Source of the DNA: Beroe forskalii | Taxonomy: Eukaryota > Ctenophora > Nuda > Beroida > Beroidae | Direction: 5' to 3' | Length of the DNA: 64,000 bases | Assembly (NCBI GenBank): GCA_011033025.1 | Contig: WFMF01000570.1 | Span: 1-64,000 of the forward strand | Shown: piece after piece, positions 1 through 64,000 of the stretch | Layout of the letters: each line of letters begins with the position of its first letter | Position numbering within the stretch: the first letter of the stretch is position 1 | Translations under genes and position numbers: made by a program | Notes under the pieces: model-generated | Databases searched by the model: none | The model's input: the letters and a program-made list of their open reading frames with translations, nothing else | What the model was told of the DNA's origin: nothing

Positions 1-3000
1 GCCAGTTTTCCTTTGTTTTCAAAAATAAAAACCCTATTTTTACCTCTCAAACAGTGATCCAGGACGTTCTTCATTTCTGGGCCCCCAAAGAAATAAAAGT
101 TTTGGCCGATTGAGCTGAAAAATTACGCCATCCATGGACGACCTGGAAGACATACCATACTTCAGAATCCAAAATCAGCCATTTTCTTTCTGTTATGGGG
201 GGTTAAAATCGCGTTTTTCGGCTTAAAACTGCCTTTTTTTCGCCCCTTACAAGGCGTAGATGTCTCATGGGTGGTCAAATAGAAGTGTATCTGGTCATAA
301 ATTATGCGCCTGAAACCACTGAACCAATGATATTCGCCAGTTTTCCTTTGTTTTCCTGTAAAATCCAAAACCCTATTTTTACCTCTCAAAACAGTGATCC
401 AGGACGTTCTTCATTTCTGAGGCACCCAAGATCCGAAATCGAAAAGCTTTGGCCGATTGAGCTGAAAATTTGCACGCCATCCATGGACGACCTAAGAAAG
501 ACATATCATACTTCAGAATCCCGAAATCAGCCATTTTCTGTCATTTATGTAGGGTTAAAATCGCGTTTTTCGGCTTAAAAACTGCCTTTTTTCGCCCCTT
601 ATTAGCGTATATGTCTCATGGGTGGTCAAATAGAAGTGTATCTGGTCATAAATTATGCGCCTGAAACCACTGAACCAATGATATTCGCCAGTTTTCCTTT
701 TGTTTTCCTGTAAAATCCAAAAAACCCTATTTTTACCTCTCAAAACAGTGATCCAGGACGTTCTTCATTTCTGAGGCACCCAAGATCCGAAATCAAAAAG
801 CTTTGGTCGATTGAGCTGAAAATTTGCACGCCATCCATGGACGACCTAAAAAAGACATATCATACTTCAGAATCCCGAAATCAGCCATTTTCTGTCATTT
901 ATGTAGAGTTAAAATCGCGTTTTTCGGCTTAAAAACTGCCTTTTTTCGCCCCTTATTGGGCGTAGATGTCTCATGGGTGGTCAAATAGAAGTGTATCTGG
1001 TCATAAATTATGCGCCTGAAACCACTGAACCAATGATATTCGCCAGTTTTCCTTTGTTTTCCTGTAAATCAAAAACCCTATTTTACCTCTCAAAACAGTG
1101 ATCCAGGACGTTCTTCATTTCTGAGGCACCCAAGATCCGAAATCAAAAAGCTTTGGTCGATTGAGCTGAAAATTTGCACGCCATCCATGGACGACCTAAG
1201 AAAGACATACCATACTTCAGAATCCCGAAATGAGCCATTTTCGTCTGTTATGGGGGGTTAAAATCGCGTTTTTCGGCTTAAAAACTGCCTTTTTATCTCC
1301 CTTTATTGGGCGCAGATGTCTCATGGGTGGTCAAATAGAAGTGTATCTGGTCATAAATTATGCGCCTGAAACCACTGTACCAATGATATTCGCTAGTTTT
1401 CCTTTGTTTTCCTGTAAAATCCAAAAAACCCTATTTTTACCTCTCAAAACAGTGATCCAGGACGTTCTTCATTTCTGAGGCACCCAAGATCCGAAATCGA
1501 AAAGCTTTGGCCGATTGAGCTGAAAATTTGCACGCCATCCATGGACGACCTAAGAAAGACATACCATACTTCAGAATCCCGAAATCAGCCATTTTCTGTC
1601 TTTTATGTGGGGTTAAAATCGTGTTTTTCGGCTTAAAGACTGCCTTTTTTCGCCCCTTATTGGGCGTAGATGTCTCATGGGTGGTCAAATAGAAGTGTAT
1701 CTGGTCATAAATTATGCGCCTGAAACCACTGAACCAATGATATTCGCCAGTTTTCCTTTGTTTGTCTGTAAAATCCAAAAAACCCTATTTTACCTCTCAA
1801 AACATTGATCCAGGACGTTCTTCATTTCTGAGGCACCCAAGATCCGAAATCGAAAAGCTTTGGCCGATTGAGCTGAAAATTTGCACGCCATCCATGGACG
1901 ACCTAAGAAAGACATACCATACTTCAGAATCCCGAAATCAGCCATTTTCTGTCATTTATGTAGGGTTAAAATCGCGTTTTTCGGCTTAAAAACTGCCTTT
2001 TTTCGCCCCTTATTGGGCGTAGATGTCTCATGGGTGGTCAAATAGAAGTGTATCTGGTCATAAATTATGCGCCTGAAACCACTGAACCAATGATATTCGC
2101 CAGTTTTCCTGTATTTTTCAGTAAAATCCAAAAAACCCTATTTTTACCTCTCAAAACAGTGATCCAGGACGTTCTTCATTTCTGAGGCACCCAAGATCCG
2201 AAATCGAAAAGCTTTGGCCGATTGAGCTGAAAATTTGCACGCCATCCATGGACGACTTAAGAAAGACATACCATAATTCAGAATCCCGAAATCACCCATT
2301 CTTCGTCTTTTATGGGGGTGAAAAGTCACGTTTTTCAGCCTGAAAACTGCCTTTTTTCGACCGTTATTCGATATAGAGGTCTCGAGGGAGCTGAAATAGA
2401 GGTGTAAGTGGTCATAAATTATGCACCTGAAACCACTGAACCAATGATATTCGCCAGTTTTCCTTTGTTTTCCTGTAAAATCCAAAAAACCCTATTTTTA
2501 CCTCTCAAAACAGTGATCCAAGCGTGTATTCATTTCTGAGGCACCCAAGATCCGAAATCGAAAAGCTTTGGCCGATTGAGCTGAAAATTTGCACGCCATC
2601 CATGGACGACCTAAGGAAGACATACCATACTTCAGAATCCCGAAATAAGCCATTTTCTGTCTGTTATGGGGGGTTAAAATCGCGTTTTTGGCTTAAAACT
2701 GCCTTTTTCGACCCTTTATTGGGCGTAGATGTCTCATGGATGGTCAAATAGAAGTGTATCTGGTCATAAATTATGTGCCTGAAACCACTGAACCAATGAT
2801 ATTCGCCAGTTTTCCTTTGTTTTCCTGTAAAATCCAAAAAACCCTATTTTTACCTCTCAAAACAGTGATCCAAGCGTGTATTCATTTCTAGAGGCACCCA
2901 AAATCCGAAATCGAAAAGCTTTGGCCGATTGAGCTGAAACTTTAAACGCCATTCATGGAAGACCTACGAAAGACATAACAGGCCTTGACAGAATTCCGAA

Positions 3001-3823
3001 ATCACCCATTCTTCGTCTTTTATGGGGGTGAAAAGTCACGTTTTTCAGCCTGAAAACTGCCTTTTTTCGACCGTTATTCGATATAGAGGTCTCGAGGGAG
3101 CTGAAATAGAGGTGTAAGTGGTCATAAATTATGCACCTGAAACCACTGAACCAATGATATTCACCAGTTTTCCTTTGTTTTCCTGTAAAATCTAAAAAAC
3201 CCTATTTTTACCTCTCAAAAACAGTGGTCCATGCGGGTCTTCATTTCTGAGGCACCTAAAATCTAAAAGATGTGCGCTTTGACTGAGAGCTGAAACTTTG
3301 CACGCCATTCATGGAAGACCTACGAAAGAAATAACAGGCCTCAGAATTCCGAAATCACCCATTTTTCGTCTTTTATGGGAGTGAAAAGTCACGTTTTTCG
3401 GCCTGAAAACTGCCTTTTTTCGACCCTTATTCGATATAGAGGTCTCGAGGGAGGTGAAATAGAGGTGTATCTGGTCATAAATTATGCACCTGAAACCACT
3501 GAACCAATGATATTCACCAGTTTTCCTTTGTTTTCCTGTAAAATCTAAAAAACCCTATTTTTACCTCTCAAAACAGTGACCCATGCGTGTCACTGAGGCA
3601 CCCAAAATCAAAAAGATGTGCGCTTTGACAGATAGAGCTGAAACTTTGCACGCCATTCATGGACAACCTTTGAAAGACATAACATGCCTCAGAATTCCGA
3701 AATCACCCATTTTTCGTCTTTTATGGGAGTGAAAAGTCACGTTTTTCGGCCTGAAAACTGCCTTTTTTCGACCCTTATTCGATATAGAGGTCTCGAGGGA
3801 GGTGAAATAGAGGTGTATCCCGA
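1..3823. repeat. Tandem satellite array, unit about 353 bp, about 11 copies
   Basis: The landmark GCCAGTTTTCCTTTG recurs at 1, 336, 687, 1042, 1392 (GCTAG variant), 1746, 2099, 2452, 2805, about 3162 and about 3516, a spacing of 350-358 bp. Two monomer types can be seen. Type A carries GGGCGTAGATGTCTCATGG. Type B carries CGATATAGAGGTCTCGAGG. The left copies are type A, the rightmost three are type B, and A and B alternate around 2280-2760, which suggests conversion or a higher-order unit. The array runs off the left edge and stops abruptly near 3823, about 290 bp before the first recognised exon of the MUN-domain gene, so it probably lies in an intron or the 5' flank of that gene. Open frames of 60-113 codons on both strands are by-products; 353 is not a multiple of three. 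Confidence 0.97.
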
Positions 3824-4115
3824 ACTCTTCGAAACGGTACGAGACTTACATTGCACTACCAAGGATCTCTCTAAACGGTAGGAGACTGGGTCCTGTCGTT
3901 TATTTGTTTTAATGTGCTGGAACCTTATTGATGTTTCATCAATCGTCCATTTTGGGATAAAGTTTTTATCCCACTGCCCATTGCAGCCTTCAGTAATGAC
4001 TTGGCAGTCAGCAATTTATTGATGTAACAGCTATTCATTGCGATCACAAATCCCAATAGGTGACATAAACTAATTGATCAGAAGCTTCATGAAACATTAA
4101 TTTTGATACATTTAG

Positions 4116-7100
4116 GACCTGGAACTGTACAAGTTTCGAGTTATCCCTGACGAGATGGTACGAAGTGTCCTAAACACCCTCAAGAGCATCACCTCCAAGA
4201 TCATCATGTTTGTGGAAAACTTCGTCACCTTCTTCTCGGAGGATCTCAAGAGTTGGTGAGAGGTGTTTATTCCTTATAAGGGCATCACGTGGGGGTATGA
4301 GTCCTTATAAGGGCATTACGTGGGGTATTATTCTTTATAATACCCCGACCACTGCTCATTCTTCAAATTAATTTCGAACATTTCTACATTACATGCTAGA
4401 TCTTCCTGAAACCAGGACATTCCAACAGGTACTCGCAGATAGACGATTCACTGATAAAATCCCTCTGTGAGAGCATCCTGTCCTTGTTCGAGGGGGACCT
4501 CAGGTTTGATCAAATTGATGGATAATAAACAGCTCTTGAGCAGTGAGAAGCAAAGTTTTAATTTTCTTAAATAACTTTTACAGAAACTTTCAAATAGAAG
4601 CTTGTTACACTATATCATACAAAAAAGAAAAGAAAAAGACTCAGATAACTCATTTATCTGACTTGAATTGCTCCCCCACTTTGGCCCTCCCCCGTTGTCT
4701 GGGATACCAAACTTGCCACCTGACTAAAATCCCGCCCCCAGGGACCTCCTGCAGTACCTGCCAACCTGCGAGGGAGTGTTTGAACTCTACCACACCCTCA
4801 ACAAGTTCTGTGATTCCATCCCCGCCCTGGCATTCGGCACTTTTCATCAGACCGGGCTCCACGATGCTTTCTTGGTGAGGTGTTTATTCCTTATAAGGGA
4901 ATCACGTGGGGGTATCAATCCTTGTAAGGTATAATGGGATTGTCTGAGTTCTGACATCCCCACCCTGGCATTCGGGACTTTTCATCAAACCGGGCTCCAC
5001 GATGTTTTCTTGGTAGGTTGCGAGTAGCGGCGTGGTATGATTCTTTCTTGAATTCTTGAATCTTCGTGGATTGCATAGCTGCGATTATGATAAACAAGGG
5101 CGGCAGCAACTTGAGCCAAACTTATAAAACCTTCCATGGGGGGGGGGGGCTGGAAAACAGGTCCATTGATCAGTGAACATATCTCAGTTTCACGTTCTGA
5201 TCCAAGTAGAGATAGAGTGTAACGATATCATGACAAATGCTGACCTGAGCTTCGATGCAGAGCTGTGGTATCTTCCACCAAGGTAACACTACCTATTCTA
5301 TATACTATTCTAAGTATTAAGTGCCAATATATAAAGCAATGATAATTTCCAAAATCCCAACAAGAAACATACCATACATATGGCATAATAATTACTCTCG
5401 AGAGCTTAAGAATTTGTCTATTTAATCAGAAATAAGACGTTTTCGTTGTTACAATTGTTACAAGATGTTCGTAACCACTCTACTCGACATTCGGCCTATT
5501 TCTGATTAAATTGACGAAGAAATATTGTACACACCATGCCTTTACAATTTGCTTTGGTGACACCATGTTGAATTCAGGGAGAGGTTTCCAGCCCCATATA
5601 TCAAGACATGCTGTAAGAGTGTAAGAGATCTCAACATCCAGCTATATAACTTCAGAAACTGGGTGGATAACTTAGAATGGCCCAACCCAGAGTACAGGTA
5701 AACCATGTTGAATATCATATTCTGTCTGAAATCTCGGTGAAAAAGTCTAGGAAGATGATTCTTTTCTTCTGACGCCATGAAGATTTCGAATCTGATAGAT
5801 TTGTGTTGAAACTTTGAAAGAAAACGGTTTTTTAAACATTCATGGTTCTTTTGATCAGTATATGCATGGCTTTTCAGGACATTATTCACGTTTTTCAGGA
5901 CATTATTCACGGATATGGTGAACGAGAAAACAAGACAGATCCTGGTGAAGTATAGCACGTACATCAGGGAGTTGATAGAAGTCAACATGAAGAATAAGAA
6001 GTAAGTCACATCTAAGTCACATGTAAACACAGCTAACTTCACTCAATTATTCGCTGTTCAGCAAATAATTGAGTTCGGAAATCCGTGTTTCAAGATTTCA
6101 CCTTCAAAGACCGTGATATCTTGAAACACGGATTTCACAAAGTTCATAATGCAGGTTCGGTGTATTCAAGAAATGAGAATCATTTCGAAATTTCAGAGTC
6201 GCGCGGCACCATGATTGTACGTGGTAACCATAATGCTAAATCAGTATCATGTACGTACAAATTGCGATCGTGTGGAAATTATAGGCGGCGTTTTCAAAAT
6301 TGGTTTCATAATAATTTGTCAAAAGATCAGATTGAGGCGATATAATTTTGGCTAAACACTCATATACTCACAGAGACATGAGTTGATCGAATCACTGAAA
6401 CTTTTGTATCTCCTGTTTTTTGTAGATAAAAATAATTCTGGAATATACAGTGATAAAGTCTGGATTGCGCTAATAAAAAACTCGATTTTACCGATCATGA
6501 CACGTACTCGAAAGAAATTGATAATGCAATTATACAACTCGCAAATTCAAGTAACCCAATATCCTTCACATAATAAATTAGACGGGAATATATATTTCCG
6601 GTTTACCACATGTTATGAGTTGGGGGTGGACGACGATCCCACGCTAAAATGATAAGAATTTACAGCTCAGAAATTGTTTAGGTACCACTGCTGCTCCTAG
6701 TTCTTGATTTCGTTCCAATTTGGTTTGCTCGTTCGGGTCAGCGATATTTGATCTGCTCGATATTTTAGTACTGACGATTGAAAGTTGTCGATTTTGTGTC
6801 CATTGTCACCATGACAAAAGAATATGACCGTCTTTCTGATGATGAAAACCACAAACCTCAAGAGAACAACGATTTGGAGGATGGGAGCTGCCCAGAACAA
6901 CCAGAAGAGAGCAAACTGATTGAAGGAGAAAAAGTGCAAGTGGAACAGATCATCAACAGGTAATTTCGATGTGAAATTTATGAGCTACTCTTAGTTTTTG
7001 ACGTATTGAAGCTCAGCGGATTATGAACATTTAACGCTCAGAATACGAGCGAAAATTGACTTAAAAAGTTGTAACTGAATCATGATACCTAATATGAAAC

Positions 7101-10100
7101 TGCCTTGTCCGTTCCAGGCTTGTTCTGCTCACAAGTGTATGATTGTTAGATTGTTGCGCTAAAATGCCTCTTGATGCCAAGATGCTATAACACAACTTCC
7201 AGCCAATATATTCTTCACTTCACGTTGTCGCAGGATAGTGGGAAACACTATGTCCAGGAAGTACTTGGGTCTGCTTCTCTTTGGGATCCTCCCCTACATC
7301 ACAAGTCCTCTTCTAGTCAGCATCCCCGTCTACGCAGGTTTGTCTAGAACCTTCTGACGCTCTCATTGGTGTCTATAATGCATAGACACTTGCCAGATCG
7401 GGAGCATATATTGGTCTATAACCCCATTCGGGCTACACCAGTACACCGTCGAAAGTATCCCACAATGGACCAGATAGGCGTGTGTCTATGTTTTTTAGAA
7501 CTGATCTGGGACTGCAGAGAGTTCGCGCTTGTAAACTACGATGATATAAACTACGATGATATATTGCTCTCTTTTGGAACTATAGGGATTGATAATATTA
7601 AATTCATCACACTTGGCGTACTACGCAGGTGAGATCCAGTACAAACAATGGGACTGCCTGTCCGACAAATGCCACACCCTCCTCTCCAACCACACCCTCT
7701 CCAACCTGACCACCTCCACCTTCTACACCCGCTCCACTCTGTGCTCCAACTCCCTCCAACGTGATGTGGACTTTGTGTGGACAGCCACCAAAACCAGCTA
7801 CGCAACTGAGTGGGATCTGATCTGTGATGAGGAGTACAAGGGAAGGAATCTCATGAGTTTCTTCTTTATCGGAGCTTTCTTGGGTGTCATGACGGGGACT
7901 GCTCTCTTTGATAACCTCGGGAGGAGGAACGTTACCATGGTGCTCCTAGTGATGGTTGCCTCGGCGACGCTGGCTAACGGTCTGATCCGCAGCTACACTG
8001 CCATGTTAGGACTGAGAGTGGTCCAGGGGTTCTGCTCCTTCATCGTGTTGTCCGGGGTACAACTCATGGCTATAGAGTTTACTCCTACAGGGCTTCGGAA
8101 CATAGCCACGGTGATATTATCCTGCTACTGGGCTTTGGGCTCCACTACTAGTTTAGGAGTGTGTTACGGGTTGCAGAGCTGGAGACACATGATCCTTGTA
8201 AAGGCCGGGATCATGTTTGCAACGTTCATCCCGATGTTACTAGCTCCTGAGTCACCCAGATTCCAACTTGTCAAGGGAAAAGAGAAAGATGCAAAGGACA
8301 CTTTCAAGAAAATGGCCGTCCTATTCAATAATCCGATAGATATAGATGCGCTGCAGTTTGAGTTCAAGGAATACCAAGGAAACTACTTCGGTCAGCTGAA
8401 AGATTTCGTGAAATACCCGGCGATGCTCAAGAACACCCTTCTGATATTCTTCTGTTACATGCTCCTGGCAGCGGTCTCCTACTCCCGGATGTATGGATGG
8501 AACAGTCTAGGAGTCAATGTGTATGTGAGTGTCCTGATAACCACTGTAATAGGATTATCAGCTACCTTCACCGGATACAAATACTTCATTGTGGAGTGGC
8601 TGGGTCGGAGAAAGGCCCTGGCCATCAACTTTGCCATCATGTCTCTCCTCCATCTGATCGGCATGATAAAAGTGCAACTCCCGGAAGGTTGGAGCTGGAT
8701 CCAAGTGATGCTGATGGTGTCTTCTCCCTTTCTCTCCTCCTGCTGGACCATCACCTTCCTCTTCGCTTCCGAGCTAGCTCCCACTTCTCACAGGGGTATG
8801 ATAGTGTGTCTCAACTCCGCTGCTGCTCGGGTTGGAGCCTTCCTGGCACCCTATCTCACTCTGCTCTACAATGAGATGGATATGAATTATGTGCAGGGGA
8901 TTCTAGCAGTGGGTCCGGCTATAGCAGCAGTACTGGCCTTCAGCTGCCCGGATACATCGAGGAGACCCATTCCTTCAACTCCAGAGGAAGTGGGAGAGTT
9001 GAGTGAGATCGAGGAGAAAGGGGGGAAGGTTTGAGTGAGATTGAGGAGAAGGAGGGGAAGGTTTTAGTGAGATTTGGGGATATTGACGATATTGGGGAGG
9101 CTTGAGTGACAAAAAGAAGGACGACAGATTGAGATACGAGATATAATTTGGTAACTTATAAATATGATTTGAAATGGAACGAATTTGAGGAACTGCAGTA
9201 TTTTGAAGTCTCATTGAGCACATCATTTCGGCAATGAAGAAGTGATGATGCTGAGCTATTTCAGACTCTTGTTTTCAGAAGCTCAACCTTATTTAAAACA
9301 ATATATTTTGATATTCTCATCTGAAGCCGTGACCAAAATTCCGTGCTTGATGCAATTATTTTACTGGGAATGTTTTTATGTTTAAATTTATGCCATTTAT
9401 TATTTTATCCATGAATTGTACAATATGCTTATATAATCAAACAAATTTAGCATGTGTTATGATTTCTACCGGGCTAAAAAGCATGGGAGTATGTGGGATT
9501 GCCAAGATTGAGTTGTCCAATGACGCAAGCTCGGAGGGGAATCTATCATCGATAGACAAGGAGTGAGAAAATTAACAGGGTCCATGAATCATGATGATGT
9601 TAAACCCGGATCATATCCAGCCGGCCATGCTTGCACCCACCCAATTACCAGTTAATCAGTATTCATTATTCATAAGTGTCTAATCACTGGTTGGACACTG
9701 GCTGGAATAGCCACAAGACCCACTGGCTCAGGCCACACTGCACAATGGCCATCCTTGCATCATTGGTCCTAGACTACTAGAATGTTGTCATGGAAATCAA
9801 AGCACAACAGAGACCTCATGACATATATTGAACACGTGCAACATATCATTTGACTCATGGACCTCACTAACAGATAACTTTTATTCCTGATTATGACGTA
9901 ACTCTGAACAGCCCATTGTCTGAGGTCCAACACACCGACACATCACTTCCATTGTCATTGGAAACGGAAATCACGGAACAATGTGTGAGATGTGACGTAA
10001 TAGCCTCCAAGAAACTCATCCTAACACCCCGCGGTGGTTGTTATTTATTATTTCTTTTATCGTACCTTTGTTATTTGTAATCGCTCTATCAGTTTACATA

Positions 10101-13100
10101 AGTACTTACAGACGATGATTCAATGATGATGGTACTGCTTTGGATAGTCTTTCTCGTTGGACCAGGTAAGGAATTACAGTTTTTATTTTAATAAAAAAGG
10201 AAGAAAAGCGATTTATTGCCATTTTCAAATCGTAGTCAAATTATACCTTGGTAAATTTTTCGAAATTCTACTTTAAATGATGGAGCAAATTCTCAATGCA
10301 TGCCTGCAGAACCTCGGTCTTTTTGGCTCCATCTCACCGTTGCAACCATCAGATCCATCCCACCCCAGTTCTTTGACACTCTGTGAATCTGATCCCTCTC
10401 ACCCCAACTCCACGATCTTCTGATCCACCTGACACTGACTCAGGTGATGGGAGCAGGTATTACGAACTCCAGCCTTCCCGTAGTGACATGTCCAGCTCAG
10501 AGGGCGACACAGAAAAAGCAGCAGCTCTAGCGTTCGATGGGAATATTGAAACCTTCGCTCATTCCGATGACAATGCCCCAGCCGACCAGATTCAGTGGCT
10601 TGATATCTGGTTCTCGGGCCTCGTACAGGTTGGGAAGAGGGCAAACAATCTATGGGGTATTATCCAACAATCAAACGCCGATGATCAGCGTGAAATCTAC
10701 TCTCTGTCTTTCTCATCGGTTTTTTTTAGTATCGCCACAAGAATATGGACTGTAATGTTCAAAAATTGAACGCAATCATAACGTCAAGTCTTCCCAACAT
10801 GCACCTTATGTCTCCTCACCTTACAAAATTGCACCTAGGTTTTTCAAGTGAAGTTCGTGATGTTCCGCTGGTCTGATGGCTGGTGTCAAACTAACCGAGA
10901 GACATGCGCCGAGACCTGGCGACGACTGTGGGGTCTCAGCGTGCTAGTCGGAATAGAAGACGGTTGGTTGGAAACCACTGGGAGCTTTGCCTCTTTTATG
11001 GGCGGTGAAAATGAAATTTATACAATCAAATATATCTAATTGTAGTCTCACAAGTCTTTTAAATTAACTGTTAAATTTCCCCCTAAAGACGCCTCCGCCA
11101 CATTGACGGAATGTGGCGCCACGGTGCCGGAATACGCAGCACCAGACCTGACGTCAGAGGCAAAACCGGAGCCGATAGTGAAGGTGGTTGAGTGTAGAGA
11201 TGGCGGTCTGGTGGGAGACAAGATCAGAGTGCTTCAGACACGGATAGGGGAACGAATAATGGTGTCTGAGATAATCGTCTCTGGAATAGGTAACGTTAGG
11301 GACAGTCTCAGTGAGACTCGGAGACTGAGATAATCGTCTCCGAATAATCGTCTAACGGAATAGGACTCAGAGACTGAGATAATAGTCTCTGGAATGGAAC
11401 AGTGAGATAAGCATAGTCTCAGGTTCAGTTCTAGACTGAGAGGTAAATCTCACAAATATAGGTACCGCCCTAGTTCTCACTTCTTATCAGGACTATAGCT
11501 ATCTAGACCGTATCTATCCAGAACGCCTGAATAGAGATGGAATATTGAGAAGATTCGTCCGATTATAATCAGTAGACACCCTAATCCTATTTCTTAGGGT
11601 CTAGGATTAGGATGGACAGTTCAAGTTGAGCACCACCCATTATATAGTTCAGGAGTTCAGGTGTAGGGAACACAGGAGGTGTAAAGCAATTTAACGAAAT
11701 TCAACTATTCAATTGTCTATTAACGAAGATATCTCCAACCCATGACGGATCTCTAAAGGAACAGAGTTTCTGATAATGAAATAGCACGTTTACAGAAAAG
11801 TGAGTGTTCATCACATGTGCAAGGTATGGAAGACAACCGAGCGTTTATCCTCGAGATGATTCTGTCATCACTCGGACTGGCCTCCATATGGCAAAATGAG
11901 TCAAAAAATTCAAATTTTCTAACATAAAATTTTGAAACACACAACCAAAGCTATGCATACATGGTGCCGCGCGAATTGGAAATAATTTCAAAATGATTCT
12001 CATTTCTCGAAGTCGCGGTGCTTAGTGCAATACTGAAATGTGACATGCATATCATGCGTATTATGCTTATTGTATATGACAAGTGAGGGGAGCTGTATAA
12101 AATACCAACACTCCCCCAACCCACTAACCCAGGAGCATTTCTGACGAGGACGAGTCTATGACGATGTTTAAGAGCATGTTAGCGCTCTACCCCACCATTC
12201 CCGCAGTGCTGGATCCCCAGAATAAGCTGGACGAGATCGTTATCGAAACGCTGGAGGTTTGTTCAGGGTCGTTTTGATGGAAATAAAAAGAAAATTGTAA
12301 AATTGTACATTAGAACATTAGAATTCGACGATTGTATCCCAGAATCCACATTAAATGACATCTGGACAGATCGAAACAGCGCAATCAATTCGTTGATGAC
12401 AATATTATCATTATAGCACAGTGCTCTAGATGGCATTGCACCCAAACACTAACTCATTTAGGTCTGAACTTTCAGATTCTTGCAACACCTCTGGTGAAGT
12501 ATCTGGACGATACCCTGAGTGACTGGAACAGACATGCGCTGATTTCAATAGCAGACCACATCATAGGCTTAACGAGGAAATTAGAAGGGGCGGTGGAGTT
12601 CTTGAAATACATAGGTCAGTTACAAAATTATGATATTTATAAGTTTGACATTAATTTATTGATGAAAAGTCTTAAGCAGCAGCTGTAGAAAGGAAGATTT
12701 TAGTCAGTAACACTGATACCCGTTTTCGTATGCTAAGATACAATACATCCTTGACACCAGTTTACTGTGACCACTGTCTTTTACTGACACCAGTTTTCTT
12801 GACACCAGTTTCAATGAAATTCAGCTTACTTTGACACCAGTTTACTCCATCATCATTTCACCTCAGTGACATAATTTCCCTCACTGAGCAGTGATCATGC
12901 TAGAAATTTTATCTACGATTTACCACAGTAAATGGTACAGAAGTGCTGCAATCTGATCAACCAATGTCAGTAATGTTCATTCCTGTAAGTGTTTCTCAAG
13001 AAAGTTGAACAATGCCTGAAGTTCCTTATTCTCAACTTCTGCAGAAGCTCTAGTGTGCTGTTAAAAATGTGCGTCCTAAGATGGTTATCATGTTTCTTAC

Positions 13101-14389
13101 ACTTCCAGCCCAATCAGAGAAATGCTGTACTTTGACATGTAAAAGCGAGACAAATACAGGAACATTTTAATAAGAGCATTAGACAAAAATGTAGCACCAG
13201 ATCAGAAATAATTTTGATAAATCCAAATTTTCTTAATTGATATTATTGTTAAATTTAAGGCTGTTCTACCGCCCTAATCTATAACTCATCAAACCTTATA
13301 AAATTCTGAAAACTGATAACACATTTCCGCCAAGAAACTTCGCCCCCCCACTAGAGACTATTTCACACTCATGTCCCCTCCTTTTACAGTTTTTCAGTCC
13401 GCACCAACCTCCTTTATTTCCTACTCACGCCCAGGGGCGTACTGTTGGGGAAGGTGACACCAGCAACCATCGCCCCCTTTTTGTAAAAATGAGAGCTTGA
13501 AACCAAGCAAAATAAGCCATTGAATATTCAAAACCTGTTTTGAATGTAACTTCGCCCCTGCTCACGCCCCCATTCTCAGACGACACGACGAGTGGAATAG
13601 CGGCAGGTCTCCACGACAACTTCTCAGACACCTACCTCCTGATGACGTATCAGATCCTGCTCAAGAGAATAGCAGCCTGGTTCCAGAGCATCAAACTCAC
13701 CAAATGGTACATAATCGGACATGATTTGGGCGGAAAATATAAGAGGGGGGGGAAGAGGGGGAATTGCATTGTGGGCGGTCTGATAATTAGATTATCATAG
13801 GCGCAAAGGCCTCCAGCGCCCATTTTTATATCGATTTAAGTATTTCCGACAAGGTAGTTTTCTTGATAACAACAGTTAAACAGCTTCATACTAAAACGAC
13901 TTCCCACCCCCAGGAGGCACCCAGCCCAAGTGCACGTAACCCGAGGGCTAATAGAGAAGCTGCGGGAGGTGTTCAGAGTTGAGCGATACCAGCGACTAGA
14001 TCAGATCCTGGGAGGTGCCGACAGAGATGGGTCGCTGAGTGAGAGCGACATATTCGACATTGATAAGAAGGTCGACGACTGTGTGTCGGCGGAGGAGGTC
14101 GAACTCTTGGGGAAAACAAGTGGGTATTGTGTTCATTGTAGAACTTTGCTAAACGCAACGCGATGTTTATCTGTGAAAATTAACCAGAAAAGTGTTTATA
14201 TTTTTTAACTTTAACTTCTTACAACTAATTATCCATGGCTCGACTCTTGGCGAGTGGTAAATGTCGGTAAGAGTGAAAACCGCGTCTTCTTTTTGATCTT
14301 ATACAGTGAACCATTATCCAGATGACAAAGACAAGCTTCTACGTCAGAAGATATACGAGGCATTCGACTTGGCACCAGAATCAGACTGA
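4116..14389 (+). CDS. MUN/MHD-domain protein (UNC13/BAIAP3/CAPS-like), 3' part, 11 exons
   Basis: Exons: 4116-4255, 4429-4503, 4742-4874, 5212-5282, 5578-5697, 5899-6000, 12133-12256, 12476-12614, 13580-13706, 13914-14119, 14307-14389. Together they give 1320 nt (439 residues plus TGA) with matching phase at every junction. The product is all-helical. The segment starting ILATPLVKYLDDTLSDW and the one starting GLIEKLREVFRVERYQ resemble, from memory, the second Munc13-homology region of UNC13 proteins, and NWVDNLEWPNPEYR resembles the 'LEWP' stretch of MUN domains. MUN proteins open syntaxin and prime vesicles for exocytosis at the plasma membrane. No C2 domain follows, so the protein ends soon after the helical region. 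The 5' end is not seen: the 3824-4115 stretch has a possible exon (reading VYPELFET) joined to satellite sequence. The 6.1-kb intron 6001-12132 contains two other genes. The gene model is firm; the family name is tentative. Confidence 0.72.
4256..5012 (+). repeat. Duplicated intron start and partial exon copy in MUN gene
   Basis: The first 55 nt of the intron after 4255 (GTGTTTATTCCTTATAAGG and beyond) are repeated almost exactly at the start of the intron after 4874. In that second intron, 4948-5012 is a diverged copy of the 3' half of exon 4742-4874, including the sequence for LAFGTFHQTGLHD and a GT donor (TTG|GTAGGT), but no matching acceptor. The copy is therefore probably not spliced in. 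Both repeats also contain two or more CCTTATAAGG-type palindromes. Confidence 0.85.
6170..6265 (-). repeat. Dispersed repeat family copy, minus strand
   Basis: Read on the minus strand it gives CATGGTGCCGCGCGACTCTG and then GAAATGATTCTCATTTC, matching the copies at 11955, 31317 and 60700. On the other flank CAGTATCATGTACGTACAAAT matches the GTACGTGCGTGATACT part of the 60700 copy. Confidence 0.7.
6811..9034 (+). CDS. SLC22 family transporter (organic cation/anion transporter-like), nested gene
   Basis: Exons 6811-6959, 7234-7337 and 7629-9034 join in phase to give 552 residues, the usual length of SLC22 carriers. The start ATG has a good context (CACCATGA). The N-tail is acidic and cytoplasmic, the first membrane helix is in exon 2 (KYLGLLLFGILPYITSPLL), and a large extracellular loop follows with several cysteines and N-glycosylation sites NHT and NLT. 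The family signature ATEWDLICDEEYKGR is present, then FDNLGRRN, the loop 2-3 motif of the major facilitator superfamily, and APESPRF before the central cytoplasmic loop. About eleven further hydrophobic helices follow. SLC22 proteins move organic ions across the plasma membrane; the substrate cannot be told here. The gene lies wholly within an intron of the MUN-domain gene, on the same strand. The C-terminal codons fall in a short tandem repeat. Confidence 0.93.
9001..9110 (+). repeat. Short tandem repeat across the SLC22 stop codon
   Basis: A unit of roughly 32 nt (GAGTGAGATCGAGGAGAAAG and following) is repeated about three times, with decay. The first copy codes the final residues LSEIEEKGGKV and supplies the TGA; the second and third lie in the 3' untranslated region. 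Confidence 0.75.
9035..10122. other. Spacer between two nested genes
   Basis: Holds the SLC22 3' untranslated region and the flank of the F5/8C-like gene. I see no coding exon and no strong repeat. The 62-codon frame near 9378 is AT-rich, resembles nothing and was not called. Confidence 0.6.
10123..11333 (+). CDS. Small secreted F5/8 type C-like (fucolectin/discoidin-like) domain protein, nested gene
   Basis: Exons 10123-10165, 10444-10628, 10839-10962 and 11089-11333 join in phase to give 198 residues. Exon 1 codes a signal peptide (MMMVLLWIVFLVGPG). The mature part is a single jelly-roll domain: AALAFDGNIETFAHSDD matches the 'A-DGN--T--H' start typical of fucolectin and F5/8C domains, followed by QWLDIWFSG (the buried W/D/F strand), QVKFVMFRW, a cysteine-bearing central loop, and a late strand MVSEIIVSGIG as at the end of such domains. 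Such proteins bind sugars or membranes outside the cell, often in adhesion or innate recognition; the ligand is unknown. The start is ambiguous among three consecutive ATGs. The last exon is read through GGAATAGGTAACG to a TAA; that GGTAAC could instead be a donor, so the C-terminus may be longer. It lies in the same MUN-gene intron as SLC22. Confidence 0.8.
11281..11440. repeat. Local repeats of an 'agactgagataatcgtctc' motif
   Basis: AGACTGAGATAATCGTCTC and decayed copies recur at about 11265, 11325 and 11365, overlapping the end of the F5/8C-like coding sequence. GAGAC..GTCTC pairs make small stem-loops. Confidence 0.6.
11334..12132. other. Rest of host intron, with one dispersed-repeat copy
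   Basis: This is MUN-gene intron sequence downstream of the nested F5/8C-like gene. It contains a dispersed repeat copy at about 11955-12025 and no exon I can support. Confidence 0.6.
11955..12025 (+). repeat. Dispersed repeat family copy (GGTGCCGCGCGAATTGG)
   Basis: Contains CATGGTGCCGCGCGAATTGG, then TTTCAAAATGATTCTCATTTC, then TCGAAGTCGCGGTGC. Related copies are seen at 6170-6265 (minus), 31317-31430 (plus), 57225-57362 (plus, decayed) and 60700-60795 (plus). Confidence 0.7.
12725..12850 (+). repeat. Short interspersed repeats of TTGACACCAGTTTACT
   Basis: The motif TTGACACCAGTTT recurs five times in MUN-gene intron sequence at irregular spacing. It resembles the GACACCA units upstream of prominin exon 17 (61160-61345). 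Confidence 0.65.
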
Positions 14390-14593
14390 TAGCAACAGCC
14401 TATAGTAACAGACTATAGTTACAGACTTTGATACACTTTCTATTTCTTTGCATATTTCAATTCAGAGGCTTTTGATAAGTCGAGACTCCAGTAACTGTCA
14501 AAAGTGTTACCATTTTGTATTTATTTATTTTTTGGAAGTTTGTGATGCTTCAAAAATTTGATTGATCGCTAAGTTTAGTTTGTGAAAAATGTT

Positions 14594-14620
14594 TTTATTC
14601 ATAAATTTTGTAATTTTATT
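14594..14620 (-). terminator. Polyadenylation signals for the coiled-coil gene
   Basis: Two AATAAA hexamers on the minus strand, at 14594-14599 and 14615-14620, lie 29-55 nt downstream of the proposed TAG stop at 14649-14651. The 3' ends of the coiled-coil gene and the MUN gene (stop 14389) face each other about 260 bp apart. Confidence 0.6.
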
Positions 14621-14648
14621 TCGATTCAACTGTCAAATTGCAATATTT

Positions 14649-17600
14649 CTAAGAAGTTCCGAACCCCTGAAGACGACAGAGATTGGAGGATAAATCAGCC
14701 AAACATACAGGGTACGCACTGCACCTTCTGGTCATAATGTTGCCATTTATACGCCTCTTGTGGTAATATCTACGTACCAAAAATACAAAAAATACAGTCA
14801 ACAGACAGTTTAACCTACAAACTGTACCTGTTCTTGTGTTTCCTGTATCTGCTCTCTCATCTGTCCAGTTAACCGTTTCTCTGTTGTGTTGATCAGATCT
14901 GAGGTCTCAGCTGCGGACTTGTCTAACTGTGGACATGAATTATTGTTAAGGAAAATGCAAGGAAAATTATAAGTCAAATTCGAGAATTTGGCTGTAAGTG
15001 CGCAGCCAGATGGCCCTTTGACACCCCTTGGGACATAAATTTATAAAATGTCCCAATGGGACATTAATTTATCAAAGAAAAAAAATCCCTTTTTAAGTTT
15101 ACATTTATTCTGTAGTACAAAAGTGGAAGCTCCGAAGCTATCGTTTTACTCAACCTGTTCGTTGGTATACTTCTTGACTCCATCTATCCTACTTGACACT
15201 TGCCCTATCTCGTCAATAGCTGACTTTCTAAAACTGTCAATTTCCCTCAACAGGTCTTCTTTTAGCTGAAATGATTGTTTTTGTAAGGGATGATGTGAGT
15301 GGAGCTTGAAACAAATTGTGAAACCCTGCGAATTCATTGAACTTTAAAGCTGCGAATTACTTCTTATTTAAATTTTAGCCGAGCACGTCGAGACGACGCA
15401 AAGCATGAAACGTGCAATGTTGGTGAATTAGGAAAAAATCTAATAAGTAATTTATCTGCTTTTTGTCAATTTCGAAAATTTTATTCGATTTGTAGGCATA
15501 AGCATTCACGATGTGTGACATTGAGCAAAAAAATATGCACATTCGTCCAATTTAGGCACTGGGAGTTCATAGAACACACAAATATTGATGTTGATAAAAA
15601 ATGATGCATAGCAATTATAAAATCCAAAACATTTTATTGAACTAAAAATGGAAACGAAACAAACTTATTGATTTAAATAATTTATTATTGAAACTCAAAT
15701 ATCAAATAAAGTCTATAACAAATAACATGTATAAAGCTCTGAAATGGAATTTATTTTAGCTACACATTAAAATACATTAAAATTTAAAATTCTTAACATT
15801 AAAATTCAATATTCTTAAATAAAGAAACTAAAAACTGTTACATAACATGGTTAAAATACAAGCATGAATAAAAACGAAACAAAGGGTCCCTCATAACATT
15901 AAGCGTACAAAAATACAATATTTTCAAAATTAAATAAACATTGTATTGCTATACTCGCCAACAATGATCACAGATCAGGATTAACATTTATTATAATTAA
16001 TATTATCTTGCAAATTCACCATATTATTTAAAATATTGTTACAAATGCCTTAAATACTTCCATCACCTAAAAGAATTCTCAAGTAAAGTAAGGTTTTAAA
16101 AAGTCAAATTAAGATGTTTTTATACATCTTCTTATCACAGCTCTGGAAGTTCTCTAACGAGACCTCTGAAAGCTCTCTAACGGGACCTGGTTATAAACAC
16201 TGTATTGCTCTACAATCGGTGCTCTCATGCACTCGTCCAAACTGAAATGGAATGAGAACTTTATTATTATTTCAACGCTACGTGTCAATCAGCAGTTGTC
16301 TCACGCATCCAAAACACCCCCTTTTTAGTCAAGTCAGGCAACCTCATATTTTTCCGAAACAAAAATCTTATAAGCTAACATTCTACGACCTTGTTCCATC
16401 TGCTTTTGCACCAACCTCTACATTGTATAAAACATTAAGTACCTGATTCTACACGTATCAAAGTTGCTCTCATCCCCAAAGATCCGGTACTCATCCCCAA
16501 ACAGCCGATAAGCAGCTGCTAAATCCCCGACCTCATCCCTTGTATCTGCATCTCTGTTAGTGGTGTACAGGACATCGCATACGAAAAACACGCCCGGCTT
16601 TAGGTCCTCCAGGGCTGTAGCCCTCTGAATAAAGTTTGGATTTTAACGGAATATTGAGGGGATTTTGAGAGAATTTCTTTAGGTTTTTGAGGATTTTTCG
16701 AATTTTTGGTACGTAGTGTTACATGAAATGTGTATATCGACTCGAGGCAGAGTAATTAAATAAACGTTAATTCCACAGAAATTTTTACTTACGAGCAAGA
16801 GATAAGGGGAAAGCACCAAGACTCTACCACGGAGAGACCTATCATTTGCCGGGATAGGAAGACTATGGAACCAGCGAGTAGACTTTGCTTCCACGAACAA
16901 TATCCTTGATACCTGCAGGGGTGATTGAAAGTCTAGTTCGGCGGCTTATTTCAACAAGTTACTCGCCGTCGATAGGAAAACGTAATTTCACGAAGTGCAA
17001 AGAAATTGTTACCACCTTTATGGTTTTTGCTGCCAATTTGGGGTGCCAATTCATTACCAACCCTGTACAAAGCAAGCCACATACCAACAAAAAAGCGGCT
17101 ATTTAACGTGAAATTACCTTAGACAAAGGGTAGCTAAGTATCTAGAGATTTCCATCGTTTTAGGGTCAGCATTTGCTACACTATTGAGTCGTTTAATGAA
17201 CAGCATGCAATGTGGCACTGTCATCTGAGGGAAATTCATTAGAATTCAAATTTCGAGGGCTGTGTAGTGTGTAGCGTGGACAGGAATAGGCGGATCCATG
17301 AGAACTCAAAATTTCATAGGAGGGGGGGTAAACCCAATGCACTATAACTAACCTCGTATTCTAGAAGGTCGAGTATCATCTCCTCAAAATGTTTGATGCT
17401 GTCCAGCGACGAAGAGGGGCAGATTTCTATGATGTTGACCATCATAATAGCTTCAACTTCCTCCATCTATGCGTTACCATGAAAAAGAGAAGTTATGATA
17501 GGGCGAAATATAAAGTAACAAATTGATGATCATCAAAGTATCAAATCTCCTTTGACTATTGGAAAAATTCCGTCATGTTGCGAGCTTGTATCCCACCTTA

Positions 17601-20600
17601 GCGGCGATGAAGAGACAGGTTGCAGCTAGTAGTTGCATATCATCCACTGCCCAAGGTGCAGCTCTGAGCACCTTGTCAAAGTAGAGGCAAGCCACGAAGA
17701 GTGTCTCATCTGCCAGGTCCCATGAGTGGGAAACGTCCGTCAGCCAGTCGATACAGGTGAGTCGCTCAGTGGACCACTCGCCAGATAGCCTTGAAGAGAG
17801 GGGTGAAGTGAAAAGTGTGTGGTTACACTGGAACTTGTCGGTCCCACCGGGCATAATCTGGTAATTCCCAATTATTGTCGTGGGGTAAATTTAGGGGTTT
17901 TTTTAATTTGAAGTATACCAAAACCATTTAAATGAGATAAAGTATCTTCACCTGAGTGGCATGACCCACTTAGGCTCCCTCTTCAACGTCTCATTAGTAA
18001 ACACCTCCCAACAATATTCCGGACACAGGTTAGGATCCTTCTCTTCTCATTATCTCTCCGGTTGATCATGTCGCTTGATATCCATTCCATTTCCTCATCA
18101 GAGATGTCTTGGTGTTTGGGAATTTCATTGTCGTCAGTAGCGGTAGGGTTGCGGATGACTCTACAGGGATATGCCTGACAAAATTCCTTTAGTCCATAAC
18201 AACGGCAATATAAATCAAATTATAATTACAAAGTTAATCAATTAAATGATTAACTACAGATTAAAAAGTAACATTGCTAACTCTAACGATTCATGAGTAA
18301 TCAAACTTTTAAGCGGAATTTCACCTGGTTGACGTCCCTGAGAGCAAATCGTCGGAGAGCATTCTTCACCTTCATGGCCCTTTAGAGGAGTAACAGGTAT
18401 CAATCGAAACTAATTCTGCAAATTGACGGGAACATGCACGCAAAACTCAAAAACTAAACAGTGAAACGTAGATAGTAAAATCATAGATAGGTACCAAGTC
18501 ATCGATGACATTGAAAAGTCACAACGAATAACCTAATAAGCTAATATTTGAAAGAAATACCCAGAACCAATTGTATAATACAAGTGAGAAAGTGTGCATG
18601 TTGATCAGTGGCAGTGAAATCATGGGATCACATACAAGCGAGATTGAGAGATAAGGGCTGGGTAAGGGCATGGTAACACCAAATATGGAGTGGATGGATT
18701 ATGGTCGTAATCCATTCACGGAAAACTTATGACGTGCAATTAACCTGATCTGAGTGAATTCAGGATCCCCACTTCCCCTCAAATAATCAATGAAGAGTCA
18801 ACTAATCAATAAATCGTTTGAAAGCAACTGAAGTAACAAAGAGAGCAATCAGAGAATCAGCGCGTGCCGGCTCAAGAGAGAGTTCAAGCTGTGACGTATC
18901 TATCTGCTTGAATTGGCGGGAAAAACAATATGGAATATGCGTATATTAAAGCAAAAGACGCGCATGCGCGGCGCGTCTCAATGTCACACAAAGTGTTGAA
19001 AAATCGCTTTTGTTTCGCGCAAATGTTGTTCGGATTTCGCGCCCGCGGTGAAATTATTGGGCCACTGTGTCACAAATTTGAGGATGTATTATAATTAGAA
19101 TCTAAAAATCCAGGTGGCCTGCTCAAATTCTACCGAATGCGAGCGTCTCTTATGACATTGCTTCATTACTCATAAATTATCCCTCCTGTCACGAATTTAT
19201 TTGTCAATCAAATCTAAACTTCTACAGCTTGGGAGAGTTATCTTATGTCATGAAGGTATGTTAATACCTACACTACCTACAATGTGGTTTCAATACTCAT
19301 TTTCTCATGGGGCGGTAGAAGAGTTTTCCCGATCACTATTTGACTGAAAGTACGGAACATGTACAGCTTCCCCATTTTGTGTTATTAGTTTTTAAAGGAT
19401 GGCCTAAATCTACAGCCACAGACATCTATATTCCAGCAGAGCTCTCTGCTATGGAGAGCTGCCACCTCTCCACGCGTGGCGGGGGAGGTGGTCAGTGAAC
19501 ATTGCAAAAAAATCTATATTACTTTCATAGTCTGCAAATTATCGCGGTCAAAGACGAGATATGAGATATTTTAATATGGCATACCCTTTTCAAGTCCTCT
19601 TCTCTTCTGTTGTCCAGAGCACCCAGCGCAGTGCGTACTGTGTTCAGACTTTCTTCTAGCTCAGTAAATCCTTTACTCCTGGTGAAGTGAAGGTTTAAGA
19701 ATGAAGTGAAAATTTGCTCGCTAGTACAGTTTGACCCAATTACTTTATGACTATATTTGGTTTTACTGGCAGTCGTTTTCAATCATAACTATAAGATAAG
19801 ATAATAAAACCATTGTGAGATCTTAAAATAATAGATAAAATTGGCTGAGGTCAGAGTGACTAAAAAGCACTTTAAAAAGGACAAATGCTCGATTACCGAC
19901 AGTACCTTGATTTTATCTCAGCCTGAAGGATGTGCTCTAAACCGTTCTTGTTCGTTTCACCGGATTGCTCGATTATACCGATACTGTGGTTTAGTTGCTT
20001 TATGCTGTCATCGACCTTTATCTTGTTTTCTTCGTATACTGAAAGCGTTGAGTGTTAGTACTTTAGTATAAGTAAATGAACTCAAGCAATGTAAGCGTAT
20101 TTGATCTGAAAACGTGAAAGTAACAAAGTAACAACCGTTTTTCGCAGAATCATACAAAATGTTTTCTTGGGAATTTGATTTTTGTATTATCAGCTTCAGA
20201 ATGTTTACCAAGATGCACATACCACGGAAACAGAGTGAAACTGAGGAAAAATTTCTAACAAATCACCTGCGATGTACTGAGACATTTGCTCCCGTAGGTT
20301 TTGTCTGATGTTCCCCAGCACATTGGCTGTATCTCTTCTCAGTTTCTGTTCCCATTCAAGCCTCACCGACTTCTCTTTAACAATACTCTGAGCGATGTAT
20401 GAATCAAAATTACCTGAATAGTTGTCTCAATTGAATCAAAGAATAGAAAATACCAATCCGTATTGAATACAACTATACAAGAACTGATGGCCATTCATCG
20501 GCAGTGGGAAAAGAACAAATTTCCGGAACAACCATCCTCATACTTCTACTGCAAAAGCCACAATCAACTGCGTAATAAGTTAAGAAGTCAATTGATGAAT

Positions 20601-23600
20601 TGAAGCTTCATTTGAAATCCTCCGTAATACTCACAGCTTGCAGGGCAGTGATCAGGGTCTTGGTATCTTGGAAGGATCCGGCAACTTCCTCTGATATCTG
20701 CTTGTCCACATTCCGATAACAAGCTGCTAACTCTTCAAGAGACTGCGATGGGAACCCGCTCCAATGCCGGGGCATAGTTTGGGCATAATTGGAGCAAAGT
20801 TTATTTTTCAAATAAATCTTACTTTTTGTCTTTTAATAAATATCATTGCGTCCAAAATTCCACGAGGGTCAGACAGAATTCCAGTGCGAACTAAAAGCTT
20901 AGTAATATTCTTTGGTAAACTCATGACCCGCGCTGATATTCTACCTAACCCGAACGGAATTTTGGTGGCATCAATTGTATTCTACAGTCCTGGCCAGTGA
21001 CTAATTATTCTGATTTATTGAATCTGAAGGGGGGGGGGGATTTTAAGTTCTAAGTCTCAACAGGAGACCAATCACCTGTGAGATGAGGATGTCTTTCTGT
21101 TCCCTCTGATGCTCTATGTCCACTCTGCTCCTCTGTACCTTCTCATCGATACTCTGCTTTACTTTGGTCATATCGACCATGCTGTCAAAGTGGGGGAGGG
21201 GGGAATTCATATTAAACAAATAGTGGGATTCACACTTACCAACTTTGGACTTATTACCGGCATCGCTGCCGACCTTTGAAACTTAGCTCTAGGGGGGTCA
21301 TGATTTGGAAAAAAATAGGACATATTCCATAAGGGGGGGGCATTTCTGCGAAAAAATGTCGTTATTACAATTTTCACACTCAATAGCAGTTGCAAGGGAG
21401 CACACCATCACACAACGTATCAGAAACAAAAGCCTGAAAAAGAATTATATTGGAGTGGAGCTTCATATCCTTCTGCCTTCTTGAAATCAGCAAAGAAGTT
21501 ACGCTTCATTTGTGCACAATGCACATCCCATCTCATCTCTTGAATACCTTCTTACTTTAATACTCTACCTTGGTCATATCGACCATGCTGTCAAGGTGGG
21601 GGAGGAAACTTCATATTGAGCAAGCAGCGGGCTTCGCACTTACTACCATTGCACTTACCATTATAGCTGCCGGTCTTTGTTCATAAGTTCAAAGTTCGTT
21701 TTGAGGGCAAACTTTGAAACCAAAAAAGGAGCAAATTCAATATAACTATGTATAAGGGGGGGGGGAGCAATTTCAGTGAAAAATATACGTTTATCGTACT
21801 TTTCACACTCAATAGCAGGTGCAAGGTAGCGCACCAGCATATAACATAACGTAACATATACACAAAAGCCTGAAAAAGAGATATATTTGAGTGGAGCTTC
21901 ATATCCTCGTGCTCTCCTGAAATCAGCAAGGAAGTTACGCTTCATTTGTGCACAATCCCCATCTCATGAATGTTATTCATATTTATCTATGTTTTCTGTC
22001 AGTAAATTCAACCACGGAAGCATACCTGTCGTGTACCATCTTCTGTAAGTGATTCCTCTCGTTCTTAGCTTGACCGATACAGTTTGCCACTTCTTGAAGC
22101 GATTTCGTAACTTCTTCCTCTCTACTGGTCGTCATGGTTTCCAGGTTACTCAAACGACTTGTTACGCGGTTGGTGTTGTTCTGTAACGACTTTATACACT
22201 CCATCTGAATGGGAAAGATAACGACTTTATACTCTCCATCTGAAATGGAAACGACTTTGAAAGCAAAGGTTGAACTCCTTTAACTTTAAGTCAATGACAA
22301 TCGTCATCGGGGAAAGACCTTGAGGTATTTAGCTAGTTTGCTATCTGAAGCGCTATATCATTGGTGATAAGTAGGAAATGTTTTACCTGAAGTCACTTTG
22401 ACATTGCGTACATACCACATGCCAAGCACCTGTGTAGGAATTATTCCGACATACATTCACCAATTGGCTCGCTTCCAACACATTGTAGACATGATATTAT
22501 GTACATTCTTAAAATTGGCTCACTTCCAACACATTCCCAAACAATCCAGAAAGATATACACTTAGTCTGATAATATGTCCGATGGTTTCATGGGTAAGAA
22601 ATGTCTGATGTGTATACACGTTCCATTATTTTAAATGTGTCTATTTTTATCTTGAAGATAATGATTATGTAATTGAAAACAGAGAATATAAGGCGAGATG
22701 TGTACATATTACGTCGGTGATAAAGTGTTCACGAGGTAAAAAGGCGGTTAAGATGACGTCATTATCATAGCAGAAAATGGTAGGTTGATGACGCTGAACC
22801 ACCTATTTTTAGGGTAATTTGTTCACCCCGCACGACATTTGGAATTAAATAAATTCAATTTTCATCCAAGGACACCCAAATTAAACATTGTAAACCCTGA
22901 GTCTAACAAATTAAATATATAATGGTTTAATGATGTGGAATTGATCGAAAAATGCGTTGTTCACGCCAACGATTATCATTTGCCACGTTACACATCACTA
23001 ATTATGCTCATTCCCTGGCCTAATTAATGATTATCTGATCAGTATCCCGTACTAAATATGATAATTTGCGCTAATAGTTTAAACTAATTCATCTATCAGT
23101 GGGCCATGTTTAAAAATAGGCAGTTCAACTTGATCAATTAGCCATTTTAACCCATTCTAAACCATGATAATGAGGTCATCGTCTGTCGTCAGTTATTTCT
23201 TCACGGCATCAAGTCATTGCATTCGGATGAAACACAATACACATGCGCATCGCTGACCACTCATCATATTTCAAATATTATGTTCTCTTATCACATGGCT
23301 AGCAGCCACCAATATTATTAGCTCATAATTAGTCTCTGGCTGAGATCTCATTCCTGGCTGAGATCTCGTTCTATCGGTTTAAAAAAGAAATAGATACCAT
23401 GAAAGCATGGATCACAATTAGTGCATATTGGTGGCAACACTAAGTCGTGAGTTATCTAATTAAGGATTTTAAATCAAACCGACACGATGAACTTTGAAAG
23501 ATTGCTAAGGGTGATTGATGGACAATGGTCCATAAGGTACCTACACATTTTCAACCAGAGAAATTCCAGTTTAGCAGATACCCACCAAACATAGAAGAAA

Positions 23601-26600
23601 TATAAAAAGGAATGGACGTTTCGATGGATGAAAGTCGATTAAATCTGAAAATCCGAGATAATCACTGCTACTAACTGCAGCAACTGTGTTCGATTCCAGG
23701 GTATTCATTCTGTTGCCGTAACTCTGATCAGTCTGTCGAAGGGCTTTCAGGTACTCCTGAGGTGATAAGGGAAAATAGATCAATAACCATCAATAACCAT
23801 CAATAACCATCAAATTCTACTGGTATGTGAGCTCAAACAAGGCCAAAAGCATCGCGTCGAAAAGGCTGGCCAAAAAGGGCTGGCCAGTTATAATATCACG
23901 ACGTCTTGCTTTCCTGCGACCTTGCTGAACACACACATATTCCCGCCCTAATGTGTCTTACAGAAGAACTGTTAAATTATTACTTTGTATCAACAAGTAA
24001 GTTTTAAATTAGTAAATTGCTCTTCTTAACTGCAATTAGGAAGTAACATGGTTGCGGTTGTTTCATTAAAACTTGATAACTTTCATTTCATATTATGATT
24101 TACTGCATGAGACTGTTTAAATTGATAGCTTGCCAGCTAAAAATAGACAATAGAAGCATGTTAATTGTTGAATTATTGAGCTGCAAAACAAGTAAGCAAT
24201 TAAAATATAAATGCAATGCATGCGAACAAAATGCACCACAAAAGAGAACATTCACGTTTACAAAACATGTTAAAATAACAGCAGACGAAATCGTGGTGAC
24301 CGCACTTTCTCAAAGAGTTAAAAGACATGTGGAACTGAGAACCAATTTAACAACGTTGTCCAAGAATTGCGCTTATATGAAACTTCCTTGGAAGCTCGAA
24401 AGTTGATTCATTTTATTGCACAGGAAGAGCACGATGTCAATTTTACAACATCACAAAATGCGACCAAATTTGAGAATTATGCTTAATGTTTGTGGTATCA
24501 TAATTAATTTGAAACATGTCAATTCCTCAATGTGTGGAAACTCACCTATGTCATTTGGGGTTTGATAAGTTTTCTGAATTATGGTCTACCTCAGATTACA
24601 AACCTGAACATTCATGAGGGATGAATGGTTCTCATTACTGAGATTCCTGATCCGATCAGTCTCCTCTTTGAAAGATGAAGTGAACTTTCGGAAGCTCCGT
24701 CTCACTTCGTCAATGTCAGATACTGGGCGAATCCGTTACAATTTATGATGAAATCAATGCACCCAAAACAAATGAATGGATGAATAGGGAGCTGTTCAGC
24801 TGAAGTTCTTAGTTCAACGCAGTATTATTTGAGTGAATGGAGCAGTGAATGGAGGCTGGATCATGATTAATTACTCAATCAAGAAACAATTTTGGGGCAC
24901 TTATTTCATTGAATTACTCAATTATATCCCTGCAATAGTGTGTGATCTGTGGAACAGCCTGGGGGAGATCACATCAAATATCTATGTTTAATGTATCATG
25001 AATAACCAACACACACTGTTGGAGGCGACAATCTGATATATTACTTACTGCTCTGGGGGGGGTCCACCGGCCAACGGCCAACGGCCAATTGGCCGAAATT
25101 GGAAATTTTTTAGACGGTTGGCCGGTTGGCCGTTTTTCTATTTTTGATATTTACCGCTCTTCAGGGGGGTACAATCAAAAAACTCTCAGAGAGAAAGTTG
25201 CTTGTTATAGTTCAAAGAACACACCTGAGTACATTTAAAGACACTTATTATCGAAATCGCGAAAAAATGTGGTGTTAAAGATAATAAAGCTCATTTTCGT
25301 AGTCTAGTGCTTTTGGCAACTCATAGACCAGGAGAATGCAACTGTTAACATCTCAGTAGGTTCCCCAAGAGGTATTGAATATTTTTCGGTGGCCAGGAAA
25401 GTATTGGAGTGCTTGAAAGGAAATCCCCTTGCATGAGGACTCCTTGATTCTGATAAAAGGGCTTGCCAATTAAGACTGCAGCACAGAGTCCTGCAAGGAA
25501 TTACTCACCCTGACATTGCCCCTATCCATCTAGTCTCCCTGCCTCACACTATAGCACCATGCATTCCCTAGCCTTGTCTCGCCCTAGTACCTTGGCCTCC
25601 TTCTCAATTCCTCATGATCGGCAACTGCTCCGAAACTTCCTTCTGAGTCCTCTACCCAGTCTCCTCATCAGTCTTTTCATCCTGTTCTGCAGCCCCTTCC
25701 CAATAGATTCCTAGTCCATCCCCCAACTGACACCCTACTGAACCCCTGCTGACCCCTAATGACCCCCTGGTGAACCCCTACTGACCCCCTGGTGACCCCG
25801 TGGTGAACCCCTGCTGCCCCCCATTGAGCGCCTGTCCCTGCCCTATTGAGCCCTGAAAGTTCCCCAGCCCATCTAGTCTATCTGCCTCACACTATAGCAC
25901 CATGCATTCCTTACCCTAGTCTCATAGTACCTTGGCCTCCTTCTCAAATTCCTCAAGATCAGCCACTGCTCTCAACTTCCTTCTGAGTCTTCTGCCCAGT
26001 CTCTTCCTCAGTCTTTTCATCCTGTTCTGCAGCCCCTTCCCAATGGATTCCTAATTCATCCCCTACTGACCCCCCAATAACCCCCCCTGCTGGCCCTCTA
26101 CTGACCCCTGCTGACCCCTGGTAAAACCCTACTGACCCCTGCTGACTCCCCTGGTGAATTCCTACTGACGCCCTGCTGACTCCTGCTAGCCCCCTGGTGA
26201 ATCCCTGCTGACCCCCTACTGACTCCCTGTTGAACTCCTACTGACCCTCCTGCTGACTCCTAATGACCCCCTGGTGACCCCCACCAACCCCTACTGACCC
26301 CCTGGCGACCCCCACTCACCCTCCAGTGACCCCCCACTATCCCCCCTAGCTCCCTAGTGACTCCGTATTGAACCCCTGCTGTCTTGCTGACCCCTGGTGA
26401 CCCCTACGACACCCTGCTGCCCCACTGAGCCCTGCCCTGCTGACCTCTGGTGAACCCTTACTGAACCATTTCAGATCTGATAATTGTTTCGACACTTATC
26501 ATGAGTGATTTTGAACATGAAAAACACCAGGGGGTTGGCAGGTGTTCGGTGGGGCAGCAGGGGGTCATGGTATAGTCTTCCCCACTTCCCTAGGTCATAT

Positions 26601-29073
26601 ACACGCAGGGAGTCAGTCAATAGAATTGAGTGTTTCTAACATGAGCAGGAAATAGTTCCAGGCATGGCACGGCATCAGGGATAAAACAATATGACTATAT
26701 TGGAATGGATTTATAAGACTATAATGCTACAAGAGTAGGGATGGTCATTGGTCACCACCTGAACTGCACATTGTCATGAACCATTAGCAACTTCAAAATT
26801 CTCTCTTTCTTTGATTTTTGTAACATTCAAAACAGCATTATATAAATGTACGGAGCTTGAGCCATCTTCAACCACAAGGGAAAATTTTGACTGTTTCAAC
26901 GACCTCAATTGACACATTTGACACCCCCCCACCAATCAAATTAGCAGGAAAATGTCGGTTATAGAAATTTTAACAACTTTTTCTCTCACAACTTTCAACT
27001 AAGATGCTTCTGGCCGAAACCAGAGATGAAAAACGAAAAAAACGGCCAAACGGCCAACGGCCAATTGGCCGAAACAGCAAATTTTCTAGTCGGTTGGCCG
27101 TTGGCCGGTGGACCCCCCCCTGCTCTATAATCTCATTTACCATGTACGAATGAAGTAACACCTATATTATATACACCTAATACATAGGAAATATATATCA
27201 TGTACATTTTTCGAGCTTGGCTTGGTTCCTGGAGTCCAGTTGTTGCTGTAGCAACGAGCCTTGTAAAATGCTGCTGACTGCTTTGTTCGCTTCAGCCTGC
27301 TCCTCTTCTAGCTGAGAGTAAGATAGATGTTACAAAGAGTTAGCTATATAACAGCTATTGTGTCAAATGTTGGTTTATACAAAGTGTGTTTCTCAACACA
27401 AATCCAGAATGCTTGCTGATATTGAGATTTCTCAATGATTTTAAATTTAATTAATAAAAGCATGGAATATTTAATTGGGGGGGGGGGGTACTCCTAAAGA
27501 ATAATAATTTCATTCCCGATTTGAAAGATTTATTTCTTAAAAGACTGAAGAACTTTGCAAAAAATGCTCATCAATTACTACAATCACAACAAGAGAAAGG
27601 GAATCTGTTCCTGTGAACCAGCCACACAGCTAGGATTTGCTCCAAGGGGATGCATGCCAAATTGCAGGGGAAGCTGAGCAAACCATTTTGACCAGTAAAA
27701 GTGCAAAATTCTCTCAGAGGATCCAAGCCAAACCCCCAGGGGAGTTTGACTTGTATCCACAGCGTCCCCTCTGGCTATGTGGCTGCTATGTGCTAAGGTT
27801 CATTTTCTACTAAATTCGTTGAACAAATCTACAAAAGCTGAGGAAGATATGAAGGAATCCCTGATTCAGATGTTACACTACCTGATTGAGCCTAGCATAT
27901 AATTTATTGATTATTTCATTTTGAATAGTAAGTTGTTCTCTCATACGCAGTCTTTCACGTTTTTCTTCTTCAATATGCCTAGTTGTGTAGTCAATTTGTC
28001 CCTAGAAAAGGATGTTAAATGAATTTAAAGCTGTGATATAATGATGACTGGTCCTTAAACAAGAAGATTCAAAGAAATGAATTGACAAATTTTGGGCAAT
28101 AAGGTATTGATATTTTTTTCACTTTGGGGCACCAAAAACAATATTCATGGTATGTAGGGGAAATCACGGTCAAATGGGAAATTTGGTTAAATGGGAAATC
28201 GAAGAAGGGCACTATTTCAGCATATTTCAACCCCATTTTATCATTAAGATTTCCCTTAGGACCCATTTTAGAAAGAAATAGATGGATTCACTTTATTTGG
28301 ATTTAAGATATTTTCGATGTTTTCAAAAAAAAGGCATCAAATTAAAATATTTTTGAATCAACCACTGAAAAAAACTGTCTATAAATTTGTTTCAGTGCAT
28401 CAGTTCAGTTCATTCTATGGTTATTCGTGTTCTGGAATATTTACTCTCTATGTATACTACCCTGTCTTGTACCTAAAGTAATTATAATGCGAAATTTTTG
28501 TGTTTTTCCTCCAGCCATCATTTAAAATGGGATTTTGGTCAAATGGGATTTTGGTCAAATGGGATTACATTTTACTGTATATTTGTATATTTGGTCAAAT
28601 GGGATACCAGAAAATAATGGATGCAATAGCATCAATATCCGACAGTTTGATATCATCAAACCATATTATCCCTAGAGTTTACATCTTTCTGAAAAACATA
28701 TAAATACGGAAATCATGATGTAGAGCTTTTTTGTCTGATTAGGGCACACTATCCCATTTGACCATACATTCCCATTTGACCAAATTTTTGGGGTCAAAAT
28801 TAATTCGTCTACAACCACAAAAGAAACCACTATGGGCGATTAAACCACTGATTATATGATCAAGACAACTATAATAAGTAACTTTATTGGACTATTTGAG
28901 TATAAAAGCTTAAGATTCAATTTAAATTGTTGACTTAGCCAAGGTATCCCATTTGACCGTGACTTCCCCTACCTATCTGGAATAAATCTTGAAAATGTCT
29001 TGGAGGAACTTACTTTTAGCTGATCAATAGGACAACTAACATGGCCTTGTCTTTGATTCAAAGCCGGCAACAT
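14649..29073 (-). CDS. Coiled-coil protein, about 484 residues, 14 exons, unknown function
   Basis: Minus-strand exons, in transcript order: 29014-29073, 27882-28001, 27206-27311, 24604-24722, 23676-23756, 22026-22204, 21076-21181, 20635-20742, 20267-20387, 19906-20038, 19585-19678, 15155-15265, 14828-14926, 14649-14666. All junctions keep phase (1455 nt in total), which is strong support for one gene. The product is charged, heptad-rich and almost entirely coiled coil (for example IEEEKRERLRMREQL, LEWEQKLRRDTANVL, FTELEESLNTVRTAL). There is no signal peptide or membrane helix. I do not recognise the family; FAM81- or CCDC-type proteins are possible but unproven. The first ATG sits one base after a good acceptor (CTTCTAG|A), so a 5' exon, coding or not, probably exists upstream. 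The final 18-nt exon (GFGTS) is the weakest. The cyclin gene at 16154-18375 lies in the intron between 19585 and 15265. Confidence 0.72.
15266..16153. other. AT-rich intron stretch downstream of cyclin
   Basis: Intron of the coiled-coil gene and 3' flank of the cyclin. It is very AT-rich (long runs of TTAAAATT type) and I see no coding exon in it. Confidence 0.6.
16154..18375 (-). CDS. Cyclin, 8 exons, one apparent frameshift
   Basis: Minus-strand exons: 18325-18375, 17952-18174, 17597-17789, 17353-17466, 17118-17224, 16793-16912, 16443-16622, 16154-16241. They give about 358 residues if one base is added in exon 2. The cyclin box is clear: LTCIDWLTDVSHSWDLADET, then LFVACLYFDKVL, then LLAATCLFIAAKMEEVEAI, then the box-2 part MTVPHCMLFIKRLN and LLAGSIVFLSRQMIG. 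Cyclins bind and activate cyclin-dependent kinases; this one is mitotic-like but divergent and I cannot assign a subtype. In exon 2 the frame reads cleanly to MINRRDNEKR and then must shift at AGAAGAGAAGG (about 18031-18041) to reach DPNLCPEYCWEVF and the next exon. This is an assembly indel or a damaged copy. It starts at MKVKNALRRFALRD and lies within a coiled-coil gene intron on the same strand. Confidence 0.85.
18915..19042 (-). promoter_or_regulatory. CpG-rich promoter-like region with E2F and NRF1 sites, upstream of cyclin
   Basis: About 540-670 bp upstream of the cyclin ATG (18375) there are GGCGGGAAA at 18915-18923 and TTTCGCGC at 19013-19020 and 19035-19042, all matching the E2F consensus. 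A palindromic NRF1-type GCGCATGCGC lies at 18960-18969. The GC- and CpG-rich patch stands out from AT-rich flanks. This fits a cell-cycle-regulated cyclin promoter; a 5' noncoding exon between here and 18375 is likely. Confidence 0.65.
21160..21960. repeat. Tandem duplication of about 405 bp carrying the start of a coiled-coil exon
   Basis: CCATGCTGTCAAAGTGGGGG at about 21178 returns as CCATGCTGTCAAGGTGGGGG at about 21583. Downstream landmarks (GCCGACCTTTG / GCCGGTCTTTG, CTTCATATCCTTCT / CTTCATATCCTCGTG, AGTTACGCTTCATTTGTGC) recur at the same offset. The left-hand edge of the second copy includes a decayed piece of exon 21076-21181 with its acceptor, but it soon meets a stop. Confidence 0.88.
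22737..22811. mobile_element. Short palindromic (MITE-like) element, AGGCGGTT..ACCACCT type
   Basis: Ends AAAAAGGCGGTTAAGATGACG and (reverse complement of the right end) AAAAATAGGTGGTTCAGCGTC pair as terminal inverted repeats. The interior carries TGACGTCATTATCATAG and GTTGATGACG. The same design is seen at 48888-48971, 51600-51698 and, more decayed, 38977-39050 and 52968-53046. Confidence 0.7.
25055..27120. mobile_element. 2.07-kb element with terminal inverted repeats and satellite cargo
   Basis: The left end GGGGGGGGTCCACCGGCCAA and the right end, read on the other strand, agree over about 80 bp (GGCCAACGGCCAATTGGCC follows in both arms). The sequence TGCTCT flanks both ends, consistent with a 6-bp target-site duplication. 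No transposase frame is present, so it would be non-autonomous. Inside, a block of about 200 bp (ACTATAGCACCATGCATTCC) occurs twice, at about 25510-25735 and 25870-26060, each followed by irregular CTGACCCC/CTACTGACCCC tandem repeats (to about 26470). The element lies in an intron of the coiled-coil gene. Confidence 0.85.
25735..26470 (+). repeat. CTGACCCC-type irregular tandem repeat
   Basis: Dozens of near copies of CTACTGACCCCCTGGTGA and shorter variants. The C-rich strand is the plus strand. The block is interrupted at 25860-26060 by the second copy of the 200-bp internal block of the surrounding element. Confidence 0.9.
28154..28976. mobile_element. About 820-bp inverted-repeat element with GGTCAAATGGGA internal repeats
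   Basis: The left end GTAGGGGAAATCACGGTCAA and the reverse complement of the right end GTAGGGGAAGTCACGGTCAA match. The motif GGTCAAATGGGA, or its complement TCCCATTTGACC, recurs at about 28535, 28550, 28593, 28750 and 28770 in both orientations. No protein is encoded. It lies in an intron of the coiled-coil gene. Confidence 0.8.
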
Positions 29074-30087
29074 TCTAGAAGATCAAAGAAATAAATGTTG
29101 ATTACTATTTTATAGTGATGTATGATATTTCAAGGTGAAATATAAATAAAACAGCAAAGAATGAGGTGATTGGTGAAAACTGCAATAAGGTATGCTCCTA
29201 GGATGGCTGAAATTGTGAAGAATTGAAGGGCTATGGCCTATGAATCATTGTGATTTAGGCCAAAAAGTTGTAATAAGGAGCAAACTGAAAATTCCAATCA
29301 TAGTTGAACAACCAAAATTGAGTGATACTTGAATGGCAACTGGGTCATTATTAATAATTAATGTCAGCTGAAGCTTCCCCGAAATTTTCTAAATAAATAG
29401 ACTTTCATTAAGATTTGATCTTTTCTGACTAAAGTAGATCTATTACCAAAGTATCATTTAGCTTATTTTAACCCATTTATTGCTCAGAAATGGGTATATA
29501 ACAAGTCTAGTCGACTAAACTGTGAATCATCAGATGCAAGGTTCCCCCTTATCACATGTTATGAGGTTCTCCATTAGCAGGGAAAATGGTAAGGCTTCGA
29601 CCAGCTATATTCCTTACAGCTGTAAGCTTACAACTGCAAGGCTGGGCCATCCAGAACCACTGAATTCTGAGTTTAGAGAGGAATTAGGGGATTGGACATA
29701 GCAATCAATGGAAGTGGAAGAGACGAATTTTTATAAAATTGATATTAATTAAAATAATTATTTGGTTTCAAATGATTTGTTATGACAACATGGTAAATTA
29801 TACAATTTGGTTTTGTACTGAAATCATTCATGTTTTAAAGTAAAGTAAAGTAAGCATAATGGTATTTAACCATCACTTAAATCTCACACCCACTTGATCA
29901 AATAACAATGGTTAAAATTATATAGCACCATTTCACTCTGGTGCTCATTTAGAAAAAGTTCATAAAGAAATGTTAAAATAAAGAATTAAAGAAAACTTTC
30001 TTCAAAATCACATCAATCTGCAGGACAGAAGCTTTTTTCCAACTCCAAACTTGATGTGAACAAAACCAGCATGAACCTTTAAAGTAT

Positions 30088-30413
30088 TCCTTAGCCTGCA
30101 TAGGTGTGTGTGTACCGCGCGCCGCGCGCTTCCTTACGCCGAACGTTCCCCTAACCAGGAGTGTCGCGAGCAAGGCGCGGTACGCGCGCGTAAAACTAGA
30201 GATCTGGTTGCTAAACACGTATATCCCTGTCTGCGTTGCGCCGCGCGCGTACACACACCTATGCGGGCTTAGGAAGAGATCTGGTTAGAGCAAATCATGG
30301 GTCTAACGACGTCAGACATGAGACTTGCTAAACACGTATATCCCTGTCTGCGTTGCGCGGCGCGCTTCCCCAGGGAAGCGCCGCGCGCGTACACACACCT
30401 ATGCGGGCTTAGG
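30088..30413. mobile_element. GC-rich element with terminal inverted repeats plus a second right half
   Basis: TCCTTAGCCTGCATAGGTGT at 30088 is the inverted partner of ACACCTATGCGGGCTTAGGA ending near 30274, about 187 bp in all. The right half (from TAAACACGTATATCCCTGTC to the same end) is repeated at about 30330-30413. The interior is rich in CGCGCG. Confidence 0.75.
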
Positions 30414-31316
30414 AAACATGAGACAATAAATATCATTGCTGAATTAATGATTAATTATTCATTCATTGAATTGACCGGATATTAGAACTTCCCCAGTTCC
30501 CCTAACTTAACCGGGGGTGGTTTAGCGCTTGCCGCGCCGCGCAGTACGATCCATGCGCGTAACCAGGGCCCTGGTTAGGGCTGCAAATAAGAACTGAAAA
30601 ATTTTGTTTCAAAAGAGAAGTTCAATATATTGATTATCTTAAAATACTAAAATAGTCCATATGTTGCTAAACGAAAAAGGATAAATATCAGGTAGCTAAA
30701 TAATCAAGCTGTTTTTATTTTCTTATTTTGTCAAATGTTCTGATCTCCACTTTAATTAACGGGCACCGCACCAGTGTCCGAAGGTGTGTTTTTAATGGGA
30801 GCTATTGATTTTGAATATTGAAATGAATTGTGATGGTTGAAACCATAATATTTATGTTATGATATGTTACTTAATCAATAATCAGTTATAAGATTTCACA
30901 GTTGCCTATTGATTATCGTCAAGGTTTGGATCCTGTTGTGCTTTGGGATGATTTTCTCAATATCTCATTCTGAAATTAAAAGACTTTAAGTGCTGATTAA
31001 TGGTTTTGCCAAATTATGTTGCCCTGATGGTAAAATATTATCACTTATCTATTTCTTGTCTAATATCTTTTGATGACTATCATTATAATTTCATTAAATT
31101 ACATTGTTTCATTAAATTACATTGTTTCATTAGAAAATTACATTGTTTCATTATAATTATGCATTAAATAATGTAACATTTATTTTTCCCATGTATTATG
31201 GGAAAAATTTTCCAGATCAGCAGATAATACTTTCATGGAAATCTGTAATTCCTAGATGAATTACTGAGGTGTCGCCACCTCTAAGATTGATGTCTGAAAT
31301 TTCCACAAAATCAAAA

Positions 31317-31430
31317 TTTGTACGTGTGTGATACTGATTTAACAGTATATCCACCTACATACATGGCGCCACGCGATCGGAAATTTCAGAAGAATTCTCA
31401 TTTCTCGAGGTGGTGACACCTGCCTTACAA
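31317..31430 (+). repeat. Dispersed repeat family copy
   Basis: TTTGTACGTGTGTGATACTG, then CATGGCGCCACGCGATCGG, then TTCTCATTTCTCGAGGTGGT. Same order of blocks as the copies at 6170 (minus), 11955 and 60700. Confidence 0.7.
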
Positions 31431-31994
31431 TTTTTCAAGATATATTCAAATGTTCGTTCTTAGGCATGCTGGTATGATTCACATATTATCATCTCTTTTA
31501 TTATCATCATCTCCTTTATCCTTTTTTTGGAGTACAAACAAAGAGCAAGTTTCAGTTTCATTCAGGCAGGTGGTCACTGCACCTGACAGTGCTATACCCT
31601 GGTACCAGGGGGTGACTGCTGGGGGGCCTACCTCATAAAAAACCCTTGCAATTTAAACACCCCGAAAGCTGAGGTAGGTATTTGACTGAAGATGCCTGCA
31701 CACCACTCATCTTGGTGTGACTCACTTAGATCCTGCTGCTCTCAACATTCCATTACCTAAAGGGATCATGTTGGTGTTCAAGTATGGAGTTGGAGAAAAG
31801 TCTTGCAGATTGATGTCTTGAAGAAAGATTTCTTTCAATATTGTTAATTTTGACTTGCAGTAAGTAATGAACTTTCCTTGAAACAGGGAAACAAAATTTT
31901 TAGGGAAACAAAATTTATTTTTTATCAACATTTTCAATACATAATAAAAATCAAATCAAATCAATTCCTTTCCTTATCCCAATAAATCACCCAT

Positions 31995-32815
31995 TTTTAA
32001 ACATGGCCCAGGTGTGCCGACCTCCCAGGTGCAGCGCACCATGCCGCGCGCCCGGATGATGATGCCCTCCCGCGGTGCGCGGCATCCTGCAGGCACTTTT
32101 GACGCAGCAATGCAACGCACCCCGAAAAGAGCACCAACCCAGGCGCGCAGCGGAAGACACCGCGCCCCGAAATGCCGAGACAACAGGGTAACACTACTCA
32201 AAAATTTTATAACTTTACATTTTGAGCTTTGATTTAAGTTCAAAATAAGATAAGATAACAAATTGACGAATTCAAATAATTTATTGTGCCCTGACTAGTT
32301 GTACCAAGGGTGATGCCCAAGTTCCCACAGGCATTTCCTATAGCCTCAATACAACTCAATTGTCTTTGAAAACAAGATTCTCATATCTGCTGCATAGTTT
32401 GCACTTTGATAATGTGAACCCCACCAGTATCATTGCAATTGATAAAGTTTTTGAAATTTCCTAGAAGACAAGAAATTAGATATTAGATATTGTATTATGA
32501 AATTTTGTTGTTGGCTACTAGATAGTTATAGTATAGTACTTAAATACTTACGTAACAATGTTAAAATTTTCGATTTGACTTGTGAGTAGTGTTACCCCAG
32601 TTGTATCTGGCCCGTTGTGGCGCCATGGCCAGTTATAAGCCTTGGCGCCTGGGCTCTGGGTGCTTTCAAGGGTGCGTTGCACTGTCGCACTGAAGGTACC
32701 TTGCACAGTGTCGCGCCGCAGGAGGGTATCATTGCCTGGGTGTGTTACCCATGGTGCCCTGAAGCGCCATAGTCTTGCGCGGCGCCCGACGGGCTGGGGC
32801 AACTGAGTTAAGTTT
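31995..32815. repeat. Inverted pair of GC-rich blocks around an AT-rich centre
   Basis: GC-rich blocks at 31995-32200 and 32580-32810 stand out sharply from the AT-rich surroundings. Their inner ends pair: GGGTAACACTACTCA at about 32187 is the reverse complement of TGAGTAGTGTTACCC at about 32583. Both contain many GCGCC/GGCGC steps. No coding function is seen. Confidence 0.6.
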
Positions 32816-33442
32816 AATTGTTAAATTGGGAAATTATAGGGAAAAGGAAAGGAATTATTTTGTTTTGTATTTTAAATGTATTGTAATGTTGATAAAAAAT
32901 AAATTTCTTTCTCTAAAATTTCTTTCTCTATATTTTAGCTTATTGCATATCTCTTTCTTTAGTTTTTTACAATAATTGATTATTTCAGATTGTTAGTTTC
33001 TATAATTTATTAAGTTGTTTTGTTATGTTATTGTTGACCATTGTAATTGAGCAATTAATCTGAATCATAATTGAAAACGAGATGAAGAGTAATATATGTT
33101 CAATCTTGGTGTAATGGCTATAAAATATAATTACTTGTTTTATTAATTACTTGTTTTTATTATCTTTTTAATTCAAATTTGAATCTAGTGTTGTGTTGAG
33201 AAACACACTTTGTGTATAACAACATTTGACATAATAGCTGCTTGGACTGAAGGGAACCTTTCAGCTTCACTCTGTATTCTAAATTTTGAATTGTTTCATA
33301 AGGTTGTGGTAATTTACATCTAATTATGATTTTGTGAATGAAATGTCTAATTAATAAGATCATCATCGAACAGGATATGAAATGAGTAGACAGTTGTTAT
33401 AGCACTTCAGATCTGACCAATTATCTCAGACTACATCTTCCA

Positions 33443-36400
33443 ATGAAGTATTTTGCCTTATTATGTATTGCAACAGTGATATCAACCACAAAATCTGCTG
33501 ATTATGAGCCCTTGAACAAAGCAAGTGGTAAGTGTCTATTATTTTCTCTATTTTGATTTTCTGAGGACAAGTAATTTTGTGGCTACACAAATGTTCATCT
33601 CTGGGCAGCCAAAGCTTGGCTAAGATATAATATGTTATCTTGCGAAGGTTCATTGTCTTTCCTGACATACCCAACCAGTACATGTAGAGAATGAGAAAAA
33701 TCGGTCAAAAGCAATCCACCAGACTTTATTGTGAAGGCTTTAAGGGGGCCGGGGGGGTCTGAGGTCGATTTTCGGTTTTTTGTTGTTTCTGATAGAGCTG
33801 AACGCTGTTACCAGTAGGTTTTGTACCGCATCAAAATATTGTTCCTAGCCGAAGTTATGAATTTTTTCAAATCGTGATTTCACCTGTAATTACAGTACCG
33901 ATTTGCCAAAAATCAACCCAAAATCTATCTCCTCCTACAGTTTTTGAGGAAAACCCTTGAAACTTGGTGGTTATGTTCTAGGGCATAAAACAAAACTTCC
34001 ATGCGAGCCGATTTTTGATTTAGGCCTCAGAAGTGAAAATATGAATTTTTGAAATTTGAAAATCGTCATTTTTTTTGGGACAGGAGCCAACTTTGAAAAT
34101 TCATATTTTCACTTCTGAGGCCTAAATCAAAATCGGCTCACATGAAAGTTTTGTTTTATGCCCTAGAACATAACTACCAAAAGGGTTTCCTCAAAACTGT
34201 AGGAGGAGATAGATTTTAAAGTTGATTTTCGGCAAATCAAGGCGGTAAGTTGCCAAGACTGTAATTACAGGTGAAATCGCGATTTGAAAAATTCATAACT
34301 TCGGCTAGGAACAATATTTTTTGATGCGGTAAAAACCTACTGGTAGCTGGCGTTCAGCTCTATCAGAAACAACAAAAAACCGAAAATCGACCTCAGACCC
34401 CCCCGGCCCCCTTAATTTTCAACAAATTGATTCAGATGACTGTAAGAAACCCCTATTTCAGGTTTTGACCCTGAAAGTTATGGATCACAATCTGCAAAAG
34501 CAGTCAGATCAATTGGTCGCAGTTATGCCTTCCAATTAATGAACAGACAAGAATTTGATGGTAAGAATATTTTTATTTCATGATGTGTTATTTTGATTAA
34601 GTTAATGATCCATTACAGAGCCACTGGAAATACAATAGATATCATTCTTTATGTAGAATATCATTGAATTGATTCGAAATTATTTTTTCATTCTTTATTT
34701 CATGGGTGTAGATATCCCTGTTTTCTACTTCACTCCCTTTATTTCAGTGTATATGAACAGTCTATCAAACGTCGCCAATAGTGTGAGTACCTTTATGATG
34801 AGACATTATATATATGATTCATGAGAGGGGCTACTTGCTTTTTAAAGAATATTGCTTGCTATTGTTTGATATCAGAGAATTTTTTTCCCCATTTTACCAT
34901 GTTTCGTTGCTTGAAACACATTATGTAGATGCCAGCTCCTTCTATGAACTTGTGATAGATTCCTATTGATGCATTCTAGTTGATAAATTGAGATTGAGAT
35001 AGTGCTTGCTTTTTAGTAGTTGCTATGTGTTCAAAGACAATAATTACCTTAAAAATTAGTAGTGTTTCATAACTTCTATACTTCATGTTTTCTCCTACTT
35101 GGAAAGCAGCACTGAACTTAAGTCTTATCAGTAATCACTTATAGGAGTAAACTGTTAGATTATATTGCTACTGAAGGCCACAGGCATGATTCAAGATTAT
35201 GTGACTAACTAAAAATAGATTTTCGTTTCCCAAGATTTCCAATTAGTTAGTCTAAACTGGGCCTGCACACATGTAATAAGGCAGAGAAAGAGTAGGAAAC
35301 TATGATCTGTCATTTATTTGATGGTAGAATCCATCTGAGCCATGGTAGACCTTTAGGTCTACCATGGCTCAGATGAAATCATCCGTTTAGTGAACCTTCA
35401 TAAATCGTATGTGTGAGCGTGTACTCACCATTTAGCAGTTACACCTGATCCTGACTCCTTGTAATTGAGAATTATACTCTCTAACAGGGGTTATCTAACA
35501 TTGAGGGAACTCTCTATAATATATACCTACAGATGAATTATCTATAAGCTTTCTGTGGGGTAATGCATAGTTATAACCGAAATAGATTTATGCCACAGAC
35601 GGGTCGGTGATATATTACTCTAGGGGTGGCATGGTGGTAGGTTTAAGTGGCACAAAGTGTGTATCATAAAACGTTTACAAACACATATCATATTTTAAGC
35701 ATCCCATCAATCACGTTTCTGAGTTCAAAATGATATTTAAATTGAAAAAATAAGTGTCACTTTCCTCACTTCTGAGACAAAAAGGGTCATGAACTGTGTC
35801 ATTTAATTTCAATCAGACTGTAGTAACTCTGAGATGAAACCTTACCATTTTGATCATAAATCAGTATTTGCCTTCTGTAATACAACAAGTAAAACATTTA
35901 ATCCCATGTAACGTTACTTACTTGTAAGTAACGTAACATGGGATCAAATGTTTTACTTGACATGCACATTGGATTTATCTATTGTTTCAACTATAAACGC
36001 GATCTACATTTCGTTTTCCTGTTTTCCCACATGTTAATAAAGTTCAATGTAACAAGACTTGGCCTGTTGCCATCTCCAGATGAGATGAAGTATTTTATGC
36101 TAGATTTAATTTAGATTTGCACATTCTAGTGGCAGTACTGAGGAATAAAATCATCGTCTTTGGAACCATGAAATCACCCTGGCTCATTACTTTCGCTTTC
36201 TAAAACCTCGGTATTTCATGCAAGCCTGAAATTAAATGGCATCTTGGTTCTGTCTAGACTTTTTAATAATCTGATTATGTGCATGCAGAAAAAATCTCAG
36301 TTAAAATTAACATTAAGTTACATTTTGCTACCAAACAGGGGAAGCACAGATCTTATAAATTTTATGTACTGTACAATGTAGACTCTACACTGTATAATGT

Positions 36401-39400
36401 ACAGTATGTACTGTACAGTTTACAGTGAAATAGTGTACACAATGTACAAAATGTATTGGGCATTGTACACGGTATACGGTAATATGCATTTCCCTGCCGA
36501 AGAACCATACCTACTGATTCCCTAACATTTACATTCTGATACCTGTAAAATTTCCCTGCACGTAGTCACTAGCATCATGAGATATTCCGAAGTGTAATTC
36601 ATTGTTACGCTCAGTGGAGTGCTTAGAATTACACATGGCCATTAAAATGACAGTTGATACTGTATCGATACTCAGACACACCCAGGAACGTGAGCCAATA
36701 AGAAAACATCTGGGAGTTCTCAGCCAATAAGAAACCAGCTGGAAGCTCCTCAGCCAATGAAATTGCTGAGAATAGTGTGGAAGTCAGTGAACGTGAATGT
36801 GCTAATAATAAATGTTTCGCGACATGGTTTGAGAGTATACCACCTCCTCTTGTACCAAATAATGTTGTAGTATTGGGTATGGGATTATAGAAAGGTTTTG
36901 AGAAAGGAAAGAAAAATTTCTCGTATCAACGACCGAATATTTATCAAGGAATACTTCAACTGCTTGAAAAACAAGTTGTTGCCATCCCTTTTTGTAACAC
37001 TGAAAATCCTCGTGATCATTGAAGTGTGGACTCTCCCATGATCTGTGAGAATATATGTTTCCTTTACGATTTAGAATGAAGTTATCACGATGATATCTGA
37101 ATCAGTACGTGAAGCAAAGGAGTTCCTGTGATGTGCTGGGCTACCTGAGCCATATTTAATGGGATTAAAACTAAGTACCTTTCGGATAGTATTGTGATGC
37201 ACTGAACTAAGACTATAGAATATCGGATAATTTAGGGATTCGGTCTTGATGATCTGAAAATTTCTGATGTTTTTATAACTCCCGCTGAAATTCGAGGTCA
37301 AATCGTCAAAAAACAAGTCAAATTATAAGTCTTAGAAGTGTGCCATGTCCGTTAGTCTTTTTTTAATTTTTACGAAACTTATATTACAGAAGTGTTGTTC
37401 TTTGATTGTTCCATTATATCTCTGAATCCAAAGCAAATATCTAGAAAATTTACAATAAGATACACCTATAAATGCTTTTCGAATGGTAGGTATTTTCTTT
37501 GAACGTTTAACTGATGACCATTTTCCCACACAAAGCATATTTTCTGAATTATTTTTCCCCCGTATCGCTATATCTGCTTCCTACTCCCACCATATTATTT
37601 TTATATTTATGACGTCTACTTTTGACGGCAAATACAGAATATTATTTTAGACATTATTCTTCAGAGCCCCAGGTCTGACATTAGGTTCAAGTGACGTATT
37701 TCCTTATATTATTCTGGTTTGTTTGCAAAAAACGTTGACGCGATTCCAAACACCATGACATCATAACAAAATGTGTTCACATGGAATGACCATATAAGGA
37801 AATATCACTATCAATATTCAACAATGATGAAAAGGTGCTTCGTTTGATTGGTGACGTAATCGTGCGTCACTTTGCCACTCATGACCTTCAACAAACCACA
37901 GCAGTGTTATTCTGACACCAGCTGCGAAAAGTAGACTTATTTTATTCTAGGATCAAATTTAATGCAACTCTACGTTATATTCTGTAATTCAAACGTAATT
38001 TATGTGTAATTCATGCGAGGTGAATTTCTTCCTTCTCTGACGACAGATGTACAAAATCATTCTAGAAAAAAGGGCTGTTTTGTTTACAAATTAATATGGT
38101 TGAGTGAAATGATGAAAGAGTAAAAGTTACGAATTCGGAAATTAAGTAGGTACTCACACATTCGAGTGATCTGATGTACCGGTCAGCGTATTAGGATAAA
38201 CTTTGACGTAAGTCGATATATTGATATATGTCTTATCTCATCCCTCGTCTTAAGTCACTGCTTACACAGCAGACAAAGGAATAACTACCTCTCAGCTCAG
38301 CTTTGTGATTGTATACAAGAAATACTGAAATATTCAGAGCTTTTGAAATTAGAAGATAATAGCCTCTTACTTGTTATAACATGTAGATCAATCAACTGCC
38401 ACACACGCCTATTATCTACTGCGTATATATAAGTTTACCCACAGTTCCATTTGATATTGACCAATCAGCGCACGAGTTGACTGTAGACTCGCTTGCAGAT
38501 TGGCCACGCCAGTAGATAGCATGTAACAGTAAACTGATCTAATGTATAGAATGCCGTGCATAACAATGATAACTGAGGGGGACGTCACAAACATGACGTC
38601 AGTACGACGTCAATACACACAGTACGCCTCTTTTCATTAACATGTACACTTTTTAATAATTTTGGAATGAGAATTTTTAACTTTCTGCTGGAATTCCAAT
38701 CTTACAATCACGCCTGATTAGATCCAACATTTTCAAGTTCAAAATATGATCGATACGAGTCATTATTTCTTTTCGATTTCATCAAAAGATTAACGACGGG
38801 ACTTCATGAGTGTTCGTGTTATTATGATTAGAAAGGCTCAAATTACCATGGTAATGATTATTTTGCTCAAATCCTCCGAAGCTACTCTTTCAAGAAAATG
38901 AAGAATTTACAACTGTTTCGTAATCTAATCCAAAGTACGTGTGTAGATTTCAATGTGGCAGGACTCTACGAAATAAAAAGGCGGTTAATCGTCGTTAATT
39001 ACATCATATTAGGCAATGATAATGACGTCACTCTCAACTAGCAGTTCATTGACATCTCTCGGTTACAATGATCAGGTTTCAGAGCACATGGTAACAAGGG
39101 GTCAGCTGGTGCCAGGTTGATGAGACAGAGTTTGGATCAAGTCTTTGAAAACTCTCGTATCAATCAATTTATTCCCCTAAGGTCTTTGGATGAAGAGTCC
39201 GTCGGATATCCATTCATATTATTCCCGCCCTGGCCAGGTCGGTAACCCCCCGCGGTAATAAAAAAACTGGCCAGGGGTATAAGTTAGAGATTTGAGTGTC
39301 ACAGGGTGATAGATATACATATAATATATAATATCATGATAATTGGGAGCAAATTTGAAACGATGAGATAACAAGAACGGGAAATGGTAGAGCCATGATC

Positions 39401-42400
39401 GAGGTCAGGTTTTGTTGATCGAAGATAGGAAAATGTTATAGGCTATAAGAGAAGTTCTGGTGACGTCATTTTCACGTCACTAAGACGTCATCAACTTAGC
39501 GAAATTTTCTTGCTTTTTAGCGAAAATAGGCCATTTTCGAGCGCATTTTTCACCAAGAAGGAAAGGAGATAGCTCTCTGATTTTTCAGAGTGATTTTTAG
39601 CAAATTTAAAGAGCTTTCAGAAAATCATATGGATCATTCGGCTATCTCGATTTTTCATCGAGATATACGCGATTTTCTAAGGTACGGTGAAAAATCGATT
39701 TCCAAATTATAGGACAAAACTTATACGAGTGAGAGGTTAAGAACTGCGACTTATCTTGAGATGAGACCGGTCAAAGTATGTTGTACTAAGGTGGAATTGT
39801 GTGATAGGCTATATGGGAAGTTGGTTTGAACCTATTTGGGTGCTGTGATGACGTCATCAAAATCGCGTAAAACCACTAAAATAGAGTATTTTGCGATGGA
39901 ACGCTATTTTGCGCTACTTTGGACATCTCCAACTCAAAGAGTTTTCATCAGACTATGTTTTACTTTGATCTGCTGCTTTTAGACCTCGAGATTTAGCTAT
40001 TTAAAACGAGTTTCAGGGCGATTGGTCGAAGATTGTTGTCGTGCGAGGCTTCTAAAATTGAACTGCAAATTGATTGAAATTATGTTCATGACAAAAATTT
40101 GTACTGTAATCCTATTCTGTGATATGATGGTTAACAGATAATGGTTTCTCCATGTCTCGCAGGAATAGGGATGGGAAATATACGATGGACTAGTGAAGCA
40201 CGCGTTTTGTAGAAATTAGGGGATTTGAAGAAATTGATATTCACACGGGATTTTCGACTTGGTTACATTGAAATGAGTTCAAATACGACTAATGCACGAA
40301 ATTACATCTGGTCATAGCACGTGAGTTCACGTGGACGATTTGTAGGAATTAAGAAATGTATCAATTCTAGTAATTCCAGGTTAGAATAACGTAGGTTTGG
40401 ACTTCGTCAGGGTAAGTTGCATGGACTTACGCGTGGGCTAGTAACGTGGGTTTGGGCTACGTGAGGGCAAGTTACGTGGGTTCAAACTGCATTTTGGCAA
40501 GTTACATGGGTTCAAACTACATACATCTGTCAGATATCACCACCAAAACCGTTGGACGGTTGTGTACCCCGCGGGTTTGGATGTGACAACGGAACCTGAA
40601 AAGAGACAAAATGGGCTGATCACATCCAAACCAGCGGGGGGTTACTAGACCAACCGTCCAACGGTTTTGGTGGTTATATTCCTGTGGAAAGTAAGAGAGT
40701 AAGATCCGTAATACATCATGTACAAACACACCTGATGCTAAATCTCAAGTTTTAAGAACCAAAAAACTCGCTTCTTTTCTCAGTATTACATCTACTTAGG
40801 CCTACATATTCTTATCATGCCTTGTTTGGCCTAAGTGTGTAGATATGTCTACATATCAGACCACATTGTTGTAGAAACATTCGAGGGCCACGCACAGCGA
40901 GAGTATGTTTTGTAGACAATTCGCCCTTCTCACGATCTTGATACAATGATACATGAGCTGCTCACGATGAAAACTTCTCAATATTACGTTTGGATGCTAT
41001 GTCATTATCGTAGCTAAACATGATCAATTGATGGCACAAAAATACAAATTTACTTCTTTACTGTTTCTCGTACACGTATATTACAATTAACAACTTGCTA
41101 CATGCTACTGAGTAAAGTTTACTCGCAGTGCGTCTTGGGTAGACCAATCAGAGGTCAGATACTCCCACCTCATTGGTCGAGCAATGATGTGGGTAAAGTA
41201 ACACGCTACTACAAGACTATCTATCAGACGTAATCTACAATATTAAAACTCTTTATTAATCACTCTCGGACAAAGCATGATTAATATATTGTTTGACACG
41301 GAGCATATACTAGAGAAAAACATGCTAGGACCCACGCGATAATTGAAAATGGGTGCTGTAGAAATTGACGTTTTTTCATGTTTTTAATGGTAACCTTATT
41401 GCGAAAAAACTCTTTTGTACAACATCACATCCGTACACATGTATATTGTATACATGTTACACTCAAGATATGGAAAACATCACAAACAAGTGTATATGAA
41501 TGGCTTGAGATGTCACTGTTTTACAGCACTGCAGTATTGGATCTGTACCTTGAGACACACTAAAGTGCAGTGTGTACATGATGTTCAAATGCAATCAAAT
41601 CACTGTCTGAGTTGATGAGTTGATGGCGGTGTAAACTGTAAACTCTTGATCAGATCAGACACAGTGCATGGGATGTATATCATCACATTATATCATGATT
41701 TCATTTCATGAGTTACATGATTTACATTCACTGTATTTGTTGATAAGGGATCGATTCAACGATTACCGTATTCTACCATTAACGGTCTAGGACTCATCTC
41801 CCTGAAATAAATTTCAGAGATTCACGCGCTCTAATAATGCAATCTCCTGCTCTAAATGCACAATGAACAGAACTAATTCACTACTTGTTTTGTAATTACT
41901 GATTACTTGGTAATCTTGACCTGTCACTTGAGATTAAAGATAATCATTATTAAAGATAATCATGATTATTATAGCTGCTAAACGTGACTGTTAACCGAGC
42001 TAAAGTTCAATGTGTTGAACGATAAATCATGACTATACGGGCTAAAGTACTATAACCTCAATTAGATGATGCATTAGCGGGTGATTAAGACCTGTTCTAG
42101 ACAGGAGCTTCAAGGAGCTATTGCTCGAACAATTGCTCGGGTAATACCTCCAACTATTACCCGAGCTATTGCTCGAGCAATAGCTCGGGTAAACCCATTC
42201 TAGACAGGCTTGCTAGCAACCTCAAATAGCTCCTCAAAATTCCCTGTCTAGAACGGGTCTAAGTGTATAATGGAATAAAAATGTTAGAACTTTAGAAGTC
42301 TCTACCCTCATGTGTTGTTTAACATGTTTGATCAATCAACTTGATAATTATACGGGACGATTGATCGACGAACCATCGATTTTCTGCCGTTCGATTCCTC

Positions 42401-45400
42401 TAATATTGACCCAAATGATTTTCTTATTAGATTACCATATTCTGAGAAATCGGAGCAGCTTTGTCTTCCTCCAACTATTCTCAGAAAAAAGGAATCATCG
42501 AATTTTTGAGATGTAAATATCAGATTGAATTTCATCGAGTTATTAATGAAGGGGCAACGGAAAGTAGGATCTTCGATCAGGTACTTCAATCTTAAAACCA
42601 TTAATCACAGTAAAGAAGTGCACTGGTTTGATCTGTTCATATCTCTGTACCTAGATGTACTTCGGATTCAGCTCAAAAATTCTATGGAGTACATGCTTCC
42701 AAAATACAGTTCAATATGCTTCCAAAATATTATGCTTAATGCTGATATGCTTTCGCCTGATCCATTCTGGTGCTTCTTGAGAAACATTCCATCACCTTTT
42801 TCCAGTGCTTCTGCATTCTTCTTATAATCTTATTGTAGCCTAATTAAGAGATTATCATGAATTATGGGCATTTAGGCTGATGCCTGATTATTTGCATTCC
42901 AGAATGCAAAAGTAGAAAGTGGGACTTATCTTCTTATCTTGTGTCAGACAATAAATCCTGTACATCGTATAGGCTTCTCCGCTCAGCACGGAATAGTTAC
43001 ACCCAAATGTAGGTGATTGTACCTAATGACATCATGACAGACGTCACGTCTCACTACTCAAACTACTTAACTCTTTGTTGAGCTACATTTACAATCTGTC
43101 ACAGCTCACCAATGGATGTGTTTTAGCACTACGCTGAGGGAATAGGCCACTCACAATCACCAACTTTTCCAGTTTAACTCTGATTATGACGTCATCTCAA
43201 CGTAGCCGATTCGAGGCTCAGTGGTATTTGTATTGTTACAACATTGAAAAGGTAGTAAATGAGTAAATGGTGTGTAACAAGTCTCACTATTGCGCTATTG
43301 GGCTATTCCTGAATTTCTGAATGCATATTGTTGTAGGAAAAATACAATGCATTCCCAAACACAATTTAGTTCTTACAGCGCGGCACACAGATTTATATGA
43401 AATTAATAACTGATTCACTGAATACTGATACATTTCTGATTTACTGATTACTGATACATTTATCAAGCACTTTGTCGTTTGTCCTCTAAAGCACCGCACG
43501 AATCTTTTCCGTGTATATGAAAAAGTGTGGAAATTACTTTCTCATCAGTCAACAGTCAAGCATCAGAAATCAGGATTTGAGTAGCTCGGTTTTCTGCCTT
43601 TGCTATGGTTCTCTATACAGTGACCGAAAGGTTGATCATTACTGTCTTTCAAGTTTGAGCCTGATCGATAAAGAGGTTTAATATGTATCGTTATGTTTCT
43701 ATACACGGTTATGAAAAGCTTCCTAATAAAAGACATCATAATATGATTCTAGAAGTCACGATGGGAATTTCTTGAGAAAGCTTGATCCTTGTATTTATAC
43801 TGTTAGTAACATTTCCATTTTCCGGAACAACATCCACTTTTCGTACAAAAACTGAAAACGTGAATGGCACATCTCAAGTTAACAATTTCAAAACGTTGTT
43901 TCAACGGTAATTGTAACCATGGAAACATAATGACGTCACCACTCATTTAAATGATTTAATAACCCTTCATCCCATACCGTATTGAGTCTGTTCTATTCAA
44001 TTGAGTTGAGAGAAACCTAGAAAAAATGACGTCACAAAATGAAAATATTTCAACTAATTTAAACGGTTGTCATGGTAACATGGTGACGTTTCTACCCCCA
44101 TGTGACGTTCCATCCGGCACCCCTTTATCCTACTATCGTACTGTGTAAGATACTCCGATATGACCTACTTCCATTACCGTGCATGTCCCAAATAACACTC
44201 TGACGTCAGGTTACGTCAGAGTGTCGTCTTACACATTAAATGTATTGCCATCTCTCATGGTAATTAGGTGGTGGTGTAGTGATGTACATGTAATACACAT
44301 CATTACACTCAGAAATAATCAGAAACTCAGATATGACATGTACAATATGACAACATGCGTCAGTTGTTTTTTTTGTTTTTTTTTAATCTTGTAAACCTTG
44401 TAAACCTCAGATATCATACTTTCATTTCCGTGCATGTCCCACTGACGTCACAGTGTCGTCTTACACATTAGATTTGTATTCCCACCGTGATTACTTGTGT
44501 AACACATTGTGTAATAATGTATTAATGTTACTCTTCTCGTATTACACGCCTGACATCATGTGACAGTGATGTAATCATGTGAGGGGTAAAGACAGACGTC
44601 GTCAATTAACTGCCTTTATTATTACTCCATGTTATTGAAGTCACTTCTATTGTTCGTGTGTACGAAATCTGTTTCACAATGTATGGTAGTATGGTTGTAA
44701 ATAAAGGGATAGGTGGTCAAAAACCGGGAAGTTGTTTCAATGAACCCATGATCAGCCTTGTGGGAAAATCAGGAAGACATTTCGGCTTTCACTGACGCAT
44801 TATGCACAGGATATGAACTCACGTACTCATGAACAGCTTTATTCCATGAACTGCTTTATCTTGTGACCAGGAAGTCATATATCTATAAGAATTGTGACGT
44901 ATCACACGCAGAGAGGCTCATGAAATCATACGAAAAACGAAAGTTTAGTACCAACATTAGATGCTTAGATGGTAGACCGTTGTCAATGATATATTTAACA
45001 TTTGACATCATTCTGGTTGACAAGATAATATTACACAACTTTGTATAAAATCGGAAGTCAACATTTCTAGATCTGAAAGTAAGAATAGATAATGATGTTT
45101 CGACTTCCGTATATAAAAATTTCCTATTTGAAATAACCCATCAACCGGTATCAACCACAGAAGAAACGACCAAGGACTCGGCTTCTGTCTCGGCCATATA
45201 CCTTTACTGCTACACCATGATAATGACATCACCTTCCCAATTAGCTAGATAAGTTTCTGCAGGGGTGTGGGAGCTTTATATACAGCCGGGTATATATCGA
45301 ATCCTGACAAGTTACTAAATGCTGGAAAGACGCAACTTTAATTTAATGTATACTAGCATATGATATACATATACCGTGCGCTTATGATACAATATTATAC

Positions 45401-48400
45401 CTTCTCACCTTGAGAGCTGTGCGAGTTACGTCCGAAGTGTGGGAGGAAGTGTCACATAACGCTTTTTTGATATTTTCTTTTTAGGGCGTTGGAGACGCTG
45501 GCAAATGCCTGCAATTTTGTAATCTTTTCTGCGCCATATTCAAAAGAAAACGCCTAGCTTATTTGATACCATACGAATAAAAGTGAGGAAAGTTTCAGTT
45601 ACAAATTTAGAAAATGATGTCACTCTCAGGCAAACCAATTATTAATTTTACGCAGCGTTCAGAGCCGATTTTTAGAAAACTGTCAAATTGTCATAGCCTG
45701 AAGTTTAATATGGTAAGCATCGTTAATGTTGGGGAAAAACTGAGACGCTTGAAACTTATTCCCTTGATATTCATATTATTGTAGTTTGTGAACAGGTGCC
45801 TTTAGTCAATAAAGCTTAGATATTTGAATAATGTAGTCATGTTTTAAAGTTTACGTCTATCAACTTATCAACCTGTGCCACACAGTACAGTGTGTTACTT
45901 GGGTCACCAAATCACTGAACTGTTACCAGCTGATAAATTCCTCAAAGCGTATATGAGCAGTGCTAAATGTCAATACCTTACCAACTTAGATATTTAGAAT
46001 ATTATTAAGTCTCACTCCGCCATGTCTTATACGGGATTAATAGGTTGTGAGGATTACAAAATATCAGATTTATTGTGTCTCAAAACATTGAAAGATAAGA
46101 AGTATGATTAAAAGTATTAGTTTAAAGTTTCTCGTTTTGCTTGTAGGGAGAGGCTCTGTTATCCTTAAATCACATTGAAATTTGTTAGCAACGTCGAAAC
46201 GGCTAACGGCTCTGGTTAAGAATTTTAATTTTCAAACTAGTTCGAAGATTAAAGGATAAACTTTAATATTTCCGTTAGCTTGAAAGAGGGAGAGGCGTAT
46301 TTACGTCACATTAATCAGAATGAAAGCAATATATTCCTTGTTTAACTGATGATTGGGGAGGGGCATTGTTTTCTTCCATCAGCCTCTTGGAATGATGTGT
46401 ACGTGTAGAGTGTTAATTACTGCTGGAAATTTTGATTATAGTTCAAATTGTAATTGCTTTTTCACTATTTAAAGCAACGTATGATTACGTTTAATTGTGT
46501 GTACCATTCATCTATGAATTATCAACACAAATTGTTTTCATTTTGCCTTGATTTTCTGCTAAACACCAAAACCAAAAAGATTGATCTATCACAATCAGTA
46601 AACTCCAAATCATCAAAACTTTACTATTATTACTAGAACTCAGCTGAGTACACACAATGTATAGTTCATTGTTTTGATCGGCACATCATGTAATTTGCTT
46701 ATTGATAGCTGACACACGCCGATAATGCGAGATCTGGACTACTTACTGGCAGGTATATACAATATACATTAGAAGTGTACATTGCGATATTAAGTCTATA
46801 CATTCAGCTGTTAATTCAATGAGAGTAATTTGGAATCATCGCGAGTGAAATTTACTGTAGATTTTTGAAATTTTATGTGAAACAATAGTTGCCGTCATAA
46901 TGTAAGACGTTATTAAAGTAGAAGGTTGGAAGGTATAGAGCTACTGTATCCACTACTGTAGCCGTGTTTCATCGGCTACAGCCAATAGCCAAAGCCATGT
47001 ATCATTGGGCACGAAAATTGCAGTGAATGGTGATATATTACTGCATTATTCTCACATTGAAAATGCATATTGTTAATATTATTCTCAATTCGATGATCAA
47101 TCAAATTGCAAAATTAGCTGTGCGAAATATGTTTTCGGAAAAAAGGTGCGTGTAATACCATTATTACATTATTATTTACTCATGATATTTGCCCGTGTAT
47201 ACTCGGAAAAATGATATCATTAGAATGGGATGATAGAACATATATTATGACTAAAATTAATTTATAATGATGTCTTGCTATTACATGTCTGGCTAAAGAA
47301 TTGTTTGGTGGATATATCAGCAAATTCATTCAACGACAATGATGATGGAGTAATCTATTCGATATAAATTATCAAAGATTATCTCAAAATACTGTACAAT
47401 GTGTGGTAGTACAATGTATTCTGTTCTTTGTTCTCGTGTATTACACACTTCACAAGCATTTCCGATTGAGTGTGTATGAAGCTTCACTTCACATTTAATA
47501 AGAGCGTCATGTCGGCACATACTCGGTGATGTAGATTTGTGAATACACATTGTGAACTGCACTATTGTAGTATTGTGATGAACGGGACTACTGTGAACGG
47601 TACCAATGATCTCCTTCTTTTCTTCTCTTCAAAGATGTGCACAAAACGCCCGTGATGTGCGAGGGGGTTTCAAGGTACATTACCTGTATTTTAACATTAC
47701 CTGTCACGGTTTTTTGTGGAAAATACATTTAAAATACTAAAATGACCCTCCTTTTCTCATTTAACTTCAAAAGCACTAGGTGAGCGCATCTCAGCTTTGT
47801 CACATTTGCAGCGTGCCCACTTCTTATATTCCCCATTAAAACAAATGTCGATATTGTATTTATAATCCGGAATCCTTCCGATCGCCGTTTTGTAATAAAA
47901 TGAAATATGAAATTGGTAAAAGTTCTAGAATCATCTACGATTTTCCAGAACGATGCTGTGATTTATTTCCTAATCTTACATTCGAATTGAATTACCATTT
48001 CATGTCGTTATGAATCACCTGCTAGAGCCGGTCATCGAAACTTCTTATCAGTTAACACTGTGATTTCATCAATCTCAAATTAAGAAAAATAAATATTTTG
48101 AATATAAAAGAGTAAAAGGAAAAGGTATTTGTTAATTGTAAAATTAAATTAGTAAGTTGATAAAAGATTGTCACGTCATGGTTTCGCTCTTTCAATGTTT
48201 CTAACAATTGATCGAAAAATTAAAAATTTTTCAAGTAGTAAAAGTACTCAGACATAACGTTATTAGACTGCCAAAGTATGACAATATTACATTTAATAAA
48301 GTCTAATTCTACTTTAAACTTTACTTAGCGTAAAGGTGTAATATTACAAAACCAACCTTGCTTTTATAAAATTTTAACGTAATTTTGTGGGAGGAAAGAG

Positions 48401-51400
48401 AAGAAATTTGAATAATTTCAATCATAATGCTGAATTGTATTTTGTCTGATAAAAAATGCTGTTATTTTATTTAGTTATTTGGGAAATTATGCGTGTCAGC
48501 AGCAAAAAAGCAACAGAGTCACGTTGCAAAAGCAAAAGTAATAACCGTGATCGATCAGAATAATTATAATTTTGCGAATTGGCGGTGAGAAAAAGTAAAA
48601 TTTCAACTGAGTGGGAACATGGCTCGATCGTGGAACTTTTTAAGATTTTGTTACAAAATCTTTGGCCTTTGGCCTTTGGTATTCCATATTTCCCTATTTC
48701 CAAGTAAGTAAAATTACAAAACTCTTAAAAATTTATTTTCGTTACAGAATAAATATCCATCGATCAATATACCCACCAAGCTATCCAATCTTCAGATCAC
48801 TATCCACTTTGCGACATTGTTTTTGTGACAAGCTTTACTCACAATACATACGTTAGAATGTTAGCACAATGTTAGACCCGTGTGCTTGAAAAATAGGTGG
48901 GTAGGATGACGTCACTATCATAGCTCAATGTAGTGAGTTGATGACGTATTGAACCGCCTATTTCTTCCTACGCACAATGTTAGACCCGTGTGCTTGACAA
49001 TGTGTACGCTGTCTCACATGCTACTGTATATTGCTTACTCCCGCAAACAGCAGGCAGTCTGTGACGTCATTATCAGGGGTTAGAATGGTGTGCTGATGAC
49101 GTCATGGAGCCATTTTTCCAGCTTTGTTTTCCAGCTTATATGGTCATGTGAGTGTGTGGTATGAGTGTTTTATCTATCTCACATGACATTTTAAAACAAA
49201 ATGTATGTTAAATGGTCATATACTGTATTACTGTATGGTGTATGTGGTGAGTTAGTCCCTAGAGACATCTATCCTATACCACAGGGGACTGGTTGGATCT
49301 CTATAATCTCTAATTTTTTTGCAATTCGGGAATAAGAGCGTGCGCAGAAGCGGTATGGACCGTAGTATGTACCGACTAGTTGGGGTCTAAACGACACCTC
49401 TCCTACACTGGGGGCTAATGTGGTGTGTTGTGAGACTCCTATCCTACACAGGACCAGAGGCTGGTTGGATCTCTCGCAGATCCAACCTCCATAGCAGTAG
49501 CCAGTAGGGCATGTTGTGTATTTCTAGCTAATTGTGTGGCTGCGAAGTTACTTTTAATTAAGTGATTAAACCACAGATACACTATTTAAGAGAAAGTGCT
49601 GTGGGCTTTCTGCACCATAAGGCAATAATTCCCCATAATGCTCCTTATTAACAATATAGAGTCTTCATGAAACTTTCTAAACTTTCTAAACGGAGTTCAT
49701 GAAGTTACCAAGTTACCAAGTTAGTTAAGGCTTGATGACTACAAATAACCAACCCTGGAATAGGAAATGAAGCAAACTGTGTGGCAGCAACATCCTAAAT
49801 TTGGTATAACGTAAAATTGATTTAACATAAAATGAATCACGATAGGGCTATGAGAATTGCTTTATTAGGTGTTGCCCTTTGGATTGTCCGAGTTCTTGAT
49901 TTCAGGTTTTAAAGAATGAGCTTCCTTATCAGGCTGAATCCTGTGTAGCGAATGGGGACAGCAGGAATACATCCTGATTAAATAGCCTTTTCATTTATCA
50001 ATACTTCATTGTGTTTAATAATGGGATCCAGGTATAATGATATTCCCAAATAATACTAGCATATTATGCCAATAAATATGCCATAAAGAATACATTTAAC
50101 GGTAAAAATACATTATTATATTGCTTGAAACTATCGAATCTTTACATAGAAATTATATAATACTGCGTTCGGTTTGTTGTATGTCTGTATGGTTGTATGT
50201 CTGTGTGTTTGCTTGTCTGTAGGTATGTCTGTGTGGTTGCCTGTAGTTTGTGTGATTGTTCCTCAATGATTCAATGCATGCGTTATGGGATTGTACAGTG
50301 TACACACATACACAATTTGTCTGGGTAATCACTGGTTACCGGTTCCTGGTTGCTAGGTAACACTGTATCGGTTGTCAGGCGCAGGACAGTTACCAAATTA
50401 CTACATACGAGTTATCAGTCTGATAATTCACCAAATTAGGGGGGAAGTTATATCGGGTATATTTCTTGTAAGTTTCTAAGAATATAACCGTATATTTTGT
50501 GTTCAGCGGCGGGAAACTGGCTTGGAGAATATATGTACACCTAAACCTCATGTGACGTCAAAGACTGTAGGTAGAGTGAGGTCTTGGCCTATTTAATGCT
50601 TTAATGACTGCTTATGACACTTGCATAAATCGATTAGCATGGACTGAGCATGATATTAATTCACCCCTTTCATTAGATTTTTTTGCCTACTTAATAAAGA
50701 TATGAATTGATCAGATTGTTATGTGCTGGTTTCGAGTCCGCATTTTTTGTCAATCAGATTCAGGCCACCGTTTACGATGGACAGTGGACACACGACTTGA
50801 TTTGCATCCTTGTGTAAGTGTGTACGAGTGGTTTTATTTAAATATTTCTATTGTACTGATTATATTTTGGTTCAAAACCCTTATGGGTACCCCACCGTGG
50901 GTTTTCAACAAGATACTACAGTGGTCTGTAGAAGTATAGAAAATCAAATATAATAATGATTTCTTTATCTGTCTCCCAATCAGTATACAGCGGAGATGAC
51001 AGAAGCTATTATCATCAGTTCTGATTGTCATTAATGGCTGCCGGACAACTGTGCACATCCCAGCTCAATAATTGTCGGAAGGGTAGCGTGGGAAATTGGG
51101 GGGGGTAGCCCAATCAGTTAATACCCTGCAGCAGAGGCGAAAAGTGCGCCATATCAATGATTCACCTCTGGATTATGCTCTGGGATCAGTTTGATTGAGA
51201 TTCTGACTTAGATGTGCTGCAATGTGCGCAGTTGCTCAATCAGCTCAAATCATTATATATAGCGATCGGCAAATCATGTCTAATTTTCAAACTTATATGA
51301 TTAAGCATGTCTGATCCTATCTAAGTTGTCTGCTGTATCAGCGTTATAGTAATATATTCTGATTGTGATACTGACTTGCCTGCGTTAGACCAAGCTGATC

Positions 51401-54400
51401 TGAGGAAATTGTTTAGGGAATGTAAGCGATTTAAATATATCATAAACATTCCTATTGATAATTTCTCGTATATGTGGTTATCACAACATAGTAGTGTTTA
51501 TTAAAATTAACAAGACAATATATATAAACACTATGCATAATCTCTTATAAACACTGGTAATAACAACTAATTGGGTACCAGAGCCAAGTATTAAACGCCG
51601 CGCGCGAGAAATAGGCGGTTATCAACATCATCAACTCACTACATTATGATATGATAATGACGTCATCCTACCCGCCTATTTCTCGCGCGCGTCGTACAAT
51701 GCACTAAGTATTGTACGTTTAAACGTTACTATCGATGCCATGCTACGCCAAATAGTGGTTAGTGGTTGTCTTGGAAACCAGTCACTGGTACTATGTTTAC
51801 TGCTATTCAGTACATTGTGACGTGGGTTTTACTATGTAAGTATGTATTAAGATTCGTCCACAAAGGTGGTTAAAGGAGGGGAGTCATTGTCAGAGTTTAG
51901 AGTATGGAATGTAATTGTTGATTGCTCACCATGTTGAGTTTAGCGCGCGCACGTCTTTGAAAATGTTGAGCTGGTACTGGCTTTGGAAATCCCATGAAAA
52001 TGCTCATGACATGAAAAGTGTTCCCGGTAACTTTTAGTAAGTGAGATAGTAAGTTCTGGTGAGAATGTTGAGTGAGAATGGTGAGTTATTCCCACTACCA
52101 TACGAACAAATATGGTAGTTGCAAATAAAATTATGGTTATCGAAACATCTTGACATTGTGAGCATATCGCCTGACGATCATAATATACGGATAAATGCGT
52201 ATAATTTGAAATACCAGTGAAATTTCTCCGCTGTATCAACGTCAGACGAGTCCCATCTTCCCATGTAATTTCTTAATTTAGATGTTAGTTCTCTGATCAT
52301 AATATAATCTGAATCTTTGAGCCTAACGAATGTTACAGATAATCATCCGTAGAATTCCATCAAATTATCATCATATATTGGTTTATTACTTTGCATGCAC
52401 GCAGAATATTGCCAATTTTGGCAGTGGACAGGGAGATTTAAGGCCATTTAAGACATTTGTCAAGCTCCAGCTTTTGGGGGATTTATCAACCATATGAACG
52501 TTATATTCTGTCTACACCGTACAGACAGTTGCAGGTCTGACGTTAAAGAATCATCAATTTCCCAGAATTGTGAGTAGCGAAGTTAGTTCTTTTGGCTGAA
52601 ATCTGACTTATGCACATGAATCCTTGCCAAATTTGAAATTATGGGGATCGTCTCAAAAATATTCAAATATAATCATATCGACCTGATATTAGCCACTGTT
52701 TTCAATTTTCAAAACATGAATCCCTGCCAATGTATATGGATCAGCTCAAAAGAATATTCAAACATAATTACATCGACCTGATAATACCCATTGTGTTCGT
52801 AGTTCAAAGGGGAACAGCTCAATACGTCAATACAAATTTTGAGAGCACTAAAGCACCATAATATATTTATTTATAGACTTTTGTTATTAATATTTGTCTT
52901 GTAACGTGTCGTGTGGTATTCATTGTGCTGAATGCTGTGTATCATTCCCCATTATTAAACTCCGCGCGCGAAAAATAGCGACTTATTTTCAACAATTTGG
53001 CAGCGCGCACAATGTTAATGAAGTCATTTAACGACCGCCTATTTATATTCTGAGCGCATATCATATAAAAGATAAATGAATTTGAATAGTAGGTAGGTAA
53101 CTCTGTCGCCATGTTATCGGGGGTGTTGTGACGTAAACTTGAAACACATATAACTTTAAATACTCATATTCCCATTTCAATGATTGCCAGTCAGGGTTAT
53201 ATATTCCCTTCTAAGTGCTACTTTACGAAGAGCTGGCTTATAAACGATATTAATGTTATATGAACGTCACTTTTCTGGAGAAATTATAAGTCACGTTATT
53301 GCCATTTTCTTGTAATCGTCGTGTCCCGACCTACAGTCTACGCCGCGTAATATCTAGGTGTTTGCGGCGTATTGTACGCTTTTTTCCTTGCTAACAATGC
53401 GGCGCTAAGGGCATGCGTTGCGCGGCGTAACCTCTAGGCCGGGACACCACTGTAAGAGAAAGTAACAGAAAGACACAACTCTTTCACCTACACAAGCCAC
53501 CAGATGTTTTATGAAAAGGTTCTCCATGTGAATGGGTATTATTACATCAAGAGGCGTAGTATGTCTTACCGGTGTAGTAAAAGTATAGTATTGTTAGACT
53601 ACTAGAGTTCCTCTATAGTAAAGTGAAGTGTTGTAAGGCTAAGAGTTCCTCTATAGTATGTACTGTGCTACATTGTACGCTTCTATGGGACTGCCAGCTG
53701 GCTTACACATTGGAATAAAGTTCCAGAGTAGTGACTACCTGGATGAATATTGTACCTAGTGTAAGGGTGCAATGTGGGTGGTTGGTCCGGTAAAGAGTCT
53801 CATGTTTATATCTTTTTAGTTATCAGCTTTAAGTCCCCTTTGTAATGGTTAATCTCCAGTCCCCACACCTTATTTCAACCCCCTACAGGGCCAAGGAGAC
53901 ACTTATTTTAAAACCTCAGTGTTCCAAAACCACTGCTAATCTACAATCCCCCACACTCACACGTATAATCTAACCTCCCTCCCTCCCCCACACTCCCTAA
54001 TCTAAGCTCCCTCCCTCCCCACACTCCCTAATCTAACCTCCCTCCCTCCCCACACTCCCTAATCTAAACTCCCTCCCTCCCCACACTCCCTAATCTAAAC
54101 TCCCTCCCTCCCCACACTCCCTAATATAAACTCCCTCCCTCCCCACACTCCCTAATCTAAACTGCCTCCCCCCCTCACACTCCCTAATCTAAACTCCCTC
54201 CCTTCCCTACACTCCCTACTCTAAACTCCCTCCCTCCCCCACACTCCCTAATCTAAACTCCCTCTCTCCCCCACACTCCCTAATCTAAACTCCTCCTCCC
54301 CCACACTCCCCTAATCCTCCCTCCCTCTAAACTCCCCACACTCCCTAATCCTCCCCTCCCCCCCCCCTAAACTCCCTCCCCCTCCTAATCTAACCTCCCT

Positions 54401-57400
54401 CTAATCCCCACACCCTCCCCCTAATCTAAACTCCTCCCCCCACACTCCCCCAAACTCCCTTCCCCCACACCCCAATCTAAACCCTCCCTCCCCCACACTC
54501 CCCAATCAAACTCCCTCCTAACACCCCCAATCCCCTCCCTCCCCACACTCTAATCTAAACTCCCTCCTCCCCACACACTCCTAATCTAAACTGCCTCCCC
54601 CACTCCCCAATCCCTCCTCCCCCTAATCTAAACTCCCTCCCCCCACACTCCCCCCAATCTAAACTCCCTCCCTCCCAAACTCCCTAATCTAACTCCCTCC
54701 CTCCCAAACCCCTCCCCCTCCCTCCCCCACTCCCCTAATCTAAACTCCCTCCCTCCCCACACTCCCTAATCTAAACTCCTCCTCCCCACACCCCCTAATC
54801 TAAACTCCCTCCTCCCCACACCCCCTAATCTAAACCCCTCCTCCCCCCACACCCTAATCTAAACTCCCTCCCTCCCCACACTCCTAATCCCCTAATCTAA
54901 ACTCCTCCTCCCACACACTCCCTAATCTAAACTCCCTCCCTCCCCACACTCCCACTCCCTCCCCTCCCCACTCCCTAATCTAACCTCCCTCCTCCCCACA
55001 CCCTAATCTAAACTCCTTCCCTCCCCCACACTCCCTAATCTAAACTCCTCCTCCCCACACTCCCTAATCTAAACCTCCCTCCCTCCCCACACTCCTAATC
55101 TAAACTCCCCTCCCTCCCCACACTCCCTAATCTAAACTCCCTCCCCACACTCCCTAATCTAAACTCCCTCCTCCTCCACACTCCCCATCTAAACCCCACA
55201 CTCCCCAACTCCCAATCAACCTCCCTCCCCCACACTCCCCAATCAACCTCCTCCTCCCCACACTCCCTAATCTAAACTCCCTCCCTCCCCCACACTCCCT
55301 AATCTAAACTCCCTCCCTCCCCCACACTCCCTAATCTAAACTCCCTCCTCCCTAATCTAAACTCCCTCCCTCCCCCACACTCCCTAATCTAAACTCCCTC
55401 CCTCCCCCACACTCCCTAATCTAAACTCCCTCCCTCCCCACACTCCCTAATCTAAACTCCCTCCCTCCCCCACACTCCCCTAATCAACCTCCATCCCCCC
55501 CACTCCCTACTAACACCATCTTCCCCAGACGCAAATAGACTACGCTAAGACCTACATAGCTCATGTCGGCGTGGTCGGGGTCGGGATTATCCTCGCTATT
55601 GCTCTCTTCTTCGGTTTCCTGCTCTGTTGGTGCTGCATGTTGTGTTGCAACCGCTCACAGAAGGTTCGTGCCAGTTTCAATGATTCAACTGTCTAAGATT
55701 GCATGAATTGCGACCGGAATCATGATTCGGCAATCGGTATTTTGTATTTTTCTTTTAATTCTTTGAACTTTTGTATGGTCAATGAGTCAAAGAAGTAAGC
55801 ATTCGTTATGTTTGAGTTTGGGGCTGCAATCGTGTCGCGGGATTTTCTCCACAATTCCCATGAAAATCCTACCCTTTCTTCCAGCAAACATCGACAATGG
55901 CGATGTGGCGTATGATATGGGGAGCTTTTCTAATAGTCCTTCTAGCTGCTAGCGTGTAAGTACAATAAACGTTCATCTAATCCACAACAAACCATGTTTA
56001 TGACAACTTTACACTCGTCCTATTTTTCATCAAACTAAAAAAAACAAATCCCTTTCCTTCACTCATCTCATCCAATAGCGACCTTTTCAGCAAGGAATGA
56101 AGACCTTTTGCACGTGACCTATCAGTATTAACATTGATTATGTACGCGTTTTCGCATAATATTTATGCTATGCTCAACATTCTGTTGTGATGTAAATTGA
56201 GAAGCAAAACTGTTTTGCTTATTAGATTGTAGTGATAACGGTGCATGTTTTTAGATTGTTTGTAGTCACAAATCATCATTACGATAGTGAAAGGCATTAG
56301 ATCATCATGTACTATGGAAGCAATTTCCTTTGTCATCTAATCGTAGAAATAACTCAATTATTGCCACTACTTAACGTAAGGCGCGTGTTTATTTCTTTGG
56401 AGTATTCGGCGCAAAATGCTGTTATGTTAAAGCAGAACGGCGCGCGCAGACGCGCGCAATGTAACGATCGAACGGATCGGAACGCAACGGAGCAATTTTC
56501 GTTAATTGACCTTATGAATTAATTGTAAACTTGTATCAACTACCAATATTGTACATTTTATCCAAGGGAAGTTGAAAGTTCCATTGAAACACGAATTTAG
56601 GACAACAACCGCTCTGCCAGAGAGGTATGCACCCTGCGCCCATTGCTAACCGGGCATTTCCTTCATATCCCCAGGGCTGGGTTGTTGATCCTTGCTCTCT
56701 CCGGATCAGAATTAACGAAGTTAGAAACAGCATCCAACAGCGCAATTGATACACTTGGTGATGGGATTGTAGAGTACCTTGAAGAGACTGATGAGGTAAG
56801 TTGTAGGGCTTGCTCAAGTCATGCATTTTGATGGAATGCCATTTGATCAGTGATAACTAATTATTTAAATTAACTCAATATTTTGGACAACACGACTTAG
56901 TTATTTGGGTCCTGTATAACACATCAGTCCTTTGAATGGAGTTGATCGACCGACCAATTCCATTCGATCGACCGATTTGTTATGCACTTTGCAAGTTGCG
57001 TTTTTATATAACTCTTCGTATCCCCGCAGCAAATCGAAACACTGAAAACTAATCAAGTAGAAACCCTGTTTACGGAACTAGGAACTCTATTTGACAGTAA
57101 GTTCTTGTTTCTAAATCCTGAAATAGAGAGTGAAATCTTCATCCAAAGTTATGATATATTATGTTTCGTACTTTATTCCATTGGCATTGAGAAATAATAT
57201 GAGGATATAGCGAGTTTTGAAATTTTGCACTCATCTGCCATTTGTCGTGATACTGATACCTTAGGAGGTGTATAAATAAGGTCGCAGTTTATAAAGAAAA
57301 AGTAGCATATACATGGTACCACATAGTTCGTAAATTTCACAATTCTCTAACTCGCAGCACCTGTGTTATTCTAACCATCCAACCTTTTCCACAGCTGCCG

Positions 57401-60400
57401 TCTCGACCTCTGCTACGAATGTTAAGGGGATCAGTACTCCCCATAATGTGGATACGGAAGTCACGAACGTTGTGACCGCTCTAAACGACCTGAATTCAGG
57501 TAAGATGCTGATTATAGTTAATTGATACCCGTGCCAATTAGCAACGGAGGTTTTTCTTCTGAGATCGGCCACAGTAAAAGCCACTCTTCGTTTGACCGTC
57601 AAATCGATTAGGGTTTCGTCCGAGGCAGGGTTCTTTGGTAGATACCGAGGCCGTGGACTCGGCCGATCTATGTGCAAATGTTATTGCAAATGTTATTGCA
57701 TATAATAACAGTTTATAATGCAAGTTGAATTCAGTTTTAAAGTTAAACCGAATCTGGCCTTATAATTCCATGCGAACTTCGCAGTTGTGGTTGACGCTGA
57801 GACCAAGGTGACGACAATTTACGACCTTGTGGTTCGCTTGGAAACGGACATCACATCGATCAACAGCAATATGGATATTTGTAAGACGAAGTTCGATGAC
57901 TGTGATGCGGCAGGGGGTAATTGTTACGATAACGCCGGGATTACAGCAGATACGTTCGATGATAAGTTCGATACGGCCGATGTAAGAGGATTGTTTCTTC
58001 ATTTCCATCCACCATTGGAGTGCAAATTTGAAAAATTTTCAGTATGGAGAAGAATCAGTTTCAAGCAGCCTTAAATCTTTATTTGGCCATCAAACAACTT
58101 GTTCATTGTTCAAACTTTCAAATGACTGACTTTTAACAATGTTTACACGGATCTATACATTATTTTACTCCTCGTACTCATAAAATTTCCCTGAACCAGC
58201 TCAAAAAATCCGAACTGGAAACAACGAAGGATCAGTTGACAGCAGCAAAGTCATTCGGTGGGAAAACACTGGCTGAGTGGGCAACTGAGGTTCAGGACGA
58301 ATGGGATAATCTGGATCAAACGATCAATACACAAGCTGCTTCCGCTAAGACAGGTGACTGATTCATTCATTCATACATTCATACATTCATACATTCATAC
58401 ATTCATACATTCATACATTCATACATTCATTCATTCATTCCTTCATTCCTTCATTCATTCATTCATTCATTCATTCATTCATTCATTCATTTTTTCAATG
58501 AATGGATAATTCACCATTGTTTTGTACCCAGGTATTACTCACATGCCTAGCCAGATCTTTTCCCCCATAGATTTCGAGACCACGTTAAACGACGCTCAGA
58601 CACAGTTACAGACCCTCCTCAATGATGATGTTCAGCAGCAACTCAAAGACATGAGCAACACCATTTCCACTGACAAGGATAAGTATAAGAAGCAACTCTC
58701 CGCTACTATCAAGTACCTCAAGTGAGTATATACTGCCGAGTGCCGATGATGTTTTTGTCATTCTCGTTATGAGATCATTTACTTAACGGTCGCCACGATT
58801 GATAATTTGTCACGATTGGTTATCGGCCACTAAACGATTATCTATCGGTCACTTAAAGATTAGTTATCGGTTACTTAAAGATTAGTTATCGGTCACTTTA
58901 CACACTTCAGGGACACTGCCATGCTGAAAGAGGGTGACGACACAGATGTGCCAGACTTCATTGTGGATATATTCTCCAACGAGATGGCTCAATACGGGCT
59001 CTTTGGTGGGTTGTTGTTGGTTATTGATTGGGGGCGGGATTGACCGTCCGTTTTGTCCGTATTGATAGGAGGCATTACGGTCCTTTTTTCCAGAAATCCA
59101 AAGAACGGGGATGGTCACTCCCACAAGCTTATGAAAATTATATGATGGTTAACGTGCATACCAGGTGTTTTTTTATCGAAAATCTTACTCGATATTGCAA
59201 CTGATAAGCGATGTAGTGATGTACGGATGTTGTTTTTTCTTTCAAGGCGATTCTAGTAATTTCTGAGCAATGATTCCCTCTAATTCCATCTAACGATTCC
59301 TCTAATTTCAGCGGTATTCGTGTTGGTGTGTGTTATCCTTGGACTCCTAGCGCTTACTGTTATCATCGGGTTGTTCAGTACCGTCTTTGGCTGCTGTAAG
59401 GTGAGTAAGGCAATGTTGCACCGTGATCTTAGCTCTGAAAGGTTGGAAGAAGGAATTATTAATCGGGAATATGAAGTAGGAATAGCAACATCTTGGTGCT
59501 GATACCACTCTGTTACCAGGGTTGCTATAGCAACACATCCTGGTACTGACACCACTCTGTTACCAGGGTAACATGTGTTGCTATAGCAACTTACCAATCT
59601 GTTACAGGCGAATAACGACGTACCACCCACGGAACGTAGTACGGGTTGCTGTGGCACCCTGCTAATGTGCACCAGTTACTGCTCCGTTACCAGGGTAACA
59701 TGTGTTGCTATAGCAACATACCATTCTGTTACAGGCGAATAACGACGTACCACCCACGGAACGTAGTACGGGTTGCTGTGGCACCCTTCTAATGTGCACC
59801 AGTTACTGCTCCGTGATCCTGTGCGCTATTTCTACTCTTATTGCTGCTATCCTGATTACTATCGTTATGTTGGAAGAGGGAACGTGTAAAGACTACAACG
59901 ACGGAAAACTCCTTGATTCGGTAGGTAGTTTCAGTATTTGATGTTAAATTCCTGTTTAGATCATGTTTAATAAATGTTAAGTTCATGTTAAATTCATGTT
60001 TAGTTCCTGTTTAGTTCATGTTTAGTTTCTGTTTAATTGTTTTTAATGTGCCCTAAGTCAAAGTTTGCTCAGAATCAAACTTAGATGTTTCAAATTTGCT
60101 GATTTTTCGATGGATATCCTCAGGAGGATCAGAGGAATGGTCCTCTTGGGGTAATCGACGATCCTTCAGTGTGCCGAGTTGTGCATTTCTAAATTTGTAT
60201 CATTTTATATTACTTTCCCATAACTTTCATCGGAATTAACACCAACACTTCCTCCCTCTTACAGATCGATACGATTTCCAACGATTTCGGTGCTAATCTC
60301 GACCTGAACAAGATGATCGGGGACCTGCTACAGCTGGAAGATGACGGCTTCACCCTTTCCAACTTCATGAACGAATGCAAGGACAGCAAGACACTGTTTG

Positions 60401-63178
60401 CGGCTCTTAATCTTGAGAAGAGTTCCAAACTCTTTGGTACTTTCAGTATTGACAGCCTTCAGCAAGAAGTCGACGACGTATGTGCGAATTTGTTCAAAAA
60501 CTCTTTCTAACATTCTAACAAAAATGCTTTCAGGCCATTATTTTGCAGAGATCTGAGGGAGATATTTTTGAAAGTTCTGCAATAAAATCTCAGTCACGTT
60601 CGTTTGATACCAAGTTTGATATCAATGGCCCGTATTATTCATTTGACAATGACCTATCAACCCTCGTTAACAATATCGTGACGATTTCTGGATCCTGCGG
60701 ATGGTTAAATTTGTACGTGCGTGATACTAATTTCAAGTATACCCACGTACCTACTTTCAGAATGATTCTATTTCTCGAGGTCGCGACACCTGCGTAATTA
60801 GAACTTATCAACATTACTATTTCTGCAGCAAATAAACGCTATGGACGTCGATGACATGTTGAGTGGGATTACCATCGATCTGGAGTTCATAAGTGCATCG
60901 GACAAAGCGGCCCTGGAACAGACTAAGACCGATCTGTCCAACGATTATGATAAAACCAGTTTGCAGAGCGTTCGGACTGAACTTGATCAAGGTAAACAAT
61001 CATACCATGTAATATGGTATGTTCATCGTTAAGAAAGTTAAATAACCATTTATGGGCATTGGGCATTTGGAAATTTAGGTGTTATCGAAGCAAAATTCAT
61101 CGGTATTTGACTTCTAAAATTTTTGGATTACATATATTTCTATTATTGGTTGCAAGGTTGACACCACCCTGATCCAATTCTTCCAGATCTATTAACGGAT
61201 GACACCACTTTGACACCAATCTTTCAGCCCTTCTACCGGATGACACCAATTTGGCACCAATCTTTCAGCCCTTCTTACGGGTGACACCACTTTGACACCA
61301 ATCTTTCAGATCTATTACCAGATGACAGCACTTTGACACCAATCCCCGGTAAAATAGACGAAATCATCACTAATGCGGGGGGTACAGATACATATGGCTT
61401 GACAGACTGTAAAACTGCAGTTAACAGCATCATAAACACAAACGATAAAACTGATGGTGTCAAGGAGACTGTGGTAAGATAAGGCGACTCGTTTAACCTT
61501 ATCCTTTTATCGATAATTACGTTCTCAATGATTGCAAACTTGATACTTATTCGACTCGGACTCGATACGTTTCCAAGTTAGTTTTGAAAGAAACACAATG
61601 TAAGTTTAATCTGATTGTCCTCACATTTAAACTCGTATGTCCCTCAGGATGATCTTAAGACTTCACTTGATGATCTGTTAGCAATGGACCCTGACCCACC
61701 AACGGCTGCTGGTGTGAGTGATTATTATAATAGTTTCTACGATATCAATTATTCTCATCATAACTAAATGCAGAATGCAGATGTTTGATTAACAATTGAA
61801 AACACAAATCACCATGAATAATCAATAAATAGTGATAACGTAGAGTGATTGATTGTGTTTTCATCATCAAATTCTAATGAATGATAAATTCTACGATATC
61901 ATAATTGCTAGAGTTCTCTGAATCATAATAATAAAATGTATCCCACAATCTAAATCATGATGCAGAATACGGATGCTTGACTACGTATGGTAATTATAAT
62001 TGTGCCGTCGTCATCAAATTCTAAAGAATGAAAAAATTCAATTCCTTCTATATCAAATTCCTACAAATGTCTCCTCTTTCAGACTGAAATTGACAACATC
62101 GTCAATGCGCTGACTAACATCGAAGCATCACTGACTGAAGCAGTGGTTAAAGACATCATCAAGACAGAGATCGAGACAGCTCTCTCCAGTGCTAGTTCCT
62201 CAGTAACCCAGTTTATGGACTTCTTGTTCCAGGTTACTGGAGTGGGGCGATATTTATAAGATACATAGACACGCACCTGTCGGGTCCATTTTGGGATACT
62301 TCCAGAGGGCGTAAGCCCGAGGGATGTATCCAGTTTTGGCTCGAGCCCGTAGGGCGAGGGTCTAAACCAATATGGACCCGATCAGGCAAGTGTTTATATA
62401 TTATAGACCCGCATGGAAACGTCAGAGGGTTCTATAACTAGCATGTTTCACGAAGAACAATTTCTGATTTGCATCGGTAAAAGAAATAGTTCAGTAAAAA
62501 AAATAGTTACATCTTTTAATATGTTGTAAAAACTGTCAATGATCATTGAACGTTCACCTTCCTTGTCAGTAATTCCTCGAATTTGAATATGAAAAGTAGT
62601 GTTGTAAAGTTTTAAACTTTTACCAGGAGTTCCAGACCACTATTCTCAACTGCCAGCCCCTATCAGCAACCTATGAAACTGTGATGAACCTCGGCTGCGA
62701 TGGAATCTTCATTCATTTGGTAAGTAGGGTTTTGGTAGAATGTATCCAAATCTAAAGGAGTTACTTCCAAATTAACCGAAATTAATTTACTACCAATTAC
62801 CATTCACCATGCGTTGAAAACTGTCCATTTTATAGCACACTGATTACATTGACCAATCGGTGTGCTGATTGTTTTTTAGCTTTCAAATAGAATTATTCCC
62901 CCTTCATTGCCATCTCTCCCCCATCTAGACGCTGGTGTATTGCGGGCTATCCCTGATCGAGAAACCCCCCCTGATTATTCCCCTTCTCATTACCCCCCAC
63001 CCCGTTATTCCCCTCTCCATTACCATCTCTCTCCCATTTTGACGCTGGTGTACTGCGGGCTATCCCTGATCGGGATCTCCCTGCTTTTCTACATGTGCGT
63101 ATCCCGGTGTCTGGCCCGGTATTTCATCAAGTTCAGTCAGCTTCATCCCGATGACGAGGGGATGCAGGAGAGGGGATG
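33443..63178 (+). CDS. Prominin (CD133-like) pentaspan membrane glycoprotein, 21 exons
   Basis: Exons: 33443-33527, 34462-34560, 34748-34782, 55529-55663, 55885-55955, 56675-56795, 57030-57096, 57395-57499, 57785-57981, 58200-58353, 58532-58721, 58911-59005, 59312-59400, 59735-59920, 60265-60477, 60829-60991, 61322-61473, 61648-61713, 62083-62232, 62627-62719 and a last one ending 63178. Phase holds throughout; the first twenty give exactly 822 codons, and with the last about 868 residues, the usual prominin length. Signal peptide MKYFALLCIATVISTTKSA; TM1 with following cysteine cluster (CWCCMLCC); TM2 (IWGAFLIVLLAASV); long helical loop; TM3 (FVLVCVILGLLALTVIIGLF); TM4 (SVILCAISTLIAAILITIV); second helical loop; NCQPLSATYETVMNLGCDG before TM5 (LVYCGLSLIGISLLFYMCV). 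Prominins organise cholesterol-rich membrane protrusions and photoreceptor or ciliary membranes. The cytoplasmic tail continues past 63178 (phase-2 donor). The acceptor of the last exon is disturbed. Confidence 0.9.
33740..34415. repeat. 676-bp near-perfect foldback (inverted repeat) in prominin intron 1
   Basis: TTAAGGGGGCCGGGGGGGTC at 33740 is mirrored by the complementary GACCCCCCCGGCCCCCTTAA ending at 34415. The match continues inward through GGTCGATTTTCGG / CCGAAAATCGACC, CTAGCCGAAGTTATGAATT / AATTCATAACTTCGGCTAG and AGGCCTCAGAAGTGAAAATA / TATTTTCACTTCTGAGGCCT, to a centre near 34070-34085. Arms are about 330 nt with few mismatches. It ends 46 bp before exon 2. Confidence 0.95.
35332..35375. 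repeat. Perfect 21-bp hairpin
   Basis: CATCTGAGCCATGGTAGACCT is followed after two bases (TT) by its exact reverse complement ending in CAGATG. It could form a cruciform in DNA or a tight stem in RNA. Confidence 0.95.
35887..35960. repeat. Hairpin with arms of about 35 bp
   Basis: CCCATGTAACGTTACTTA and TAAGTAACGTAACATGGG are inverted around a CTTG loop, and the outer parts AAGTAAAACATTT / AAATGTTTTACTT also pair. Confidence 0.9.
36360..36480. repeat. Cluster of TGTACA/GTACAGT motifs
   Basis: ACTGTAC, TGTACAGT and related palindromic motifs occur about ten times in 120 bp, making alternative stem-loops. Confidence 0.7.
38977..39050. repeat. Decayed copy of the short palindrome family
   Basis: AAAAAGGCGGTTAATCGTCG at the left and GATAATGACGTCACTC near the right match the elements at 22737 and 51600, but the right terminal repeat is lost. 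Confidence 0.5.
40380..40525 (+). repeat. Minisatellite-like repeat (AAGTTACGTGGGTTCAAACT)
   Basis: Four imperfect copies of a unit of about 36-40 nt containing AAGTTACGTGGGTT. Confidence 0.75.
40536..40677. mobile_element. 142-bp MITE-like element, inverted repeats of about 55 bp
   Basis: CACCACCAAAACCGTTGGAC at the left pairs with GTCCAACGGTTTTGGTGGT at the right. The inner arm GGGTTTGGATGTGA pairs with TCACATCCAAACC. The centre is about 30 bp. Confidence 0.85.
42087..42260. mobile_element. 174-bp MITE-like element ending AGACCTGTTCTAGACAGG
   Basis: AGACCTGTTCTAGACAGG at the left and CCCTGTCTAGAACGGGTCT at the right are inverted repeats. The interior is a second palindrome built from ATTGCTCGAGCAAT and TACCCGAGCTATTGCTCG steps. 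Confidence 0.85.
44165..44490 (+). repeat. Direct duplication of about 70 bp, 260 bp apart
   Basis: CCGTGCATGTCCCAAATAAC..GTGTCGTCTTACACATTA at 44177-44240 recurs as CCGTGCATGTCCCACTGACG..GTGTCGTCTTACACATTA at about 44430-44470. Both contain TGACGTCA. Confidence 0.8.
48864..48998. mobile_element. Short palindrome family member flanked by a 26-bp direct repeat
   Basis: The element at 48888-48971 (AAAATAGGTGGGTAGGATGA ... ACCGCCTATTTCTTCCTAC) is bracketed by two exact copies of a 26-bp sequence beginning GCACAATGTTAGACCCGTGT, at 48864 and 48973. The direct repeat is longer than a usual target-site duplication. Confidence 0.8.
49054..49125. repeat. TGACGTCATTATC palindromic fragment
   Basis: GTGACGTCATTATC and TGATGACGTCATGG face each other across 30 bp, like the core of the 22737 and 51600 elements. 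Confidence 0.5.
51596..51702. mobile_element. Best-preserved member of the short palindrome family
   Basis: CGCGCGCGAGAAATAGGCGG at the left pairs with CCGCCTATTTCTCGCGCGCG at the right. The interior holds GATAATGACGTCATCC and CATCAACTCACTAC, shared with the 48888 copy. Confidence 0.85.
52965..53047. repeat. Decayed member of the short palindrome family
   Basis: CGCGCGCGAAAAATAGCGAC at the left and AACGACCGCCTATTTAT at the right match the 51596 element ends; the core is changed. Confidence 0.55.
53318..53450. mobile_element. 133-bp MITE-like element with GTGTCCCG(A/G)CCTA ends
   Basis: GTGTCCCGACCTACAGTCTA at the left and the reverse complement of the right end, GTGTCCCGGCCTAGAGGTTA, align, and both continue into CGCCGCG. 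Confidence 0.85.
53940..55515 (+). repeat. C-rich minisatellite, unit about 31 bp, about 1.6 kb
   Basis: Units of ACTCCCTAATCTAAACTCCC plus TCCCTCCCCAC repeat about 45-50 times, with length variation in the C runs. It ends about 15 bp before the acceptor of the TM1 exon (55529), so it supplies that intron's polypyrimidine-rich end. Confidence 0.97.
57225..57362 (+). repeat. Decayed dispersed repeat copy
   Basis: CGTGATACTGATACC, CATGGTACCACATAG and TTCTCTAACTCGCAGCACC occur in the same order as the blocks of the 31317 and 60700 copies. Confidence 0.5.
58361..58495 (+). repeat. CATT/CATA microsatellite
   Basis: About 34 tetranucleotide repeats (CATT with a middle run of CATA CATT alternation), directly after the donor of prominin exon 10. 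Confidence 0.97.
59480..59816 (+). repeat. Tandem duplication including a partial copy of prominin exon 14
   Basis: A unit of 127 bp is duplicated: GGCGAATAACGACGTACCAC with its CTGTTACAG acceptor is at 59608 and again at 59735. The first copy runs only to ACTGCTCCGTTACC and in frame reaches a TAA at the start of the second copy, so only the second copy yields a full exon. Shorter CTCTGTTACCAGGGTTGCTA repeats lie to the left. Confidence 0.92.
60700..60795 (+). repeat. Dispersed repeat family copy in prominin intron
   Basis: AAATTTGTACGTGCGTGATA, then CCACGTACCTACTTTCAG, then TTTCTCGAGGTCGCGACACC. It lies 34 bp before exon 16. Confidence 0.7.
61160..61345 (+). repeat. About 52-bp tandem repeat running into prominin exon 17
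   Basis: Four units of the type GATGACACCACTTTGACACC..AATCTTTCAG..CTTCTACCG. The last unit has lost its TTTCAG and carries the acceptor TATTACCAG|ATGACAGC of exon 17, so the first codons of that exon (DDSTLTPIPG) are repeat-derived. Confidence 0.85.
62880..63065 (+). repeat. Duplicated start of the last prominin exon
   Basis: ACGCTGGTGTATTGCGGGCT at 62929 (preceded by a good acceptor CCCATCTAG) and ACGCTGGTGTACTGCGGGCT at 63042 (preceded by CATTTTG, no AG) are 113 bp apart. The upstream copy diverges after CTGATCG and its frame hits TGA at 63040. Confidence 0.92.
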
Positions 63179-64000
63179 GTAAGTTTCTGTGTGTTGATTG
63201 TAATGGTCTTGATTTGCATTAGATTTAGTCTAAATTAAGTTAAAATATCAGACTCGATTTAGTCCAAATTAGAATAGATTAGACTTAATTGAGACTAAAT
63301 AAGACTTCTCACTAAATCCATAGTTCATGAAATAAATAATATTATGATCAACAACTCTCTCGTATTTGAATTTCTACCATGTGTCAGACATATTCCTTGG
63401 TTGATGGTTTACTAGGAATATGGCGTTTTGTTACGTAATCCCTATTCGGGTGTTAGAATACTTTCTGGTCTTTCCCACTGAATGTCGGTCCAGCATTTTA
63501 TTTATTCACATTCCTCGCATGAAATTTGTAGAATAACAAAGGTATATATCTTCTTTTTTCTGATCATGTGTGTTTTTAACAAAAACGAAAGATTACCTTC
63601 CAAAGATTCCTCTTACAAAGCAGCAACACTCAATGGAGATGAGTTTTGCATTATTCCTCTCCAAGTTTGAACCCTATCATTTTGAAATATCTTGCATCTA
63701 GACAACGACTTGCAGTGATCGTGCACATATTATGATATGGTCCCTTGTGTGCGCATGGATCGATAAAGACGCGCAATTTACTTTCGATGAAATTAATGTC
63801 GAATGTGCAAAGAATTGCGCGTTTTTATCGATTCTTTATTTTATCGGTCAATGTACACACCTGTGTGTGACAGCATCGGCTCAAAATTCAAATGATTATG
63901 GTGTCCGTCTCATCATGAGCTTTTTTTCAAGCTCCTTTCTTTGCCCACCTTTGAATCTGTGTTCTATGAATCCCAGGGCCCATATTTTCTACAAAAACTT
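63179..64000. other. Prominin intron to window edge
   Basis: Follows the phase-2 donor at 63179. No further exon was recognised. It contains a hairpin at 63750-63832 (TCGATAAAGACGCGCAATT / AATTGCGCGTTTTTATCGA). The tail of prominin should lie beyond the edge. Confidence 0.6.

Follow-up and report, generated by a model that had tools for sequence, protein, structure and literature searches.

How the exon that encodes the fifth transmembrane region (TM5) of a prominin gene in the ctenophore Beroe forskalii acquires its start is the question raised by this locus. The window, that is, the whole stretch of DNA analysed, covers positions 1 to 64,000 of contig C659, which is 100,739 bases long and belongs to a 216-Mb genome. 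The initial annotation had proposed that the start of this exon is duplicated and that the copy leading into TM5 has lost its acceptor, a situation tentatively attributed either to a new protein segment of about 54 residues or to a damaged or misassembled allele.

The gene model on which this question depends comprises the following features:

55529 to 63178, + strand: prominin gene, 18 exons traced from TM1 to TM5 (joined frame, Pfam PF05478, five hydrophobic regions)
62627 to 62719, + strand: exon q, last exon before TM5, with donor GTAAGT (score 10.7)
63042 to 63178, + strand: exon r, TM5 plus following residues (paralogue at C692:564448-564567)

Once joined, the 18 exons give one uninterrupted frame, whose 785-residue product matches the Prominin family (PF05478) with an E value of 7e-44 and 150.5 bits against a cut-off of 34.3. 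Members of this family have five transmembrane regions, and five hydrophobic regions are found by hydropathy in the joined protein (residues 6-42, 49-83, 357-396, 408-446 and 734-765). A comparison of the 785-residue protein with solved structures gave no match at E up to 1. All 18 exons are followed by GT donors and 17 of them are preceded by AG, the exception being exon r, which begins after ATTTTG; this regularity, together with the open frame, indicates that the gene looks maintained. In addition, its unique coding sequence is free of frame-breaking consensus errors. The exons other than r show no difference from known prominin (PF05478); the TM5 exon boundary is the point at issue. Exon r had been regarded as the last exon of the gene, a designation that is only partly sustained: the unspliced frame does stop at once after it (TGG TAA), but a GT donor follows position 63178 and exon r might therefore not be the final one. 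When exons past 63178 were sought with the tail peptide of the paralogue, no convincing match appeared in positions 1-100000 of C659. Another prominin match lies elsewhere in the genome in an uninterrupted, apparently intronless frame of 815 residues (G000:C647:649716-650816).

A satellite of 354-bp units in 10.9 copies occupies the contig end (window 1-3819), and a pyrimidine-rich array of a 31-bp unit repeated 50.8 times (window 53966-55503) ends just 5' of the TM1 exon without including its start (55529). On the 3' side of the TM5 exon, long inverted arms recognized by eye at about 64200-67480 of C659 could belong to a transposable element. Separately, the mitochondrial contig of the assembly has a GC content of 17.5% and carries a divergent COX1 gene in which TGA is read as tryptophan. 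Two RNA libraries from B. forskalii, with some 175 million read pairs apiece, are described in PMC6991124.

The boundary between the exon q-r intron and the TM5 exon is organized as follows:

62880 to 63041, + strand: stretch of 162 nt that follows the AG at 62879 and stays open in the frame of TM5, corresponding to the 54 residues proposed
62898 to 62962, + strand: distal copy (intron end plus exon start), with a TAG acceptor at 62928, out of frame and leading to a stop
62974 to 63022, + strand: 15-bp pyrimidine-rich units in 3.3 copies, between both exon-start copies
63011 to 63075, + strand: proximal copy, contiguous with TM5, with TG at 63040-63041 in place of AG

The duplication of the exon start is thus confirmed, as two 65-nt copies spaced by 113 nt that are 88% identical. 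They differ at 8 of 65 positions, six of them among the 31 intron bases and two among the 34 exon bases. Likewise, the copy joined to TM5 does lack an AG, its boundary reading ATTTTG followed by ACG, and the upstream copy does retain an acceptor whose use leads out of frame. In the paralogue (C692), with 79% DNA identity to the TM5 exon (C692:564448-564567) and 90% identity over TM5, the same exon begins at the same residue after CAACAG (CAACAG followed by ACACTGG), and position 63042 is therefore the ancestral exon start. The paralogue is also closer to the proximal than to the distal copy (4 versus 6 differences in the 34 exon bases); the paralogue shows the proximal copy to be the true exon start. 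A genome-wide DNA search with positions 62620-63180 (simple repeats skipped), aimed at a second haplotype or an intact allele, recovered the window and the paralogue only.

Duplications of this kind are not confined to TM5. Two other exons of the same gene carry them at their acceptors:

59555 to 59814, + strand: exon k acceptor duplication, 127-bp unit repeated 2.0 times with 96% matches, proximal CAG kept
61196 to 61344, + strand: exon n acceptor duplication, 41-bp unit repeated 3.6 times with 85% matches, proximal CAG kept

The homologue of exon k in the paralogue (G000:C692, L009) is flanked by arrays on both sides, an acceptor array of a 40-bp unit repeated 8.3 times (5091-5419) and a donor array of a 52-bp unit repeated 33 times (5588-7329) in which the donor reads GTGAGT. 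The presence of such arrays in other genes was assessed in a non-random sample of 49 exon loci on 26 contigs, made up of 30 myosin loci (the 30 best of 78 matches), 18 kinase loci (picked for their exon-like appearance among 150 listed) and one of 19 ABC-transporter matches; the counts refer to 49 of the 50 loci fetched, L085 being left out since its assumed exon interval falls between two matches. A direct repeat covers the acceptor edge in 8 of the 49 loci and the donor edge in one of them (p 0.03), counts that are approximate because exon edges were taken from profile matches, with acceptors read by eye and some adjoining loci sharing flanks. Six of these eight are boundary duplications (L041, L060, L072, L075, L077 and L081), all with a proximal CAG. 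The other two (L047 and L048) represent one whole-exon duplicate and were not scored as mirages; the same duplicate also accounts for the single covered donor edge, leaving donor-side boundary duplications at 0 of 49. Acceptor coverage was not above the background of the upstream flanks (12.1%, p 0.38) and donor coverage was not below that of the downstream flanks (6.4%, p 0.37), so no process aimed at acceptors is claimed; within the exon matches, direct-repeat coverage is 3.4%. In L077 (G000:C858:279700-280876) a 61-bp unit in about eight repeats bears both the acceptor and the start of a kinase exon, and L047/L048 (G000:C225:1041609-1042105) are adjacent copies of a single myosin-head exon that share about 82% identity and could be alternative exons.

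Boundary duplications therefore recur in the Beroe genome among the loci sampled; as they affect two other prominin exons, the paralogue and additional genes, they suggest a repeat process that acts repeatedly and not an event special to TM5. The TM5 feature itself belongs to the 'mirages', tandem duplications of minisatellite type that span an intron-exon boundary, and comprises a pyrimidine-rich intron end and the first 34 nt of the exon. What sets it apart is the state of the splice site. The proximal copy holds a canonical site (CAG or GT), as read from the sequence, in 10 of the 10 other arrays, TM5 being the sole one of the 11 examined that lacks it.

The remaining acceptor options were evaluated with a matrix built from 24 sites of the prominin gene and its paralogue, 7 of which belong to the paralogue and were assigned by eye; left out in turn, the known acceptors score between -2.9 and 11.3, and 23 of 24 end in CAG. 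Ten AGs lie between the exon q donor and 63042 (62724, 62727, 62738, 62757, 62760, 62835, 62879, 62890, 62928 and 62961), and none was found between 62962 and 63041. The highest scores are those of 62835 (3.8), 62757 (3.3) and 62928 (1.7), followed by 62890 (-1.4) and 62879 (-1.8), with the other five at -4.1 or below; the TG at 63041 reaches -1.7. The sites at 62835, 62879, 62890 and 62928 all end in TAG. Two further arrangements were discarded: retention of the intron, in which the frame, read by eye, hits a stop after the exon q donor, and a new canonical intron between the TM5 copies of the type described in a potato RdRp gene, given that no GT-AG intron can end at the second copy when no AG exists between 62962 and 63041.

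The use of the AG at 62879, which would add 54 Pro/Tyr-rich residues outside the membrane just before TM5, has in its favour that this is the only canonical acceptor that joins the normal donor to TM5 in frame without a stop (162 nt, 54 codons), and that the length of its open stretch is unusual for the gene: among the other 16 introns, 6 contain an in-frame open AG and none extends beyond 18 codons. The acceptor had been described as strong, a description that its low score and TAG ending contradict, since it exceeds only 1 of the 24 known acceptors, is surpassed by 129 of the gene's 349 other AGs and takes fifth place among the ten AGs of its intron. When sequences are resampled with the base-to-base steps preserved, moreover, 18% of them are expected to have a stop-free frame of 54 codons, and 47% if any of the three frames is accepted. 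The insert, part of which is the exon start in a shifted reading frame, contains two 30-bp units whose five codon differences are without exception nonsynonymous, and its 54 residues matched no Pfam family at E up to 0.1. The case for a new segment is thus weak, with no positive sign of coding: the frame and its canonical in-frame route are real, the acceptor is poor, composition can explain the openness and signs of coding constraint are lacking, and an insertion through 62879 is accordingly held to be doubtful. Pairing the acceptor at 62928 with a donor located 4 nt past the normal one (after 62723) also restores the frame, giving an insertion of 39 residues in a joined sequence that is open into TM5, but a donor scoring 2.4 would have to replace the normal one at 10.7, which makes this arrangement extremely improbable.

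A different outcome would follow if the loss of the AG were real and common, so that 62928 or 62835 served instead and a frameshift or early stop preceded TM5, as in a loss-of-function allele or a decaying paralogue. The three best-scoring AGs of the intron, including 62757 at 38 nt from the donor, all lead to stops, and 62928 has 14 pyrimidines of 17, equal to the highest value among the 24 known acceptors; in the human cases described in PMC2374985, acceptors mutated from AG to TG switch to neighbouring AGs. The protein made through 62928 would carry at its end a hydrophobic stretch (Kyte-Doolittle value of 1.82 for the best 19 residues), taken as an effect of pyrimidine-rich codons. Against a common loss, the other prominin exons are open and have GT-AG sites, while the paralogue, so similar over TM5, allows redundancy without showing it; this explanation is unlikely. 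The ordinary protein could still be made if the TG at 63040-63041 worked as a non-canonical acceptor, an idea encouraged by its context, which without positions -2 and -3 scores 4.3 and so falls between the limits of 0.1 and 10.1 set by the 24 known sites, and by the TG acceptors documented in human genes. Nevertheless, the human TG sites of that account are never the sole site and have an AG within 28 nt, whereas the AGs closest to this TG, those ending at 62961 and 63131, lie at distances of about 80 and 90 nt, and such usage is very improbable.

The reading preferred here, to which a probability of roughly one half is given, is that the TM5 boundary is wrong in the consensus sequence or defective in one allele and that working transcripts join 62719 to 63042; the weights placed on all readings are judgements. 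According to this proposal, the duplication would be a side effect of a repeat process that operates in introns, the distal copy a by-product that plays no part in the protein, and the missing proximal AG a defect of the consensus sequence or of one allele at a repeat-prone boundary, with working transcripts probably using an AG absent from the assembled sequence. A fixed loss of the AG should damage the gene, because human AG-to-TG mutants, as reported in PMC2374985, use other AGs and TG is never the only site there. It is because such damage is at odds with the intact state of the other exons that a defect is favoured. Opposed to a defect are the absence of frame-breaking errors elsewhere in the unique coding sequence and the failure of the genome search to reveal an intact allele. 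Furthermore, the eight differences between the copies mean that they have diverged, which makes a real mutation plausible and counts against a consensus error. Of the two outcomes initially envisaged, the duplication and the missing AG stand as real features of the sequence, and the damaged or misassembled allele is, as a matter of judgement, the favoured one.

The importance of these arrangements lies in the spare acceptors that boundary-spanning repeats place beside real ones, a proposed route to intron gain. About one in eight acceptor edges of the 49 sampled loci, and no donor edges, bear a boundary-spanning repeat, and this genome could be used to ask how splicing makes its choice when sites have been copied and with what frequency the copies alter the protein. 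TM5 would be an instance in which the true splice site fails. A bolder proposal, quite improbable on present evidence, is that acceptor-spanning minisatellites are frequent enough in this genome to be a standing source of new exon beginnings and that the proximal TM5 acceptor decayed because the transcript had switched to an AG further upstream, with a gain of 54 residues derived from repeat and shifted exon reading. None of the results demonstrates that a new protein segment arose.

Several known systems resemble the one described here. In human segmental-duplication genes, internal tandem repeats at exon-intron boundaries are reported to alter gene structure (PMC2812944); they share with TM5 the minisatellite units at such boundaries, and differ in being described as variable, found in recent paralogues and supported by transcripts, whereas the ctenophore case is known from genomic sequence. 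In the potato RdRp gene, as reported in PMC4974935, a tandem duplication across an intron-exon boundary led to the gain of an intron ending at the downstream acceptor. Intron end and exon start are likewise duplicated in tandem at TM5, with the difference that its downstream copy has no acceptor. The closest parallel is offered by amphioxus, where the Adh3 gene and the globins BflGb6 and BflGb9 contain mirages described as minisatellite-like tandem duplications of intron-exon boundaries (PMC3087553). According to that report, their units range from 10 to about 160 bp, those of BflGb6 are 81-100% identical, both acceptor and donor sides are affected and many repeats bear AG/GT signals; RT-PCR suggests that they do not interfere with splicing, and one mirage was aberrantly assembled in the draft genome. 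As in amphioxus, the TM5 unit spans the boundary, with 31 intron and 34 exon nucleotides, and tandem copies lie beside the true exon, two at exon r and 3.6 at exon n. Unlike the amphioxus mirages as reported, the host is a ctenophore instead of a cephalochordate, the proximal copy at exon r has no AG and the evidence is genomic. No report of a ctenophore mirage was found in the literature searched (one library). Boundary duplications of the mirage kind are thus already known from amphioxus, and the TM5 case is a further example, in a ctenophore.
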